This document shows positions 1 through 64,000 of a stretch of 64,000 nt of DNA, in pieces; positions within the stretch are counted from its first letter, which is position 1; every line of letters begins with the position of its first letter. The notes under the pieces are model-generated. The model was not told where the DNA came from. It saw nothing but the letters and a program-made list of their open reading frames with translations, and did no database searches. Both the position numbers and the translations under genes were made by a program. This DNA is from Pyruvatibacter mobilis (GTDB taxonomy: Bacteria; Pseudomonadota; Alphaproteobacteria; CGMCC-115125), in NCBI RefSeq assembly GCF_012848855.1, contig NZ_CP051630.1, forward strand, positions 2,335,501-2,399,500. Direction: 5' to 3'.

Positions 1-455
1 AGGCGTTCGAGCTTGGGCAGGCCCTTGCGGATGCCCTTGCGCAGCTGGGTGCCGAGCAGCCAGCCGATGGGAAAGACGCCATCGACCCGGCCGCGCCACT
101 CGAAGGTGCAGTGCTCGCCCCGGTCGATGACCCGGTAATCTTCCACCGCGGCGCGCACGGGGAAGGAGGAGCGGTCGAAGCGGAAGGCCATGCGGCGGCC
201 CTCGTCCCAGGCGAAGAAGGTCTCCTGCACTTCCATGCGGTCGATCTCGACGGTGCGGGTGGTGCCGATGCCGAAGGGCTGCGGGCTCGTCCAGGTGACG
301 CGGCTGATGGGCAGCCACTCGCTCCAGGCGGGACCATCCACCATGGCGGCCCAGACCGCGCGGGCGGGCACGTTCAGATCATAGGTCAGCGGCGCTGCGG
401 CGCCTGCCAGAAATTCCTCGCCGACGGGGCGGTGCTCCTTGAGCTTTTGGGCCAT
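1..455 (-). CDS. SRPBCC-family protein, cut at the window edge
   Basis: The frame opens at an ATG on the minus strand at 455, with a CAGGAG ribosome site just upstream, and stays open to base 1, so the C-terminus is outside the window. The visible 151 residues fit an SRPBCC (START-like/polyketide cyclase) fold: an early NVPARAVWAAMVD helix start, W-S-E-W-L-P, and F-E-W-R-G-R before a late amphipathic helix. Such proteins bind hydrophobic ligands in a cavity; no ligand can be named. The first 77 bases overlap the end of the upstream TetR gene in another frame, so the two are probably co-transcribed. The family call is inference from fold-typical motifs. Confidence 0.65.
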   Translation of the reverse strand, partial: MAQKLKEHRPVGEEFLAGAAAPLTYDLNVPARAVWAAMVDGPAWSEWLPISRVTWTSPQPFGIGTTRTVEIDRMEVQETFFAWDEGRRMAFRFDRSSFPVRAAVEDYRVIDRGEHCTFEWRGRVDGVFPIGWLLGTQLRKGIRKGLPKLER

Positions 456-1221
456 CCTGTTTTCTCCTGCCTGTTGCCGCCCCGTTTGCCTTTGTGGCTT
501 TCGCCTGACCGGTTCTCGCCGGTGTTGCGCGGGCGGTCTTGTTGTCCGTGGACTGATTTTTTGAAATGTCTTGCCCGGATGCAGCGCTGACGCGCGCGAA
601 GACGGGCTTCAACGGGATCTTCATGCGGTAGACGCTTTGCAGCATGGGCTGCAGCATGCATTCCGCCGAGGCTTCACCGGTCAGGTGGCCTGCATCCTCC
701 AGCATGACGACACCGTGGATACCGGCCCAGCCGAGATTGCACAGCATGGCGGGGTCATCGTCCCGGCCCGCCTCTGCCAGATAGGCGGAGATGACCTCGA
801 TGCAGGTTTCGCCCAGGCGCTGGCGGGCGGCATCGAAATCCGGGGCCGTGGCGACCGGGTCATGCTCCACCATGAACATCAGGCGGTAATCGGCGAGGTT
901 GGACAGGGTCCAGGCGACGTCAGCCTGAATGAGGGCGACGAGCTTTGCTTCCGCATTGCCTCTTGTGGCGGTGACGGCGTCGCAGATCGTCTCACGCAGG
1001 GCGTCGAAGCACAGGGCGCGGGCTGAGGCGAGCAGGCCGCTCTTGCTGCTGAAATAGCGGTAGACCAGCGTGTGGCTGACCGACAGGCGATCAGCCACCG
1101 CGCGCATGGTGACGGCGCGCACACCGCCCTCGCGATACAGCGCCAGTGCTGCCGCCGCGTAGTCGCGGCGGGTTTCCACAAGCTCTTGATCTGACAGGGT
1201 CGGCATCGGCATGGCGATCAT
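379..1221 (-). CDS. TetR-family transcriptional regulator with long basic tail
   Basis: The N-terminus (residues 15-60) is a TetR DNA-binding domain: AVTMRAVADRLSVSHTLVYRYF is the helix-turn-helix, followed by K-S-G-L-L. A ligand/dimer domain runs to about residue 200. The remaining 75 residues are unusual for the family (normally 190-220 aa in total): low-complexity, rich in Ala, Lys, Arg, Gly and Gln, ending in an Arg-rich stretch. Starts at 1221, 1212 and 1206 are possible; none has a clear Shine-Dalgarno site. A perfect inverted repeat at 1213-1243 overlaps the first start, suggesting autorepression. The 3' end overlaps the SRPBCC gene by 77 bases in another frame. Confidence 0.85.
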   Translation of the reverse strand: MIAMPMPTLSDQELVETRRDYAAAALALYREGGVRAVTMRAVADRLSVSHTLVYRYFSSKSGLLASARALCFDALRETICDAVTATRGNAEAKLVALIQADVAWTLSNLADYRLMFMVEHDPVATAPDFDAARQRLGETCIEVISAYLAEAGRDDDPAMLCNLGWAGIHGVVMLEDAGHLTGEASAECMLQPMLQSVYRMKIPLKPVFARVSAASGQDISKNQSTDNKTARATPARTGQAKATKANGAATGRRKQDGPKAQGAPPRRRGISGRRRSAADL

Positions 1222-1243
1222 TTAACGCTGGTAAATGATCGCC
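1213..1243. promoter_or_regulatory. Perfect inverted repeat, likely TetR operator
   Basis: Arms GGCGATCATTTA (1213-1224) and TAAATGATCGCC (1232-1243) are exact reverse complements separated by 7 bases. The site covers the first possible start codon of the TetR gene and abuts the second (1212). TetR proteins usually bind such palindromes and repress their own gene, so an operator is the simplest reading. Confidence 0.7.
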
Positions 1244-1316
1244 GTCAATCACCCGCCCCCCGCTGGCGCAGGGCGCGGCGGGGCCGGGCGGTGAAGATGC
1301 GTAAGTGCCGAGGGCT

Positions 1317-2054
1317 CTAGCCGAGGCTCATGCCGCCATCGACGGCAAGGGTCTGGCCGTTGACATAGGCGGCAAGGGGGGACGCGAGGAACAGGGCGGC
1401 ACCGGCCATGTCTTCCGGCGTGCCCATGCGGCGGGCGGGAATGGCGCGCAGCGCGCCCTCGCGGCGCTTTTCGTTTTCCGTCGTCACCTTGGTGAGCTTG
1501 GTATCCACAAGACCCGGCGCGATGCCGTTGACGCGGATGCCTTCTCCCGCCCAGGCCGCGCCGAGGGTGCGGCACAGGCCGACGGCGCCGGTCTTGGACG
1601 CCGCATAGGCCGGATTGCCAATGGCGGTGCCGAAAGCAACGATGGAGCTGACAATGATGAGCGAACCCTTGCTCCTGGCCAGCAGCGGATGGAACTTGGT
1701 GGAGGCGTGCATCACCGAATTGATGTTCACATCCATCACGTGGTTCCAGCCGTCGCGCTCAAACTCCTTGCGGCCGTACTGGACCGTGCCCTGGCACAGG
1801 ACCAGTACATCAAGCGAGGCGAAGGGCGGCACATAGGCGTCGAGCGCATCGAAATCGGTCATGTCCATGCAGGCATAGTGCAGACCGTCGAGATCAGAGC
1901 CCTCCTCGCCCGCATAATCGGCGGCGCTGGGGCGGGTGCCCCACACATGCACCTCGGCGCCCCGGTCCCGGAAGGCATGGGCGATGCCATTGCCGATGCC
2001 GCTTGATCCGCCGACCACCAGCACCGTCTTGCCGCTGAAATCCAGGTCGCTCAT
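1317..2054 (-). CDS. SDR-family NAD(P)-dependent oxidoreductase
   Basis: A 245-residue classical short-chain dehydrogenase/reductase. The cofactor motif is V-G-G-S-S-G-I-G near residue 14, the structural motif is L-C-Q-G, and the catalytic Ser and Tyr-x-x-x-Lys are in IVSSIVAF and YAASK. The C-terminus has the usual LASPLAAYVNGQTLAVDGG. The start at 2054 (MSDLDFSG) is preferred because GGAGG lies 6 bases upstream; an in-frame start 33 bases further upstream has no such site. The substrate is unknown. The glycine motif begins V-G-G rather than T-G-G, which occurs in the family. Confidence 0.9.
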   Translation of the reverse strand: MSDLDFSGKTVLVVGGSSGIGNGIAHAFRDRGAEVHVWGTRPSAADYAGEEGSDLDGLHYACMDMTDFDALDAYVPPFASLDVLVLCQGTVQYGRKEFERDGWNHVMDVNINSVMHASTKFHPLLARSKGSLIIVSSIVAFGTAIGNPAYAASKTGAVGLCRTLGAAWAGEGIRVNGIAPGLVDTKLTKVTTENEKRREGALRAIPARRMGTPEDMAGAALFLASPLAAYVNGQTLAVDGGMSLG

Positions 2055-2262
2055 TGCATCCTCCCCTGCCCGCTCAGTGGCGGGCATTCACTTTGTTGCT
2101 GTCACTTTTTTGATCCGGCACCGCGTCTGCGCTGTCAACGGCGAAGAGGGCACACGCAGAACAGGTGGTGAAAATGACCGGGGCCTGACGAAATTTGCGC
2201 AGCGGAAACGGGACTCTCTACCCATGGTTGTTTGTTCGACGTCACATCAATCTTCCGGGAAT

Positions 2263-2277
2263 TTAAACAATTCTTGA
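2263..2277. promoter_or_regulatory. CtrA-like site in the 337-bp gap before the sensor gene
   Basis: TTAA, seven bases, then TTGA resembles the CtrA box TTAA-N7-TTAA with one mismatch. CtrA controls chemotaxis and motility genes in many alphaproteobacteria and the next gene pair is chemosensory, but a single imperfect site is weak evidence. Nothing else is evident between 2055 and 2391. Confidence 0.3.
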
Positions 2278-2391
2278 GGCTCCGGCCCGATAGTGAACAG
2301 CAAGGCGGGGGCGCTTTACCACGACGGATCGATCTGGAATCGCGTGCCCGCAGCTTTGTGACCGCCACAGGCCCAGCTGAAGGTGACTGCA

Positions 2392-3114
2392 ATGACCGAC
2401 CGTATTCATTCCTGGCTCGTGCCCGGGCTCTTCGCAGCCGGCGCTGCCCTTGCCATGCCGCCTGCCATTGCCCAGGAAGCCGCCACCGACCCCGCCGCCC
2501 TGACAGATGGGGAACTGGCCGAGGGAGATGAGGCCCTGGAACTCGAACTGGCGGCCGTTGAGCCGGCAGCTCCCCTGCCGCCGACGGTGCAGGACGTGAC
2601 GCCGGACGTGATCGCCAGCCTGCGCGACTTCATCAACACGGAGATCGTGCGCGCGTCGATCGTCAACCAGAACCGCAAATATGCGGGCATGACGGAAAGC
2701 CGGATCATCGAGCTGGACGACAAGTGGCGCGCGGAACGCAAGTCCGACGACCAGCCGCTGATCTCCGCCACGCTGACCAACCCGCTGTCGTCCTATCTCA
2801 CGCGCGTGCAGGCCCATAATGTCGGTCTGTATACGGAGATGTTCGTGATGGATGCCAACGGCCTGAATGTCGGCCAGAGCAACATTACCTCCGACTACTG
2901 GCAGGGTGATGAGGCGAAGTTCCAGAAGACTTATCCGGCGGGTCCGGATGCGGTGTTCGTGGATGAGCCGGAATTCGACGACGAGATGGGCATCTGGCGC
3001 ATCCAGGTCAACATGGCGATCGCGGACGAGACCGGGTCGCAGGCGATTGGTGCCGTCACTGTCGAGCTCAATCTTTCCGAGCTCCAGCGCCGGCAGCAGA
3101 TGGGCACACTTTAG
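2392..3114 (+). CDS. Periplasmic Cache-like sensor protein
   Basis: The protein has 240 residues. A signal peptide (positively charged start, hydrophobic stretch W-L-V-P-G-L-F-A-A-G-A-A-L-A, cleavage near A-I-A-Q-E) leads to an acidic linker of about 40 residues. The remainder resembles a single PDC/Cache sensor domain: a long N-terminal helix (DVTPDVIASLRDFI), then L-Y-T-E-M-F-V-M-D-A-N-G, D-Y-W-Q-G-D-E-A-K-F, and a final strand IGAVTVELN. There is no membrane anchor after the signal peptide, so the product is probably soluble in the periplasm. The chemoreceptor begins 18 bases downstream, suggesting that this protein senses a ligand and acts through that receptor. An alternative GTG start lies at 2383. 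Confidence 0.75.
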   Translation: MTDRIHSWLVPGLFAAGAALAMPPAIAQEAATDPAALTDGELAEGDEALELELAAVEPAAPLPPTVQDVTPDVIASLRDFINTEIVRASIVNQNRKYAGMTESRIIELDDKWRAERKSDDQPLISATLTNPLSSYLTRVQAHNVGLYTEMFVMDANGLNVGQSNITSDYWQGDEAKFQKTYPAGPDAVFVDEPEFDDEMGIWRIQVNMAIADETGSQAIGAVTVELNLSELQRRQQMGTL

Positions 3115-3132
3115 GGACGGGGCCTGATCAAC

Positions 3133-4851
3133 ATGTCTTTCAATGCACTCATGCAGAAGTTCAACGACACCTCAATCAAGCTGAAGCTGCTTTCGGCGCT
3201 GGGTGTCATCGTTGCCATCAACCTGGTGATCGGTGCCGTCATCCTGAGCGCTGTGACCGGCGCCCGCTCGACGCTGGAAGCGTTCGAGGAGATGTCGGAA
3301 ACGACGACGGCCATCATCCGGCTGGAGGAAAAGGCCGTTGAGGCCCATGGCCACATGGCCGCCTTCCTCAATTCGGGTGACCTGGAAAGCCGCGCGCATT
3401 ATCAGCAAGCCGTTGAAGAAACGGGTGCGCTGGTGAGCGCGCTCGAAGCCCAGATCGCAGGGTCCGCGGATGACGGGATCGAAGGCATTACCGGCCATGT
3501 GGACAGCTTCAAGGCCGCCTTCAACGAGTGGGTGACGGTGATTGCCGCAAGCCAGCTCGAGAACATGAAGTCACCCGGCACGGTGGACATGGCCCGCCTG
3601 ATCGAGGCATCGGAACAGAATGCCGCCATCCGTGGCCGCATGACCGAGGCGCTGCAGACTGCCTCGCAGCTGTTGGGTGACCGGACCATGGCCGAATCCA
3701 ACGCGCTCAACGGCGTGCTGGGCACGGCCAACGCGGTGTCGGCCATCGGCATCGTCCTGATGCTGATCACCACGGTGGCAGCCGGTGCCTTCATCATCCT
3801 CATGGTGTCGCGGCCGCTTCAGGCGCTCGTGACCTCCACAAATGCGCTGGTGCGCAAGGAGTGGGGCACGGACATCACCGGCACGGAACGCGGCGATGAA
3901 ATCGGCCAGATGGCCTCAGCGCTGGTGCTGTTCCGCGACAACGGCATCGAGAACGACAAGCTGATGGAAGCGCAGAAGGCCGAGGACGAAAAGCGCCTGG
4001 CCCGCGCGCGCCAGATCGAGGAACTGGTGGCATCGTTCCGCCAGGAATCGGAAGCCGTTACCGCGGCGCTGGAAGACGCGACCCGCAAGATGAGCCAGAC
4101 CTCGGAGACGATGAACAGTGTCGCCAACGAGACGACCAAGCTGTCGGAGGATGTCTCCACCGCAGCGCAGAGCGCTGGCACCAATGTCAACAGCGTGTCG
4201 GCTGCGACCGAGGAGCTGACGGCATCGATCCGCGAGATCTCGCAGCAGCTTTCGGGCACCAACAAGATGGCGGGCGACGCGCAGGACGTGTCGCGCAGCA
4301 CGGTGGAAAAGATGGCGGTGCTGGAAAGCTCCGCCGGCGAGATCAACTCGGTCATCGAGATCATCTCGGACATCGCCGAGCAGACCAACCTGCTGGCGCT
4401 GAACGCCACCATCGAGGCGGCGCGCGCGGGCGAAGCGGGCAAGGGCTTTGCCGTCGTGGCCTCGGAAGTGAAGACCCTGGCCAACCAGACCGCCAAGGCC
4501 ACCGAGCAGGTGCGCGAACAAGTGAACCGCATCCAGGGCGATACGTCGGAAGCGTCCGACTTCATCAACCGGATCACCGAAGCGATCTCAGGCCTGTCGG
4601 AAAACATGACGGTGATTGCCGCCGCCATGGAAGAGCAGAGCGCCGCGACCCAGGAAATCAGCCGCAACGTGATGGAAGCATCAAACGGCACGAGCCAGGT
4701 GGTGGACAATATCGGCGAGGTGAGCCAGGCGACCCGCAAGACGCAGGACTCGTCGGCCACAGTGAACCAGATCGCCGAAGAACTGGCCCAGCGCTCGGAT
4801 CACCTCAAGGGCAGCATCCACGCCTTCATCTCGAAGATCCAGGCGGCGTAG
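3133..4851 (+). CDS. Methyl-accepting chemotaxis protein
   Basis: The 572 residues have the standard chemoreceptor order: TM1 (about 18-42), a helical periplasmic region of some 155 residues, TM2 (about 201-223), a HAMP domain starting S-R-P-L-Q-A-L-V (226), then a long coiled coil with the conserved signalling tip [20 protein letters not shown] at 414. No Cache or PAS domain is evident in the periplasmic part, which looks like a four-helix bundle type. The tip should bind CheA and CheW. The C-terminus lacks the NWETF pentapeptide for CheR. The upstream periplasmic Cache protein may supply ligand recognition. Confidence 0.95.
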
Positions 4852-4879
4852 GGCGCAAGCCCACAGCGCAGAACGACAG

Positions 4880-4915
4880 AAAGGCGGTGCCCACGGGTGC
4901 CGCCTTTGTTGTTTT
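4880..4915 (+). terminator. Rho-independent terminator after the chemoreceptor
   Basis: The stem AAAGGCGG / CCGCCTTT (4880-4887 and 4900-4907) is followed by a T-rich run (TTTGTTGTTTT). Confidence 0.75.
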
Positions 4916-4946
4916 GCGGTGGTGTGGTGCATGCGGGAGAGGAAAG

Positions 4947-5022
4947 TGGTGCCCAGGGGCGGAATCGAACCACCGACACTGCGATTTTCAGTCGCATGCT
5001 CTACCAACTGAGCTACCTGGGC
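4947..5022 (-). tRNA. tRNA-Phe (GAA)
   Basis: A 76-base cloverleaf on the minus strand: acceptor GCCCAGG pairs with CCTGGGC, discriminator A and an encoded CCA at 4947-4949. D-arm AGCTCAGTTGGTAGAGC, anticodon loop CTGAAAA with anticodon GAA at 4987-4989, and T-loop GGTTCGATTCC are all present. It sits after yacG, as in many alphaproteobacteria. Confidence 0.97.
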
Positions 5023-5211
5023 AGGATGGCTGCTTTTGAATTTCCGGTTGGTGGCGGAAAGCCGGCGGGCGCCGGGAGCCAAGGCCGCGGTTTATAGGCA
5101 AAACTGGCGGGTAAGTCCAGCCCGTGGCGGGGGGTTCGGGCTTCTTTTTGCGGCAGCGCCCGGACGGCTGCGGGGGCATGCCGCGTGACGGTCAGTGGCG
5201 GTCAGTGCCGG

Positions 5212-5418
5212 TCAATGGAGCTTGCCCGGGTCGGTGTCCTGCTCGCGGATGGCTGCGGCCATGTCCCATTCATCGGGGGGTTCTACGGCGGGGATCGCGT
5301 AGCTGCCGCCGAGCCAGCGGGACAGGTCCACATCGGCGCAGCGCTTGGAGCAGAAGGGGCGGTAGGCCTGCACGACGGGCTTGCCGCAAGTGGTGCATTT
5401 GGCTTTGGCGCGGGGCAT
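5212..5418 (-). CDS. yacG: DNA gyrase inhibitor YacG
   Basis: A 68-residue zinc-ribbon protein with four cysteines in two pairs (C-T-T-C-G-K near residue 8 and F-C-S-K-R-C-A-D-V-D-L near residue 23), then the W-L-G-G-S-Y-A-I-P segment seen in YacG. Family members bind one zinc and, in E. coli, inhibit GyrB. It follows the RNase E/G gene by 43 bases and precedes tRNA-Phe, an arrangement conserved in the class, so it is probably the last gene of the maf-rng unit. Confidence 0.9.
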   Translation of the reverse strand: MPRAKAKCTTCGKPVVQAYRPFCSKRCADVDLSRWLGGSYAIPAVEPPDEWDMAAAIREQDTDPGKLH

Positions 5419-5461
5419 GGGCTGAGGGGCCTTGCTGGTGATGCCGGGTGCCGGGCCGACG

Positions 5462-6991
5462 TCAGGCGCCGGCGGCGATGTCGATATGGTGGCGGCGGGC
5501 GCCGTCGACCGGGTGCAGGGTCACGTCCACGCCGAGGCGGGCGCGCAGCTGGGGCATGAGGCCCGATTCTTCGAGCCATTCCGCCACCGGCGGGCACACA
5601 TGCAGGGTCAGCGCGCGGCCGGGCTGGTCGGCGGCTGCGGCCTCGGTGGCGCGCAGGGCCTCGTAGGCAACGGTGGCGCGGGTCTTGTTGGCGTCGCGGC
5701 GGATCGGTTCCAGCAGCAGGCGGTCCAGCGGCTCGCGCACGCGCTTGCGGGTCATCTCCACCGTCGAGAACTCGCTCATGGGCAGGATCTGGGTGGGGGT
5801 GCGGTCGCCCTCAAAGCCGGCCTCAAGCCGGGCCACCACTTCCTGCCGGTGCTCTTCCTCGGCCAGGTGGATGAAATCGATGATGACGAGGCCGCCGACG
5901 CCGCGCACGCGGACCTGGCGGGCGATGGCATCCGCCGCCTCCAGATTGATGCGGCGGCTGGTCTGCTCAAGATCGGTGGCGGCGGTGAAGCTGCCGGAAT
6001 TGACGTCGATGGCGGTGAGCGCCTCGGTGCGTTCAACGGTGATCCAGCCGCCGGACGGCAGCTCGACCCGCGACGAGAGCGCAGCCTCGATCTCGTCTTC
6101 CACTCCATAGGCGGCAAAGAGCGGGGTGCGGGCCGCGTGATGCTTGAGCCGCCCCGCATAGCCCGGCATGACCGCATCGCAATAGGCGCGCGCCTTCACA
6201 TAGGCGTCGGCGTCATCGATCAGTACACTGCCGGTTTCTTCGTTCAGGTGATCGCGCAGCACGCGCTGCACCGGGCCCAGTTCCTTGAAGACGGTGGCGG
6301 GGCCGTTCATGCCCTTGGCGCGCTCGCGTACCTCGCGCCAGGTCTCCAGCACATGGCGGGCGTCGCGCTCAAGCGCATCCTCATCGGCCTGAAGGGCGGC
6401 GGTACGGACGATCCAGCCGGCGCGGGCGAGATCATCGCCTTCTTCCTTTTCGGCGACGTCGGCACAGACGCGCTGCACCAGCTCGGTCAGGCGGGCGCGG
6501 TCGTCTTCATCCTCGATGCGGCGCGACAGGGCGACGCCGGGCTGATGCGGCACCAGCACCAGTAGGCGGCCGGGAATGGTGACATTGGCGGACAGGCGCG
6601 GGCCCTTGTCGCCGATGGGGTCCTTCAGGACCTGCACCAGCACCTTCTCGCCCTCTCGGACGCAGTCATTGATGCGCGGCATGCGGCCCTGATTGCGGGC
6701 ATTGTCGAGCCCCATGAGCTCACACAGGCACTGTGCCTCGCGCACGCCGAGGAAGCCCGAGCGCGGCAGGCCGATATCGACGAAGGCTGCCTGCATGCCG
6801 GGGAGCACGCGTTCGACGCGGCCGATCATCAGATTGCCGACGAGGCTGGCGCCGGTGGTGCCTGCCGAACAGGGGCCGTGGGCGCTGTCGTCCACGCTGC
6901 GTTCGATCACCAGATCGCGCAACACGCCTTCATCAACGAGCGCAATACGCGTTTCGCCGACACCGACATTGATGAGAATTTCGTCGCTCAT
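5462..6991 (-). CDS. rng: Ribonuclease E/G family protein
   Basis: The 509 residues have an N-terminal S1-type RNA-binding region (I-G-R-V-E-R-V-L-P-G-M-Q-A-A-F-V-D-I-G near 55) and the DNase I-like catalytic core with A-I-D-V-N-S-G and G-G-L-V-I-I-D-F-I, whose aspartates bind the catalytic metal. The endonuclease cuts single-stranded AU-rich RNA in rRNA and mRNA processing. The CPxCxGxG zinc-link motif of RNase E/G is not visible, and the protein has no long C-terminal scaffold, so it is closer to RNase G. The next gene, yacG, encodes a small Cys4 zinc protein. No clear Shine-Dalgarno site precedes the start. Confidence 0.9.
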   Translation of the reverse strand: MSDEILINVGVGETRIALVDEGVLRDLVIERSVDDSAHGPCSAGTTGASLVGNLMIGRVERVLPGMQAAFVDIGLPRSGFLGVREAQCLCELMGLDNARNQGRMPRINDCVREGEKVLVQVLKDPIGDKGPRLSANVTIPGRLLVLVPHQPGVALSRRIEDEDDRARLTELVQRVCADVAEKEEGDDLARAGWIVRTAALQADEDALERDARHVLETWREVRERAKGMNGPATVFKELGPVQRVLRDHLNEETGSVLIDDADAYVKARAYCDAVMPGYAGRLKHHAARTPLFAAYGVEDEIEAALSSRVELPSGGWITVERTEALTAIDVNSGSFTAATDLEQTSRRINLEAADAIARQVRVRGVGGLVIIDFIHLAEEEHRQEVVARLEAGFEGDRTPTQILPMSEFSTVEMTRKRVREPLDRLLLEPIRRDANKTRATVAYEALRATEAAAADQPGRALTLHVCPPVAEWLEESGLMPQLRARLGVDVTLHPVDGARRHHIDIAAGA

Positions 6992-7091
6992 GGAAGGACT
7001 GGTGACTCGAATTGTGGGTTCGCCACAAGTTTAGGCTGCAAAAGGCGGAAAAAGCCAGCCGCACCCCGGGTCCCTTGGCCCCGGGTGCCTG

Positions 7092-7685
7092 CTAGTGTGT
7101 TGATTCTGCGACGTATCCCGCCCCGCGCAGCAAGTCGAGGGTTTCCGCCAGCGGCAGACCGACAACCCCGCTATAGGAGCCGGTGATGGCCGGGATGAAG
7201 GCGGCGGCGCGGCCCTGGATGGCATAGCCGCCCGCCTTGCCGTGCCATTCACCGCTTTTGATGTAGGCGTCGGTCTCCGCCTGCGACAGCCGCTTCATCC
7301 GCACGCGGGCCTCGATAACCCGGGCTGAGACTGTGCCGCCGGGGGCGGACAGGGCAATGCCGGTGAAGACCCGGTGATTGCGGCCCGCCAGCAGGGCAAG
7401 GCAGCGCCGCGCGGTCGCTTCGTCCTCCGCCTTGGGCAGGATGCGGCGGCCGGCGGCGACCACCGTGTCGGCGGCCAGCACGAACGCATCGGGATGGCTG
7501 GCGGCGACGGCCCGGCATTTGTCCTGCGCCAGGCGCTGGGCATGGGGCCGGGGCAGTTCACCCCGGGCCGGGGTCTCGTCGATGTCGGCGGGCACCACCT
7601 CGTCCGGGGTGATGCCGATCTGCGCAAGCAGATCCAGGCGGCGCGGCGAAGCGCTTGCCAGGATCAGGGGGGGACGCGTCCTCAC
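7092..7685 (-). CDS. maf: Maf-like nucleoside triphosphate pyrophosphatase
   Basis: The protein has 197 residues with the Maf signature near the start (LILASASPRRLDLL), the catalytic D-E-T-P and the L-A-A-D-T-V-V segment with the conserved Asp, and G-K-A-G-G-Y-A-I-Q-G later. Maf proteins hydrolyse non-canonical or UTP/dTTP-type nucleotides to monophosphates and affect division. It is 11 bases downstream of infA and 100 upstream of the RNase gene, consistent with one operon. Confidence 0.93.
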   Translation of the reverse strand: MRTRPPLILASASPRRLDLLAQIGITPDEVVPADIDETPARGELPRPHAQRLAQDKCRAVAASHPDAFVLAADTVVAAGRRILPKAEDEATARRCLALLAGRNHRVFTGIALSAPGGTVSARVIEARVRMKRLSQAETDAYIKSGEWHGKAGGYAIQGRAAAFIPAITGSYSGVVGLPLAETLDLLRGAGYVAESTH

Positions 7686-7696
7686 CCGGCCAGCAC

Positions 7697-7915
7697 CTAC
7701 TTGTAGCGGTAGGTGATGCGGCCCTTGGTGAGGTCGTAGGGCGTCATCTCGACCAGCACCTTGTCGCCGGCCAGCACGCGGATGCGGTTCTTGCGCATCT
7801 TGCCGGCGGTGTGGGCGATGATCTCGTGATCGTTTTCAAGCTGGACCCGGAAAGTGGCGTTGGGGAGCAGTTCCACAACGGTTCCCGGGAACTCGAGCAT
7901 TTCTTCTTTTGCCAT
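7697..7915 (-). CDS. infA: Translation initiation factor IF-1
   Basis: The 72 residues match IF-1 in length and sequence throughout ([19 protein letters not shown], then F-R-V-Q-L-E-N and R-I-T-Y-R-Y-K at the end), a single S1/OB-fold that occupies the ribosomal A site during initiation. The ATG at 7915 is chosen because it begins the conserved MAKEE and has AAAGG upstream; longer frames extend into non-conserved sequence. Confidence 0.98.
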
Positions 7916-8101
7916 TGAGGCCTTTCTCGCGTCTTTGATTTTGGCCGGACGCGTCCGTCCGACTGAACCGGACATGCGCCTGTCGGCGCCTCGAGGGGCG
8001 GACTGGGCATGCAATGTCCGTGAATTGAGCGGGAGAATGGGCATTCAGGCCCATAAAATCAAGTTTCACGGGCGCGGGACGCCAATGAAGCCGTGCAGCC
8101 C

Positions 8102-8560
8102 CTACCCGCCGGGGGTGGCCTGCCAGCCGAAGCGCTCCTTGATGCGGTCCATCAGCGTGTCGCGCACCTCGCGATAGGCGGCCAGGCGGGTCTCGCGGGC
8201 GCCTTCCACGAGGGTGGGATCGTGGGTGGGCCAGTATTCCACATCCGCCGCCATGGCGCGGGTCAGGTCCACCGCCTTGTGCTGGGCTTCAGGCGTGAGG
8301 GAGATGATGAGGTCGAAGCTCGTATCCTCCAGCTCATCGAAGCTGCGGGGCTTGTGCTTGGTTACATCGACGCCGAGTTCGTCCATCACCGAGATGACGA
8401 AGGGGTCCAGATCCCCTGCCCTCACGCCGACCGAATCCACATAGACATATTTGCCGTAGAGCAGCTTCATGATGCCGGCGGCCATGGGTGAGCGCACGGC
8501 ATTCTGCCCACAGGCAAACAGGATCGCGTCCGGCAGGTCTTCTCCATGGGGGCCGCGCAT
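8102..8560 (-). CDS. Low-molecular-weight protein tyrosine phosphatase-like protein
   Basis: The 152 residues have the phosphate-binding loop C-G-Q-N-A-V-R-S (Cys-x5-Arg-Ser) near residue 17 and a later D-P region (Y-W-P-T-H-D-P) that supplies the general acid. Alphaproteobacterial members sit between UPF0262 and infA and are annotated variously as LMW phosphatases or arsenate reductase-like. Only 6 bases separate it from the UPF0262 gene. No arsenical genes are nearby, so phosphatase activity is the better reading. Confidence 0.85.
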   Translation of the reverse strand: MRGPHGEDLPDAILFACGQNAVRSPMAAGIMKLLYGKYVYVDSVGVRAGDLDPFVISVMDELGVDVTKHKPRSFDELEDTSFDLIISLTPEAQHKAVDLTRAMAADVEYWPTHDPTLVEGARETRLAAYREVRDTLMDRIKERFGWQATPGG

Positions 8561-8566
8561 GGAGGC

Positions 8567-9070
8567 CTAGCCTTTCATGTGCAGGACGCAGATGAGCGTG
8601 AAGAGGCGGCGGGCGGTATCGTGGTCGATGGCGATCTTGCCGTCGAGCCTTTCGGCCAGCAGCGTTGCGCCTTCATTGTGCAGGCCGCGGCGGCCCATAT
8701 CGATGGACTCGATCTTGGAGGGCGAGGCCGAGCGGATGGCCTCGTAATAGCTTTCGCAGATCAGGAAATAGTCCTTGATGATGCGGCGGAAGGGCGACAG
8801 GGACAGGATGACCTTGCCGTGCGGCTCCTCGGCCTCATCGCGGATATCAAAGACGAGGCGGTTTTCCTCGATCGACAGGTGCAGATTGTAGGGGCCCGCA
8901 TCGCTGCCGACGGGGGCGAAGCTGTTTTCCTCCAGCAGATCGAAGATCGCGACCTTGCGCTCGTGGTCCACTTCCGGCGTGCGGCGGACCACGGCCGACT
9001 CGTCCAGCACGATCGACGCGATGCGCTTTTTCGGGTTGGCATCCTGGGGGGAAGACGGGGTGTCGGTCAT
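8567..9070 (-). CDS. UPF0262 family protein
   Basis: The 167 residues match the UPF0262 family, which is largely restricted to alphaproteobacteria and found next to hisD. Recognisable segments are I-A-S-I-V-L-D-E near residue 16, [15 protein letters not shown] and the Y-Y-E-A-I-R helix. The function is unknown. It lies in the same orientation and close spacing as the phosphatase, so the two are probably co-transcribed. Confidence 0.9.
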
Positions 9071-9142
9071 GAAGGGGTCCGGCGGTGGACAATGCGCGCC
9101 CAGTCTATGCGTTCGGGCGGCGCAAACATAGCTCTTGCGGCC

Positions 9143-10453
9143 TCAGCGATTGAGCCGCACGGAGACGGAGCGGCCATGAGCCTCAAGCCCCTCGGCATCC
9201 GCGAGCGCCACCGCGGCGGGGCCGATGCGGCCGAGGCTGTCGGCGTCACAGCGCACAAGCGAAGTGCGCTTCATGAAATCAAGCACTGACAGGCCGGACG
9301 AGAACCGCGCCGAGCGGGCCGTGGGCAGCACGTGGTTGGTGCCGGCCACATAATCCCCCACCGCCTCGGGCGTGTAGCGGCCAAGGAAGATGGCGCCTGC
9401 GTGGCGGATCCTGTCGGCCAGGGCGTCCGGGTCTGTGACGGCAAGCTCCAGATGTTCCGGGGCCAGACGATCAACGAGCGGCACGGCGTCAGCGAGCGAC
9501 GGGACGGTGATGATGGCCCCGAAATCATGCCAGCTTGCGGTCGCGGTGTCTTGGCGGCTCAGCTGCTGCAGCTGGGACGCGACGGCCCTGGCCACTTCGT
9601 CGGCGAAGGCTGCATCATCGGTGATGAGGATCGACTGGGAGGACGGGTCGTGCTCGGCCTGACTCAACAGGTCAGCGGCGATCCAGGCAGGGTCGTTCTC
9701 GCCATCGGCCACGACGAGGATTTCGGACGGGCCGGCGATCATGTCGATGCCGACGGTGCCGAAGACCTGGCGCTTGGCGGCGGCCACATAGGCGTTGCCG
9801 GGGCCAACGATCTTGTCGACGGGCGCGATGGTATCGGTCCCGTGGGCCAGGGCTGCCACCGCCTGGGCGCCGCCGATGCGGTAGACCTCGGTGACGCCTG
9901 CCAGCCTGGCGGCGGCGAGCACCAGCGGGTTTTCAACCCCATCCGGCGTCGGCACCACCATGACCACGCGCTCCACCCCTGCCACGCGGGCGGGGATTGC
10001 GTTCATCAGCACGGACGACGGATAGGCCGCCGTGCCGCCGGGCACATAAAGACCCGCGGCATCCACCGCCGACCAGCGGTGGCCCAGCTCGACGCCCGCC
10101 TCATCCGTGAAGCTCATGGACTGGGGCATCTGGCGGGCGTGGAACGCCTCGATGCGCTCGGCTGCAAGCTTCAGGGCCTCAAGCGTTTCGGACGGCACCT
10201 GGGCGGCAGCGGCATCAAGCCGCGCCTGGGGGATGCGTAGATCCTCCGGGCCTTCGAGGTTGAGGCGGTCGAACTTGTTGGTGCAGGCGATGACCGCGTC
10301 GTCGCCCTTTGCCTGCACCTCGGCGATGATGGCAGCCACGTCATTGTTGACGTCCACCGCGGTCTCGCGCTTGGCGGTCAGCAATTCGGCGAAGGATGCT
10401 TCAAAATCTTCAGCGCGCGCGTCGAGGCGGCGGGGGGCTGTGCGGGCGGTCAT
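9143..10453 (-). CDS. hisD: Histidinol dehydrogenase
   Basis: The 436 residues match full-length HisD, which oxidises L-histidinol to histidine in two NAD-dependent steps at a zinc site. Visible signatures are [17 protein letters not shown] (zinc ligands Gln and His), A-P-E-H-L-E-L (catalytic Glu-His) and S-G-L-S-V-L-D-F. The start at 10453 is the first ATG; the open frame extends to a TTG 15 bases upstream. No other his genes are in the window. The gene follows DUF2948, the usual alphaproteobacterial neighbour. Confidence 0.97.
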
Positions 10454-10531
10454 GGCGGTCTGCTTCAAAAAGGGGCCTGGACGGATGACGGTCAGGGGCC
10501 GGGAGCTACGGACGGCTGGGGACGGCTGAGG

Positions 10532-10987
10532 TCAGGCGTCCAGATCATGTGCCGGCTTATGCCGGGTTTCCCACGGACCGGTGATATCGGTCAAATGGCC
10601 CTCAAGGCACTCCACGTCCAGCGCAATCGTGCCGCCGCCGGCAAAATCCAGGGTAATCGTGCCCGCGGGGTCTTCCGGTGTGGCGGAGGGCTCGAAGCGG
10701 ACCGCCAGCAGGGAGACGATCGCGTCCTTGGCATCCTGGCGGATGTTCTGGCTGCGGACAGCCAGCACATCATCGAAATGCAGCCCCGCGCGGACGCGGA
10801 AATGACGGCGGGGGCCGAGACGGGCCGTGCCTTCCGCCTCCCAGGCGAAACGGTTGACCACGCAGGCGAAGCGGCGGCGCTTTGGCTCGAAGGCGAAGTC
10901 GCCCACCGCGGTCACCGCATCCTGAAGATGGGCGGATACCACGTTGAGATCGTCCTGATCCTCGATGCGCAGGCGCAAAGGCTTCAT
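10532..10987 (-). CDS. DUF2948 family protein
   Basis: The 151 residues match DUF2948, an alphaproteobacterial family of unknown function found between murA and hisD. Typical elements are L-R-I-E-D-Q-D-D-L at the N-terminus, F-A-C-V-V-N-R-F-A-W-E in the first third, and L-D-V-E-C-L-E-G-H-L-T-D-I near the end. It starts only 9 bases after the murA stop, so translation is probably coupled. Confidence 0.9.
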   Translation of the reverse strand: MKPLRLRIEDQDDLNVVSAHLQDAVTAVGDFAFEPKRRRFACVVNRFAWEAEGTARLGPRRHFRVRAGLHFDDVLAVRSQNIRQDAKDAIVSLLAVRFEPSATPEDPAGTITLDFAGGGTIALDVECLEGHLTDITGPWETRHKPAHDLDA

Positions 10988-10996
10988 GAGCTGACC

Positions 10997-12379
10997 CTAG
11001 CCGGGAAGGCGTGAAATGTCGGCACCGCAGGCGGACAGCTTGTCCTCAAGCCGCTCGAAGCCACGGTCCAGATGATAGACGCGAGAGATAACGGTTTCGC
11101 CTTCCGCCGCCAAGCCCGCGATGACGAGGCTGACGGAGGCGCGCAGATCCGTCGCCATGACGGGGGCCCCGCGCAGGGATTTAACGCCCGAGACGATGGC
11201 GCGGTCGCCATGCAGGGAAATGAGCGCGCCGAGGCGGGCAAGCTCCTGCACATGCATGAAGCGGTTCTCGAAAATCGTCTCGGTCATCTGGGCGTTGCCG
11301 TCGGCCATGGTCATGAGCGCCATGAACTGGGCCTGCAGGTCTGTCGGGAAGGCCGGGTAAGGCTGGGTGACGATGTCGACGGGCGACAGGGCCGTGCCGT
11401 TGCGGCGGATACGGATGGTGTTGTCAGCCGGGGTGACATCCACATCGACGCCAGCGGCGGTCAGTGCCTGGAGGGCAGCTTCGAACAGGCTGGCGTCAAC
11501 GCCTGAGAGCGTCACGTCCCCGCCGGTCATGGCGGCGGCCATGGCATAGGTGCCGGCCTCGATGCGGTCGCACACGACGGCGACTTCGGCGCCATGCAGG
11601 CGCTCGACGCCGGTGACCGTGAGGGTGGAGGTGCCGAGACCTTCGATCTTCGCGCCCATGGCGTTGAGACAGTCGGCCAGATTGGTGATCTCAGGCTCGC
11701 GGGCGGCATTTTCGATGCGGGTGACGCCGTCGGCCAGCACGGCGGCCATCAGCACATTGTGGGTGGCCCCGACCGACGGCATGGAGAAGCGCACTTCGGC
11801 GCCCTTGAGGCCGTCCTTCGCTGCGGCGATCACATAGCCCTTGTCGAGCTCAATGGTGGCACCGAGCTTTTCCATGCCCTGCAGGTGCAGATCGACCGGG
11901 CGCGTGCCGATGGCGCAGCCGCCAGGCAGCGACACATCGGCGTGGCCGCAGCGGGCCAGCAGCGGGCCGAGCACCCAGAAGCTGGCGCGCATCTTGGAGA
12001 CGAGATCATAGTCCGCGTGCGTGCTGGCGATGGTCCTGGCGGTGAGGCGCAGGGTGCGCCCGCCGGGCTTGTAGGTGGCGTCCGGCCCGAAGCCCGCAAG
12101 CCGCCTGGCCTGCTCATTGGCCAGGGTGAGGCGGCCCTCGATGGGGGTGGTCAGGGTTTCCCACGCACCGCTGGAATTGAGCACCTCGATCTCGACGCCG
12201 AGTTCCGCCAGCAGGCGGGCCAGGGTGGCGATGTCGGTGAGGCGCGGGACGTTGGTGAGGACCAGCGGCTCGTCGGTCAGGAGGCTCGCGATCATCAGCG
12301 GCAGGGCGGCGTTCTTGGCGCCGGAAATGGGAATTTCCCCGTTAAGCGGGTTGCCGCCGGTAAGCCTGATCCTGTCCAT
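10997..12379 (-). CDS. murA: UDP-N-acetylglucosamine 1-carboxyvinyltransferase
   Basis: MurA transfers enolpyruvate from PEP to UDP-GlcNAc, the first committed step of peptidoglycan synthesis. The sequence has [11 protein letters not shown] near residue 20, the fosfomycin-target cysteine in [31 protein letters not shown] and F-E-N-R-F-M-H-V. At 460 residues it is 30-40 longer than usual. The extra length lies at about residues 67-107, between L-G-V-E-I-E-V and T-L-R-L-T-A-R, in the first domain ahead of the active cysteine. Everything else aligns normally, so it should be active. Confidence 0.97.
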
Positions 12380-12528
12380 TGAGGTGTCCCCGGAATGCGT
12401 GGTCGTGAAAATCGTGGCGGCGGGGCAGCGGCTGCCCGCCCATCCTGTCTGCGGTCAGGCCTGCACGGCCCGAGCGGCTGCTTATAGCGGATGTGCCCTG
12501 CCAATAGGGCATGAGAGAGGCGAAAGTC

Positions 12529-12783
12529 TTAACGGCCGGGAGGGGTTCTGTCCGGGGGCAAGTTATTGTCAGCCTGCGGCCCGGCCTCCCCTGCCCCATC
12601 TGCCGCGCCCATTTCTTCCGTATCGGCTGACGACGAGCGGCGGGCGCGGGCCTGCTGCTTGCGGCGCTGGAGATTGGCCTTGAGGGCTGCGGCCTGGCGC
12701 GCCTGACGGCCGGACGGCTGGGTCCGGCCCGCGGGCTTTCCGCTCTGGGCTTTGCGGGACGGCGGGGATGTGTCGGCGGGCAT
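12529..12783 (-). CDS. Small basic hypothetical protein
   Basis: The 84 residues are hydrophilic and probably disordered. The central segment AALKANLQRRKQQARAR is a helix with regularly spaced Arg/Lys, a pattern I recognise in small uncharacterised alphaproteobacterial proteins upstream of murA. The N-terminal part is Pro/Ser/Lys-rich and the C-terminal part acidic then Pro-rich. The gene is on the same strand as murA, 149 bases upstream. The function is unknown; nucleic acid or membrane-surface binding would suit the charge but is speculation. Confidence 0.6.
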   Translation of the reverse strand: MPADTSPPSRKAQSGKPAGRTQPSGRQARQAAALKANLQRRKQQARARRSSSADTEEMGAADGAGEAGPQADNNLPPDRTPPGR

Positions 12784-13063
12784 CGGGCTGGCAGGGTCGC
12801 TGAACTGGAGGCATAAACAGGCGGTGCGGGGCGATCCTGCAAAGGGACCCGGCGGGCGTCAAGCGGGGCCCGCAAGGCGCGGGTTTCCGGGCAGAACGAC
12901 GCCGCCGCACACAGGTCCGGAGGCGGAGCCGGGAGGGATTGCATGAAAGCGAAAACCCCTATTGCAGCCGATGACCGCTTATGGCAGTTTCCGGCCTCCT
13001 TCGCCGGGCGCGTTAACCCAATTGTTGCGGTTTTGGCGCATTTTGCACCGGCTTGAAGCTTTC

Positions 13064-13138
13064 GCCGCGGTAGCTCAGTGGTAGAGCGCACCCTTGGTAA
13101 GGGTGAGGCCGAGAGTTCAATTCTCTCTCGCGGCACCA
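13064..13138 (+). tRNA. tRNA-Thr (GGT)
   Basis: A 75-base cloverleaf: acceptor GCCGCGG pairs with TCGCGGC (last pair G-U), discriminator A and encoded CCA at 13136-13138. D-arm AGCTCAGTGGTAGAGC, anticodon stem CACCC/GGGTG with loop TTGGTAA and anticodon GGT at 13096-13098, and T-arm GAGAGTTCAATTCTCTC are present. Confidence 0.96.
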
Positions 13139-13140
13139 TT

Positions 13141-13185
13141 TATTCCCTCACGGCATTATTCCCTCACGGCATTATTCCCTCACGC
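13141..13185. repeat. Tandem 16-bp repeat after tRNA-Thr
   Basis: The unit TATTCCCTCACGGCAT occurs at 13141-13156 and 13157-13172, with a third copy truncated at 13173-13185. It starts two bases after the tRNA 3' end. There are no spacers, so it is not CRISPR-like. Confidence 0.9.
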
Positions 13186-13346
13186 CAGCTCGCTTCGCTC
13201 GGGGCTCCGGGTGGGCGGCCTGACCGGCCGACGCCCTGTCGGGCGCGTTGTGTGTTTGATCTCTTTCGTTAGCTCGTTTTGTGCTTCTTGCATCACGCCA
13301 GCTCGCTTCCCTTGGGACTCTGGGTGTGCGGCCTGACTAGTCGGCA
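13181..13346. repeat. Imperfect ~53-bp direct repeat beside tRNA-Thr
   Basis: Two diverged copies begin CACGCCAGCTCGCTT at 13181 and 13294 and continue through GGTG(G/T)GCGGCCTGAC to about 13233 and 13346. Together with the tandem repeat they fill most of the space between the tRNA and the AlbA_2 gene (13139-13500). No integrase or copy of the tRNA end was found. Confidence 0.7.
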
Positions 13347-13500
13347 GCGCTTTGAACCATTGCGCTCGATAACTGGCCCGGCTCGTAACGATCGAAATGC
13401 TCCTCGATTCAATTTTGTGGAATTGCCGTGCAAATCTTCTGGCATGATTGCTGATATCGTGTGCCTTAATGCCCCCAACAATACAGTTGTGGAATCATCA

Positions 13501-14682
13501 ATGCTTGATCATCTCGACTTCGATTCAGTCACTGAATCTGACATTAAGCAACTGATTGAAAACTCGGTGCCGGAAGGACACCGATTAGATTTCAAGAGAG
13601 AAATCTACGGGAGCGAGCCTGCTGAGAAGCGGGAATTCCTGAAAGACATCTCCGCACTGGCTAACACCTCGGGCGGCCATCTTATTATAGGGATGGATGA
13701 AGAAGAGGGCGTTGCGACATCCATTTACCCTCAGAAAGTGGACCCAGATGAAGAAGTACTAAGAATGAATAATCTAGCTCGAGATGGTATATCCCCACCA
13801 ATCCAAGGGTTGTTGATCAGGGCTGTAAAAGTCGATGAAGGCCACTGCTTTTTCGTTCGAGTTCCTGAAAGCTGGAATGCGCCACATAAAGTCATTCACA
13901 AAGGTGACCATCGCTTTTATGCACGCAACTCGTCTGGAGTCGATTATTTGAGCACCGAGTCAATCAGAACGCTCGTGACTAGAGGGGCCGAATTACAAAC
14001 CCTTATAGAGAGCTTTGTCGAGAACAGAATTGAAAAGATTCGTAAGAATCACGGTCCCGCGACTTTGTCCGACAAGCGCGGAAAACTTTCGGTACACCTT
14101 GTACCTCTTCGAAGTTTCTCAAAGCCCGCCGAGACAATCGACATGAGAAGCGCACACACCGATTGCAAGAGCCTCCGCACCCTTGAAGGCGTCTGCTTTA
14201 CCGGAAGATTCAATATAGACGGATACTTGGGTTCGGAACGGCATGGAACTTTGGGCGATTCTTACATTCAGTTATATCGTTCCGGAGTAATGGAATCTGT
14301 GGAAAATGGGTTTGTCCAAACACTTAAAGACCAAGGCTATGTAGCAGCACACCATATTGAAGAGCGCGTACTGGGTTCTTTACTACCATGGATGCATATA
14401 CTTTCTCGCTTAAATATCAATCCACCTCACCTTGTCTTTGTAACCCTTCAAGAGGTTCACGGTGCTAAGTTGGCAATCTCTGAAAGTATGTTGGACAACA
14501 ATAGAAGCGATCCATTTGATCGACCTGTCCTCGCTTTGCCGACGACATTCTTCGAAAGCATCCCTGACAGAGACGAACTCCACAGGTTAATGCGACCGGC
14601 TTTCGACGCCTTATGGAATGCCTCCGGTCGAGCTTTCGCCTGGAGTTTTGATGACAACGATGTATGGAGCGGCGGCGTCTAA
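13501..14682 (+). CDS. AlbA_2 (Schlafen AAA-4 type) domain protein
   Basis: The 393 residues start with a putative AlbA_2 domain: E-G-H-R-L-D-F-K-R-E, then S-A-L-A-N-T-S-G-G-H-L-I-I-G-M-D and R-F-Y-A-R-N-S-S-G, in the order typical of Schlafen-like domains. About 200 C-terminal residues match nothing I recognise and contain no membrane segment. The domain occurs in putative nucleases, regulators and defence proteins; no activity can be assigned. The DNA is clearly AT-richer than its neighbours and codon use differs, indicating acquisition. An upstream in-frame ATG at 13444 would add 19 residues not needed for the domain. It stands alone beside tRNA-Thr and faces the aldehyde dehydrogenase gene. 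Confidence 0.8.
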   Translation: MLDHLDFDSVTESDIKQLIENSVPEGHRLDFKREIYGSEPAEKREFLKDISALANTSGGHLIIGMDEEEGVATSIYPQKVDPDEEVLRMNNLARDGISPPIQGLLIRAVKVDEGHCFFVRVPESWNAPHKVIHKGDHRFYARNSSGVDYLSTESIRTLVTRGAELQTLIESFVENRIEKIRKNHGPATLSDKRGKLSVHLVPLRSFSKPAETIDMRSAHTDCKSLRTLEGVCFTGRFNIDGYLGSERHGTLGDSYIQLYRSGVMESVENGFVQTLKDQGYVAAHHIEERVLGSLLPWMHILSRLNINPPHLVFVTLQEVHGAKLAISESMLDNNRSDPFDRPVLALPTTFFESIPDRDELHRLMRPAFDALWNASGRAFAWSFDDNDVWSGGV

Positions 14683-14688
14683 CGAAAA

Positions 14689-14726
14689 CCCCCCGGCGGA
14701 TGGATCCGCCGGGGGGGTCTTGTCTT
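14689..14726. terminator. Bidirectional terminator between convergent genes
   Basis: The arms CCCCCCGGCGGAT and ATCCGCCGGGGGG (14689-14716) are perfect reverse complements. T-rich sequence follows on the plus strand and an A-run (AAAA at 14685-14688) precedes it, so it can serve both the AlbA_2 gene and the aldehyde dehydrogenase gene. Confidence 0.8.
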
Positions 14727-14745
14727 AGAGGGGGGTCGCGTCGGG

Positions 14746-16176
14746 TTACGCGGCCTGGTAGCCGAGCATGGCTTTGGTTTCGAGGAATTCCTCGAAGCCG
14801 TGCTCGCCCCATTCGCGGCCGTTGCCGGACTGCTTGTAGCCGCCGAAGGGGGCGTTGAAGTCCGGGCCCGCGCCGTTGAGGTGCACGTCACCGGCGCGGA
14901 TCTTCGAGGCCACCTTGCGGGCGTGCTCGATGTCGCCGGACTGGACGTAGGACGACAGGCCGTATTCGGTGTCGTTGGCCATCTCGATAGCCTGTTCCTC
15001 GGTCTCGTAAGAGAGGATCGACAGCACCGGGCCGAAGATCTCCTCGCGGGAGATCGTCATGTCCGGGGTCACGTCGGCGAAGACGGTCGGGCGGACATAG
15101 TAGCCCTTGTTGAGGCCGTCCGGACGGCCGACGCCGCCGGTGAGGAGCGTTGCGCCCTCGTCGATGCCCTTCTGGATGAGGTCCTGGATCTTGTTGTACT
15201 GAACTTCAGACACAACCGGACCGATGGTGGTTCCGTCCGTGAACGGATCACCAACCTTGACCTGCTCGGCAGCCGCCTTGGCGATGGCCTTGGCTTCGTC
15301 GTTCTTGGAGGCGGGGACGAACATGCGGGTCGGCGCGTTGCACGACTGGCCCGAATTCATCATCACGCCCTGGATGCCGCCGGCGACGGCCTTTTCGAGG
15401 TCGGCGTCTTCGAGGATGATGTTCGGCGACTTGCCGCCGAGTTCCTGGGTCACGCGCTTCACCGTGTCGGCTGCGGCCTTGGCGACCAGAATGCCGGCGC
15501 GGGTGGAGCCGGTGAAGGACACCATGTCCACGTCCTTGTGGGCGGACAGCGGCGCACCGACGGACGGGCCGTCACCATTCACCAGGTTGAAGACACCGGC
15601 GGGCACGCCGGCTTCGTGGAGGATTTCCGCCAGGATGATGGCGTTCATCGGCGCCACTTCAGACGGCTTCAGCACCATGGTGCAGCCGGCGGCCAGGGCC
15701 GGGGCGACCTTGCAGACGATCTGGTTGACCGGCCAGTTCCACGGCGTGATGAAGCCGCACACACCGATCGGCTCCTTGACGATCTGCGTGGTGCCGCGGG
15801 TTTCCTCGAAGGCGTAGTTCTTCAGCACTTCCATGTTGGTCTGGAAGTGGGCCAGGCCCGTGGCGGCCTGGGCGGCCTTGGCGAGCCAGATGGGGGCGCC
15901 CATCTCGGTGGAGATCGTCTCGGCGATCTCGTCATAGCGGGTCTGGTAGACCTCGATGATCTTCTCGAAGATCTTCACGCGGTCTTCGCGCGAGGTGGCG
16001 GACCAGGCCGGGAAGGCGGCCTTGGCGGCGGCGACAGCCTTGTCGAGATCAGCCTCGGAGCCCATGGAAATGGTGGCGCAGGGCTCTTCCGTCGCCGGGT
16101 TGACGACCTCGAGGGTCTTCGGCGTGGCGGGGTCAACCCACTGGCCATTGATGTAGAACTGGAGGGCTTCCTTCAC
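14746..16176 (-). CDS. Aldehyde dehydrogenase family protein
   Basis: The 476 residues match NAD(P)-dependent aldehyde dehydrogenases: T-P-W-N-W-P with the catalytic Asn near 155, F-T-G-S-T-R-A-G for cofactor binding, E-L-G-G-K-S-P with the general-base Glu, and N-S-G-Q-S-C with the nucleophile Cys near 285. E-I-F-G-P-V-L-S lies towards the C-terminus. It oxidises an aldehyde to its acid; the substrate is not predictable. Translation starts at GTG (16174-16176) with GGGAG upstream. It is transcribed alone. Confidence 0.93.
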
Positions 16177-16556
16177 GTCTTTACTCCCGTGTTGATGCCG
16201 GTGACGCCCGAAACGGGCGGCGGCGGATCGTAAATTCTCGTCCGGACAGGCCCGGTTGGCCGACTCACGGTCATTTCCGCGTGCGGCCGGGGCCCATCTC
16301 CCCTGCGAGACCCCTGAAAACCGGCGGATTTCCGCTCTTTTGGGGCAGGGCTCTCACATCCCGGCGTGGACTCTTGCACGAAGACAAGCCGCGTCGCTAG
16401 TCCTGCGCACCCCTCAGATTCGGTCATTTTGGCGCTCACGGCGCGCAGCGCCTCCGCGGGGCGGCGCGAAAGCGCCGGCGCCCGGTCGGGCGGGTGGGTG
16501 GGAGACATTGGGGGTGGGCGTCGGGGTCGGTCCTGCCCCATCTCCTCCAACCGTAT

Positions 16557-16686
16557 CCCTCCGGCTTGACCGGAGGGTCTACTCTCGGTGCCGCTTGCCG
16601 CAGTGCATGGGGACGGGTGAGCGCCCTTGCTTCCGGCGCTGCGCCAATCAGCCGAGGCGAGTGGGCCCTCCGGTCAAGACGGAGGG
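16557..16686. repeat. Inverted pair of CTTGA-loop palindromes
   Basis: Hairpin CCTCCGG-CTTGA-CCGGAGG (within 16557-16577) faces the opposite-orientation copy at 16666-16686, whose right arm has one change (GACGGAGG). The outer flanks are also inverted (CCGTATCC before, GGATGCGG after; TCTACTC and GAGTGGG inside). The arrangement resembles REP doublets. From 16177 to 16556, upstream of the dehydrogenase gene, I see nothing beyond a short GCCCG/CGGGC hairpin. Confidence 0.85.
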
Positions 16687-16718
16687 ATGCGGGAATTTGT
16701 GTGGGCGTGGGAAAAAAC

Positions 16719-16879
16719 ACCTCTCCCCTCGCGGGAGAGGTCGGTGCGGCAGCACCGGGTGAGGGGGTGGGCCTGTCCGCAATTACATAGGCGGAGAATG
16801 GTCGTCACCGCTGCTGCCCCCTCACCCTCCCACGCGCTGACGCGCGCGGGCCCCTCCCTCTCCCGCAAGGGGAGAGGGA
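16719..16879. repeat. MITE-like structured element, copy 1
   Basis: About 160 bp ending in terminal inverted repeats (CCTCTCCCC... and ...GGGGAGAGG), each of which can fold on itself. Inside are the hairpin CGGTGC-ggca-GCACCG, sub-terminal GGTGAGGGG / CCCCTCACC, and an inner hairpin around CGCGC-tga-CGCGCG. Further copies lie at 30577-30734 and 37449-37639. It contains no gene. Confidence 0.85.
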
Positions 16880-16898
16880 ATTGTGGTGTGGGTCCTGC

Positions 16899-17891
16899 CT
16901 AAAGCGTCTTCAGCCAGGGGATCATCTTTGCCGCGATGTCTTCTCCCTTGTCGTCCTGGAGGAAGTGGCCGGCGTTGGCGATGGTGGCGTGGGGCTGGCC
17001 TTTGGTGCCTTTGAGGCGCTTGGCGAAGACCTTGTCCTGGCCTGCAGTGACGGGGTCGCTGTCGGAGAACAGGAGCAGGACGGGGAGGTCGAGTTTTTCG
17101 AGCGTCTTCCAGGCGGCATGGCCCTGGGCCAGTTCGCTGGGGACGAGCCAGGGCATGGCGCGGGGGCCCATCATGTAGGGTTCGTCCGGGAAGGGGGCCT
17201 GGTAGGCGGCGACCTCATCATCCGTCAGCTCACGGATGGTTGCGGCCTGCACCGTGGCGCCGGGGTTGAACTCGCGGGCGTAGCGGGCATGGGCAATCCA
17301 ATCCGGGAAGCCTGCGATCTTGTCCATTGAGGTGATGCTGTCGCCCTTGCGCCAGGCCTTGTAGCGCATCAGCCAGCGGCCGATCAGCGACATGGGGAAC
17401 GGGGCTGCGGGCAGGCCCGTATTGCCTGCGGTGAGGGACGCAAAGCGCTGCGGCACCTCCGCCAGCACACGCAGGCCGATGAGGCCGCCCCAGTCCTGCA
17501 CGAAGACATGGATGCCGGTGAGGTCGAGCTTTTCGATGAAGCTGCGCATCCACGCCACATGGCCCGCATAGGTGTGGGCGGATTTGGTGATGGGCTTGTC
17601 GGACTTGCCGAAGCCGATCAGGTCCGGCGCGATGACGCGGAAGCCGGCCTCGGCCAGCGGCGGGATCATCTTGCGGTAGAGATAGCTCCAGCTCGGCTGG
17701 CCGTGCAGCAGCAGGACAACGGGGCCGTCGCGCGGGCCTTCGTCCACATAGTGCATCTCAAGGCCCGGCGCGACCGCCACATAATGCGGCGCGAAGGGAT
17801 AATCCGGCAGATCGGTGAAACGTGCGTCCGGTGTGCGGATGGCGGTGACGCCGTGCCCGCCCTGCGCTCCAATGTCATGCGTACCGACCAT
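16899..17891 (-). CDS. Haloalkane dehalogenase-like alpha/beta hydrolase
   Basis: The 330 residues belong to the alpha/beta-hydrolase fold and most resemble haloalkane dehalogenases of the DhlA type: L-L-L-H-G-Q-P-S-W-S-Y-L-Y, D-L-I-G-F-G-K-S-D-K-P, and the nucleophile elbow F-V-Q-D-W-G-G with Asp followed by the halide-binding Trp. The late N-A-G-H-F-L-Q gives the catalytic His. Such enzymes release halide from haloalkanes by hydrolysis; epoxide or other ester substrates remain possible. The start at 17891 has AAGGGGG upstream; the frame extends further but without family similarity. A Gln follows the oxyanion H-G, as in dehalogenases. Confidence 0.82.
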   Translation of the reverse strand: MVGTHDIGAQGGHGVTAIRTPDARFTDLPDYPFAPHYVAVAPGLEMHYVDEGPRDGPVVLLLHGQPSWSYLYRKMIPPLAEAGFRVIAPDLIGFGKSDKPITKSAHTYAGHVAWMRSFIEKLDLTGIHVFVQDWGGLIGLRVLAEVPQRFASLTAGNTGLPAAPFPMSLIGRWLMRYKAWRKGDSITSMDKIAGFPDWIAHARYAREFNPGATVQAATIRELTDDEVAAYQAPFPDEPYMMGPRAMPWLVPSELAQGHAAWKTLEKLDLPVLLLFSDSDPVTAGQDKVFAKRLKGTKGQPHATIANAGHFLQDDKGEDIAAKMIPWLKTL

Positions 17892-18000
17892 GGATGGCCC
17901 CCTTCCCTGCTGCATGTGGTTTTCAGGAAAGGTGGCCATCCGGCGCGGGGAACGCAAGTCACCTGCTGTTGACTGCCGGTTTACAAGCGTTCCGCCGGTG

Positions 18001-18618
18001 TCAGGCGGCGATGCGGGCCACGGCCTCTTCCGCGCGGGCCACGGCCTCATCGTCCGCCAGCACGCGGCCGGCGCCGATCAGTTCCACATCATGGATGCCG
18101 ATGAAGCCCAGCGCGTGGCGCAGCCAGGTGGAGGCGAAGTCGATCTCCGAGCCAAGCCGGGTGCCGCCGGAGGCCATGGCGACATAGGCCTTCTTGCCTT
18201 CAAGCAGGCCGACGGGGCCGTTTTCGGTGTAGCGGAACGTGATGCCAACGCGGGCCACCTGGTCGAACCAGGCCTTGAAGACGGCGGGGACGCCGAAATT
18301 GTAGATCGGGGTGCCGATGACCACGATGTCGGCGGCCTGAAGATCGGCCACCAGCGCGTCGGAAGTGGCGAGGGCCGCCACCTGCTCGGACGTGCGCTGA
18401 TCTTCCGGTGTGTTGATGGCAGCGGTGAAGGCCTCGGTGATGAAGGGCACGCCTCCGGCGAGGTCGCGGCGGATGACATGCACATCGCCATGGCGCGCGG
18501 TCAGCTGATCAACAATGCGGGCACTGAGGCCGCGGGTGACGGAGCCTGCGCTGCGGGCGCTGGCGTCGATATGCAGGACGGTGATCGGCGTTTCTGTCTG
18601 CTGCTTGGGATGGGCCAT
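18001..18618 (-). CDS. azoR: FMN-dependent NADH-azoreductase (AzoR family)
   Basis: The 205 residues form a flavodoxin-like fold. The FMN phosphate loop is H-I-D-A-S-A-R near the start, the P-I-Y-N-F-G-V-P-A motif is the family signature near residue 100, and A-S-G-G-T follows. AzoR enzymes reduce azo dyes and quinones with NADH, often in thiol or electrophile stress. The start at 18618 is chosen over longer options for the GGAG upstream. It is transcribed separately from the dehalogenase-like gene. Confidence 0.88.
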   Translation of the reverse strand: MAHPKQQTETPITVLHIDASARSAGSVTRGLSARIVDQLTARHGDVHVIRRDLAGGVPFITEAFTAAINTPEDQRTSEQVAALATSDALVADLQAADIVVIGTPIYNFGVPAVFKAWFDQVARVGITFRYTENGPVGLLEGKKAYVAMASGGTRLGSEIDFASTWLRHALGFIGIHDVELIGAGRVLADDEAVARAEEAVARIAA

Positions 18619-18753
18619 CAGAGATCTCCGGTTTGCGCGTGATCCGGGTGCGGCCGGACACTGAATTGCGATAACCGGAAGATGGGCCAATCCCCTGCGC
18701 GCATTAACCGCTCAAACAGGGAATTATTTTTTCGCTGGCAGCAACAATAGATC

Positions 18754-19452
18754 TCATTCGGGCAGCGGGCCGGTCAGCGAGGCACGCTGGGACAATTCGA
18801 TCCAGTTGCCAAACGGGTCGCGGATGAAGGCAATGCGCGCCGTCTTGCCGAGTGTTTTTGGTTCCTGCGCACCGTAGGCCGGGTCATGGCCGACAATGCG
18901 GGCATATTCCGCATCCACATCAAACACCTGAATTGTCGAATAGCGCAGGCCGGGGCGCATCATCACATCATTGTCGGCGCGGTCCGGGACATCGGATGTG
19001 ATGCGGCCAACAATGCGGCTTTGGCCACAGGCCACCGCACAGGGCATGGTCTCATCAACCGGCAAGCCCACAGCGTCGCGGTAAAACGCCATGAAGGCGT
19101 CGACCGACAAGGTGGCCAGTTCCAGCGCCCAGTGATTGATGCCGTCACGTCCCGCGGGCCAGCGGACAAGTTCATTGCCGTCGGGGTCCGTCATGGTCTC
19201 AGGCTCTGCGGCATCCGGACAGGCAACCAGCAGCCGGAGATAGCCCGCGGTGCCGCGTGGTGGCAGCGGGTCTTTGGCGTGGTTGATCTTCAGTACCGCG
19301 CCGTCAAGCGTGTGGCGGTGCTGCCGGACCTGACGGGATACCGGCAGGACATGGTCGAACTGCACATGGGCGTGCTCACACCAGAATGCCGACACCTCCT
19401 CCGGTGCATTGGTGAAGAGCCCGACATCAAGCGAATTCTTGGCGAGTTGCAT
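18754..19452 (-). CDS. VOC (glyoxalase/extradiol) superfamily protein
   Basis: The 232 residues contain two VOC-type beta-alpha-beta-beta-beta modules: the first starts S-L-D-V-G-L-F-T-N-A-P-E-E and ends with D-P-D-G-N-E-L, the second begins I-N-H-W-A-L-E-L and ends with F-I-R-D-P-F-G-N-W-I-E-L. The D-P-x-G-N-x-x-E pattern closes each module and supplies the usual metal ligand Glu in the second. The reaction is unknown. The gene diverges from the amidohydrolase gene. Confidence 0.8.
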   Translation of the reverse strand: MQLAKNSLDVGLFTNAPEEVSAFWCEHAHVQFDHVLPVSRQVRQHRHTLDGAVLKINHAKDPLPPRGTAGYLRLLVACPDAAEPETMTDPDGNELVRWPAGRDGINHWALELATLSVDAFMAFYRDAVGLPVDETMPCAVACGQSRIVGRITSDVPDRADNDVMMRPGLRYSTIQVFDVDAEYARIVGHDPAYGAQEPKTLGKTARIAFIRDPFGNWIELSQRASLTGPLPE

Positions 19453-19630
19453 GGAAAGGCTGGCCTTTTTCTAGCGTGAGAGCACGCACCTAGTAGCCAC
19501 GGGGCAGGCGGAAGCGCAAGGCCACCATCACCGTTCCGCCGGTGCGATATCCCCGTACGGGCTGTGGTTGAAGTGGCGGCAACGGCAGGCCAAACTTGCC
19601 CCATAAAACAAAATTCAGGAGGACCCCCCG

Positions 19631-21376
19631 ATGCATGATCTCGTGATCAGGAACGGGCTTGTCTATGACGGGCTGGGCGGCAAGCCCTATGAGGCCGGTA
19701 TCGCCATTGACGGGGCGACCATCACCGCCGTCGGCACGGTGACAGGCGCAGGCCGCGAGGAGATCGACGCCAAGGGGCAGATCGTCACGCCGGGCTTTGT
19801 TGATCCGCATACGCATTATGACGGGCAGGTGACCTGGGACCCCTATCTGCAGCCTTCCACCTTCCATGGCGTCACCACCGCCGTGATGGGCAATTGCGGC
19901 GTGGGGTTTGCGCCTTGCGCGCCGGACCGGCACCAGTGGCTGATCGGGCTGATGGAAGGCGTGGAGGACATTCCGGGTACGGCGCTTTTTGAGGGCATCA
20001 AGTGGGGCTGGGAAAGCTTCCCGGACTATATGGACACGGTCGAGAAATCGCCGCTGGCGCTGGATGTGGGCCTGCAACTGCCGCACGGGGCGTTGCGCGC
20101 CTATGTGATGGGCGAGCGCGGGGCGCGGCTGGAGCCTGCGACCGAGGACGACACGGCGAAGATGGCGCAGCTTGTGGAAGACGCGCTCAATGCCGGCGCG
20201 CTGGGCGTCTCCACCTCGCGGACGGAAAAGCACCGCGACAAGGATGGCGAGCACACGCCGACCTACAAGTCCGAAGCGATGGAACTGAACGGCATCGCCG
20301 AGGCGATGAAGCGGGCCAATAAGGGGGTGTTTCAGTTGATCGCCGATTTCCGGGACGTGGACTGGGAATTCGACATGCTGCGCAAGGTGGTCGAGATTTC
20401 AGGCCGCCCGCTGTCGCTCACCATCGAGCAGGATGACCGGCACCCGGACATCTGGCGGACGGTGCTGGACAAGATCGCCCAGGCCAACAAGGACGGCCTG
20501 CCGATGCGCGGCCAGGTGCCGGCCCGGCCCACCGGCGTGGTGATGGGGCTGACGGCATCGCTCAATCCGTTCCTGCTCTACAAGACCTGGCACGAGATCA
20601 TGCCGCGCACGCTGGACGCGCAGGTTGCAGCGCTCCGCGACCCGGACTTCCGCGCCCGGCTGCTGGCGGAGAAGGTGGAGTTCAAGGAAGGCGAGATTTC
20701 CACGCAGCTGTTCTCCTGGTTCCACAAGATGTTCAAGCTGGGCAGCCCGCCCAATTATGAACCCTCGCCTGATGACAGCGTGGAGGCCCATGCCAAGCGC
20801 GAGGGCCGTGACCCGCGCGAGGTGCTGCTGGACTGGATGGCGGAAGATGACGGCAAAGCGCTGATCTATTACCCGCTGATGAACTATCTGCCGGGCGACC
20901 TCTCCTATGTGGAAGAAATGCTGAAGCACCCGAACACGGCGTTTGGTCTGTCCGACGGCGGAGCGCATGTGGGCATCATCTGCGACGCCAGCTTCCCGAC
21001 GACGCTTCTGACCCATTGGGGCCGTGACCGGACGCGCGGCGACAGGCTGCCGCTGGAGTGGCTGATCAGCGGGCAGACGAAAAAGACGGCGGAGCTCGTG
21101 GGGCTTTATGACCGCGGCGTGCTGGCGCCGGGCATGAAGGCGGATGTGAATGTCATCGACTTCGACAACCTCACCATGGACCGGCCGGAGATCGTCTATG
21201 ACCTGCCGGCTGGCGGCAAACGCTTCATCCAGAAGACGCGCGGCTATACGGCCAGCATCGTTTCCGGCGTGGTGGCGTTCCGCGAGGGTGAGCCGACCGG
21301 CGCGCTCAACGGCAAGCTCATTCGCGGTGCCCAGGCACGGCCTCACGGCGCGCGGCTGCCTGCTGCGGCAGAGTGA
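19631..21376 (+). CDS. Amidohydrolase, N-acyl-D-amino-acid deacylase-like
   Basis: The 581 residues have an amidohydrolase barrel: [10 protein letters not shown] (metal-binding HxH near 60), M-G-N-C-G-V-G-F (bridging Cys of the D-aminoacylase group) and S-D-G-G-A-H-V-G with the catalytic Asp. The later positions that carry metal-binding His in D-aminoacylases instead read F-Q-L-I-A-D-F and L-S-L-T-I-E-Q, so this may be a divergent subgroup with another substrate. An AGGAGG site precedes the ATG. A strong hairpin separates it from the rhodanese gene. Confidence 0.82.
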
Positions 21377-21412
21377 CCGCCTGCGCGGCCCACTGAAACT
21401 GATCTATCTCAT

Positions 21413-21446
21413 TGGCCCCGTCCTGCATCTGCGCAGGATGGGGCCA
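21413..21446. terminator. Strong hairpin between deacylase-like and rhodanese genes
   Basis: TGGCCCCGTCCTGC and GCAGGATGGGGCCA form a 14-bp stem (one G-T pair) with a 6-base loop. There is no T-run, so it may be a weak terminator or an RNA-processing site rather than a classical terminator. Confidence 0.5.
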
Positions 21447-21476
21447 GTTACTTGACCCCACGGAAGGACATGAGCG

Positions 21477-21833
21477 ATGAGCGACAAGATCCTGCACGAA
21501 CTCTCCCCCGCCGAGGTGAAGGCGAAGATGGATGCCCATGAGGTGGTGGTGATCGATGTGCGCGAGCCGCGCGAATTTGGCGCCGAGCGCATTCCCGGCG
21601 CGCTCAACTTTCCGCTGTCGACCTTTGACGCCACCGCGCTGCCGACCGGCGGACGGCCGGTGATCCTGCATTGCGGCGTCGGCAAGCGCTCGGCCATGGC
21701 GGCGCAGAAATGCTTTGAGGGCGGTGCGGGCGAAGCCACGCACATGGCCGGCGGGCTGGGGGCGTGGAAGGACGCAGGGCTGCCGCTGATCGTGACGGAC
21801 CCTGCGACCGGGCAGCCGTCGCTGCAGGGCTAG
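21477..21833 (+). CDS. Single-domain rhodanese-like protein
   Basis: The 118 residues form one rhodanese domain: V-V-V-I-D-V-R-E-P-R-E-F near residue 22, I-P-G-A-L-N-F-P, and the active-site loop L-H-C-G-V-G-K-R-S-A with the persulfide-forming Cys, then M-A-G-G-L-G-A-W-K. It probably transfers sulfur to an unidentified acceptor. GGAAGGA lies upstream of the ATG. The stop shares a CTAG with the stop of the convergent fatty acid hydroxylase gene. Confidence 0.92.
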   Translation: MSDKILHELSPAEVKAKMDAHEVVVIDVREPREFGAERIPGALNFPLSTFDATALPTGGRPVILHCGVGKRSAMAAQKCFEGGAGEATHMAGGLGAWKDAGLPLIVTDPATGQPSLQG

Positions 21834-22744
21834 ACGGGGGTGCCCTGCCCTGCGTTGTTCTCCGCGCTATCCCTGCGCCATTCTGCCTTGAGCTGGGCGC
21901 TGGTCATGCGGGAGCCGTCGGGGCTCCAGCCGGGCGGGCCGAAGGTATAGCCCCACCATTCCCGCGCGGAGCGGACGCCGAACCAGTCGCGGAAGATCGC
22001 TGCCCATTCGTGGAAGGCGATGACGAGCGGGTTGTGGCTCTTCAGGTTCTTGATGATGCCATAGGTACACGGATCATCATCGCGCTCGGCCACAAAGGTG
22101 CCGAACAGGCGGTCCCAGATGATGAAGACGCCCGCGTAATTGGCATCGATGTAGCGCGGGTTGGTGGCGTGGTGGACGCGGTGATGGCTGGGGGTGTTGA
22201 ACACGGCCTCGAACCAGCGCGGCATGCGGCGGATCATCTCCGTGTGGATCCAGAACTGGTAGACGAGGTTGAGCCCGCCCACGAAGGCAATGAGCAGCGG
22301 GTGGAAGCCGAGCCACACCATGGGCACCCAGAGGAACAGGAGGCCCGTGAAGGTGCTGGTCCAGGGCTGGCGCAGGGCGGTGGAGAGATTGTAGTGCCGG
22401 CTTGAGTGGTGGCCCACATGGTTGGCCCAGAACCAGCGCACTTCGTGGCTCCACCGGTGCCACCAGTAATAGAGAAAATCATCGAGCAGGAAGGCTGCCG
22501 GGAACGCCCACCAGGCGAAGCCGAAATCAAACAGGCGATGCTCATAGGTGAGCGCGTAGACCGTGCCGAAGACGCCCGCCAGCAGGGTGGCGATGATGAC
22601 ATAGCCGAGGCCCATGGTAAGGCTGGCTGAGGCGTCCTTCAGGGTGTAGCGCGCGCGGCCGGTTCTGCGGCCTGCGATGATCTCGACAGCGAGCAACAGG
22701 ATGAAGACGGGGATCGCATAGGCGACGGGATTGGGGAGATCCAT
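21830..22744 (-). CDS. Sterol desaturase/fatty acid hydroxylase family protein
   Basis: A 304-residue membrane di-iron oxygenase. Hydrophobic segments lie near residues 8-24, 42-66 and 78-90, with another pair at about 130-160. The histidine clusters H-R-W-S-H (about 97), H-V-G-H-H (about 109) and H-H-R-V-H-H (about 190) are those of the fatty acid hydroxylase superfamily. It would hydroxylate or desaturate a membrane lipid using O2. Its stop overlaps the rhodanese stop. The flavin monooxygenase gene lies just upstream on the same strand. Confidence 0.92.
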   Translation of the reverse strand: MDLPNPVAYAIPVFILLLAVEIIAGRRTGRARYTLKDASASLTMGLGYVIIATLLAGVFGTVYALTYEHRLFDFGFAWWAFPAAFLLDDFLYYWWHRWSHEVRWFWANHVGHHSSRHYNLSTALRQPWTSTFTGLLFLWVPMVWLGFHPLLIAFVGGLNLVYQFWIHTEMIRRMPRWFEAVFNTPSHHRVHHATNPRYIDANYAGVFIIWDRLFGTFVAERDDDPCTYGIIKNLKSHNPLVIAFHEWAAIFRDWFGVRSAREWWGYTFGPPGWSPDGSRMTSAQLKAEWRRDSAENNAGQGTPV

Positions 22745-22771
22745 GGCGTTGGCTCGGGTGCTTTAGTTGTC

Positions 22772-23848
22772 TCAAGTGTCGCGGGCGTCGAGGAGCGGTG
22801 CGTGGTCGATGCGCGGCAGGACGAGGCGGGAGAAATAGTCCGCCTCCTGCGCATGCGGGTAGCCCGACAGGATGAAGGCGGAGAAGCCCATCTCGCGATA
22901 CATCTCGAGCTTGGCGGCCACCTGATCCGGATTACCGACAATTGCCGCGCCGCAGCCTGAGCGGGCGCGGCCGATGCCGGTCCACAGATTGTCCTCGACG
23001 AAGCCGTCATCATCGGCGGCATCGCGCATCATGGCCTGGCGGCGCACGCCTTCGGACGCGGCATCCAGCGCACGGGCGCGGAGCTTCTCCCCTTCCGCCG
23101 CATCAAGCTTCGACATGATGTGGCGGGCATGGGCCCGTGCCTCGTCTTCCGTCTCGCGGACGATGACGTGGACGCGGTAGCCGAATTTGAGCGTGCGGCC
23201 ATGGGCTGCGGCGCGCTTTGTCATGTCGTCCACAAGCGCCTGCACCTTATCCTTGGTGTCCGGCCACATGAGGAAGACGTCAGCGGCCTTTGCGGCCACC
23301 TCGCGGGCGGCGGGGGACATGCCGCCGAAATAAAAGGGCGGGCATTTGCCGGAAACGGTGCCGACGCGCATGGGGTCGAGCTGCATCTGGTAGTGCTCGC
23401 CGTCGATGTCCACGGGCTTGCCGTCCAGCAGGGTACGGACGATCTCCATGGCTTCCAGCGTGCGCTGGTAGCGCGGGGCGGACTCCATGGTCTGGCCGGG
23501 CATGTCGGACGAGATGATGTTGACCGTCAGGCGGCCGCCGAGCATCTGGTCGAGCGTTGCGATCTGCCGGGCGAGCTGGGGCGGCCACATCTCACCGCAG
23601 CGGACGGCCAGCAGCAGGCGCATCTTCTTCACATTGGGCGCAACGCCCGCGGCAAAGGCCACGGGGTCGATGCCGAGGGAATAGCCCGAGGGCAGCAGGA
23701 TATTGTCAAAGCCGCCCGCCTCCGCGGCATCGACGATTGTCTTGCAGTGCTCGAAGGACGACAGGAAGGCCGGGTCCTGGGTGCCGAGAAACTCGGCGTC
23801 GTCATCGCACAGGGCGGAGAACCAGGAGATTTCGACAGGCGTGGTCAT
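22772..23848 (-). CDS. LLM-class flavin-dependent monooxygenase, SsuD-like
   Basis: The 358 residues match bacterial luciferase-like monooxygenases close to alkanesulfonate monooxygenase: E-I-S-W-F-S-A-L near the start, G-F-D-N-I-L-L-P-S-G-Y, R-L-L-L-A-V-R, R-L-T-V-N-I-I-S, R-Y-Q-R-T-L-E-A-M-E-I-V and a G-N-P-D-Q-V-A region near the C-terminus. It needs reduced FMN from a separate reductase. No ssu transporter genes are nearby, so the substrate is open. Its ATG overlaps the stop of the upstream AT-richer gene (ATGA). Confidence 0.88.
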   Translation of the reverse strand: MTTPVEISWFSALCDDDAEFLGTQDPAFLSSFEHCKTIVDAAEAGGFDNILLPSGYSLGIDPVAFAAGVAPNVKKMRLLLAVRCGEMWPPQLARQIATLDQMLGGRLTVNIISSDMPGQTMESAPRYQRTLEAMEIVRTLLDGKPVDIDGEHYQMQLDPMRVGTVSGKCPPFYFGGMSPAAREVAAKAADVFLMWPDTKDKVQALVDDMTKRAAAHGRTLKFGYRVHVIVRETEDEARAHARHIMSKLDAAEGEKLRARALDAASEGVRRQAMMRDAADDDGFVEDNLWTGIGRARSGCGAAIVGNPDQVAAKLEMYREMGFSAFILSGYPHAQEADYFSRLVLPRIDHAPLLDARDT

Positions 23849-24957
23849 GACCGTTCCTTGCGGCTGTCATCGCGGAATGCCTGGACGACCTGAGCAATTG
23901 GCGATGCACCCCCATCGTCCATGCTGTCTATCGTCCGTGGACGGAAGACTGCCCGAAGGACGTGATCTCTGTCCTCAACGTGCATGTCTCCTCCAGCCAG
24001 CATGGCGATGTACGTTTCCAACATCGTCTGCCGTTCGAGTGCATCATCGTACATCGCAGCTTCATTCCGATAGACCCGCGCGACAATGCGAATTGCCCAC
24101 AAGACAACCGCGGTTGGAACACCAAGAACTAGCGCCAGGATCGGTAAAGACGCTGGGTCCAGTGTGGTTATCGATGCCCAGGTTGATGCTATGATTATTG
24201 CACCAGCTATCACAAATAGCGTGAGCAATACGATGAGACCGCAAAACCAGTTACCTCTCGCTTTTAGGTGTGCCCCTGCGCGGCTTTTCCAAAATGAGAT
24301 GGGTTGGTTAAGTGCTAATTTTTCTCGGAAGCTGTCCTCTATTTGATTAACTCCGCTTTCTATTCGTTCCTCCATCTGATTTGACTGCGATTGGAGCTCT
24401 TCTAGTTTGAGCCGCGTATCAGCCAGTAGGTCGCCCACATTGATCGCGGAACTCAGCGCATCTTTCAGCTCTAGTGCTGTATTGATCATCCCAGCGAGAC
24501 GAATTTCGCTTGCCGAGTCGAGGCTACCTGCTGCGCTTAATTCGTCTGGGAATGGGATATGCGGCGATATCAGTGGGACTAGGTTCTGCACATAATTAGC
24601 CGCTGACTCTATATCGCCACGCGCGAGTAGCTCGTTCAACTCGGACCGATGTTGAGCGATGGGAACTGATCTTCTTTCGTCGTACTCGGCAAGCCCTTGG
24701 AGGATTTGCGATTTAGCCAGGGACGGATTTGACTCCTCAAGGATTACTCCGTTTGCAATCAGTCGGGCCCCTCTCCATAGACTGTCGGCCAGATCGAACT
24801 TGTGGCTGCTGAGCACTTCTTGCAGGTTCTTTGCGGCCTCGACCTCACTCTTGGAGAATTTTGCTAGGTTGCCGAGGCCAACCTCTCCTGTAAGAAGTGC
24901 AGGAATTGAACCTTGGCGTTCAAGTCTCCAGGTCCAGTCACCAATTTGCTGTACCAT
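23845..24957 (-). CDS. Accessory coiled-coil membrane protein, unknown function
   Basis: The 370 residues start at 24957 (GAGG upstream). Residues 1-150 are mixed helical without a recognised domain, residues about 170-205 (L-A-D-T-R-L-K-L-E-E-L-Q-S-Q-S-N-Q-M-E-E) form a coiled coil, and two membrane segments follow (L-I-V-L-L-T-L-F-V-I-A-G-A-I-I near 230, then L-P-I-L-A-L-V-L-G-V). The cytoplasmic tail includes A-L-E-R-Q-T-M-L-E-T-Y-I-A-M-L-A-G-G, reminiscent of DUF6161 proteins (uncertain). The DNA is markedly AT-richer than its neighbours. The stop overlaps the SsuD-like start as ATGA, so translation is coupled despite the foreign composition. Confidence 0.75.
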   Translation of the reverse strand: MVQQIGDWTWRLERQGSIPALLTGEVGLGNLAKFSKSEVEAAKNLQEVLSSHKFDLADSLWRGARLIANGVILEESNPSLAKSQILQGLAEYDERRSVPIAQHRSELNELLARGDIESAANYVQNLVPLISPHIPFPDELSAAGSLDSASEIRLAGMINTALELKDALSSAINVGDLLADTRLKLEELQSQSNQMEERIESGVNQIEDSFREKLALNQPISFWKSRAGAHLKARGNWFCGLIVLLTLFVIAGAIIIASTWASITTLDPASLPILALVLGVPTAVVLWAIRIVARVYRNEAAMYDDALERQTMLETYIAMLAGGDMHVEDRDHVLRAVFRPRTIDSMDDGGASPIAQVVQAFRDDSRKERS

Positions 24958-24991
24958 GATGTATCCTCTCAACTTCAGCAGAAAATCCTGG

Positions 24992-25014
24992 ATGCCGTGG
25001 TCAAGCCACGGCAT
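24992..25014. repeat. Single TCAAG-loop palindrome with different arms
   Basis: ATGCCGTGG and CCACGGCAT form perfect 9-bp arms around the loop TCAAG. It sits just before the AT-richer gene, between it and the aldo/keto reductase gene, and belongs to the window-wide hairpin family with a unique arm sequence. Confidence 0.85.
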
Positions 25015-25026
25015 GACAGGTGCGGG

Positions 25027-25947
25027 TCAAGGCAGCGGCTGGCCGGTGGCGGCTTCGTAGACGGCGTACCAGTCGGCGCGGGTGAGGGTTACGTCCAGCG
25101 CGCTCATGGCGTCGGCGATGCGCACGGGGGTCTGGCTGCCGATGATGGGGATGGGGGCTGACGGATGCGCCAGCACGAAGGCAAGCGCGATGGCCGTGCG
25201 GCTGACGCCGCGCTCCTTTGCCAGCCGGTCCAGCGTGATGATGACATCGGCGAGTTCGGGGGTGGCCGCCTCGTTGGCCTCGAGCATCAGGCGGCCGCCG
25301 GCCAGCGGGCTCCAGGCAAGCGGCGTCATGCCGGTTTCCATGCACAGATCAAGCACGCCATTGGTGACCGGCTCGACAGCGATGGCGGAGAATTCCGGCT
25401 GCTGGGTGGCGAGCGGCACATCCAGATGGGCCTGCAGGGCGCGGATCTGGGCGCTTGTGTGATTTGAGAGGCCGATCTCGCGGATCTTGCCTTCCGTGCG
25501 CAGGGCGGTGAGTGTTTCGGCCACCTCAGCCGGGTGGCTCAGCATGTCCGGCCGGTGGATCTGGTAGAGGTCGATCACGTCGATCTTCAGGCGGCGGAGG
25601 GACGCTTCGCACGCCTTCCGCAGATAGGTTGCGCTGCTGTCATAGGGGGTGCCGGGGATGATGCCGCCCTTGCTGGCGATCACCATGCGGTCGCGCAAGG
25701 CGGGGCGTGCGGCCAGCACCTCGCCGAACAGCTCCTCGGCAGCGCCGAAATGCATGTCGGAATCAAGGCCGTAGACGTCCGCCGTGTCGAACAGGGTCAT
25801 GCCCGCATCCAGCGCGATCTCGACCTTGCGCGTGGCATCGGCCACATCGGTGCCCGCATAGCGCCACATGCCATAGGCGATGGGGGCGACCGTGAGGCCG
25901 CTCTGGCCGAGGCGCCGGTTTGACCTGGCGATCACGAGATCGGACAT
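25027..25947 (-). CDS. Aldo/keto reductase
   Basis: The 306 residues are an NADPH-dependent aldo/keto reductase barrel: T-L-F-D-T-A-D-V-Y-G with catalytic Asp and Tyr, I-A-S-K-G-G with Lys, and Y-Q-I-H-R-P with His. P-I-I-G-S-Q-T-P-V-R-I near the C-terminus binds the nucleotide. It most resembles the YdhF group. The start at 25947 has AGGGGAA upstream. The substrate is unknown. Confidence 0.93.
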   Translation of the reverse strand: MSDLVIARSNRRLGQSGLTVAPIAYGMWRYAGTDVADATRKVEIALDAGMTLFDTADVYGLDSDMHFGAAEELFGEVLAARPALRDRMVIASKGGIIPGTPYDSSATYLRKACEASLRRLKIDVIDLYQIHRPDMLSHPAEVAETLTALRTEGKIREIGLSNHTSAQIRALQAHLDVPLATQQPEFSAIAVEPVTNGVLDLCMETGMTPLAWSPLAGGRLMLEANEAATPELADVIITLDRLAKERGVSRTAIALAFVLAHPSAPIPIIGSQTPVRIADAMSALDVTLTRADWYAVYEAATGQPLP

Positions 25948-26038
25948 GTATTTCCCCTGCCGTCCTGCATATTGTCTGGGTCCCGGTTGCACCGGCCCCT
26001 TCGCCTCCGCCCCATAGCACAGACCGAAGAGCACGCGA

Positions 26039-27139
26039 ATGTCGAGCCCCTCCCCCGCCGATCACAGCCGCACGAGCATCCGTTACGCCATTATCGGCGC
26101 GGGCATGATGGGCAATGAGCATATCCGCAATATCGCGATTACCGAGGGGGCGGAGACCGTGGCCGCGGCGGACCCGCATGAGGGCTCCCGCGACTGGGCG
26201 AAGCTGACGATGGACGGCGCGCCGATTGCCCTGTTCGAAGATTATCGTGACCTACTGAACGAGGCCGACAGCTTTGACGCGGTGATTGTCGCGACGCCCA
26301 ACCACACCCACCGGGCGGTGCTGGAGGATGTGTTTGCGACGGGCAAGCACGTGCTGATTGAAAAGCCCCTGTGCACCACTATCGAGGATTGCCGCTGGGT
26401 CGCCGATCAGACGGCGGACTACCCCGGGGTCGTGTGGATGGGGCTTGAATATCGCTGGATGCCTCCGGTGACGCGGTTTGTGGACGAGGTGCGGGCGGGG
26501 GCTGCGGGGGACGTGAAGATGCTGACGATCCGCGAGCACCGGTTTCCATTCCTGCGCAAGATCGGCGACTGGAACCGGTTCAACCGCAATTCGGGCGGCA
26601 CGCTGGTGGAGAAGAGCTGCCATTTCTTCGACCTGATGCGGCATGTCATCGGTGCCGAGCCTGTCCGCGTGATGGCCTCCGGCGGGCAGGACGTGAACCA
26701 TCTCGACGAGGCCTATGACGGCGAGGTGCCGGACATCATGGACAATGCGTTTGTCATCGTGGAGTTCGACAACGGCGTGCGGGCCTGCCACGAGCTGTGC
26801 ATGTTCGTGACCCAGCTCGAACAGCGGGAGCACCTGACGGTGACCGGCACGAAAGGCGCGCTGGAAGTGACGATCCCGCAGGGCGAGCTGGCACATACGC
26901 TCAACACCGGCAATGACACCGTCCGCACACGGATCGAGGTGGAGGCCCGCGTGCTGGAGGCGGGGCACCATCACGGGGCGTCCTATTATCAGCATCTCGC
27001 CTTCCAGGAGGCGATCCGCAATGGCACGCCGCCGCTTGTGACCGTGGAGGACGGCTTGCGGTCGGTCGCCATGGGGCTGGCGGCGCAGCGCTCCATCGCG
27101 GAGGGGCGGATTGTCGACATGGCAGAATTCGGGCTCTGA
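26039..27139 (+). CDS. Gfo/Idh/MocA family oxidoreductase
   Basis: The 366 residues start with a Rossmann fold (Y-A-I-I-G-A-G-M-M-G near residue 17), then V-A-T-P-N-H-T-H and the family signature E-K-P-L-C near 105. The C-terminal domain has R-N-S-G-G-T-L-V-E-K-S-C-H-F-F-D with the likely catalytic His. Members oxidise or epimerise sugars and cyclitols with NAD(P). It diverges from the aldo/keto reductase gene, suggesting a shared carbonyl or sugar substrate, but there is no transporter or sugar kinase nearby. Confidence 0.9.
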   Translation: MSSPSPADHSRTSIRYAIIGAGMMGNEHIRNIAITEGAETVAAADPHEGSRDWAKLTMDGAPIALFEDYRDLLNEADSFDAVIVATPNHTHRAVLEDVFATGKHVLIEKPLCTTIEDCRWVADQTADYPGVVWMGLEYRWMPPVTRFVDEVRAGAAGDVKMLTIREHRFPFLRKIGDWNRFNRNSGGTLVEKSCHFFDLMRHVIGAEPVRVMASGGQDVNHLDEAYDGEVPDIMDNAFVIVEFDNGVRACHELCMFVTQLEQREHLTVTGTKGALEVTIPQGELAHTLNTGNDTVRTRIEVEARVLEAGHHHGASYYQHLAFQEAIRNGTPPLVTVEDGLRSVAMGLAAQRSIAEGRIVDMAEFGL

Positions 27140-27167
27140 ATTGCGGAAATCGTGGGGTCGGGCCGGA

Positions 27168-27196
27168 TTGACATGACTCGCGCCGGCGCCCATTGT
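27168..27196 (+). promoter_or_regulatory. Sigma-70-like promoter of a leader or small RNA
   Basis: TTGACA (27168-27173) and CATTGT (27191-27196) are separated by 17 bases. The -35 is perfect and the -10 matches at three positions. A transcript would run about 165 nt to the terminator at 27348-27370. Confidence 0.4.
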
Positions 27197-27234
27197 CGGC
27201 AACGTAATTTCAATTGACCCGGATGGCCGGTCCC

Positions 27235-27318
27235 ATGACCTGCGTCTCTTTCATGTCCGACTGCGTGACGCGCGTATTTCTCGCGCCGGCCTGCACGCGC
27301 GCGGCCATGACAGACTGA
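27235..27318 (+). CDS. Possible 27-residue leader peptide
   Basis: A short frame runs from ATG 27235 to TGA 27316-27318 between the candidate promoter and the terminator upstream of the efflux gene. It encodes three Cys and no run of one amino acid. No strong ribosome site is seen. It could be chance; its position is the only reason to list it. Confidence 0.25.
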   Translation: MTCVSFMSDCVTRVFLAPACTRAAMTD

Positions 27319-27347
27319 CGCAAAGCCTTCCATCTCATTTGATGCGC

Positions 27348-27370
27348 GCCCGGCTTTGCCGGGCTTTTTT
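27348..27370 (+). terminator. Rho-independent terminator ahead of the efflux gene
   Basis: The stem GCCCGGC / GCCGGGC has a TTT loop and is followed by six T. It ends 52 bases before the efflux start, so it either ends the Gfo/Idh transcript or a small RNA, or works as an attenuator. Confidence 0.85.
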
Positions 27371-27422
27371 ATGGAATGCGCCCGGCAGCCGACTGACGGC
27401 CCATCTGACCGGACCATTCGAC

Positions 27423-28667
27423 ATGCCTTTTGACAAACCCATTGACCGCCCCGACGCTTCCGCCCCCGATACGCCCGCGATTGCCCGCGTGACGGAAGCG
27501 CGGCGGCTTCTCATCATCTCGTCCATTGTCGCGGTGAACATGCTGTCGCTGGCAGCGACCGACCTCTATCTGCCGTCGATCCCCGAGCTGCCGCGCATCC
27601 TGGGTGCCAGCGTGGAGAGCGTGCAGTTCACGCTGGTGACGTTTTCGCTGGGCTTTGCCTTTGCGCAGATTCTCATCGGGGCGCTGGGTGACGTGTTCAG
27701 CCGCCGGGCGGTGCTGGTGACCTCCATGCTGCTGTTCATCCCGGCCACTGTGGCCTGCGCCCTGGCGCCGGGGGTGGAAATGCTGATCACGGCGCGGCTG
27801 GTGCAGGGCGCGTCGGCAGCGGCGGGCGCTGCGCTGACGGCGCCGCTGATCCGCGATCTGTTCAGCGAGGAGCGCGCGGTGCAGGCGATGTCGGTCATCG
27901 GCGGCATTGACGCCGTGATCCCCGCCTTTGCGCCGATCGTGGGGGCGTGGGTGTTCACGCAGTTCGGCTGGGAAGCGAATTTCTGGCTGGTGGCGCTGCT
28001 GGCTCTGCCCGCCACGGTGGTGGCGTTCATCGCCATGCCGTCGGAGCGGCAATCGGCGCATGTGGATATTGTCGGGGCGCTGACGGGCTATTCGGTGCTC
28101 CTGAGGAGCCCGGCCTATCTCGGCTATGCCCTGTCGCACGCCATTGCCATTGCGGGCCTGCTGACGCTGGTCTTCAGCCTGCCGGTGCTGCTCGACACCT
28201 ATATGGAGGGCGGCCCGCGTGAATTCATCCTGACGCAGATCCTGTGGGTGGGGTCGTTTCTCGGCTTTACCTGGATCACCGGAATCGTGTCCCGCCGCAT
28301 CGGCGTCGACCCGATGATCCGGCTCGGCTCGCTTCTGCAGATCGGCAGCAGCTTTGCGGTGCTGGCCTATGTGCTGCTGGCCGGAACGCCGCTCTGGTGG
28401 ATGGTGGCGCTTCTGGCGACGCCCGTCTGCATAGGCTTTGGCTTGCGGGCCGGGGCGGGTTTTGCGCAAGCCATGCGGCTGTTCCCCAGCCATGCGGCGC
28501 GGGCCAGCTCGTTTATCCTGTTCGTGTCGATGCTGGCGGCGGCCGCGGGCACCGGTGCCGTCGCCCCGTTCCTTGAATGGGGATTGTGGTCAGCGCCGGT
28601 GGCGATGACGGTGTCAGGCCTTGCGGGGCATGCATTGCTGCGGCTGACGCGGCACGGGCAAAGCTAA
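27423..28667 (+). CDS. MFS drug-efflux transporter, Bcr/CflA type
   Basis: The 414 residues have about 12 membrane helices and the Bcr/CflA hallmark A-A-T-D-L-Y-L-P-S-I-P in the first helix-loop, followed by G-F-A-F-A-Q-I-L-I-G-A-L-G-D (motif A) and R-L-V-Q-G-A-S-A-A-A-G-A-A (motif C-like). The family exports drugs such as chloramphenicol or bicyclomycin by proton antiport, so the product sits in the inner membrane. The start at 27423 skips an upstream frame that would translate the terminator hairpin. Confidence 0.9.
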   Translation: MPFDKPIDRPDASAPDTPAIARVTEARRLLIISSIVAVNMLSLAATDLYLPSIPELPRILGASVESVQFTLVTFSLGFAFAQILIGALGDVFSRRAVLVTSMLLFIPATVACALAPGVEMLITARLVQGASAAAGAALTAPLIRDLFSEERAVQAMSVIGGIDAVIPAFAPIVGAWVFTQFGWEANFWLVALLALPATVVAFIAMPSERQSAHVDIVGALTGYSVLLRSPAYLGYALSHAIAIAGLLTLVFSLPVLLDTYMEGGPREFILTQILWVGSFLGFTWITGIVSRRIGVDPMIRLGSLLQIGSSFAVLAYVLLAGTPLWWMVALLATPVCIGFGLRAGAGFAQAMRLFPSHAARASSFILFVSMLAAAAGTGAVAPFLEWGLWSAPVAMTVSGLAGHALLRLTRHGQS

Positions 28668-28675
28668 AGGAAAGA

Positions 28676-29311
28676 TCAGGCGGCCTCGGGCGGGATGCCA
28701 TATCCGGTGTACCAGTCCTGGAACGGCATCACGACCGCGGGCCGCCCGTTCACCCGGAACCAGCTATCCACCACATAGCGCTCCTCGCTGGCGGTCTCTT
28801 CCACCACGGCGGTGTAATGCTGCCAGCGGCCGTCAATGAAGGCGCCGCGGATCGACGGGCTGTCCACATCGTGGAAACGGAACAGGCCGTCCTGTTTCAT
28901 CAGCACAAGGAGCATGGTGGTGTTGGCCGCTTCGTCGATGCAGTCCTGATAGGCGGGGTTACCGGACCAGGCTGAGTTGAGCACGCCGCCGGGGTCGTCC
29001 GCCGTGCCGAGCACGGGGCCGACGGCTGTTTCAACAAGGCCCACGGCCTGCGCCATGGCGTAGCGCTCCTGCGCCGGGGTCTGAACAGTGGCGAATTCCG
29101 CGCGCACGGCGGGCCAGACCTGCCTGAGATCCACCTGCGAGCGCGTCTGGCAGCTATAGGCGTGGCAGAAGGTGGCGTCGGCCAACTGCGGCTGCTGCGG
29201 CAGATCGTAATGGGCGAAAAAATCTTCCGGCTCGAACCAGCCCCAGGAGACGCAGCCCGCAAGCGCCAATGCCGCGACGGAAACCGGAAGCATGGAAAGA
29301 TATCTGCGCAT
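28676..29311 (-). CDS. Lipoprotein with possible papain-like Cys-His-Asp triad
   Basis: The 211 residues start with a lipoprotein signal (lipobox L-A-G-C at residue 19), so the mature protein is anchored in the envelope. The family is unknown to me. In the second half, Y-Q-D-C-I-D-E-A-A-N, R-W-Q-H-Y-T-A-V and Y-V-V-D-S-W-F occur in the order Cys, His, Asp, at spacing and context seen in transglutaminase/NlpC-like enzymes. This suggests a cell-wall or protein-modifying hydrolase. The gene faces the efflux gene with 8 bases between stops. Confidence 0.75.
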   Translation of the reverse strand: MRRYLSMLPVSVAALALAGCVSWGWFEPEDFFAHYDLPQQPQLADATFCHAYSCQTRSQVDLRQVWPAVRAEFATVQTPAQERYAMAQAVGLVETAVGPVLGTADDPGGVLNSAWSGNPAYQDCIDEAANTTMLLVLMKQDGLFRFHDVDSPSIRGAFIDGRWQHYTAVVEETASEERYVVDSWFRVNGRPAVVMPFQDWYTGYGIPPEAA

Positions 29312-29429
29312 TTAAAGGCCCCTGGGTGGCGGATGACGGGTCTGGACTTGGCGCAGGTTAGCGCGCATGAGGGGCGAAAGACAGGTGCCGCCCCACGAAG
29401 ATGCGGCACAGGACCGGGAGAGATTTGCC

Positions 29430-30401
29430 ATGAAAGCTGCCGTCGTCGAGACATTCGGCCCGCCGGAAACACTCACCTTCAAGGAGGTGCCTGATCCCGT
29501 GCCGGGGCCGGGGGAGGTGGTGGTGGATGTCACCGCCGCAGGCGTCGGCTATGTGGACGGGCTGTTGGTGCAGGGGCTCTACCAGGTGAAGCCGCCCTTG
29601 CCCTATGTGCCGGGCAATGAATTTGCCGGGGTCATCTCGGCAGTCGGCGACAAGGTGACCCATCTTGCGGTCGGCCAGCGGGTGATGGGCACGGCACCCG
29701 GCGCCTATGCGGACAAGCTCAAGGCCCCTGCCCTTATATGCCTTCCGACCCCGGACGATATGAGCGACGCGATCGCCGCCGGCTTTGCCATCTCCTATGC
29801 GACGGCGCTTTATGCGTGGCGGGATTGCGGCAAGGCGCAGGCGGGCGAGACGGCGCTGGTGCTGGGCGCTGCGGGCGGCGTCGGCCAGGCGGCGATTGCC
29901 GTTGCCAAGACCATGGGACTTCGGGTGATCGCCGCTGCCTCGACCGAAGACAAGCGCGCAGCGGCCATGGCGGCCGGCGCGGATGAGGCGGTTGATTACA
30001 CGGCAGATAACTGGCGCGACACGCTGAAGGCACTTACGCGGGAGAGCGGGCTTGATCTCGTCTATGACCCGGTGGGCGGCACGCTGGCGGAAGCGGCCAT
30101 GCGGTCGCTGTCGCCGGGCGGGCGGCACCTGGTGGTGGGGTTTGCGGCAGGCGACATTCCCAAGGTGGGGCTCAACATTCCGCTGCTCAAGCGCTGCGCG
30201 ATCGTGGGCGCGGACTGGGGCGGAGAGATCCGCGCCAACCCGGCGCTGGCGGCGGAGCAGTTCGGCACGCTTCTGGGCTGGATTGCCGATGGCAGCCTCA
30301 CGCCCGCGCCCGTGACCACGCGGCCAATGGCGGAGCTGCCGCAGGCCCTGCGCGACCAGCTCGACCGCAAGCTTGTCGGCAAGCTGGTGATGGTGGCGTG
30401 A
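29430..30401 (+). CDS. NADPH:quinone oxidoreductase, zinc-free MDR family
   Basis: The 323 residues match quinone oxidoreductase-type medium-chain reductases: M-K-A-A-V-V start, V-P-G-N-E-F-A-G-V-I-S near 58, the NADPH motif L-G-A-A-G-G-V-G-Q-A-A near 150, and D-L-V-Y-D-P-V-G-G. Zinc-binding Cys/His residues of alcohol dehydrogenases are absent. It would reduce quinones or enones with NADPH. The ATG at 29430 has GGGAG upstream. Confidence 0.92.
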   Translation: MKAAVVETFGPPETLTFKEVPDPVPGPGEVVVDVTAAGVGYVDGLLVQGLYQVKPPLPYVPGNEFAGVISAVGDKVTHLAVGQRVMGTAPGAYADKLKAPALICLPTPDDMSDAIAAGFAISYATALYAWRDCGKAQAGETALVLGAAGGVGQAAIAVAKTMGLRVIAAASTEDKRAAAMAAGADEAVDYTADNWRDTLKALTRESGLDLVYDPVGGTLAEAAMRSLSPGGRHLVVGFAAGDIPKVGLNIPLLKRCAIVGADWGGEIRANPALAAEQFGTLLGWIADGSLTPAPVTTRPMAELPQALRDQLDRKLVGKLVMVA

Positions 30402-30443
30402 TGGGCGCGTCTGAGGGCCGCGTGAGGCGCGGGCTCCGATAGG

Positions 30444-30772
30444 CCCTCCGGTCAAGCCGGAGGGCGAGCGGAGATTAAGGTGAAGTAGTTCCTCAGCCGG
30501 GTCGTCACCTATTGGGGTCAAGCCGGAGGGCAAGGGAGAGCGGGGTGAAGGGTTCTCGTGCAATCGGTACCCGTTACCTCTCCCCTTGCGGGAGAGGTCG
30601 GTGCGTAAGCACCGGGTGAGGGGGTGGGTCTCTCGGCCGCCACACCGTCGGATATCAGGCACCACTGCTGCAGCCCCCTCACCCTCCCACGCGCTGACGC
30701 GCGCGGGCCCCTCCCTCTCCCGCAAGGGGAGAGGGAAAATTACCCCGCTTTCCCTCCGTCTTGACCGGAGGG
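30444..30772. repeat. Composite: hairpin - MITE-like element copy 2 - hairpin
   Basis: A forward CCTCCGG/TCAAG/CCGGAGG hairpin (30444-30464) and a reverse one (30752-30772) enclose the second MITE-like element (30577-30734). Its terminal repeats, CCTCTCCCCTTGCGGGAGAG... at 30577-30597 and the right end at 30714-30734, are perfect 21-bp reverse complements. A half-copy of the hairpin is at about 30514-30531. This fills the gap between the quinone oxidoreductase gene and katG. Confidence 0.9.
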
Positions 30773-30794
30773 TCCATGGGAGAGGCGGACATGA

Positions 30795-30824
30795 AAAAGG
30801 GCCGGGATTGCTCCCGGCCCTTTT
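30795..30824 (-). terminator. Terminator of katG
   Basis: The arms AAAAGGGCCGGGA and TCCCGGCCCTTTT (30795-30807, 30812-30824) pair perfectly. On the minus strand the stem ends in TTTT. It is 21 bases after the katG stop. Confidence 0.88.
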
Positions 30825-30845
30825 CCTGTTTGGTGTGCGTGCGGC

Positions 30846-33211
<2,366 letters not shown>

Positions 33212-34108
33212 ATGATCTCCACCAAACAGCTTGTCTATTTCGATGCGGTGGCGCGGCTGAAGCATTTCGGCCGGGCCGCGGAGGATTGCGCGGTGTCGCA
33301 GCCGGCGCTGTCGATGCAGATACAGGAGTTGGAGCGTGAGCTGGGCGTGCCGCTGATCGAGCGGGGGCGCAGCATCACGCTGACGGCGGCGGGCGAGGAC
33401 GTGGCGCGAAGGGCCGCAGGCGTGCTGCATGAGCTGGCCGCCATGCGCGCGGCGGTGGCGGAGCAGCGGGCGCCGCTGTCGGGCCGGCTGCGGCTGGGGG
33501 TCATCCCTTCCATCGCGCCCTATCTGCTGCCTGCGGTGCTGCCCCGGCTGAAGGCGGAGTATCCGAAGCTTGAACTGCGCATCCGCGAGACGCTGACGGA
33601 TTATCTGTTGGCGCAGCTGGAGGACGGGACGCTGGACGTGGCGCTGCTGGCGCTGCCGATTGCCGAGGCGGGGATCGAGACATTGCCGCTGTTCGACGAT
33701 GCCTTTCTGCTGGCCAGCCCCGCCGACAGCCCCAAGCCGCGGGGACGGCGGGCAAAGCTCGACCAGCTTGACGCCGCGCCGCTGTTGTTGCTGGAGGAAG
33801 GCCACTGCCTGCGCGAGCAGGCGCTGAGCTTCTGCAGCCTGCGCGACATCGAGAATGTGGACAGCTTCGGCGCCTCCAGCCTGTCGACGCTGGTGCAGAT
33901 GGTGGCAGCGGGGCTGGGGCAGACGCTGCTGCCGGAGATGAGCGTTGGTGTGGAAGGCACGCGGGAGGGCGTGCGGCTGATGCGCTTCCAGGCGCCGGAG
34001 CCGTCACGGCAGATCGGGCTCGCCTTCCGCAAGACCTCGCCCTTGCGGGCGGATTTCGACGCGCTGGGGGCGGTGATCAGCGAGGCCCGCACGGCGCCGG
34101 CGACCTAG
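33212..34108 (+). CDS. oxyR: Hydrogen-peroxide-sensing regulator OxyR
   Basis: The 298 residues form a LysR-type regulator: N-terminal winged helix (A-V-S-Q-P-A-L-S-M-Q-I near residue 28) and an effector domain. The redox cysteines fall exactly at 199 and 208 in E-E-G-H-C-L-R-E-Q-A-L-S-F-C, the E. coli OxyR numbering. Peroxide oxidises this pair to a disulfide, which switches DNA binding. The divergent katG gene supports the assignment. Confidence 0.96.
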   Translation: MISTKQLVYFDAVARLKHFGRAAEDCAVSQPALSMQIQELERELGVPLIERGRSITLTAAGEDVARRAAGVLHELAAMRAAVAEQRAPLSGRLRLGVIPSIAPYLLPAVLPRLKAEYPKLELRIRETLTDYLLAQLEDGTLDVALLALPIAEAGIETLPLFDDAFLLASPADSPKPRGRRAKLDQLDAAPLLLLEEGHCLREQALSFCSLRDIENVDSFGASSLSTLVQMVAAGLGQTLLPEMSVGVEGTREGVRLMRFQAPEPSRQIGLAFRKTSPLRADFDALGAVISEARTAPAT

Positions 34109-34150
34109 GGCTTGTTTTTCAGGCAGTAGAGTATCGCGACCTCGGATGGG

Positions 34151-34228
34151 CCCTCCGGTCAAGCCGGAGGGACAGCGGAAATTGGAAAGACCACCCCCCA
34201 ACCGACCTTCCTCCGGCTTGACCGGAGG
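34151..34228. repeat. Hairpin pair after oxyR
   Basis: A forward CCTCCGG/TCAAG/CCGGAGG copy (34151-34171) and a reverse copy (34210-34228) lie 38 bases apart between the convergent oxyR and TetR genes. TGGG precedes the first and CCATGGG follows the second. Confidence 0.9.
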
Positions 34229-34277
34229 ATCCATGGGTGGCGGCGGGCGGGCATGGCATATGCCGCCCCGCCCGGCC

Positions 34278-34862
34278 CTACGCCGCTACCAATAACTGGC
34301 GGGCCATCTGTTTGGTTTGATCCCGGTAGCGCTTCTGCGACCAGCCGCAGTCCTGGGTCAGCAGCTCCCAGTTCCTGAGGGACAGCAGCATCCACAGAAT
34401 ATCCGTGGCCTGACGGATGGTGTGGTCCGGGGCGAGGGACCCGTCTTTCGACAGCGCCTTCACCGCCGCCTCGCAGCCTTCGCGATGGGCACGCATGCGG
34501 TCGTCCCAGGCCGCGCGGGCGGCGTCATCGGTTGGCAACATGGCCATGAGAGCCTTGGCGAGGCCGTGGATTTCCGGCTGCCACTGGGCCCAGGCGTCGA
34601 TATAGGCGTCGAGGCGCTTGAGGCCTGAGGCGGCCGCCCGGCTGGGGGCGAGGCGCTGTTCCATGCCTTTCAGGGTTTCCACGTGGCGGGCGGCGGCCAC
34701 CAGCAGATCGGCACGGGTGGGGAAATGAAGGTAGAGCGCCTGGCGGCTGATGCCCGCGGCGCGGGCCACGTCCGCCATGCGGATGGTCACGTCGCCCTCT
34801 TCCAGCAGGGTGACGGCCGCATCGAGGAGGCGCGATTTCGTATCAGGTGATTTGCTTGACAT
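34278..34862 (-). CDS. TetR-family transcriptional regulator
   Basis: The 194 residues have an N-terminal TetR helix-turn-helix (I-R-M-A-D-V-A-R-A-A-G-I-S-R-Q-A-L-Y-L-H-F, residues 27-47) and an all-helical ligand domain. It diverges from a quinone reductase gene across a 71-base gap containing overlapping palindromes, so it likely represses both and responds to a quinone or related electrophile. Confidence 0.9.
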   Translation of the reverse strand: MSSKSPDTKSRLLDAAVTLLEEGDVTIRMADVARAAGISRQALYLHFPTRADLLVAAARHVETLKGMEQRLAPSRAAASGLKRLDAYIDAWAQWQPEIHGLAKALMAMLPTDDAARAAWDDRMRAHREGCEAAVKALSKDGSLAPDHTIRQATDILWMLLSLRNWELLTQDCGWSQKRYRDQTKQMARQLLVAA

Positions 34863-34889
34863 GGCGACAAGCTACTCCTACTTGTCACG

Positions 34890-34913
34890 ATGTCAACTTG
34901 ACATGACGTCAAG
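34890..34913. promoter_or_regulatory. Overlapping palindromes, TetR operator
   Basis: ATGTCAA-C-TTGACAT (34890-34904) is a perfect palindrome; CTTGAC...GTCAAG (34897-34913) overlaps it. On the minus strand TTGACA at 34891-34896 could be the -35 of the TetR gene, so binding would block it. Confidence 0.6.
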
Positions 34914-34933
34914 GAACAGACCGGAAGGACGGG

Positions 34934-35530
34934 ATGATGGGAAAGAAGGTGTTCATCTGGCTGGCGCATCCGCGCGCCGACAGCCTGTGCGGCGCGATGG
35001 CGGACGCCTATGGGCGGGGCGCGGAGGGCGCGGGCGCCGAGATCCGGCGGCTCAATCTCGGCGAGATGCATTTCGCGCCGGCCTTCACCGGCTATGACGA
35101 CCCCTACGCCAAGGAGCAAGCCGCGTTGGAGCCTGATTTGCGCGCCTGGCAGGAGGCGATTGCCTGGGCCGACCATGTGGTGGTGGTGCATCCCTATTGG
35201 TGGGGCGGCATGCCGGCGATGGCGAAAGCCGTGATCGACCGGGCGCTGCAGCCGGGCTTCGGCTACAAATACCGCCGCCGCAGCGTGATGTGGGACAAGC
35301 TGCTGACCGGCCGCACGGGCGACGTGATCATCACCTCCGACACCCCGCCCTGGCTCGACACCCTGCTCTACCGCAAACCTGGCCGCCGGGTGATGGTGAA
35401 CCAGATCCTGGGCTTCTGCGGCATCAAGGTGAAGAACGCCCTGCAGGTGGGCACGGTGAAGACCGCGAGCGAGCGGAAGATCGCAGGGTGGATCAAGAAG
35501 GCCGAACGGCTGGGGGCGAAGGCTGCGTGA
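34934..35530 (+). CDS. NAD(P)H:quinone oxidoreductase (flavodoxin-fold)
   Basis: The 198 residues match the MdaB/NQO1-like family: F-I-W-L-A-H-P-R-A-D-S-L phosphate loop, V-V-V-H-P-Y-W-W-G-G-M-P-A for flavin binding near 85, and a D-R-A-L-Q-P-G-F-G-Y segment. These enzymes reduce quinones by two electrons and avoid semiquinones. Two adjacent ATG codons exist; 34934 is 5 bases after AAGG. Regulation by the divergent TetR gene is likely. Confidence 0.9.
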   Translation: MMGKKVFIWLAHPRADSLCGAMADAYGRGAEGAGAEIRRLNLGEMHFAPAFTGYDDPYAKEQAALEPDLRAWQEAIAWADHVVVVHPYWWGGMPAMAKAVIDRALQPGFGYKYRRRSVMWDKLLTGRTGDVIITSDTPPWLDTLLYRKPGRRVMVNQILGFCGIKVKNALQVGTVKTASERKIAGWIKKAERLGAKAA

Positions 35531-35687
35531 GTGGGGCGCCGCCCGAGCCATCCTGAACACTGCGGAATTCTTTCGCCATCGCGATATGCCTAAGCACAAG
35601 TGTGCACTGGGTTTAGCGCGTGGGGATATTATTGGGATGGTGCGGGTCGCGTCCGCCCACACACATGACCAGCGCTTTGCCATGGCG

Positions 35688-35833
35688 ACAGGCGAGTGGG
35701 CCCTCCGGTCAAGCCGGAGGGATGCGGGGTTTGGGGCTTTTGGTCGAATTGATACATGCTCAACCACACGCCGGAAGTTGCAGCACACTTTCTCGCCTTC
35801 CCCCTTCCGTAGCCCTCCGGCTTGACCGGAGGG
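35688..35833. repeat. Hairpin pair upstream of the GIY-YIG gene
   Basis: A forward hairpin (35701-35721) lies inside a 49-bp block (35688-35736) that recurs exactly at 36154-36202, after the GIY-YIG gene. A reverse hairpin is at 35813-35833, 22 bases before the gene start. The remaining sequence 35531-35855 has no gene I can support. Confidence 0.92.
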
Positions 35834-35855
35834 CCTACTCGCAGTGCCATGTGGC

Positions 35856-36140
35856 ATGGCGTTCTTTGTGTACATCCTCACCAACCGCAAGCACGGCACC
35901 CTTTATGTGGGGCATACGGATGATCTCGCGCTGCGGCTGGAAACCCACCGGAGTTGGGCTGTGCCCGGCTTTACGAAGGCGCAGGGGCTGGGGCGTCTCG
36001 TTTATTTCGAGCAGCATGACAGCCGGGAGGCCGCACGCAAGCGGGAGCGGCGGCTGAAACACTGGTTGCGGGCGTGGAAAATTCAGCTGATCGAGGACGT
36101 GAATCCGGAGTGGCGGGATTTATCGGCTGACCTGTTGTGA
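35856..36140 (+). CDS. Orphan GIY-YIG nuclease (UPF0213-like)
   Basis: The 94 residues form a single GIY-YIG domain: F-V-Y-I-L-T-N-R-K-H-G-T-L-Y-V-G-H-T carries the two motif strands, followed by L-A-L-R-L-E-T-H with the conserved Arg, F-T-K, R-L-V-Y-F-E-Q-H-D-S and the R-E-R-R-L-K-H-W helix. There is no DNA-binding or UvrC-type partner domain. The family is expected to cleave DNA, but the role of stand-alone members is not established. The gene is bracketed by a 49-bp direct repeat with a hairpin core. The ATG at 35856 begins the conserved A-F-F-V-Y-I. Confidence 0.88.
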   Translation: MAFFVYILTNRKHGTLYVGHTDDLALRLETHRSWAVPGFTKAQGLGRLVYFEQHDSREAARKRERRLKHWLRAWKIQLIEDVNPEWRDLSADLL

Positions 36141-36153
36141 TTTGCCCCGGCTC

Positions 36154-36202
36154 ACAGGCGAGTGGGCCCTCCGGTCAAGCCGGAGGGATGCGGGGTTTGG
36201 GG
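36154..36202. repeat. Second copy of the 49-bp repeat after the GIY-YIG gene
   Basis: Identical to 35688-35736. The hairpin CCTCCGG-TCAAG-CCGGAGG lies at 36168-36186. It begins 14 bases after the GIY-YIG stop and precedes the nrdB end. Confidence 0.95.
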
Positions 36203-36270
36203 GTTTGCTGGAAGCGAAAAGCCCCGCGGGCGGTGCCGCGGGGCTTTGGTGATTCCGGATGTGGCTGTGG

Positions 36271-37233
36271 TCAGTCTGCGAAGGCTTCATCCCAGCTGCC
36301 GCGGGTGGAGGCCTTGGAATATTCCGTGGCGCGGTTTTCGAAGAAGTTGGTGTGCTCGATGCCGTTGAGCATCTCGTCCATCCAGGGCAGCGGGTTCTTG
36401 TCGATGCCGTAGATCGGCTGCAGGCGGATCTGGCCGAGGCGGCGGTCGGCGATGTAGCGGATGTAGCGCTTCACCTCTTCCGGCTCGAGGCCTTCGACGC
36501 CGCCCATCTCGAAGGCGAGGTCGATGAAGGCGTCCTCGTGGTGGATGATGGTTTCACATGCCTTGTAGACATCGCGCTGGGTCTGCTCGTCCCAGCAATC
36601 GGGGAACTCGTCCACCCAGGTGCGGAACAGGCGCAGGATCGAGTTGCAGTGCAGGCTTTCATCGCGGGCCGACCAGGTAACGATCTGCCCCATGCCCTTC
36701 ATCTTGTTGAAGCGCGGGAAGTTCATCAGCACGGCGAAGGATGCGAACAGCTGCACGCCCTCGGTGAAGCCGCCGAACACTGCCAGCGTCTTGGCAACGT
36801 CGGACTTCGTCTCCACACCCCATTGCTGCATGAAGTCGTACTTGTCCTTCATCTCGGCATATTTGAGGAAGGCTTCGTATTCCACTTCCGGCATGCCCAG
36901 CGTATCGAGCAGGTGGGAATAGGCGGCCACATGGATGGTTTCCATGTTGGAGAAGGCCGACAGCATCATCAGCACTTCGGTGGGTTTGAACACGCCCATA
37001 TAGTGCTTCATGTAGCAGTTGTTCACTTCCACATCGGCCTGCACGAAGAAGCGGAAGATCTGCGTCAGCAGGTGGCGCTCCTTGTCGTCCAGCTTGTGGT
37101 GCCAGTCCTTGACGTCCTCGGCCATGGGCACTTCTTCCGGCAGCCAGTGAATGCGCTGCTGGGTGAGCCAGGACTCATAGGCCCACGGATAGCGGAAGGG
37201 CTTGTAGGTGAGGCGTTCGTCGAGGAGGGTCAT
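36271..37233 (-). CDS. nrdB: Ribonucleotide reductase beta subunit (class Ia)
   Basis: The 320 residues match NrdB, the di-iron subunit that holds the tyrosyl radical. S-N-M-E-T-I-H-V-A-A-Y-S-H-L supplies the Glu and His iron ligands and the radical Tyr, A-R-D-E-S-L-H-C-N the second Glu-His pair, and the N-terminal A-D-V-E-V-N the Asp. The C-terminal tail (acidic, A-S-T-R-G-S-W-D-E-A-F-A-D) should dock on NrdA. nrdA is on the same strand 556 bases upstream, with repeats and a palindrome between, so the two have separate promoters. Confidence 0.96.
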   Translation of the reverse strand: MTLLDERLTYKPFRYPWAYESWLTQQRIHWLPEEVPMAEDVKDWHHKLDDKERHLLTQIFRFFVQADVEVNNCYMKHYMGVFKPTEVLMMLSAFSNMETIHVAAYSHLLDTLGMPEVEYEAFLKYAEMKDKYDFMQQWGVETKSDVAKTLAVFGGFTEGVQLFASFAVLMNFPRFNKMKGMGQIVTWSARDESLHCNSILRLFRTWVDEFPDCWDEQTQRDVYKACETIIHHEDAFIDLAFEMGGVEGLEPEEVKRYIRYIADRRLGQIRLQPIYGIDKNPLPWMDEMLNGIEHTNFFENRATEYSKASTRGSWDEAFAD

Positions 37234-37305
37234 CTGCGTCGTTGTCCCGAGTCACTTTGGGTGGCCAATTCGTTAACACCAACATAGCGTGAATGCGCGG
37301 CAGGA

Positions 37306-37324
37306 ACACCACATAATGTGGTGT
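37306..37324. promoter_or_regulatory. Perfect 19-bp palindrome upstream of nrdB
   Basis: ACACCACATAATGTGGTGT has 9-bp arms around a central A, 72 bases upstream of the nrdB start. NrdR boxes begin ACAC and end GTGT, though they are usually 16 bp. The neighbouring ACACCAACATAGCGTG (37276-37291) may be a degenerate second site. Confidence 0.5.
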
Positions 37325-37394
37325 GTGGCGCGGTTTCTTACCATAAATTGTGTGCGGAAATTGGGGTGTGCGTGCGTCCGCCGGCTCGGATGGG

Positions 37395-37693
37395 CCCTCC
37401 GGTCAAGCCGGAGGGTGAGCGGGGGGATAGGTGGCGGCGACCAAGTCACCTCTCCCCTTGCGGGAGAGGTCGGTGCGTCAGCACCGGGTGAGGGGATGGG
37501 CCGGTCCGCAATCGCGGCATCAGAAGTTCATCACCAAGGCTGCCGCCCCCTCACCCTCCCACGGGCTTGTGCCCGCGGGCCCCTCCCTCTCCCGCATCTT
37601 GTTCGCTTTTCGCGGACAAGCCGCGAAATGGGGGAGAGGGGGAATTGTGGGCATCCCTCCCTACCCCGCTCTCCCTCCGGCTTGACCGGAGGG
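37395..37693. repeat. Composite: hairpin - MITE-like element copy 3 - hairpin
   Basis: A forward hairpin (37395-37415) and a reverse one (37673-37693) enclose copy 3 (37449-37639). The left terminal repeat (37449-37469) equals copy 2. The right one is interrupted after CCTCTCCCGCA by about 34 bases that contain another hairpin, TTTCGCGG-ACAAG-CCGCGAAA (37608-37628). The inner hairpin reads CGGGC...GCCCG where copies 1 and 2 have CGCGC...GCGCG. Confidence 0.9.
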
Positions 37694-37789
37694 TCCATGG
37701 GCGAGGGTGGTTTCCGCGAGCCTCACATGACTGACCCTCCCCCTGATGTCAGGGAGAGGGTCATTGGTCTTGGGGGGATAAGTGCGGCC

Positions 37790-39685
37790 TTACTGGCAGG
37801 CGAGGCACTCGTCGTAATCGTTGGTCTCCGCCGGGTTGATGGCGACCGGGCGGCCGTCGGCGGCGGCAGCGGCGAGCGGCAGGTCGTCGAGCTGGCGCAG
37901 GGGCAGCTTGGCGACGTCCGGTGTTTCGGTCACCGCCGGGGCAGCCTCGTGCTTTTCGGCGCGCTGGATTGACAGGGAGCGGCAGTAATAGAGCGACTTC
38001 ACACCGCGCTTCCAGGCCAGCATGTGGATCTGGTGCAGGTCGCGCTTGTGGACATCTGCCGGCAGGAACACGTTGACCGACTGGGACTGGTCGATGTGCT
38101 CGGACCGATCACCGGCATGCTCCACCACCCAGCGCTGGTCGATCTCGAAGGCGGTCTTGAAGACGTCCTTCTCGTCCTGGGTCAGGAAATCCAGGTGCTG
38201 CACCGAGCCGCCATTGATGGTGATCGACGACCAGGTGTCGGCGTCGTCATGGCCCTTCTCGGCGAGAAGCTGCTTCAGATACTTGTTCCGCACACTGAAG
38301 GAGCCGGACAGGGTCTTGTGGGTGTATGCATTGGCCGCGAACGGCTCGATGCCTGCCGACGTGCCGCCGCAGATGATCGAGATCGAGGCGGTGGGCGCAA
38401 TCGCGGTCTTGTTGGAGAAGCGCTCCATGATGCCGTAATCAGCGGCATCCGGGCACGGCCCGCGCTCTTCGGCCAGCTTGCGTGAAGCGGCAGAGGCGTG
38501 CTCGTCGATATGCTTGAAGATGCGCTTGTTCCAGACCTTGGCCATCACGCTTTCAAACGGGATCATCTTGGACTGGAAATAGGAGTGCAGGCCCATGACG
38601 CCGAGGCCCACGGAGCGCTCGCGCATGGCGGCGTAGCGGGCGCGTGCCATGGCGTCCGGTGCGCGGTCGATGAAGTCCTGCAGCACATTGTCGAGGAACC
38701 GCATGATGTCCTCGATGAACAATTCCTCGTTCACCCATTCGTCGAAGGTCTCGGCATTGACCGAGGACAGGCAGCACACGGCGGTGCGCTCTTCGCCGAG
38801 ATGATCGATGCCGGTGGGCAGGGTGATCTCGGAGCAGAGGTTCGACATCTTCACGTTGAGGCCGGCGAGCTTGTGGTGCTCGGGAATGGCCTTGTTCACG
38901 TGGTCGCCGAACAGCATGTAGGGCTCGCCCGTCTCGATGCGGGCGGTGAGGATGCGGATCCAGAGGTCACGCGCGCCGACGGTGCGCATGACGGTGCCGT
39001 TCTTCGGGCTGACCAGCGCCCATTCTTCGTCGTTCTCGACGGCGCGCATGAAGGCGTCGGAGATGACGATGCCGTGGTGCAGGTTCAGTGCCTTGCGGTT
39101 GGGGTCACCGCCGGTGGGGCGGCGCAGCTCGATGAATTCCTCGATCTCCGGGTGGTTGACGTCGAGATAGACGGCAGCCGAGCCGCGGCGCAGGGAGCCC
39201 TGCGAAATGGCCAGGGTGAGGGAATCCATCACGCGGATGAAGGGAATGATGCCGGAGGTCTTGCCGACGCCGCCGACGGTCTCGCCAATCGAGCGCAGAT
39301 TGCCCCAGTAGGAGCCGATGCCGCCGCCCTTGGCCGCGAGCCACACATTCTCGTTCCACAGGCCGACAATGCCGTCGAGGCTGTCATTGGCTTCGTTGAG
39401 GAAGCAGGAGATGGGCAGGCCGCGCTCGGTGCCGCCATTGGACAGCACGGGCGTTGCGGGCATGAACCACAGATTGGAGATGTAATCGTAGATGCGCTGG
39501 GCGTGGGCGTCGTCGTCGCCGTAATAGGAGGCCACGCGCGCAAACAGATCCTGGAAGCTTTCGCCCGGCATCAGATACCGGTCCACCAGGGTCTCGCGAC
39601 CGAAATCGGTCAGCAGCGCATCGCGGGAGCGATCCACCTCGACCCGGCCGCGCTTTTCGAACTGTACTGCCTGCGTCTGAAACAT
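37790..39685 (-). CDS. nrdA: Ribonucleotide reductase alpha subunit (class Ia)
   Basis: The 631 residues reduce ribonucleotides to deoxyribonucleotides with the NrdB radical. Active-site elements are P-I-S-C-F (first redox Cys), M-S-N-L-C-S-E (Asn, radical Cys, Glu), the second redox Cys in A-V-C-C-L-S-S, radical-transfer Tyr-Tyr in K-S-L-Y-Y-C-R-S, and a C-terminal C-L-A-C-Q pair for thioredoxin. It is shorter than the 761-residue E. coli enzyme and starts straight into the barrel, so the N-terminal ATP-cone is absent, as is known for some alphaproteobacteria. The ATG follows a GGGGGAG region. Confidence 0.97.
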   Translation of the reverse strand: MFQTQAVQFEKRGRVEVDRSRDALLTDFGRETLVDRYLMPGESFQDLFARVASYYGDDDAHAQRIYDYISNLWFMPATPVLSNGGTERGLPISCFLNEANDSLDGIVGLWNENVWLAAKGGGIGSYWGNLRSIGETVGGVGKTSGIIPFIRVMDSLTLAISQGSLRRGSAAVYLDVNHPEIEEFIELRRPTGGDPNRKALNLHHGIVISDAFMRAVENDEEWALVSPKNGTVMRTVGARDLWIRILTARIETGEPYMLFGDHVNKAIPEHHKLAGLNVKMSNLCSEITLPTGIDHLGEERTAVCCLSSVNAETFDEWVNEELFIEDIMRFLDNVLQDFIDRAPDAMARARYAAMRERSVGLGVMGLHSYFQSKMIPFESVMAKVWNKRIFKHIDEHASAASRKLAEERGPCPDAADYGIMERFSNKTAIAPTASISIICGGTSAGIEPFAANAYTHKTLSGSFSVRNKYLKQLLAEKGHDDADTWSSITINGGSVQHLDFLTQDEKDVFKTAFEIDQRWVVEHAGDRSEHIDQSQSVNVFLPADVHKRDLHQIHMLAWKRGVKSLYYCRSLSIQRAEKHEAAPAVTETPDVAKLPLRQLDDLPLAAAAADGRPVAINPAETNDYDECLACQ

Positions 39686-39990
39686 GACTTCTTCTGCTCC
39701 CCCTCGATGGTATCCCAGATATGGGGACGATGCCCCACACTTTCCGGGATCCTCTCCGGCAAATCCCTCTTAACGCCTGGCGCCCGATCCAGCGGGTCCG
39801 GCGACCACGCACACGTGTCCCGTGCCGAGAAAAACACCTCGGAAAACACATCCAACATCAATGAAACGGCCGTTCTGGCCGAACTGACGAGCCCTGAGAG
39901 ACATTCCGACCGAAACCGGCAATTTCCCTCGCGTCCCAGGTCCCCTCCGTTGAACCCTTGCGGATCCAGCGACGCAGCGGCGTCAGTACG

Positions 39991-40418
39991 AGATATAGTA
40001 TCTGCGCCCCTTCGAGGGTCAAGTGATTGTGTCAGTCTGTTAACGAAAAAAGGGCCCGGCGAGGCCATTGACAGACCCGCAAATCAGCGCTCCGCCGCAT
40101 GGTTAACAGGTTTCACGGCGCGATCTTTTTTCCACCGCAGCGCAAAAACGTTAACGCACGCGTGATCTGACCCAAGATATAGGGGCCCGACCACAACATA
40201 TAGGGGGTGTCCCAGTGGTCCATATGCCATTGCTAGCGCCCGCCCTGTCGCAAATCGTTAACAGAGGCGGCCGCAAATCAGGTCCGCACGGCCACTTATC
40301 CACAGACCTTTCCCCATCCGCCGCACCCCCTGCCTGCTGCGCGTTTACGCCGCCGGGAGAATGACGTGGAAGCGCCACCTTTCCGTGCCAAACTGGGCAA
40401 AACCGCCTGCCCGTTAAC
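39991..40418. promoter_or_regulatory. nrdA upstream region: DnaA box, five GTTAAC, NrdR-like sites
   Basis: The 759-base gap between divergent nrdA and pip holds no gene. It contains a perfect DnaA box TTATCCACA (40296-40304), GTTAAC at 40039, 40102, 40150, 40257 and 40413, AGATA-TAG-TATCT (39991-40003), and paired AGATATAGGGG / ACATATAGGGG (40175 and 40197, two helical turns apart). TTAAC is half of a CtrA box, and DnaA activates ribonucleotide reductase genes in E. coli and Caulobacter. This suggests cell-cycle control of nrdA. Confidence 0.55.
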
Positions 40419-40444
40419 GTCTCACCGAAAGACCGAGCCCACCG

Positions 40445-41428
40445 ATGCCGGACACGTCTTCCACAGCCCGCCGCCGGGAAAACTATCCCGAGATCACCCC
40501 CTTCCGGACCGGGCGACTCAAGGTCTCCGACCTGCATGAACTCCACTATGAGGAATGCGGCAATCCGGACGGCAAGCCGGCGCTGGTGCTGCACGGGGGG
40601 CCGGGCGGCGGCACCAACCCGACCATGCGCCGCACCCATGACCCGGACCATTACCGCATCATCCTGTTCGACCAGCGCGGCTGCGGGCGGTCCACGCCCT
40701 ATGCGGAGCTGCATGAGAATACCACCTGGGACCTGGTGGCGGATATCGAGCGCCTGCGGGAGCATCTGGGCATCGACAAATGGCAGGTGACCGGCGGGTC
40801 CTGGGGCTCGGCGCTGGCGCTGGCCTATGCGGAAACCCATCCAGGGCGCGTCACTGAAATGGTGCTGCGCGGCATCTTCACGCTCAGGAAGTGCGAGCTG
40901 GACTGGTTTTATGGCGGCGAGATCGGCGTCAACGGCACGGGCGCGCTGTTTCCGGAAGCGTTCGAGAAATATGTAGCGCCGATTCCGCCGGCGGAGCGGG
41001 GCGACATGATTGCGGCCTATTACGCGCGGCTGACCAGCGATGACCGGGCCGTGCGCATGGAAGCGGCCCGCGCCTGGAGCACCTGGGAAGGATCGACCCT
41101 GTCCCTGCTGCCGGACCCGGACCGGGAGGCCCGTTTCGGCTCGGACGACTTCGCGGAGGCTTTCGCCCGCATCGAATGCCACTATTTCATCAATAAGGGC
41201 TTTTTCGAACGCGACGACCAACTGATCGCCGACGCGCACAAGCTCAAGGGCATTCCCTGCGTGCTCGTGCAGGGCCGTTACGACGTGGTAACGCCGATGA
41301 TGACAGCATGGGCGCTGAAACAGGCCTGGCCGGAAGCCGAGCTGCGCATCGTGCCCGATGCGGGGCACACGGCGACGGAGCCGGGCATCGTGCATGAATT
41401 CGTGACGGCGACGGACAGGTTCAGATGA
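40445..41428 (+). CDS. pip: Proline iminopeptidase
   Basis: The 327 residues match the alpha/beta-hydrolase prolyl aminopeptidase, which removes N-terminal proline. The oxyanion motif is L-H-G-G-P-G-G-G near residue 50, F-D-Q-R-G-C-G-R-S is the family signature, the nucleophile is in G-G-S-W-G-S-A-L, and Asp and His are in V-Q-G-R-Y-D-V-V and D-A-G-H. The stop overlaps the sppA start (ATGA), so the two are translated together. Confidence 0.95.
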   Translation: MPDTSSTARRRENYPEITPFRTGRLKVSDLHELHYEECGNPDGKPALVLHGGPGGGTNPTMRRTHDPDHYRIILFDQRGCGRSTPYAELHENTTWDLVADIERLREHLGIDKWQVTGGSWGSALALAYAETHPGRVTEMVLRGIFTLRKCELDWFYGGEIGVNGTGALFPEAFEKYVAPIPPAERGDMIAAYYARLTSDDRAVRMEAARAWSTWEGSTLSLLPDPDREARFGSDDFAEAFARIECHYFINKGFFERDDQLIADAHKLKGIPCVLVQGRYDVVTPMMTAWALKQAWPEAELRIVPDAGHTATEPGIVHEFVTATDRFR

Positions 41429-43389
41429 GCCCGATACAGGACAGGCCCCCAAATAGTGGCGGGGGCACCGGCGGCGGGGCCAATGGTGGTGACAGCGCCA
41501 CGGGCTGGTCCAACCCGTTCGCCAATCCGCGCATCCCGCGCGAAACAACTTCCCTGCAGGGAGGCCCGGCCTCCGACGGCAGACAATCGAAAGGCAGGCA
41601 GAGCGCCATGCGTCAGTTCTTCATCACCGTGGCAGCCGTCCTGACGGCGTTGCTGCTGGCCATCTTCATCGTGCCCTTCGTGCTCATCGGCATTTTCGCG
41701 TCTTCGGTGACACCGGATGTGGAGCCGCTGCCCGAACGCAAGGTGCTGATGCTTGATCTGCGCGAGCCCATCTTCCAGCAGCCCGCACCGGCCTTCTTCG
41801 CGTTTGCCGGCGAGGCGGCGCCGCTCAACCTCAAGGGCCTGCATGAAAGCCTGCTTGCGGCCGCCGACGACAAGAGCGTGGCGGGTCTTTACATCCGCGG
41901 CGGCGACGGGCTGGTGTCGGCCACCATGGCGGGCGAGATCATCGAGGCGCTGGCGCCGTTCAAGGCCGCGGGCAAACCTGTCTATGGCTTTGCGCAGGAC
42001 ATCGTTCCGCAGGCGCTGGGCGACTACCAGGTGCTGGCGCAGGCGGACACGATCACCATGCAGCCGACCGGCAGCTTCATGCCGGCGGGCCTCACCGCGC
42101 GCTTTGCCTATGCGCGCGAGGCGCTGGACGAGATCGGCGTGACGCCGGAGAAGGTTGCCTATCGCGAATATAAAGGCGCGTTCGACACCTTCACCGAAAC
42201 CAAAATGTCGCCGCCCCAGCGCGAGGCGAACCAGCGGCTGGTGGATGTGCTGTACGATGCCATGGCGCAATCCATCGCCGAGGCCCGTGACTTCGCCCCC
42301 GCCGACCTTGATGCCGCCCTGGAGCGCGCGCCCTTCGGGGCACCGGAAGCCGTGAAGGCGGGGCTGGCGGACCGGCTGGCCTATGAGCGCGAGCTTGAAA
42401 TCCAGATGCTGGACGAGGCAGGCAGCGATTCAGATCTCGTGCGCCTGGGGGCCTATGCCCATTCCCTCACCGACGGCCCGCTGTCCGACGAGGGACCGGT
42501 CATCGCCGTCGTCTATGGCGAGGGGCCGATCATGCCGGGCGAGAGCCAGCCCCTGAACCCCTTCGGCGGTGAGCCCGTCATCGGCTCGGACACCATGGCG
42601 GCAGCCATTCTGGAAGCGTCGGAGGATGTGAACGTCAAGGCGATCCTGGTGCGGATCAATTCGCCGGGCGGTTCGGCATCGGCCTCCGACCAGGTATGGG
42701 ACGCGATCCGCGCGGCCCAGGCTAACGGCACGCCGGTGATCGCGTCCATGGGCGAGGTCGCAGCGTCCGGCGGCTACTACATCCCGGCCGGGGCGGACAT
42801 GATCATCGCCCACCCGACCACGGTCACCGGGTCGATCGGCGTCATCGGCGGCAAGTTCTCCATCGGCGGGCTGCTGGACAAGGTGGGCGTCAATATCGAC
42901 GCGGTCTCCACCACACAGAATGCCGATATCTGGGCCAACGACACCCGTTTCACCGAGGCACAGCGGGCCCGCTTCGCTGCCTGGCTGGGGGGTGCCTATG
43001 AGGACTTCAAGGACCGGGTGGCGACCGGCCGCGACCTGACGGCGGAGCAGACCGAGGCGCTGGCCAAGGGCCGCATCTGGGCCGGGCTCGATGCCAGGGA
43101 CAAGGGCCTCGTTGACCGGCTGGGCGGGCTTGGCACCGCCGTGGCCGCAGCGCGCGAGCTGGCGGAGCTTGAGGCGGATGCCAGCGTGCAGCTGCGCACT
43201 TTCCCGCGGCCGCGCACCCTGCAGGAGGAGATCTTCGGCATTGCGCTCAATGCTGACAGCGCCGCCCGCGCCCTCACCCTGCTCTCCGCCCTTGCCGAGC
43301 ACCCGGACATCGCCGCCGTGCTGGGCGAGATGGCGGCCAGCAGCGCGGACGGTGCCCAGGCACGGGCGCGGGTGCCGCAGCTGCAATAG
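41425..43389 (+). CDS. sppA: Signal peptide peptidase SppA, long form
   Basis: The 654 residues have a Gly/Pro-rich cytoplasmic N-terminus (about 60 aa), a membrane anchor (F-F-I-T-V-A-A-V-L-T-A-L-L-L-A-I-F-I, 65-90) and two peptidase S49 domains. The catalytic Lys is in Y-R-E-Y-K-G-A-F-D-T-F in the first half and the Ser in E-V-A-A-S-G-G-Y-Y in the second, as in the 67K SppA that degrades cleaved signal peptides at the inner membrane. The ATG start overlaps pip; a later ATG at 41608 would remove the disordered N-terminus. Confidence 0.93.
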   Translation: MSPIQDRPPNSGGGTGGGANGGDSATGWSNPFANPRIPRETTSLQGGPASDGRQSKGRQSAMRQFFITVAAVLTALLLAIFIVPFVLIGIFASSVTPDVEPLPERKVLMLDLREPIFQQPAPAFFAFAGEAAPLNLKGLHESLLAAADDKSVAGLYIRGGDGLVSATMAGEIIEALAPFKAAGKPVYGFAQDIVPQALGDYQVLAQADTITMQPTGSFMPAGLTARFAYAREALDEIGVTPEKVAYREYKGAFDTFTETKMSPPQREANQRLVDVLYDAMAQSIAEARDFAPADLDAALERAPFGAPEAVKAGLADRLAYERELEIQMLDEAGSDSDLVRLGAYAHSLTDGPLSDEGPVIAVVYGEGPIMPGESQPLNPFGGEPVIGSDTMAAAILEASEDVNVKAILVRINSPGGSASASDQVWDAIRAAQANGTPVIASMGEVAASGGYYIPAGADMIIAHPTTVTGSIGVIGGKFSIGGLLDKVGVNIDAVSTTQNADIWANDTRFTEAQRARFAAWLGGAYEDFKDRVATGRDLTAEQTEALAKGRIWAGLDARDKGLVDRLGGLGTAVAAARELAELEADASVQLRTFPRPRTLQEEIFGIALNADSAARALTLLSALAEHPDIAAVLGEMAASSADGAQARARVPQLQ

Positions 43390-43431
43390 CCACGTGCAAA
43401 TCGCTCGCATCACGTGCGGTTTGAGGGTGAA

Positions 43432-43447
43432 TTAACCGCAGCTTTAC
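43432..43447. promoter_or_regulatory. CtrA-like site before the DUF2336 gene
   Basis: TTAA, seven bases, then TTTAC resembles the CtrA box TTAA-N7-TTAAC with one change. It lies 84 bases before the DUF2336 start. Confidence 0.4.
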
Positions 43448-43530
43448 ACGCCATGGCGCAGAGTGGAGGTGGTGTTTAATCCTCCTCCCTTTCGCTTTCC
43501 CCGCAGATTCCGGGGCCAGATGGTGGCGTG

Positions 43531-44715
43531 ATGACTGACGGGCTGAGTGTCGAAGACGTGAAGCGGCTGGCGCGGGACAATTCCGCCCATAACCGTGAAT
43601 CCGCGCTAACCAAGATCGGCCAGCTGGTGGCGGAAGGCCGCCTGAGCCAAGCCGAAGCCCGGATCGCCGAAGACGTCGTCACCCGCATGGCCGATGACGC
43701 GGAAGTGCTGGTGCGCCGGGCCCTGGCGCGGCAACTGGCGCTCTATCCGCTGCTGCCCACCGAGATGGCCGAGAAGCTGGCCCGCGACGTGGACGAGGTG
43801 AGTGTGCCGGTGCTGCAGCACTGGCCGCACCTGTCTGATGATCTGCTGGTATCCGTCATCGAGGAACAGGTGGAATCCAAGCAGGTCGCCATCGCCCAGC
43901 GCGAGGAGGTGTCCGAGCGCGTGTCCGGCGCGCTGATCGACACTGGTAACTCCACCGTGGTCGGCGTGCTTCTGGAAAATGAAGGCGCGCGCATTTCAGC
44001 CGATGCCCTGCACAAGGCGCTGGCTGACCACCAGGACCATGACCGCATTCCCGTCCTTGTTGCCAAGCGGCCCAACCTCGAGCCTGAGACCTGCCTGCGC
44101 TGCGTCTCGCTGATGGTGGCCGACCAGCTTGAGACGGATGTCGCCAACGAGATGCGCCGCTATCTGGTGCATCAGCAGCACCTGCCTGACGAGATGGCGT
44201 CCGAGATCGTCGCCCATGCACGTGAGCAGGCCGTGGCCGAGATGACCTCCGCTGAGGTCGATGACAGCAAGGTCGAGGATTTTGTCGGGGTGCTGATGAA
44301 GGCCGGGCGGCTGACGCCCACCATGCTCATCCGCTCCCTGTGCTCGGGCGACCTGCGCTTTGTCGAGATGGCTTTCGCGCGGCTGGCCAAGACCACGCGC
44401 TCGCATGTGGCCGCGGCGATGAAGCCGGGCAATGGCGAGGTCTTCAAGACCATCTATGATGATACGCGCCTGCCGCGCAATCTGCGTCCGGCCTTTGCGG
44501 CTGCCATGGCCGCCGCCCATGAGGAGCGCGACCGGGTGGGGGCCGACGGGCGCATGGACCCGGACCATTACGTGCCCACCGTGGTGGCGGGCATTGTCTC
44601 CGCCTATGGCACGGTGGCCCCGGCGGAGCTCGACCATGTGCTGGCCGAGCTTGGCCGTGAGCTGAAGCGCGAGAAGGAAGCAGCCTTCGATTCCCGCGCC
44701 AAGCTGCGCATCTGA
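43531..44715 (+). CDS. DUF2336 domain-containing protein
   Basis: The 394 residues are almost all helical and acidic, matching DUF2336, a family found mainly in alphaproteobacteria. The N-terminal half has HEAT-like helix pairs (D-V-V-T-R-M-A-D-D-A-E-V-L-V-R-R-A-L-A and the R-I-P-V-L-V-A-K-R-P segment). No catalytic motif or membrane helix is visible. Function is unknown; it may bind a partner protein. The ATG at 43531 directly follows an in-frame GTG, which could be the true start. Confidence 0.88.
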   Translation: MTDGLSVEDVKRLARDNSAHNRESALTKIGQLVAEGRLSQAEARIAEDVVTRMADDAEVLVRRALARQLALYPLLPTEMAEKLARDVDEVSVPVLQHWPHLSDDLLVSVIEEQVESKQVAIAQREEVSERVSGALIDTGNSTVVGVLLENEGARISADALHKALADHQDHDRIPVLVAKRPNLEPETCLRCVSLMVADQLETDVANEMRRYLVHQQHLPDEMASEIVAHAREQAVAEMTSAEVDDSKVEDFVGVLMKAGRLTPTMLIRSLCSGDLRFVEMAFARLAKTTRSHVAAAMKPGNGEVFKTIYDDTRLPRNLRPAFAAAMAAAHEERDRVGADGRMDPDHYVPTVVAGIVSAYGTVAPAELDHVLAELGRELKREKEAAFDSRAKLRI

Positions 44716-44747
44716 GCGCCCGCCTTTCCCGCCGGTTCAGTCCCGCC

Positions 44748-45521
44748 TCAGTAATTCACCCGGTCGGTGATCGCACCGTCCACCAGCATGTTGATGCCGG
44801 TTGTGAAGCATGAGCGCGGGCTTGCGAGGAACACCGTCGCATTGGCGATGTCTTCCGGCGTCGCCATGCGGCCCATGGGGTTGCGGCCGAGATTTTCCTT
44901 GAAGATCTCCGGCATGTTTTCTTCCACCATGTGCCAGACGCCGCCCTTGAAATAGACCGTGCCCGGAGACACCACATTGGCGCGCACATGCTCGGGCGCC
45001 AGCTTCTTCGCCAGCCCCTTCACGTAATGCACCATGGCGCCCTTCACGGCTCCGTAGGCGGACGGTTCGGTTGCCGACACCGATGACACCGAGCCGATGC
45101 GGATGATTGCGGCGTCGCCTGTCTTCTCAGCGGAGGCCTTGAGCTGCGGCAGGGCGGCGTCCACAGAGCGGACGGCGCCGAGAATGTCGATCGACAGGCC
45201 GTTCTGCCAGGCGTCTTCCGCATTGCCGATCGCAAGGGCGGAGGCGTTGGATACCAGCACATCAATGCCGCCCAGCTCCTCGCCCGCCCGCGTGATGAAA
45301 CCCTTGAGGCTGTCCGCGTCGGCGATGTCGGCCACCTCACCCCAGATTTTCGTGCCGTGCCTGTCCGCCATTTCCTTTACGGCGTCGGCGATCTGATCGG
45401 CGTTGCGGGCGCAGATCGCCACGTCGCAGCCTTCTTCCGCCAGCAATTCGGCGATGGCGCGGCCGATGCCGCGGGTGCCGCCGGTGACGATGGCCTTCTT
45501 GCCCTTCAGTCCGAGATCCAT
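44748..45521 (-). CDS. SDR-family oxidoreductase
   Basis: The 257 residues form a classical SDR: V-T-G-G-T-R-G-I-G near residue 13, S-N-A-S-A-L-A, catalytic Ser in I-G-S-V-S-S-V-S and Tyr-Lys in S-A-Y-G-A-V-K (Y-x-x-x-K). It most resembles acyl-CoA/ketone SDRs of lipid degradation clusters. GGAG precedes the ATG at 45521. It diverges from the acyl-CoA dehydrogenase gene, so both may act on the same acyl-CoA route. Confidence 0.9.
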   Translation of the reverse strand: MDLGLKGKKAIVTGGTRGIGRAIAELLAEEGCDVAICARNADQIADAVKEMADRHGTKIWGEVADIADADSLKGFITRAGEELGGIDVLVSNASALAIGNAEDAWQNGLSIDILGAVRSVDAALPQLKASAEKTGDAAIIRIGSVSSVSATEPSAYGAVKGAMVHYVKGLAKKLAPEHVRANVVSPGTVYFKGGVWHMVEENMPEIFKENLGRNPMGRMATPEDIANATVFLASPRSCFTTGINMLVDGAITDRVNY

Positions 45522-45639
45522 GGATGTGCTCCTGCCCTGATGTGATGCGGTTTTGTTTGCTGTTGGCGGCATCCTAGAATGACGCCTGAAAACAACAACC
45601 ATTGACATGGCTGCCAAACAGACAGGGAGACCCTACGGC

Positions 45640-46842
45640 ATGGAGCTTTCTCTTTCCGCCGCGGACGAATCATTCCGCCAGGAGGTCCGCGCCTTTCTCG
45701 ATGCGGAGCTGACCGACGAGCTGCGCGAGGCCGGCAACAAGGATACCTCTGTCTTCACCGACAAGGAGTGGAACCTCGCCTGGCACAGGATCCTCTATGC
45801 CAAGGGCTGGGTCGCGCCGGGATGGCCGAAGGAATATGGCGGCACCGGCTGGACGGAGATGCAGCGCTACATCTTCGCCGCTGAGTGCGCCCGCGCCGGC
45901 ACGCCCAATCTGTCGCCGATGGGCCTGCGCATGTGCGGGCCGATGCTGATGGGCTTCGGCACGCAGGCGCAGAAGGATTTCTACCTGCCGCGCATCCTGT
46001 CGGGCGAGGACTACTGGTGCCAGGGATATTCCGAACCCGGATCAGGCTCCGACCTCGCCTCGCTCCAGTGCAAGGCGGTGAGCGACGGCGATGACTATGT
46101 CATCAACGGCACCAAGATCTGGACGACGCACGCGCATTTCGCCAACCGCATGTTCTGCCTGGTGCGCACGGACAGTTCCGGCAAGCCGCAGACGGGCATC
46201 ACCTTCGTGCTGATCGACATGGAAACGCCGGGCATCAGCGTCGAGCCGATCATCACGCTGGCGGGCGAGCACGAGGTGAACCAGGTCTTCTTCGACAATG
46301 TGCGCGTGCCAAAGACAAACCGCGTCGGCGAGGAAAATGACGGCTGGACGGTCGCCAAATATCTGCTCGAATTCGAGCGCGGCGGCGCCTATGCGGCGGG
46401 CCTGCGCGTCGGTGTCGAGAAGCTCAAATCGCTGATGGCGTCCGAAGCGTCCGGCGACGGGCAGATGCTGTCAGACGATCAGGCCTTCAGGGCCAAGGTG
46501 GCGGATTTCGAAGTGGCGCTGGACGCCCAGGAGATCACCGAGCACCGGGTCATGTCGGCGCTCTCCAACGGCCAGAATCCCGGGCCCGCCTCGTCCATGC
46601 TGAAGGTCACCGGCACGGAGATGAAACAGCGGCTGGACATGCTGGCGGTGGAAGCGATCGGCACCTATGCGATGCCGCTTCAGCCTGATGCCCGCAAACC
46701 CGGCAGCAATGTCGCGCCCGTGGGCCCGGCAGAGGCCATGGTGGTGGTGCCCAGCATGCTCAACAACCGGGCGGCGTCGATCTATGGCGGCTCCAACGAA
46801 ATCCAGCGCGGCATCATGGCCAAGCTGGTGCTGGGGCTCTAG
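45640..46842 (+). CDS. Acyl-CoA dehydrogenase
   Basis: The 400 residues match FAD-linked acyl-CoA dehydrogenases: W-P-K-E-Y-G-G-T-G-W, C-Q-G-Y-S-E-P-G-S-G-S-D-L-A (flavin site), G-T-K-I-W-T-T-H, and I-Y-G-G-S-N-E-I-Q-R at the C-terminus. It introduces the alpha-beta double bond in an acyl-CoA. The shape (W-T-T-H, long middle) is that of steroid or branched acid members rather than short straight-chain ones. The stop shares a CTAG with the convergent membrane-protein gene. Confidence 0.92.
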   Translation: MELSLSAADESFRQEVRAFLDAELTDELREAGNKDTSVFTDKEWNLAWHRILYAKGWVAPGWPKEYGGTGWTEMQRYIFAAECARAGTPNLSPMGLRMCGPMLMGFGTQAQKDFYLPRILSGEDYWCQGYSEPGSGSDLASLQCKAVSDGDDYVINGTKIWTTHAHFANRMFCLVRTDSSGKPQTGITFVLIDMETPGISVEPIITLAGEHEVNQVFFDNVRVPKTNRVGEENDGWTVAKYLLEFERGGAYAAGLRVGVEKLKSLMASEASGDGQMLSDDQAFRAKVADFEVALDAQEITEHRVMSALSNGQNPGPASSMLKVTGTEMKQRLDMLAVEAIGTYAMPLQPDARKPGSNVAPVGPAEAMVVVPSMLNNRAASIYGGSNEIQRGIMAKLVLGL

Positions 46843-47159
46843 CTGTCGTCGCGTTGCGCCAGCCGCGCGATTACCTTCGGCAGCCGGAAGACGATCCAGG
46901 CGGCGGTGACGATGTTGCCGAGCACCACCGTCGCCACGCCCCACAAAATTCCGGTCAGCCTGCGCTGTTCCAGCAGCACCATCAGGAATGCCACCAGCAC
47001 GAAGCCGAGATAGAGGTCGGCCAGGGTGACGACGCCCCAGGGGTCCGCTGTCATGATCTCGAGCAGCGGCACCACTGACCCGCCTTCCGCAAAGCCCCAG
47101 GCAAGCGCGCCCGCAAAGGCGAGGCCGAACAGGGCGGAGAGAAGGCGGATCAGGGTCAT
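46839..47159 (-). CDS. Small integral membrane protein, unknown
   Basis: The 106 residues contain about three membrane helices (L-L-S-A-L-F-G-L-A-F-A-G-A-L-A near 5-22, L-Y-L-G-F-V-L-V-A-F-L-M-V-L-L at 50-65, and G-V-A-T-V-V-L-G-N-I-V at 74-92). The C-terminal tail is charged. I recognise no family or catalytic residue. Its stop overlaps that of the acyl-CoA dehydrogenase gene. Confidence 0.75.
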   Translation of the reverse strand: MTLIRLLSALFGLAFAGALAWGFAEGGSVVPLLEIMTADPWGVVTLADLYLGFVLVAFLMVLLEQRRLTGILWGVATVVLGNIVTAAWIVFRLPKVIARLAQRDDS

Positions 47160-47197
47160 AGGTCTTGCTCCACATGAAGTCGGGCGTGCGCCCCTTG

Positions 47198-48001
47198 CTA
47201 TTCCGGTTTCTTGAAGGCGCGCTGCTGGCCCGAGCCCATGGCATAGGGGTGCGACGCGGACAGCCCGCCATCCACCGGGAAGGCCTGGCCGTTCACATAG
47301 GACGCCTCGTCGCTGGCCAGGAACAGCGCCATATTGGCGATCTCCTCCGGCCGCCCGGCCCGTTTCAGCGGGTTGATCTGGCCGATGCGGTCCTCGGTGC
47401 CCTTGCCGCGCGCCATGTCGAAAATCGGCTTGGTCATGCCGGTCTCGATCAGGCCGGGGCAGACGGCATTGATACGCACGCCTGTGCCCGCCAGATCATA
47501 GGCCACCGTCTGCACCAGCGAGATCACACCCGCCTTGGAGGCGGAATAGGGATGCACGCCCGCATTGGCGCGGATGCCCGCGACCGACGCCGTGCAGATG
47601 ATCGAGCCCGCGCCCTGGTCCACCATGTGCGGGCTTGCATGCTTCACATAGAGGAACGGGCCGATGAGGTTCACCTTCAGGATCTGTTCCCAGTAATCCG
47701 GGGTCTGGTCGCTGAGCGGCACCCAGCCGCCGGAGATGCCCGCATTGGCGAACACGATGTCGATGCCGCCATGCGCATCGACGAAATTGCGGATCGAGTC
47801 GGCTACATACTCTTCGCTCGACACGTCCCCGGCTTCAGCCGTCATGCGGTCGCGGCCCTCAACGGTCTCCGCCACACCGTCCGCATTCAGATCAACGGCG
47901 AGTACGGTTGCGCCTTCTTCGGCAAAGAGGCGCGCTGCCGCACGGCCGATGCCGGAGCCTGCGCCGGTGACAATCGCGCGTTTTCCTTCAAGTCGTCCCA
48001 T
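47198..48001 (-). CDS. SDR-family oxidoreductase
   Basis: The 267 residues form a classical SDR with V-T-G-A-G-S-G-I-G near residue 12, F-A-N-A-G-I-S, catalytic Ser in I-C-T-A-S-V-A and Y-S-A-S-K. The C-terminal N-G-Q-A-F-P-V-D-G-G is typical; the tail S-G-Q-Q-R-A-F-K-K is not. The start at 48001 has AAGGAC upstream. It forms a same-strand group with the VOC and MaoC genes upstream. Confidence 0.92.
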   Translation of the reverse strand: MGRLEGKRAIVTGAGSGIGRAAARLFAEEGATVLAVDLNADGVAETVEGRDRMTAEAGDVSSEEYVADSIRNFVDAHGGIDIVFANAGISGGWVPLSDQTPDYWEQILKVNLIGPFLYVKHASPHMVDQGAGSIICTASVAGIRANAGVHPYSASKAGVISLVQTVAYDLAGTGVRINAVCPGLIETGMTKPIFDMARGKGTEDRIGQINPLKRAGRPEEIANMALFLASDEASYVNGQAFPVDGGLSASHPYAMGSGQQRAFKKPE

Positions 48002-48060
48002 GGATGATGTCCTTTTCATTATCGGGTTTCATTACCGGGTTGGTCGGGTTCGGAAACGGG

Positions 48061-48438
48061 TCAGTTCTTCGGATATTCGACGATGGTGAGCGTGTTGCCG
48101 CCGGGGTCCTTGAAGTGAGCGAGGATGCCGCCCCAGTCCTGGACCAGCGGCCTGGCGTCGAACTCCACACCCTTGCCTCTCAATGTCTCGTAAGCGGCGG
48201 CCATATCCGGCACCTCGAAGGAAATGCCGGTAAAGCGCTGGGTGAAATCCGGGTCATCACCCACAGGCTCGAGGATCAGCATGATGCCCGCATCCAGCAC
48301 CGCGAAACCGCCGGCATCATCCACCGACAGCACCCTGAGGCCCAGCGTGTCACGATAGAATGGCAGGGCGGCGGAGACATTGGGCACGAAGATGCGGTAG
48401 GCGCTGATGCGCAGGCCGCTGACGGCTTGATTGGACAT
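48061..48438 (-). CDS. VOC-family protein
   Basis: The 125 residues fold as one VOC module pair: Y-R-I-F-V-P-N-V-S-A-A-L-P-F-Y-R-D-T-L-G-L at the start, I-L-E-P-V-G in the middle and F-K-D-P-G-G-N-T-L-T-I-V-E at the end, where the Glu would bind a metal. It could be a methylmalonyl-CoA epimerase-like or bleomycin-resistance-like protein; no specific reaction is supported. Confidence 0.88.
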   Translation of the reverse strand: MSNQAVSGLRISAYRIFVPNVSAALPFYRDTLGLRVLSVDDAGGFAVLDAGIMLILEPVGDDPDFTQRFTGISFEVPDMAAAYETLRGKGVEFDARPLVQDWGGILAHFKDPGGNTLTIVEYPKN

Positions 48439-48474
48439 GGGTGGTCACTCCGGTGGCGGGCCGGGCGCGCGGCG

Positions 48475-48918
48475 CTAGCCGCCGCGCCGGGCGATGAGAA
48501 GCGTGGTCGTCTGCGTGAACACGGTGTCGCCCGCCTGATTGACAAGCGTATGACGGTTCCTGACGATCCCCCGGTCCGGCTTCGACGATGACGGCCGGGT
48601 CTCGATGCACTCGATGGTGAGCGACAGCACGTCATCCAGCTTCGCCGCCTGGTGGAACCGCACCTCGTCATAGCCCAGCGCGCCGATGACAGCGGTTTCG
48701 TGCGGCAGCCCCTGCGCCAGCTTCAGCACCACCGCCTGGATATGGGTGCCGCAGGCCGTCAGTGTTCCGTAAACGGATTTTTCAGCGGCAGCCTCGTCCA
48801 CGTGAAAGGGCTGCGGGTCCCACTTGGCGGCAAAGGACACGATCTCGTCCTTCGTCATCGTGTAGGTCTTGCCGATGGGCCATTGTTCGCCCAGCTCGAA
48901 ATCATCGAAATACCGCAT
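48475..48918 (-). CDS. MaoC-family hotdog dehydratase
   Basis: The 147 residues form one hotdog domain starting F-D-D-F-E-L-G-E. The hydratase dyad is in W-D-P-Q-P-F-H-V-D (Asp-x4-His). Members hydrate or dehydrate enoyl/hydroxyacyl-CoA. Two adjacent ATG codons exist; 48918 has better spacing from GGGAG. It heads the same-strand group with the VOC and SDR genes. Confidence 0.88.
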   Translation of the reverse strand: MRYFDDFELGEQWPIGKTYTMTKDEIVSFAAKWDPQPFHVDEAAAEKSVYGTLTACGTHIQAVVLKLAQGLPHETAVIGALGYDEVRFHQAAKLDDVLSLTIECIETRPSSSKPDRGIVRNRHTLVNQAGDTVFTQTTTLLIARRGG

Positions 48919-49056
48919 CATTCTCCCGGCACGTCCCTGTCTGGTCTTGTTGCCCGCGACCCTAGACGATTGCCGCCACGGTGCCAAAGGTTCGGGCACA
49001 TGGCTGGTGCCGATTGGCCATGCCCCCTCTCCCCACCCACAAAACTACCCCCGTCA

Positions 49057-49184
49057 CCCCGGACTTGATCCGGGGTCCACTCGCCTCCACTGCTGGGCAC
49101 AGGGCAGGCGGCACCCGCCGTGCCATCTCCGCTTGCGCTGTGGCAAGCAGCCCCGAGAGTGGACCCTCCGATCAAGCCGGAGGG
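49057..49184. repeat. Hairpin pair with unlike arms
   Basis: CCCCGGA-CTTGA-TCCGGGG (49057-49075) is paired in inverted orientation with CCTCCGA-TCAAG-CCGGAGG (49165-49183). The spacer (TCCACTCGCC... to ...CGAGAGTGGA) resembles that of the pair at 49848-49977, so this is one unit with different end hairpins. Confidence 0.85.
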
Positions 49185-49225
49185 ATACGGAGAAGGGGGG
49201 CATCACCACGTCCCCCCATTTGTCA

Positions 49226-49307
49226 TTCCGCGACTTGATCGCGGAATCCAGGGCGGTCCGCTCAGGCCGTGCCGCATGGCCCTGGACCCCGCGATCAAGT
49301 CGCGGGG
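49226..49307. repeat. Hairpin pair of the CGCGA arm type
   Basis: TTCCGCGA-CTTGA-TCGCGGAA (49226-49246) and CCCCGCGA-TCAAG-TCGCGGGG (49287-49307) are inverted. Inside, TCCAGGGC and GCCCTGGA also pair, so the whole can fold as one long cruciform. Confidence 0.9.
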
Positions 49308-49847
49308 TGACACGGTGGGGGGAGTGAGGTGGATGGCGTCCACCCACACCAAACCCTCCGCACACGGCATTGCCGTTGCGGGCACAGGGGAGAGCAGGAC
49401 GCGCCCGGCGCTCACGCGGCGCCGGTAGGAGTAACAAACAAATTTGGGTCGCAAGCATCAGGCGCGTCCCGCGCGGATGGCTGCCAGCGGTGGCCGGACC
49501 GGGGCGGGGCAGGCATTACCCTGCTGATCCATTCCCCGCGAACCCTGCTTCCACCCTCCACACTTTGGAACGGGCCTGGACGCGGTGGGGCCAGCTTTTT
49601 CAGGGCGTGACCGGGTTCGGGACACCACCACCCATCTAATACGCACCCGTTACTTGCGCATCGCGGCCAAACGCGCGCACCCCACGTTCCCAAGGGGCCG
49701 CCTCTCGCCCGGCCTTCCGGGCATCCGCCCTCCCGCCCAGGTCCGGTCGGCCCGGCTGCCCGTGTGGCGGGAGGTCATGGGGCCATTATCGCGCGAAGTT
49801 CTCAGGCCGGGGAAAAGTCACCCTCACATTCCACACCACCACCGTAT
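49308..49847. other. Gene-free stretch, nothing assigned
   Basis: About 540 GC-rich bases between two hairpin pairs. No open frame has a convincing start, composition or family. I looked for SRP RNA, tmRNA and RNase P motifs on both strands and saw none. Confidence 0.5.
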
Positions 49848-49977
49848 CCCTCCGGCTTGACCGGAGGGCCCACTCGCCTGCGCTGTTGGGCACAGGGTGC
49901 GCGGCTCCTGCTGTGCCGGTTCCGCTCGCGCTGCGGCAAGGCGCACCGAGAGTAGACCCTCCGGTCAAGCCGGAGGG
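49848..49977. repeat. Inverted hairpin pair before the thiolase terminator
   Basis: A reverse hairpin (49848-49868) and a forward one (49957-49977), both CCTCCGG type, flank about 88 bases that themselves contain inverted segments (ACTCGCC and CGAGAGT ends, GGGCACAGG and CTGTGCC). Confidence 0.9.
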
Positions 49978-50012
49978 ATGCGGACAAGGGGCGCGCCGTC
50001 ACCCAAAAACAA

Positions 50013-50042
50013 AAAGGGCCCGGCAGCACTGCCGGGCCCTTT
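50013..50042 (-). terminator. Terminator of the thiolase gene
   Basis: AAAGGGCCCGGCAG and CTGCCGGGCCCTTT pair perfectly with a 2-base gap, 28 bases after the thiolase stop; the minus strand then runs into TTTTGTTTTTGGG. Confidence 0.88.
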
Positions 50043-50070
50043 CCAGTCTCAAACGGTCCGTATTCGGAGA

Positions 50071-51252
50071 TTACATCTCGAACAGGCCGGCGGCACCCAT
50101 GCCGCCACCGATGCACATGGTCACGACGCCGAGCTTGGCGTTGCGGCGCTTGCCTTCGATGAGCAGGTGGCCGGTGCAGCGGGCGCCGGTCATGCCGTAA
50201 GGGTGGCCGATGGAGATGGAACCGCCATTGACGTTGTACTTGTCGTTGTCGATTTCCAGCGTGTCACGGCTGTACAGGCACTGCGAAGCGAACGCTTCGT
50301 TCAGTTCCCACAGGTCGATGTCGTCCTTCTTGACGCCGGCCTTGTCCAGCAGCTTGGGCACAGCGAAGACCGGGCCGATACCCATCTCGTCCGGCTCGCA
50401 GCCGGCGACCTGGAAGCCGCGGAACACGCCCATGATGTCGAGGCCGCGGCGCTCGGCTTCCTTGCGCTCCATCATGATGACCATGGAGGCACCATCGGAG
50501 AGCTGCGAGGCGTTACCGGCGGTGATGTACTGGCCTTCGCCGCGCACCGGCTGCAGGCCGTTGAGGCCTTCCAGCGTCGTCTGCGGACGGTTGCACTCGT
50601 CCTTGTCGACCACGTAGTCGACGATCGACTCTTCCTTGGTCTCCTTGTTGACGACCTTCATCTTCACGTTCATCGGAACGATCTCGTCGTCGAACTTGCC
50701 GGCCTGCTGGGCGGCGGCGGTGCGCTGCTGCGACTGCAGAGCGTACTCATCCTGCGCTTCGCGGGAGATGTTGTAGCGCTCGGCCACGATGTCGGCGGTC
50801 TCGATCATCGGCATCCACAGCGCCGGAAGCTCGTTCATGAGCTTTTCTTCGGTGATGTGGTTCAGGTTGATGCCCTGCATCTGCACCAGCGAGATGGACT
50901 CGACGCCACCGGCGGCCATCACGTCCACACCGTCATTGACGATGCGGCCGGCGGCCAGGGCGATGGACTGCAGGCCCGAGGAGCAGAAGCGGTTGACGGT
51001 GGTGCCGGACGTGGTGACCGGGCAGCCGGCCCACATGGCAGCAAGACGGCCGACATTCTGGCCGGTGGCGCCTTCCGGCGTGCCGCAGCCCATGATCACG
51101 TCGTCGACTTCAGCCGGATCGATCTTGGCGCGCTCGATGGCGTGCTTGAGGGCGTGACCGCCCATGGCGGCACCGTGGGTCATGTTGAAGCCACCGCGGC
51201 CGGACTTGGCAAGGCCGGTACGGGCGGTGGAGACGATGACTGCTTCTCTCAT
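50071..51252 (-). CDS. Acetyl-CoA C-acyltransferase (thiolase)
   Basis: The 393 residues match degradative thiolases: nucleophile Cys in N-R-F-C-S-S-G-L-Q near 88, then [34 protein letters not shown] with His, and C-I-G-G-G-M-G with the base Cys. It cleaves 3-ketoacyl-CoA with CoA or condenses acetyl-CoA. AAGGAG precedes the ATG. The nearby dehydrogenases and hydratases fit beta-oxidation, favouring FadA/FadI-like thiolysis. Confidence 0.95.
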
Positions 51253-51804
51253 GCTGTCACTCCTTGTTGGGAAATCCTGCGTCACCCGCCCCGCAGTTTC
51301 CGCGAGAGGCGTCCCCGGGCGGGGATCAAAACTGCGGCGGACAGGGCGTGCGCGAAACCATATGGGTATGCGGGTATCAAAACCGAACGAACCCGCCAGT
51401 CGGCGCGAACCATAGGGGGTTACGCCGCGCGCAGGAAGGGCAAATTACAGCATTGAAAGCCGCCCTCAATTCCCGTGCAAAATCAGCGCTTTAGCCCAAT
51501 GCCCCTACGTCATCGCCGTATTTGGGCCGCAAAATGACCATCCATTCACCTTCGCGCGATCATGCGTGCGCCGGATTCCGCTTCCATCTTGCACCCTGTC
51601 AAAAGGGCGCCGCCGGGGCCGGTTCAGGCTCAAGCCCCCCAGCCCCCCAAGCCCCTCGAGCTTGCTGACGGATCCGGCGGCGCCTGCTGACACAGATGAC
51701 AATCAGGAACTTCACCCCGCTGCGGGGGGTTATTCCCGCAGACGCCGCGTCGACCGCTGGTGAGACCAGACCGGACAGCGCGGCACACACCAGGAGAGTG
51801 GATC
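51253..51804. other. Gene-free stretch between divergent genes
   Basis: The 552 bases between thiolase and the OmpA-like gene carry promoters for both. Short inverted segments (CCGGCGGCG region at 51606-51690, CCCCGCTGCGGGG at 51717-51729) are visible, but no box can be named and no small gene is supported. Confidence 0.5.
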
Positions 51805-52302
51805 ATGCAACGCTTCAGCATTCGACGTCAGTTCGGCATCATGGCGCTTGCGGGTGCCTGTGCCTTCGGCATCGGCGGCGCGGCAGCTTTCGCCAATGGT
51901 GCCAAGGCCCCCGCGGAGCGCGGCGACATGGCCGCGGAAACCCCGCTGGCGACCTCGGTGGTGACCATCACCGCCACCATGCCGGCCTTCGCCGGTGAAG
52001 AGGCCCGCTATGGCGACCAGGCGCAGGTCCCCTCCTTCGGCTACACCTATGTGATCTACTTCCCCGTCGGCACCAGCGAGCTGACCGACCCGGCGCGAGA
52101 GACGCTTGAAGTGATCGCTGCGGAAGTGACCGGCCTTGAGCTGAGCCATGTGACGCTTGCAAATGGCGACGGCCCGGATGCCCGCACCCAGGTGGTGCGT
52201 GATGCCATGATCGAGCTGGGCGTGCCGGCCAGGTGGATCGGCGAGGAGATCGTCCGCCCGGACGAGATCGGCCCGATCAGCATGGCCCCCATGGGCTTCT
52301 AA
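51805..52302 (+). CDS. Exported OmpA-like domain protein
   Basis: The 165 residues start with a signal peptide (R-R-Q-F-G-I-M-A-L-A-G-A-C-A-F-G, cleavage near A-F-A-N). The mature part has Y-V-I-Y-F-P-V-G-T-S-E-L-T-D-P-A-R-E-T-L-E-V-I, resembling the first half of an OmpA-like peptidoglycan-binding domain (F-x-x-G-S-x-x-L), followed by a short, divergent remainder ending in Met/Pro. The Asp/Arg that bind peptidoglycan are not clearly kept. AGGAGA precedes the ATG. Confidence 0.7.
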   Translation: MQRFSIRRQFGIMALAGACAFGIGGAAAFANGAKAPAERGDMAAETPLATSVVTITATMPAFAGEEARYGDQAQVPSFGYTYVIYFPVGTSELTDPARETLEVIAAEVTGLELSHVTLANGDGPDARTQVVRDAMIELGVPARWIGEEIVRPDEIGPISMAPMGF

Positions 52303-52340
52303 GGCGGGCTGCCAAACAGCATCCCCGGCACTGACATCCC

Positions 52341-52372
52341 GAAACCCGGTCAGGAATTCCTGACCGGGTTTC
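52341..52372. terminator. Perfect 32-bp palindrome, shared terminator
   Basis: Two 16-bp arms (GAAACCCGGTCAGGAA and its exact complement) meet without loop. It overlaps the yjbQ stop at 52350 and lies 39 bases after the OmpA-like gene stop. It has GAAA/TTTC ends and probably ends both convergent transcripts. Confidence 0.75.
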
Positions 52373-52793
52373 CTGCTTCCGTGCCCATGGCCTGCACCAC
52401 CACTTCGCGCCTGTGCGGGCGGCTGCGGTGCTCGAACAGGTAGATGCCCTGCCAGGTGCCCAGCACCATGCGGCCCTTATCCACCGGGATCGTCAGGCTG
52501 GTTGCGGTGAGCGCGGCCTTGATATGGGCGGGCATGTCGTCGGGGCCTTCGGTCGTGTGCCGGTAGGGCCCGGTAAAGGGCACGATGCGCTCGAAAAAAT
52601 CCTTCAGATCCGCCAGCACGTCAGGGTCGGCGTTCTCCTGGATGGTGAGCGACGCGGATGTGTGGCGCAGAAACAGGGTCACCGCCCCCTGCGCCAGGCG
52701 CGCCCGGCCGAGCGCATCAGCCACGTGGCGGGTGATGTCCGAGAGGCCTGCTCCCGGGGTTTCGAATATCAGGGTTTCCAGATGCTGGTGCAT
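52350..52793 (-). CDS. YjbQ/UPF0047 family protein
   Basis: The 147 residues match the YjbQ family: F-L-R-H-T-S-A-S-L-T-I-Q-E-N-A near 42 with the conserved His, P-D-D-M-P-A-H-I-K-A-A-L and L-G-T-W-Q-G-I-Y-L-F-E-H-R. YjbQ can act as a thiamine phosphate synthase in overproduction assays; its physiological role is unclear. Its final codons form part of a palindromic terminator. Confidence 0.93.
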   Translation of the reverse strand: MHQHLETLIFETPGAGLSDITRHVADALGRARLAQGAVTLFLRHTSASLTIQENADPDVLADLKDFFERIVPFTGPYRHTTEGPDDMPAHIKAALTATSLTIPVDKGRMVLGTWQGIYLFEHRSRPHRREVVVQAMGTEAGNPVRNS

Positions 52794-52865
52794 GGCCCCC
52801 TTTTATCGCGTGTCGCCCGGGGCTACATAGTCCCCCGTTTTGACACTGGTAATGGTGAGTTCGCG

Positions 52866-53315
52866 ATGAGTATGACCCTGGCAACCCCGACGGCGCCGAC
52901 CCTGTCGGCCGGTTTCGAGGCCTATGTGGGCCCGGTGACGAAGGTGGAGGGGCGCGAGGCCTATACGCTGAGCTTCACCATCGAGCAGCACCACCTCAAC
53001 GGCGCGGACATGCTGCATGGGGGCATGATGATGTCGTTCGCCTCCATCACGCTGGCGGGCGCGGCGCGGGAGGCTGCGGGCGACGCGGTCGAGACCCTGT
53101 CCATCAATTGCGATTTCACCGGCCCCGGCAAGCCGGGCGACGTGGTGACGGCCACCGCCACCATCACCCGCCGCACGCGCACGGTCGTGTTCCTGTCCTG
53201 CGACGTGCAGGTCGAGGATGCCGACGCTGACGCCCCGCGCATGCTGATGGCCGCCACCGGCGTGTTCCGGATCGCCACCAGGAAGGGATCAGGCAAGACC
53301 GGAGCGGGCGCATGA
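52866..53315 (+). CDS. PaaI-type hotdog thioesterase
   Basis: The 149 residues match one hotdog domain with the H-G-G motif (A-D-M-L-H-G-G-M-M-M-S-F-A) near 50 and later beta strands (S-I-N-C-D-F-T-G-P-G-K-P-G-D-V-V). These hydrolyse acyl-CoA or aryl-CoA thioesters. The stop overlaps the start of a second thioesterase gene (ATGA), suggesting a paired or heteromeric enzyme. Confidence 0.88.
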   Translation: MSMTLATPTAPTLSAGFEAYVGPVTKVEGREAYTLSFTIEQHHLNGADMLHGGMMMSFASITLAGAAREAAGDAVETLSINCDFTGPGKPGDVVTATATITRRTRTVVFLSCDVQVEDADADAPRMLMAATGVFRIATRKGSGKTGAGA

Positions 53316-53791
53316 CCGAGGCCCGCGATACCCAGAAGGGCGAGCAGCAGAAGCCCGCCATCCCCTCCCCGCGCCCGCCGGAGGCGCTGGACGGCTTCAC
53401 CGCCATGGAGCTGCGCGACCCGTTCGAGGCCTTTGTCGGCCCGCTCTATACGGAGACCGCGGAAAATGACGGGCTTGAGCGGCTCGAGGCCTTCCGCGTC
53501 GATGACCGGCATGTGGATGCGGACGGCAAGCTGCATCCGGGCATGCTGATGACCTTCGCCGACGCCGTTGTCGGCAGCACCGCGTGGAACGCCACCGGCC
53601 GCAAGCCGTGTGTGACCCTCAGCATGCAGACGAGTTACACCGGCACCGCCAAGGTCGGCGACCTCGTCACCGCCCGCACCCGCCTCACCCGCAAGACCCG
53701 CGCCATCGTCTTTTGCGCTGCCGATTTCTTCGTCGATGACGAGCTGATCTGCCAGGCCACCAGCCTGTGGAAAGTGCTCGGCGAACACTGA
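53312..53791 (+). CDS. PaaI-type hotdog thioesterase, second copy
   Basis: The 159 residues include a Pro-rich N-terminus of about 45 and a hotdog domain. The usual H-G-G is replaced by H-P-G (G-K-L-H-P-G-M-L-M-T-F-A-D), then S-M-Q-T-S-Y-T-G-T-A-K-V-G-D-L-V. It overlaps the previous gene by four bases. The similarity between the two suggests an old duplication. Confidence 0.85.
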   Translation: MTEARDTQKGEQQKPAIPSPRPPEALDGFTAMELRDPFEAFVGPLYTETAENDGLERLEAFRVDDRHVDADGKLHPGMLMTFADAVVGSTAWNATGRKPCVTLSMQTSYTGTAKVGDLVTARTRLTRKTRAIVFCAADFFVDDELICQATSLWKVLGEH

Positions 53792-53830
53792 CCGCGCTTA
53801 CATTCCCACTCCACCACACACACGCCCTCC

Positions 53831-53927
53831 CTCCGGCTCGACCGGAGAGGCTATCGGAGGAAGTGGCGGGCTGCTTGGTCTAAAAAAGCCCGCGGACTCA
53901 CATGGACCCTCCGGTCGAGCCGGAGGG
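53831..53927. repeat. Hairpin pair with CTCGA loop
   Basis: CTCCGG-CTCGA-CCGGAG (53831-53847) faces CCTCCGG-TCGAG-CCGGAGG (53908-53926). Both members have CTCGA/TCGAG in the loop rather than CTTGA/TCAAG. Confidence 0.85.
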
Positions 53928-53969
53928 AAAGCGGTTGGGTGGGCGCAGGGCAAACCCCACTCTGCGTCA

Positions 53970-54074
53970 CCCCGGACGTGATCCGGGGTCCACTCGCGGA
54001 TCGGCAGGTAGAGGCGTCAGCTTTTACGTTTTGCCATGCGGCACGGCGAGTAGGCTCCGGATCAAGTCCGGAGC
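53970..54074. repeat. Hairpin pair of the CCGGA arm type
   Basis: CCCCGGA-CGTGA-TCCGGGG (53970-53988) faces GCTCCGGA-TCAAG-TCCGGAGC (54054-54074). TCCACTCGC and GGCGAGTAG lie inside the hairpins. The sequence 53792-54161 holds only these pairs. Confidence 0.85.
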
Positions 54075-54161
54075 AACGGGTCGGCGCACAAACACTTGCC
54101 CTCCCCTGCCTCCCGCGCTTTGCTTGGCGCAAACACGCAAAGCCAGACCGGGAGCACGTCC

Positions 54162-55016
54162 ATGGCCATTGATTACGATCACCTGATGTCCCTCACATCC
54201 GAGGGCGAGCGGTTTTCCTATGGGGACCGGGAGACCATGCTCTATGCGCTCGGCGTCGGCATGGGCCGCGATCCGCTGGCAGCAAAGGAGCTGCCTTATG
54301 TCTATGAAAAAGACCTAAAGACCGTGCCGACCATGGCGACGGTCATTGCCTGGGGCGCGGGCCCGCTGCGCGACAGCGGCATCAACTATCTGATGGTGGT
54401 GCATGGGGAGCAGAAGCTGACCCTGCACCGGCCGCTGCCGGCAGCGGCCGACATCATCGCCGACAGCCGCGTCGTCGGCGCCTGGGACAAGGGCGCGGAC
54501 AAGGGGGCGGTGATCGTCACCGAGACCGACATCCGCCTGGCGGACACGGACGACAAGCTGTGCACGCTCACCAGCACCACCTTTGCCCGCGGCGATGGCG
54601 GCTTCGGCGGGCCGACCGACGGCGCGCCCAAGCCGCATGCCCTGCCCGACCGCGCCCCGGACCAGACCATCGAGGTGGACACCCGGGCTGATCAGGCGCT
54701 GCTCTACCGGCTGTCCGGTGACCGCAATCCACTGCATGCGGACCCGGAATTCGCCACCGCCGCCGGGTTCCCCGCGCCGATCCTGCACGGGCTTTGCACC
54801 TACGGCACCTGCTGCCGCGCCATTCTCGGCTCCGTCGCCGATTATGACCACACCGCGATCACAGGCTTCGACGTCCGCTTCTCGTCCCCCGTCTTCCCCG
54901 GCGAGACGATCCTGGTGGATGTGTGGAAAGACGGCCCCATCGCCTCCTTCCGCGCCCGCCTCAAGGAGCGCGACGCGGTGGTCATCAACAACGGCAAATG
55001 CACGCTGAAAGCCTGA
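54162..55016 (+). CDS. R-specific enoyl-CoA hydratase, double hotdog
   Basis: The 284 residues form a double hotdog of the peroxisomal hydratase 2 type. The catalytic motif is in the C-terminal half: S-G-D-R-N-P-L-H-A-D-P-E-F-A (Asp-x4-His), followed by P-I-L-H-G-L-C-T-Y-G. The N-terminal half is a non-catalytic hotdog. It hydrates 2-enoyl-CoA to (R)-3-hydroxyacyl-CoA, linking to the SDR and thiolase genes nearby. GGGAG precedes the ATG. Confidence 0.92.
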   Translation: MAIDYDHLMSLTSEGERFSYGDRETMLYALGVGMGRDPLAAKELPYVYEKDLKTVPTMATVIAWGAGPLRDSGINYLMVVHGEQKLTLHRPLPAAADIIADSRVVGAWDKGADKGAVIVTETDIRLADTDDKLCTLTSTTFARGDGGFGGPTDGAPKPHALPDRAPDQTIEVDTRADQALLYRLSGDRNPLHADPEFATAAGFPAPILHGLCTYGTCCRAILGSVADYDHTAITGFDVRFSSPVFPGETILVDVWKDGPIASFRARLKERDAVVINNGKCTLKA

Positions 55017-55027
55017 CGCATCCATAG

Positions 55028-55153
55028 CCCCTCCCCCTTGTGGGGAGGGGTTGGGGTGGGGGGTGAATGGAACGGATGGCATCGCCCTCCCCGCCGCCTC
55101 TGTCACCCCACCCCGGCGGCCCTGCCGCCGACCCTCCCCATCAAGGGGAGGGT
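55028..55153. repeat. Structured element related to the MITE-like family
   Basis: The ends CTCCCCCTTGTGGGGAG and CCCTCCCCATCAAGGGGAGGG are hairpins and inverted to each other. Inner GGGGTGGGG... / ...CCCCACCCC and CGGCGG-ccct-GCCGCC repeat the plan of the 160-bp elements with other sequences. Confidence 0.8.
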
Positions 55154-55198
55154 TGGTCCGGACGCTCGCGGCTTCTCACCTACCCCCAACCCCGCTCG

Positions 55199-55369
55199 CC
55201 CTCTGGCTTGACCAGAGGGCCTATCCGAGTCTGCGGGATGGTTTGTGCCGGCCAGGATGACGGCGGTGCGGCATTTTCAGACAAAAACTGCTGAGTCCCA
55301 TGGACCCTCCGGTCAAGCCGGAGGGACAGCGGTTATATTTAGCCGCCCTTCCTCCGGCTCGACCGGAGG
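55199..55369. repeat. Three hairpins before the GlxA-like gene
   Basis: CCTCTGG-CTTGA-CCAGAGG (55200-55218), CCTCCGG-TCAAG-CCGGAGG (55306-55324) and CCTCCGG-CTCGA-CCGGAGG (55351-55369). The first has a compensating C-to-T / G-to-A pair in its arms. The rest of 55017-55473 has no gene. Confidence 0.9.
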
Positions 55370-55473
55370 ATCTCTCTCTCAGCTTGCTCATGCCTCCCCT
55401 CCCGAAACCGTGACTAAATTTGCGGGGTGAATGGCCTTTCGGTCAGCGCGGCTTTGCGCCTATGCTTTGCCGC

Positions 55474-56661
55474 ATGAGCACAAAATCCGAGACAACCCCT
55501 GCGAAATCCGCCCCCAGCCGCCCGGCCGAGCCCCGGCGCGTGCTGATGATCGCCTACACGGATGTGCAAGTGCTGGACATCACCGGGCCGCTTGAAATTC
55601 TCGCCAGCGTCAATGACGCGCGCGCCAATCCGCGCCTGTGGGCGCCGGAGGGGCTGACGCCGCAGACGGATGACGGGGACACGCCAAGCGACGCCTACGA
55701 GATCACCATCGCAGCCGCTGAGGCCGGGCCGTTCCGCACCACCTCGGGCCTGCAGCTGGTTGCCGATATCGGCTTTGCCGACCTCACCGATGACTATCTT
55801 TCGGGCCTGCACACGCTTGTCGTGCCCGGCGGTGAAGGCACGATCCAGGCGATGCGCGATGACGCGGTGCTGGACGTGGTGGCCCGCGCGGGCGCTGCGG
55901 CCGAGCGCATCACGTCCGTCTGCACCGGCACCTTCATCCTTGCCCGCGCCGGGCTGATCGACGGGCGGCGGGTGACGACGCACTGGAACGTCGCCGGCGA
56001 CCTCGACGAGATGTTCCCTACCCTGACGGTTGACGCGGATTCCATCTATGTGCGCGACGGCAATGTGTGGACCTCTGCCGGGGTGACGGCGGGCATGGAC
56101 CTTGCCCTGGCGCTGGTTGAGGAAGATTGCGGGCGCGACATGGCACTGGCGGTGGCCCGGCGGCATGTGCTGTTCATGATCCGCCCGGGCGGCCAGTCGC
56201 AGTTTTCAGCCCAGCTCGTGGCGCAGCATGCCGCGAAGGGCCGCATCGGCGAGATCACCCAGTGGGTGCTCGACAATGTGGCGGCTGACCTGTCGGTTCC
56301 GGCGCTGGCCGAGCGCGCCCATATGAGCGAGCGCACGCTTGCAAGAGCCTTTGTCAGCGAGACGGGGCTGACGCCGGGGCGGTTCGTGGAAGTGGTGCGG
56401 GTGGAAGCTGCCCGCCGCCACCTCGAGGAAACCGCCGACGACACCGAGACCATTGCCTGGGCCTGCGGCTTTTCCAGCGCTGAACAGATGCGCCGCGCCT
56501 TCCACCGCCGCGTCGGCGTGAGCCCCGCGGATTACCGCGCCCGCTTCCGCCGCATGCCGGTGATGGGCCCGCACGGCCCGATACAGGCAGGAAGCCCGGC
56601 AGCAGGCCAGCCAGCCATGCAGCGCACCTCGCTGCCGCAGCCCTCGGGCTTCATGCAATAG
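55474..56661 (+). CDS. GlxA-type regulator: DJ-1/PfpI domain plus AraC HTH
   Basis: The 395 residues combine a DJ-1/PfpI domain (residues about 20-215, with V-V-P-G-G-E-G, and V-C-T-G-T-F-I-L-A carrying the elbow Cys) and a C-terminal AraC-type DNA-binding domain (L-A-E-R-A-H-M-S-E-R-T-L-A-R-A-F and C-G-F-S-S-A-E-Q-M-R-R-A-F). The family regulates amine, amino acid or stress genes. The start at 55474 is chosen before the disordered Ser/Pro tail; an ATG at 55462 is possible. It may control the DJ-1 gene 46 bases downstream. Confidence 0.9.
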   Translation: MSTKSETTPAKSAPSRPAEPRRVLMIAYTDVQVLDITGPLEILASVNDARANPRLWAPEGLTPQTDDGDTPSDAYEITIAAAEAGPFRTTSGLQLVADIGFADLTDDYLSGLHTLVVPGGEGTIQAMRDDAVLDVVARAGAAAERITSVCTGTFILARAGLIDGRRVTTHWNVAGDLDEMFPTLTVDADSIYVRDGNVWTSAGVTAGMDLALALVEEDCGRDMALAVARRHVLFMIRPGGQSQFSAQLVAQHAAKGRIGEITQWVLDNVAADLSVPALAERAHMSERTLARAFVSETGLTPGRFVEVVRVEAARRHLEETADDTETIAWACGFSSAEQMRRAFHRRVGVSPADYRARFRRMPVMGPHGPIQAGSPAAGQPAMQRTSLPQPSGFMQ

Positions 56662-56707
56662 GCATCCCCCAAAAACGCCGCCGAGCACGCACACAGAAAG
56701 TCACGCC

Positions 56708-57316
56708 ATGAATATCGGTCTACTGATGTTTCCCGATGCCGAGGAGCTGGATTTCGTGGGGCCTTACGAGGTCTTCACCATGTCCAACGAGGTGTTCGAG
56801 CTGGAGGGCAAGCCGGAGCCGGACCGGGTGATCCTGATCTCCGAGGACGGCAACCCGGTGCGCTGCCGCAAGGGCATGACCATTGCCGCCCATGAGAGTA
56901 TCGCAACGGCGCCGAAACTCGACGTGCTGCTGATCCCCGGCGGTCAGGGCACGCGCACCGAGGTCAACAACGAGACGCTCATGGCCTGGGTCGCGGAGGT
57001 GGACAAATCCACCACCTGGACCACCAGCGTCTGCACCGGCGCGCTGCTGCTGACCGGGTCAGGCGTTGCGAAGGGCAAGCGCGTGACAACGCATTGGGCC
57101 TTCGTGGACCAGCTTGCCGCGCGCGGTGAAGCAGCCGACGTTCTCAAGAACATCCGCTATGTGCGCGACGGCAAGATCGTGACGGCGGCAGGCGTCTCCG
57201 CCGGCATCGACATGGCGCTGTGGCTCGTCGGCCAGTGGCACGGGGAACAGCATGCGCGCAACACCCAGCGCGCCATGGAATACGACCCCGCCCCGCCCTA
57301 CACGGCGGCGGTCTGA
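56708..57316 (+). CDS. DJ-1/PfpI family protein
   Basis: The 202 residues are a single DJ-1/PfpI domain: I-G-L-L-M-F-P-D-A-E-E-L-D-F-V-G-P-Y-E-V with the Glu/Asp region, L-L-I-P-G-G-Q-G-T-R, and S-V-C-T-G-A-L-L-L with the nucleophile Cys near 104, then T-T-H-W. It resembles isonitrile hydratase/ThiJ-like members. It follows the GlxA-type gene and is similar to that protein's N-terminal domain. Confidence 0.9.
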   Translation: MNIGLLMFPDAEELDFVGPYEVFTMSNEVFELEGKPEPDRVILISEDGNPVRCRKGMTIAAHESIATAPKLDVLLIPGGQGTRTEVNNETLMAWVAEVDKSTTWTTSVCTGALLLTGSGVAKGKRVTTHWAFVDQLAARGEAADVLKNIRYVRDGKIVTAAGVSAGIDMALWLVGQWHGEQHARNTQRAMEYDPAPPYTAAV

Positions 57317-57329
57317 GCCGTCCGCATCC

Positions 57330-57542
57330 CTAGCTCGGCTTGCGGTCTTTCGCAGCTGCTTCAGCCTGCTGCTGGCGGGACCACAGGTCCTCGATGTGCT
57401 TGGCGCAGGTCAGCCAGTATCGGCAATCCGATTTTTCGGAGCAGGCATGGAAGGCGTGCATCTGGTCGGCGGCATCGCTGACCATGTTGTATTCCAGCAA
57501 TTGGCGCACATTGGCCATGCGGTCGAGGCAGATCTTTTCCAT
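57330..57542 (-). CDS. Small conserved-looking hypothetical protein
   Basis: The 70 residues look like a real protein: helical, with a pattern of four Cys (C-L-D-R, F-H-A-C-S-E-K-S-D-C, L-T-C-A-K), a hydrophobic core and a charged tail. The Cys could bind a metal or form disulfides. No signal peptide is present. No ribosome site is obvious. Function unknown. Confidence 0.6.
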   Translation of the reverse strand: MEKICLDRMANVRQLLEYNMVSDAADQMHAFHACSEKSDCRYWLTCAKHIEDLWSRQQQAEAAAKDRKPS

Positions 57543-57713
57543 CGCGTGTCACACCTTGCGTACTCGGCCCCCGGAAACGTAGGGGCAGCCTCACCCTAGG
57601 AACAGGTGGCGGCAAGGCGCGTTGACGCAGGTCAAGCGAGGCGCACAATGCGGGTCACAAAGTGATGCGGCGTCGAAGCAGGCCGCCCGAGTTTATCCAA
57701 GGAAATGCCCGCC

Positions 57714-58916
57714 ATGTCGCAAGCCGCCACCCCGATCAAATCCCTGCCGGACCTCAATTTCGATACCACGCGGCCGCCGTCGCCTTTCATGAACGAGGAC
57801 CACGCAGCCTGGCGGCAGACCCTACGCAAATGGGTGGAGAAGGAAATCATGCCGTTCGCGTCCGAGTGGGACGAGGCGGAAGAGTTTCCCGAGGAGCTCT
57901 ACAAGAAGGCCGCCGATGTGGGCCTCCTGCGTATGGGGTATCCGGAGCAATATGGCGGCATCCAGGAGGGGCTTGACCAGTTCCACGGCATCGTCACCTC
58001 CGAGGAGCTGGCGCGGGTGGGCGCGGGCGGCATCAATGCCAGCCTCATGGTGCACGGCATCGGCCTGCCGCCGATCATCAATATCGGCTCGGAGGAAATG
58101 AAGGAGCGCATCGCGCCGGATGTGCTCAATGGCGACAAGCATATCGCGCTGGGCATCACCGAACCGTCCGGCGGCTCGGACGTTGCCAATATCCAGACCC
58201 GCGCCGAGGACAAGGGCGACCATTACCTTGTCAACGGCTCGAAGATGTTCATCACCGGCGGCATGCGGGCGGACTACATCACCACCGCCGTGCGCACCGG
58301 CGGTCCGGGCACCAAGGGCATCTCGCTCCTGCTGATCGAGACTGACCGCGAGGGCGTGTCGCGCACGCCGCTCAAGAAGATGGGCTGGTGGGCGTCCGAT
58401 ACGGCGGCGATCTATTTCGACGATGTGAAGGTGCCGAAGGAGAACATCATCGGTACCGAGAACAACGGCTTCATCGGCATCATGCTCAATTTCAACTCAG
58501 AGCGGCTGGGCATGGCGGCAGGCGCCAACGCCATGGCGCGTGTCTGCATGGAAGACGCCGCCGCCTGGGCGCGTGAGCGCACCACCTTCGGCAAGCGGCT
58601 GGCCGACCACCAGGTCATCCGCCACAAGATCGCCGACATGTATCAACGCATTCAGGCAACCCAGGCCTATCTCGAAATCTGTGCCTGGCGGGTGATGCAG
58701 GGGGAAACGCCGGTGGCGGATCTCTCCATGCTCAAGGTGCAGGCCACCACCACCATGGAATTCTGCGCGCGCGAAGCCATGCAGATCCTGGGCGGCAACG
58801 GCTATCTGCGCGGCGGCCGGGTCGAGCGGATCTATCGCGAGGTGCGGGTCAATGCCATTGGCGGCGGCTCGGAAGAAATCATGCGGGACCTGACAGCGCG
58901 TCAGCTCGGCCTCTAG
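57714..58916 (+). CDS. Acyl-CoA dehydrogenase
   Basis: The 400 residues match acyl-CoA dehydrogenases: G-Y-P-E-Q-Y-G-G near 77, A-L-G-I-T-E-P-S-G-G-S-D-V-A, N-G-S-K-M-F-I-T-G-G, R-T-T-F-G-K-R-L, Q-I-L-G-G-N-G-Y-L and a C-terminal G-G-G-S-E-E-I-M with the expected catalytic Glu. The start at 57714 (MSQAATP) has AAGGA 10 bases upstream, whereas an ATG at 57705 would overlap it. It probably acts on short or branched acyl-CoA. Confidence 0.94.
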   Translation: MSQAATPIKSLPDLNFDTTRPPSPFMNEDHAAWRQTLRKWVEKEIMPFASEWDEAEEFPEELYKKAADVGLLRMGYPEQYGGIQEGLDQFHGIVTSEELARVGAGGINASLMVHGIGLPPIINIGSEEMKERIAPDVLNGDKHIALGITEPSGGSDVANIQTRAEDKGDHYLVNGSKMFITGGMRADYITTAVRTGGPGTKGISLLLIETDREGVSRTPLKKMGWWASDTAAIYFDDVKVPKENIIGTENNGFIGIMLNFNSERLGMAAGANAMARVCMEDAAAWARERTTFGKRLADHQVIRHKIADMYQRIQATQAYLEICAWRVMQGETPVADLSMLKVQATTTMEFCAREAMQILGGNGYLRGGRVERIYREVRVNAIGGGSEEIMRDLTARQLGL

Positions 58917-59102
58917 GCACTCCCCGCCTCTCCGCTGTCTTCCCTGCTCCCTCCCCCCGCCCCCCGAAGGCTTGACCCAAATCAACGCTCCCGGCGCTTC
59001 CCATCCCGCGCCGGGATCGTTAGCGTGTATCCACACAAATAATAAGAAGAATTCCGGCTGCGAAAGCCCGGGGTTCCGGGTCAGGTTTCAGGGAGGGACC
59101 AC

Positions 59103-59462
59103 ATGTCCACACAGGACGGCGGTGAGACCGGCGCGGGCGCGTCCGTCTATCACCATGAAGGCGGCAACCAGCCGCGGCATGATCATCACGATACGGAAGT
59201 TCTCACCGAGGAGCGGGTGCGCGGCTACTGGCACGCCAATCTGCGCCTGCTCGGCGTATTGCTGGCGATCTGGTTCATCGTTTCCTTCGGCTTCGGCATC
59301 CTGTTCGCCGAACCGCTGAACGACATCCAGTTCTTCGGCTTCAAGCTCGGTTTCTGGTGGGCCCAGCAGGGCTCCATCTATGTCTTCATCCTGCTCATCG
59401 CCTGGTATGTCTTCGCCATGCGCCGCATCGACCGCGCCTATGGCGTGGACGACGACGAATAG
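59103..59462 (+). CDS. DUF4212 symporter small subunit
   Basis: The 119 residues have a His-rich cytosolic start ([14 protein letters not shown]) and two membrane helices ([16 protein letters not shown] and [13 protein letters not shown]). It matches DUF4212, the small partner of VC_2705-type sodium/solute symporters, which follows directly. It is presumably needed for assembly or activity of that transporter. An AGGGAGG site precedes it. Confidence 0.92.
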
Positions 59463-59473
59463 GAGGCGGTGAC

Positions 59474-61246
<1,773 letters not shown>

Positions 61247-61308
61247 GACATGGCCGGGGGGTGGGAACATTCCCCGGCACATCCCACGGCAAAAACAAAA
61301 AACAAAGA

Positions 61309-61336
61309 GGGCGGCACCCGATGGGTGCCGCCCTTT
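61309..61336. terminator. Terminator between symporter and OmpW genes
   Basis: GGGCGGCACCC and GGGTGCCGCCC pair around GAT, with TTT following on plus and CTTTG/TTTTTG on minus. It serves both convergent genes. Confidence 0.8.
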
Positions 61337-61363
61337 CAGTTTGGCGGGAGGAAGCTCTGACGC

Positions 61364-61999
61364 CTAGAAGCGGTAGCCGATGCCGGTGCCGATGACCCAG
61401 GGGTCGAGATCGACGTCGGCCTTTACGGCACCGTTCACCGTGGCGTCCACATTGACCCAGATCTTCTTCACGTCGAGGTTCCACGACCAGTTGCCGCCGA
61501 TGGGCACGTCCATGCCTGCCTGCAGGGCCCAGCCGAAGCCGCCGTCATAATCCACCGAGGTGCCGGCGGTGTCGTCGGCATTGTAGAGGTGGGTGTAGTT
61601 CACACCGGCGCCCACATAGGGCTGCACCTGGCCGTCCGGCATGAAGTGGTATTGCAGCAGCAGGGTGGGCGGCAGCACCCACACATCGCCCAGGTCCAGC
61701 GTGCCGCCGCCATTGAGGTCCACCTTCATGTCATGCGGGGAGGTGGCCGCGATCAGCTCGACGGCGATATTGGGGGTGAAGAAGTAGGAAATATCGATTT
61801 CCGGCACCACGGCGCCATCGGCATCAATGCTGCCGATATTCGGCGTGACGCTCGAGCTTTCGTCCGGCAACACGCCGACGATACGGGCGCGGACCTTCCA
61901 CGGGCTGTCGCCGTCAGCGGCGGCGGCTTCCATGGCCGGCAGGGTCAGGGCCGTGGCGCCCAGCAGCGCGGCAGCCATCATGCTCAGTGTCTTTTTCAT
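61364..61999 (-). CDS. OmpW-family outer membrane protein
   Basis: The 211 residues begin with a signal peptide (M-K-K-T-L-S-M-M-A-A-A-L-L-G, cleavage near A-A-A-A-D) and continue as an eight-strand beta-barrel with alternating hydrophobic residues. The S-P-W-K-V-R-A-R start, L-P-P-T-L-L-L-Q-Y-H-F and Q-P-Y-V-G-A-G-V-N-Y-T are OmpW hallmarks. The C-terminus ends in Phe, as needed for BAM assembly. It may transport small hydrophobic compounds. GGAG precedes the ATG. Confidence 0.94.
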   Translation of the reverse strand: MKKTLSMMAAALLGATALTLPAMEAAAADGDSPWKVRARIVGVLPDESSSVTPNIGSIDADGAVVPEIDISYFFTPNIAVELIAATSPHDMKVDLNGGGTLDLGDVWVLPPTLLLQYHFMPDGQVQPYVGAGVNYTHLYNADDTAGTSVDYDGGFGWALQAGMDVPIGGNWSWNLDVKKIWVNVDATVNGAVKADVDLDPWVIGTGIGYRF

Positions 62000-62278
62000 C
62001 GCTCCAGTCCCCCGATGAGTACAGGTATTGGGTATGGGCGATGTGTAGATCACGACTGCGTGAGGGTAATTGATCTGTGTCACGAAACCGGACGGGCTGC
62101 ATGCGACATCCGCGCACAGTGGCTGTTTGGCCTCACCGCACCGGCGTCCGGATCGTCCGGCGGCAGATGGTCTGCACCAAGGAGTAAGAGACGGGCGGAT
62201 CGTGCCGGTTCGGTGATCACGCCCGTGTGAGGTAGGCTGCGGGGCAACAATAATGCCGACTCACTTTTCAGGGATGCC

Positions 62279-63256
62279 ATGACCACCAGCGCCGACAATG
62301 CCACCCTCACCCCGGCCCTGTTCAGTTCTGCCGCCGTGAGCCGCGAGACCGATGAGATCAACAAGGCGGTCGCAGCGCTCGTGGCCCAGGCGCCGGACCC
62401 CTGGTCGATGACCGCGGCGGAAGCGCGCGCCATGCGCGAGCGCGGCGAGGGGCCGTTTCCCGTGGCGCCGGTCAGCCCGCGCGCCCGCGACATCGAGATT
62501 GACGGGCCCGGCGGCAAGATCAGCCTGCACATCATCGAGCCCGAGGGCGGCAAGGCCGCGGCGAAGGGTGTCTACCTGCATATCCATGGCGGCGGCTGGG
62601 TGTTCGGCGGCGCGGCGCAGCAGGATTCGCTGCTGGAGCGGCTGGCGGACAAGTGCGGGCTTGCCTGCATCTCGGTCGAGTACCGGCTGGCGCCGGAGCA
62701 CCCCTATCCCGCCGCACCGGATGACTGCGAGGCCGCAGCCCTGTGGCTGACCCGCAATGCCGCAGACTTCGCCGACGGGCCGCTGTTCATCGGCGGGGAA
62801 TCAGCGGGCGGGCACCTGTCCGCCGTCACCCTGCTGCGCCTCAAGCAGAAGCACGGCATGACCCCGTTCAAGGCGGCCAACCTCACCTTCGGCTGTTTCG
62901 ACATGGGCATGACCCCCAGCATGCGCGCCTTCGGGGATACGGGGCCCACCCTCTCCACGCGCGACGTGGCGCATTTCCGCCAGAGCTTCATTCCGGAGGG
63001 CACCGACCTGTCCGATCCGGACATCTCGCCGCTTTATGCGGATCTCGGCGGCCTGCCGGACGCGCTGTTCGTGGTCGGCACGCGGGACGGGCTGCTGGAT
63101 GACAGCCTGTTCATGCATGCGCGCTGGCTGGCGGCGGGCAACACGGCGGAGCTGGGCATCTATCCCGGCGGCGCGCATGGCTTCATCGCCTTCCCCGGCG
63201 CCCTTGCGGAAGCCGCCCTGGCGCAGATCGACAGGTTCTTCCAATCACATACTTGA
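62279..63256 (+). CDS. Alpha/beta hydrolase, hormone-sensitive-lipase family
   Basis: The 325 residues match family IV esterases/lipases. The oxyanion H-G-G-G-W-V-F-G-G lies near 104, [11 protein letters not shown] is the family signature, Ser is in G-G-E-S-A-G-G-H, Asp in G-T-R-D-G-L-L-D-D and His in G-G-A-H-G-F. It hydrolyses short- or medium-chain esters. Operator copies begin at its stop codon, so the next gene's regulator may control nearby transcription. Confidence 0.93.
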
Positions 63257-63360
63257 ACGCTGTTCAATTTGTGAACATTGTTCATACACCGGCGCGTTGG
63301 GCAGGATTCCCCGGCCCTGTCAAACCACCCTTGGGCGGCGCATTCTTTGAACGTTGTTTA
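63253..63360. promoter_or_regulatory. Three TGAAC-N3-GTTCA operator copies
   Basis: TTGAAC-GCT-GTTCAA (63253-63267), TGAAC-ATT-GTTCA (63272-63284) and TTGAAC-GTT-GTTTA (63347-63360, last arm imperfect). The first two are perfect palindromes; centres are 18 and 76 bases apart. They lie upstream of the TetR gene, which probably binds them. Confidence 0.75.
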
Positions 63361-63399
63361 TTTTCTTGAATCAGAGTTGATCGCGGCCATACTGAGCTC

Positions 63400-63999
63400 A
63401 TGACACCCAGCCCCGCCCCGCAGCAGACCACCGGCCGCCGGGCCGCCCAGCAGGAAGAGCGGGCGGCGCGCATCCGCCTGGCAGCCCGCACCCTGCTCGC
63501 CGAGGACGGCCCGCGCGGGCTGACCATCCGCGCCGTGGCCGAGCGGGCGGGCTACGTGGCGGGGTCGGTCTATTCTTATTTCCCCTCCAAGGAGGCCCTG
63601 CTGGCGGCGCTGGTGGTGGACGAGATGGACGGGCTCGTCCAGGCCTTGCGCGGCGCGCCTGCTGATCTGGACATCCGGGCCGATCTGGCGCTCGACACCC
63701 TGCGCGATCAGGTGCCGCTTCTCATGGCCGCCCGCCGCGGAGACGTGCCCGAGGCGACGGAACGGGCGCTGACCGGGCGGATCATCGCCGTGCTGCGGGC
63801 CCTCGACGCAGCGCGCGGGGATCATGATGATCCCGCCCGCACACCCCCGAGCGACAGGGCCTACGACACCGTCGCCCTGTGGTCCGGACTGGTGGGGATT
63901 GCGCTATTGTCCGGCTGCGGGCGGTTTGCTTCCCTCGATCTGGAGGAAGACCGCGTGCTCGCCTCCCTCCTGGGCCGCTTCGGCGGCGCTTCTTCCTGA
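63400..63999 (+). CDS. TetR-family transcriptional regulator
   Basis: The 199 residues have an N-terminal TetR helix-turn-helix (L-T-I-R-A-V-A-E-R-A-G-Y-V-A-G-S-V-Y-S-Y-F, residues about 40-60) and an Ala-rich helical ligand domain. The stop is at 63997, one base before the window end. Three operator-like palindromes lie upstream, so the gene likely autorepresses. Genes after the window may be further targets. Confidence 0.9.
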   Translation: MTPSPAPQQTTGRRAAQQEERAARIRLAARTLLAEDGPRGLTIRAVAERAGYVAGSVYSYFPSKEALLAALVVDEMDGLVQALRGAPADLDIRADLALDTLRDQVPLLMAARRGDVPEATERALTGRIIAVLRALDAARGDHDDPARTPPSDRAYDTVALWSGLVGIALLSGCGRFASLDLEEDRVLASLLGRFGGASS

Positions 64000-64000
64000 C

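Follow-up and report, generated by a model that had tools for sequence, protein, structure and literature searches.

The closest described repeats are the CGTC REPs, surveyed by Di Nocera, De Gregorio and Rocco in 2013 (PMC3733652), a source from which we draw on accessible portions only. According to these, CGTC REPs have stems of 8-9 bp that mostly start with AT, loops of 4 or 5 nt, a CGTC or TGTC head and a CCA tail, and form paired units, mostly in Alphaproteobacteria; in all of these features they resemble the hairpins at the homologous loci described below. They include Neisseria dRS3 and Rickettsia RPE-4 and RPE-6, and were detected across five phyla, with species of every alphaproteobacterial order examined among their carriers (PMC3733652). 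They differ from our loci in that no dedicated transposase is reported for them and 'GIY' does not occur in the main text. As far as the accessible text goes, no transposase gene was regularly flanked by CGTC repeats, and the survey closes by stating that these repeats apparently have no dedicated transposase. GTAG is given there as the tag of the REPs linked to RAYT transposases (PMC3733652).

RAYT REPtrons and their REPINs resemble the units studied here in several respects: hairpin repeats enclose one small nuclease gene, paired repeats without the gene are numerous, a genome can contain more than one gene-repeat set, and some genomes have the repeats but not the gene. They differ in that their enzyme is a Y1 HUH transposase, which is unrelated to GIY-YIG and is missing from our genome. 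Insertion sequences with MITE derivatives resemble our unit in having inverted ends, one gene, shorter gene-less copies and presence or absence between relatives, whereas our unit has no known transposase, is only 387 bp in total and shows no target duplication. In the Tsy transposon (PMC10293859), a GIY-YIG nuclease is likewise encoded in a bacterial transposon; judged from part of that paper, it is an accessory beside tyrosine recombinases; removal of the nuclease lowers transposition, but it is not essential, and no inverted repeats were detected there. In Caulobacter, one COG2827 gene carries an SOS box, taken as a hint of a repair role (PMC1839093, in part), and two GIY-YIG genes respond to XRE regulators and a phage regulator, with a possible advantage during infection (PMC10688885, in part). 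No earlier link between GIY-YIG genes and REPs appeared among the matches listed in open PMC papers, as judged from titles and the starts of abstracts, with subscription journals and preprints not covered. Nor did the accessible portions of PMC9465073, PMC10688885, PMC10293859 and PMC6006769 contain such a link; in the first of these, a RAYT and a GIY-YIG gene are separate entries of a gene list.

We interrogated a window of Pyruvatibacter mobilis DNA, by which we mean the whole stretch of 64,000 nucleotides. The original prediction placed a 94-residue stand-alone GIY-YIG gene between two identical 49-bp blocks with a hairpin core. The open reading frame at 35856-36140 indeed encodes 94 aa and matches Pfam GIY-YIG (E 4.5e-13). 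The two blocks (35688-35736 and 36154-36202) agree exactly, the repeat continues to 53 nt if 1 mismatch is allowed, and both copies contain the CCTCCGG-TCAAG-CCGGAGG hairpin. The inverted hairpin copy also lies where it was proposed, ending 22 nt upstream of the ATG at 35856, and the hairpin recurs through the window in 19 copies at ≤3 mismatches (mean 0.06 and maximum 1 in 100 shuffles). Two points need revision. The repeats and the gene are real, but an element with terminal inverted repeats describes the locus better than an orphan nuclease between direct repeats does, and the hairpins belong to, or at least resemble, the CGTC REPs, a superfamily already described. Specifically, the innermost hairpins around the gene are part of inverted repeats of 36 nt (92% complementary) on either side of it, which agree with the terminal-repeat feature of insertion sequences, and this inverted repeat is more telling than the direct one. 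The prediction mentioned neither these inverted repeats nor the further bracketed GIY-YIG genes and the gene-less pairs described below. The coordinates are collected in the table.

Features of the window discussed in the text (+ and -, strand;., no single strand)
Feature	Position	Strand	Basis
Stand-alone GIY-YIG nuclease gene, 94 aa	35856..36140	+	Pfam GIY-YIG 4.5e-13; invariant residues; AF2 pLDDT 94
Left terminal inverted repeat, 36 nt, hairpin 35814-35832 inside	35807..35842	-	92% complementary to 36158-36193; similar ends at 15 gene-less pairs
Right terminal inverted repeat, 36 nt, hairpin 36168-36186 inside	36158..36193	+	pairs with 35807-35842; similar ends at gene-less pairs
Proposed autonomous unit, 387 bp (inverted end, GIY-YIG gene, inverted end)	35807..36193	+	inverted ends; gene-less pairs; site in G001/G003
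Outer copy of 53-nt direct repeat, hairpin 35702-35720 (upstream pair with 35814-35832)	35688..35740	+	
Second copy of 53-nt direct repeat, 1 mismatch	36154..36206	+	
Further hairpin pair 34152 + / 34210 -, same core, ~1.5 kb upstream, outside unit	34152..34228	.	
Gene-less pair, same ends as gene's unit, hairpins 16558 - and 16667 +, spacing 109	16551..16692	.	33 + 35 of 36 end letters
Gene-less pair, same ends as gene's unit, hairpins 49849 - and 49958 +, spacing 109	49842..49983	.	34 + 33 of 36 end letters
Gene-less pair, spacing 106, weakest of 15	55193..55331	.	28 + 27 of 36 end letters; inner tags 6/10 window gene, 5/10 paralogue

Other repeats are present in the window. The segment 37443-37596, between hairpins 37396 + and 37674 -, is a further repeat (CTCTCCCCTTGCGGGAGAGG ... 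GGTGAGGGG) found at more than 20 places among the matches listed in the same genome, at about 71-95% identity and in some cases beside hairpins. Three class I hairpins (24992-25014, 49225-49247 and 49286-49308), to which model R1 gives 32.5-33.9 bits, fall outside the 19 matches to the main hairpin and therefore have other stems.

We then considered the whole 3.33-Mb genome, where the main hairpin has 167 copies at ≤3 mismatches (3 for a reversed-pattern control). Four GIY-YIG matches are present, three of them stand-alone genes and one inside a 654-residue frame that is presumably UvrC and has no main hairpin around it in 3.2 kb. All three stand-alone genes are bracketed by hairpins. The paralogue at 2150511 is located between two hairpin pairs, and the third gene, at 3129170, lies between pairs with a different stem, CCGTGG-TCAAG-CCACGG, followed by GACA, the equivalent of a TGTC head. 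This second hairpin has 9 matches in the genome at ≤2 mismatches (reversed-pattern control 3), four of them at the gene.

Gene-less pairs were drawn from 244 kb of the genome, comprising the window and ten stretches picked as hairpin-rich. In these, 27 gene-less pairs have their hairpins oriented relative to each other like the bracket of the window gene. Fifteen of them (~142 bp, spacing 105-112) resemble the 36-nt ends of the window unit, 14 closely, with means of 32.4 and 33.1 of 36 letters. Since 19 of the 36 letters served as the search seed, the independent part of this comparison is the 10-nt inner tag, which differs between the window gene and its paralogue (GCGAGTGGGC versus AGAGAC/AGAGAT). 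In the family with spacing 105-112, 15/15 pairs have inner tags closer to those of the window gene, one (55200) by a single letter, while 7/8 pairs of a family with spacing 48-52 resemble the paralogue's more, two by a margin of ≤1 letter; four other pairs fit either tag less clearly. Two genes of one genome thus appear to have a gene-less family each. A third set of hairpin pairs (window 53830, 53908, 55200 and 55306; loci L325 and L326) has inner tags with ATGG/ATAG that are a good fit neither to those of the window gene nor to those of the paralogue. The 27 gene-less pairs show no signal of target-site duplication (p 0.30). Target duplications are not made by every family of insertion sequences.

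Beyond this genome, we distinguish two classes of hairpin at homologous genes. Class I has a 9-bp stem, a (T/A/C)CAAG loop and the outside letters TGG-hairpin-GACG; class II has an 8-bp stem, a GNAR loop and the outside letters GTC-hairpin-CCAG. A close homologue of the window protein (E 1e-12) is present in 139 of the 387 alphaproteobacterial genomes searched, with up to 10 matches in one genome (G116). One locus (L104), in which profile search showed no intact gene, was dropped beforehand. We counted hairpins at 103 of 139 loci, excluding those shorter than 11 kb, and used the other ORFs of the same loci as controls. As the original prediction anticipated, hairpins are enriched beside these genes relative to control genes: two-class hairpins stand on both sides of 40/103 homologues and 0/642 control ORFs, 185 of which are shorter than 600 nt, and on at least one side of 64/103 homologues and 54/642 controls. 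No standard hairpin lies within 350 bp of the remaining 39/103 genes. A density count at 59 genes with flanks of up to 6 kb gave 129 perfect hairpins (stem ≥8) per 47.0 kb at ≤400 bp versus 183 per 568.2 kb at >1 kb, and across 152 distinct loci such hairpins occur on both sides of 67, on one side of 53 and on neither side of 32.

A named set of 80 loci was scored with covariance models from the first set, with one locus (L300) common to both; 19/74 class I and 8/46 class II hairpin sequences were omitted from the models, which were built from perfect stems and are therefore unusable as evidence of covariation. Near the genes, 134 model hits fall in 54.0 kb, versus 60 in 648.2 kb farther away (27-fold density), with hits on both sides of 36 genes, one side of 14 and neither side of 30. 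Many named loci without hits have long imperfect inverted repeats that bracket the gene. After dropping 7/80 loci without 200-nt flanks, the inverted repeats around the gene exceed the 99th percentile of 413 control ORFs at 51/73 loci and the largest of these controls at 40/73; 20 of the 27 tested loci with no model hit on either side are also above the 99th percentile. Among 80 pairs of innermost hairpins around a gene, the two belong to the same class in 75, both tag ends point outward in 51 and both point inward in 10. The stem sequence varies between genomes but often matches across one gene.

Named loci with two-class hairpins include those of Henriciella, Roseibium, Limnohabitans and Ramlibacter, and such hairpins are also found at metagenome-assembled Planctomycetota, Omnitrophota, Patescibacteria and Fibrobacteria loci. 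Elsewhere in the phylum, 28 genomes of other classes gave a match; at the 12 loci examined from 12 of them, hairpins stand on both sides (7), one side (3) or neither side (2), mostly with CGTC-type tags. Some loci have other palindromes. Three Bradyrhizobium GIY-YIG genes (L261, L285, L296) stand by ACCCGGAATC-TCGA-GATTCCGGGT or a close form of it, not by the usual tagged hairpin, and Caulobacter and Bradyrhizobium homologues (L238, L240, L229, L285) lie between imperfect inverted repeats of 59-78 nt, which at L240 contain a near-class II hairpin with a mismatched outer pair.

The two classes correspond to the stem and loop sizes of CGTC REPs (8 or 9 bp, 4 or 5 nt), as 9+5 and 8+4, and copies in the window have 8-9 bp and 5 nt. 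The CGTC/TGTC head and CCA tail are also met in the homologous loci, where the class I consensus has them on the reverse strand. Three Azospirillum lipoferum hairpins and most of those in Sinorhizobium meliloti carry the CGTC tags letter for letter, while the hairpins of Novosphingobium aromaticivorans have the CGTC/GACG head without the CCA tail. The window copies differ from CGTC REPs in that their outer tag is mostly CCGY-AT where the CGTC head is expected, and their tail is not CCA. Judged by their letters, most homologues' hairpins match CGTC REPs, and the family of the window is predicted to be a variant. Many + hairpins of the same genome have GTAG or GTGG directly 5', like the tag of RAYT-linked GTAG REPs. 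The three species just named all occur in the accessible text of the CGTC-REP survey (PMC3733652), and in each of them we find GIY-YIG genes bracketed by CGTC-type hairpins. A Neisseria gonorrhoeae record contains a GIY-YIG gene inside a dRS3-type array, with the tag end of the nearest perfect hairpins toward the gene, at this one locus.

Hairpin class follows the protein to some extent. On the protein tree, from which proteins <80 aa were omitted, class changes 22 times versus a mean of 50 and a minimum of 42 in 300 shuffles; an earlier, smaller tree with 15 changes and no shuffle control is superseded. Taking the class from the closest protein of a different genome gives the correct answer in 79% of 159 loci (51% when shuffled). 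In genomes with both classes, the nearest foreign protein is right in 16/26 cases only, indicating that shared ancestry explains part of the link between class and clade, and we reject this covariation as proof of recognition by itself.

Gene presence tracks hairpin richness without following it strictly. Hairpin-rich genomes, defined by ≥10 hits of either class, make up 100 of the 139 with the gene and 33 of the 248 without it, in a comparison that does not correct for ancestry; only this rich/poor division was used because 20 or 21 candidates were scored per genome and counts saturate near 20. Genomes rich in hairpins but lacking the gene had been named as grounds for refuting the link, and they do exist (33/133 at E 1e-12), yet all 33 are assemblies of at least 6 contigs. 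Among rich genomes of ≤5 contigs, the gene is present in 21/21, three of them of the same genus as ours. The 33 rich genomes without the gene, together with the 39/139 gene-bearing genomes that are not rich, exclude a simple law of presence and absence; the hairpins may outlast a lost gene, or the gene may be missing through assembly gaps. A second search of 25 gene-less genomes with ≥9 class I hits, using a wider profile, left 16 without a match at E 1e-5, and the other nine yielded 11 weak matches, 8 without a perfect hairpin within 350 bp and 3 with one or more on one side. No CGTC-type tagged hairpin stands beside any of these 11 more distant homologues. Four homologues (G300:C209, G342:C35, G201:C16, G320:C240) lie close to a contig start (within ~200 bases), a position that would be expected if repeats break assemblies and that makes the absence of the gene from draft assemblies doubtful. 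At least six homologues (G187, G127, G320, G153, G268, G270) have an in-frame stop, as in decaying mobile genes.

Comparison with relatives reveals occupied and empty sites at two loci. In the same-genus genome G001, no element occupies the window locus and the flanking stop codons are ~65 bp apart; in G003, the gene is present there but inverted, with hairpins around it. In A. lipoferum 4B, sufB and sufC are separated by 617 bp that comprise two hairpin pairs and the gene; this spacer measures 55-129 bp in four annotated relatives, and the gene is absent from it in 5/5 relatives examined. Over 50 kb, A. lipoferum has no perfect tagged hairpins other than the three beside the gene, and two relatives have none with a tag in the corresponding 50 kb, where A. 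oryzae has a lone untagged match put down to chance; this indicates that gene and hairpins arrived or left together. Gene and hairpins are jointly absent from relatives at both loci, although gain cannot be told from loss, and because the spacers differ the insertion junctions cannot be set to the base. We also considered whether the gene is cargo of a phage, for which there was no match in the phage collection, or of a plasmid, for which 31 of 32 plasmid records are predicted to be non-mobilizable and many are large replicons; both were set aside. A role as a defence gene was likewise rejected, the window protein having no PADLOC match and no PHROGs match.

The protein has the features of the GIY-YIG superfamily, namely conserved tyrosines, arginine and glutamate. 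Y6, Y17, G19, R27, H31, E64, K68, R72, K75 and W86 are conserved in 45 aligned proteins; the invariant positions include Y6, Y17, G19, R27, H31 and E64, so that residues of catalytic type are retained. The AF2 model of the window protein has a pLDDT of 94, and its best Foldseek match is the UPF0213 protein BH0048 (E 1.1e-4). VIA-align places Slx1 nucleases first (Z 7.5 over 92 residues), followed by BH0048, UvrC-N and I-TevI; Slx1, UvrC-N and I-TevI, among the best matches, score Z 5.8-7.5, and a Z under 8 is modest. By sequence profile, the nearest solved structures are BH0048 (1zg2, 1.1e-10) and EF2693 (1ywl, 6.3e-07). These UPF0213/COG2827 proteins are like the window protein in fold and approximately in size; the 11 distant GIY-YIG homologues mentioned above, whose membership of UPF0213 is unproven, lack CGTC-tagged hairpins beside them. 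The PDB titles of Slx1 entries name branched DNA, and the modelled fold fits an enzyme acting on structured DNA, without showing such activity. The protein of the paralogue has a weak NCBIfam match to a group I intron endonuclease (23 bits, under the 56-bit cut-off).

We propose, with a probability of roughly two in three, that the window gene encodes the sole enzyme of a very small mobile element, one that corresponds among CGTC REPs to a RAYT REPtron, and that the gene-less pairs are its non-autonomous derivatives. The element would end in inverted repeats carrying the tagged hairpin, and gene-less hairpin pairs with the same ends would derive from it. The GIY-YIG enzyme, with its Slx1/UvrC-N fold, may recognise hairpin and tag when an end is extruded or single-stranded, as on the lagging strand, and nick at the tag; host replication and repair could then duplicate the released unit or insert it anew. 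Recognition and cleavage, as well as the strand and the transfer route, are all inferred, no experiment has been done, and transposition has not been demonstrated. The bracketing of an enzyme gene by repeats, as in RAYT REPtrons, is met at the window unit and in the counts for homologues, and the original analogy with RAYTs holds at the level of genome evidence; that the nuclease recognises or spreads the hairpins remains an inference. The Y1 transposase criterion is unmet, so the element would work like a RAYT REPtron yet not be one. A search for the RAYT domain (PF01797; E 0.001) found no Y1 transposase in 15/18 rich genomes, including our own (G000), G001 and G003, and found one in the other 3; for the genome studied here, we therefore reject a RAYT as the agent.

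A different account, in which the gene is a homing-like passenger, must be weighed against this one. Its enzyme would cut pre-existing hairpin pairs and repair would copy the gene in, the hairpins being landing sites and homology arms moved by something else. GIY-YIG proteins belong to a homing-endonuclease superfamily, the paralogue's weak intron-endonuclease match points the same way, the gene often lies between two complete hairpin pairs, and its orientation differs between two same-genus genomes at one locus. Against it, tagged hairpins are missing from two relatives of A. lipoferum, both at the empty site and across the 50 kb around it. It also sits poorly with gene-less families that match gene-specific inner tags, and a Y1 transposase, the most common alternative agent, was not found in 15/18 rich genomes, although other transposase families were outside that search; we regard it as unlikely, if worth keeping in view. 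We find it improbable that the protein is a housekeeping or defence nuclease, which trims or resolves replication-stalling hairpins or acts against phage and is kept by hairpin-rich cells. The closest structures, UPF0213 proteins and Slx1, would suit such a role, as would the tracking of hairpin richness by gene presence and the Caulobacter reports of an SOS box and phage regulation (PMC1839093 and PMC10688885, in their accessible parts). It leaves unexplained, however, why the gene lies inside inverted repeats (51/73) with tag ends mostly outward, and why there are insert and empty sites and up to 10 matches per genome (G116); nor does the lack of CGTC-tagged hairpins at the 11 distant homologues in hairpin-rich genomes, or of a PADLOC match for the window protein, speak for it.

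Simple hitch-hiking, in which hairpins and small genes are functionally unconnected and merely collect at the same intergenic spots that tolerate insertion, could draw on the mostly intergenic location of the hairpins and on the 54/642 control ORFs with one on one side. It is nevertheless very hard to reconcile with the absence of any both-side bracket among 642 controls, 185 of them <600 nt, with stems that vary by genome yet often match across the gene, and with matching inner tags. The hairpins might also have been moved by a RAYT or another known transposase, since lost or located elsewhere, an idea to which we attach next to no credence. The GTAG or GTGG found 5' of part of the window family does resemble the RAYT-linked GTAG tag (PMC3733652, accessible part), and 3/18 rich genomes have a Y1 transposase; against this, G000, G001, G003 and 12 others of the 18 have none, and the 2013 survey, as far as it is accessible, reports no transposase gene regularly flanked by CGTC repeats.

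Our preferred reading, a mobile element whose only enzyme is the GIY-YIG nuclease, has a broader form that we hold to be evenly balanced between right and wrong. In that form, units such as this one are a new class of bacterial transposable element, of ~400 bp, with hairpin-tipped inverted ends and a GIY-YIG nuclease as the sole enzyme; their gene-less derivatives would constitute the CGTC-REP superfamily, including Neisseria dRS3. The chemistry of such an element would have to differ from that of every transposase family known to us, and we know of no GIY-YIG enzyme that forms the covalent intermediates used by some transposases. With a named candidate enzyme and matching repeat families, the question of a CGTC-REP transposase becomes testable. 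If the proposal is true, it would point to a function for many small database entries named 'GIY-YIG nuclease family proteins' and to a possible origin for the dRS3 arrays of Neisseria, and it would suggest that REP systems arose with two unrelated nucleases.
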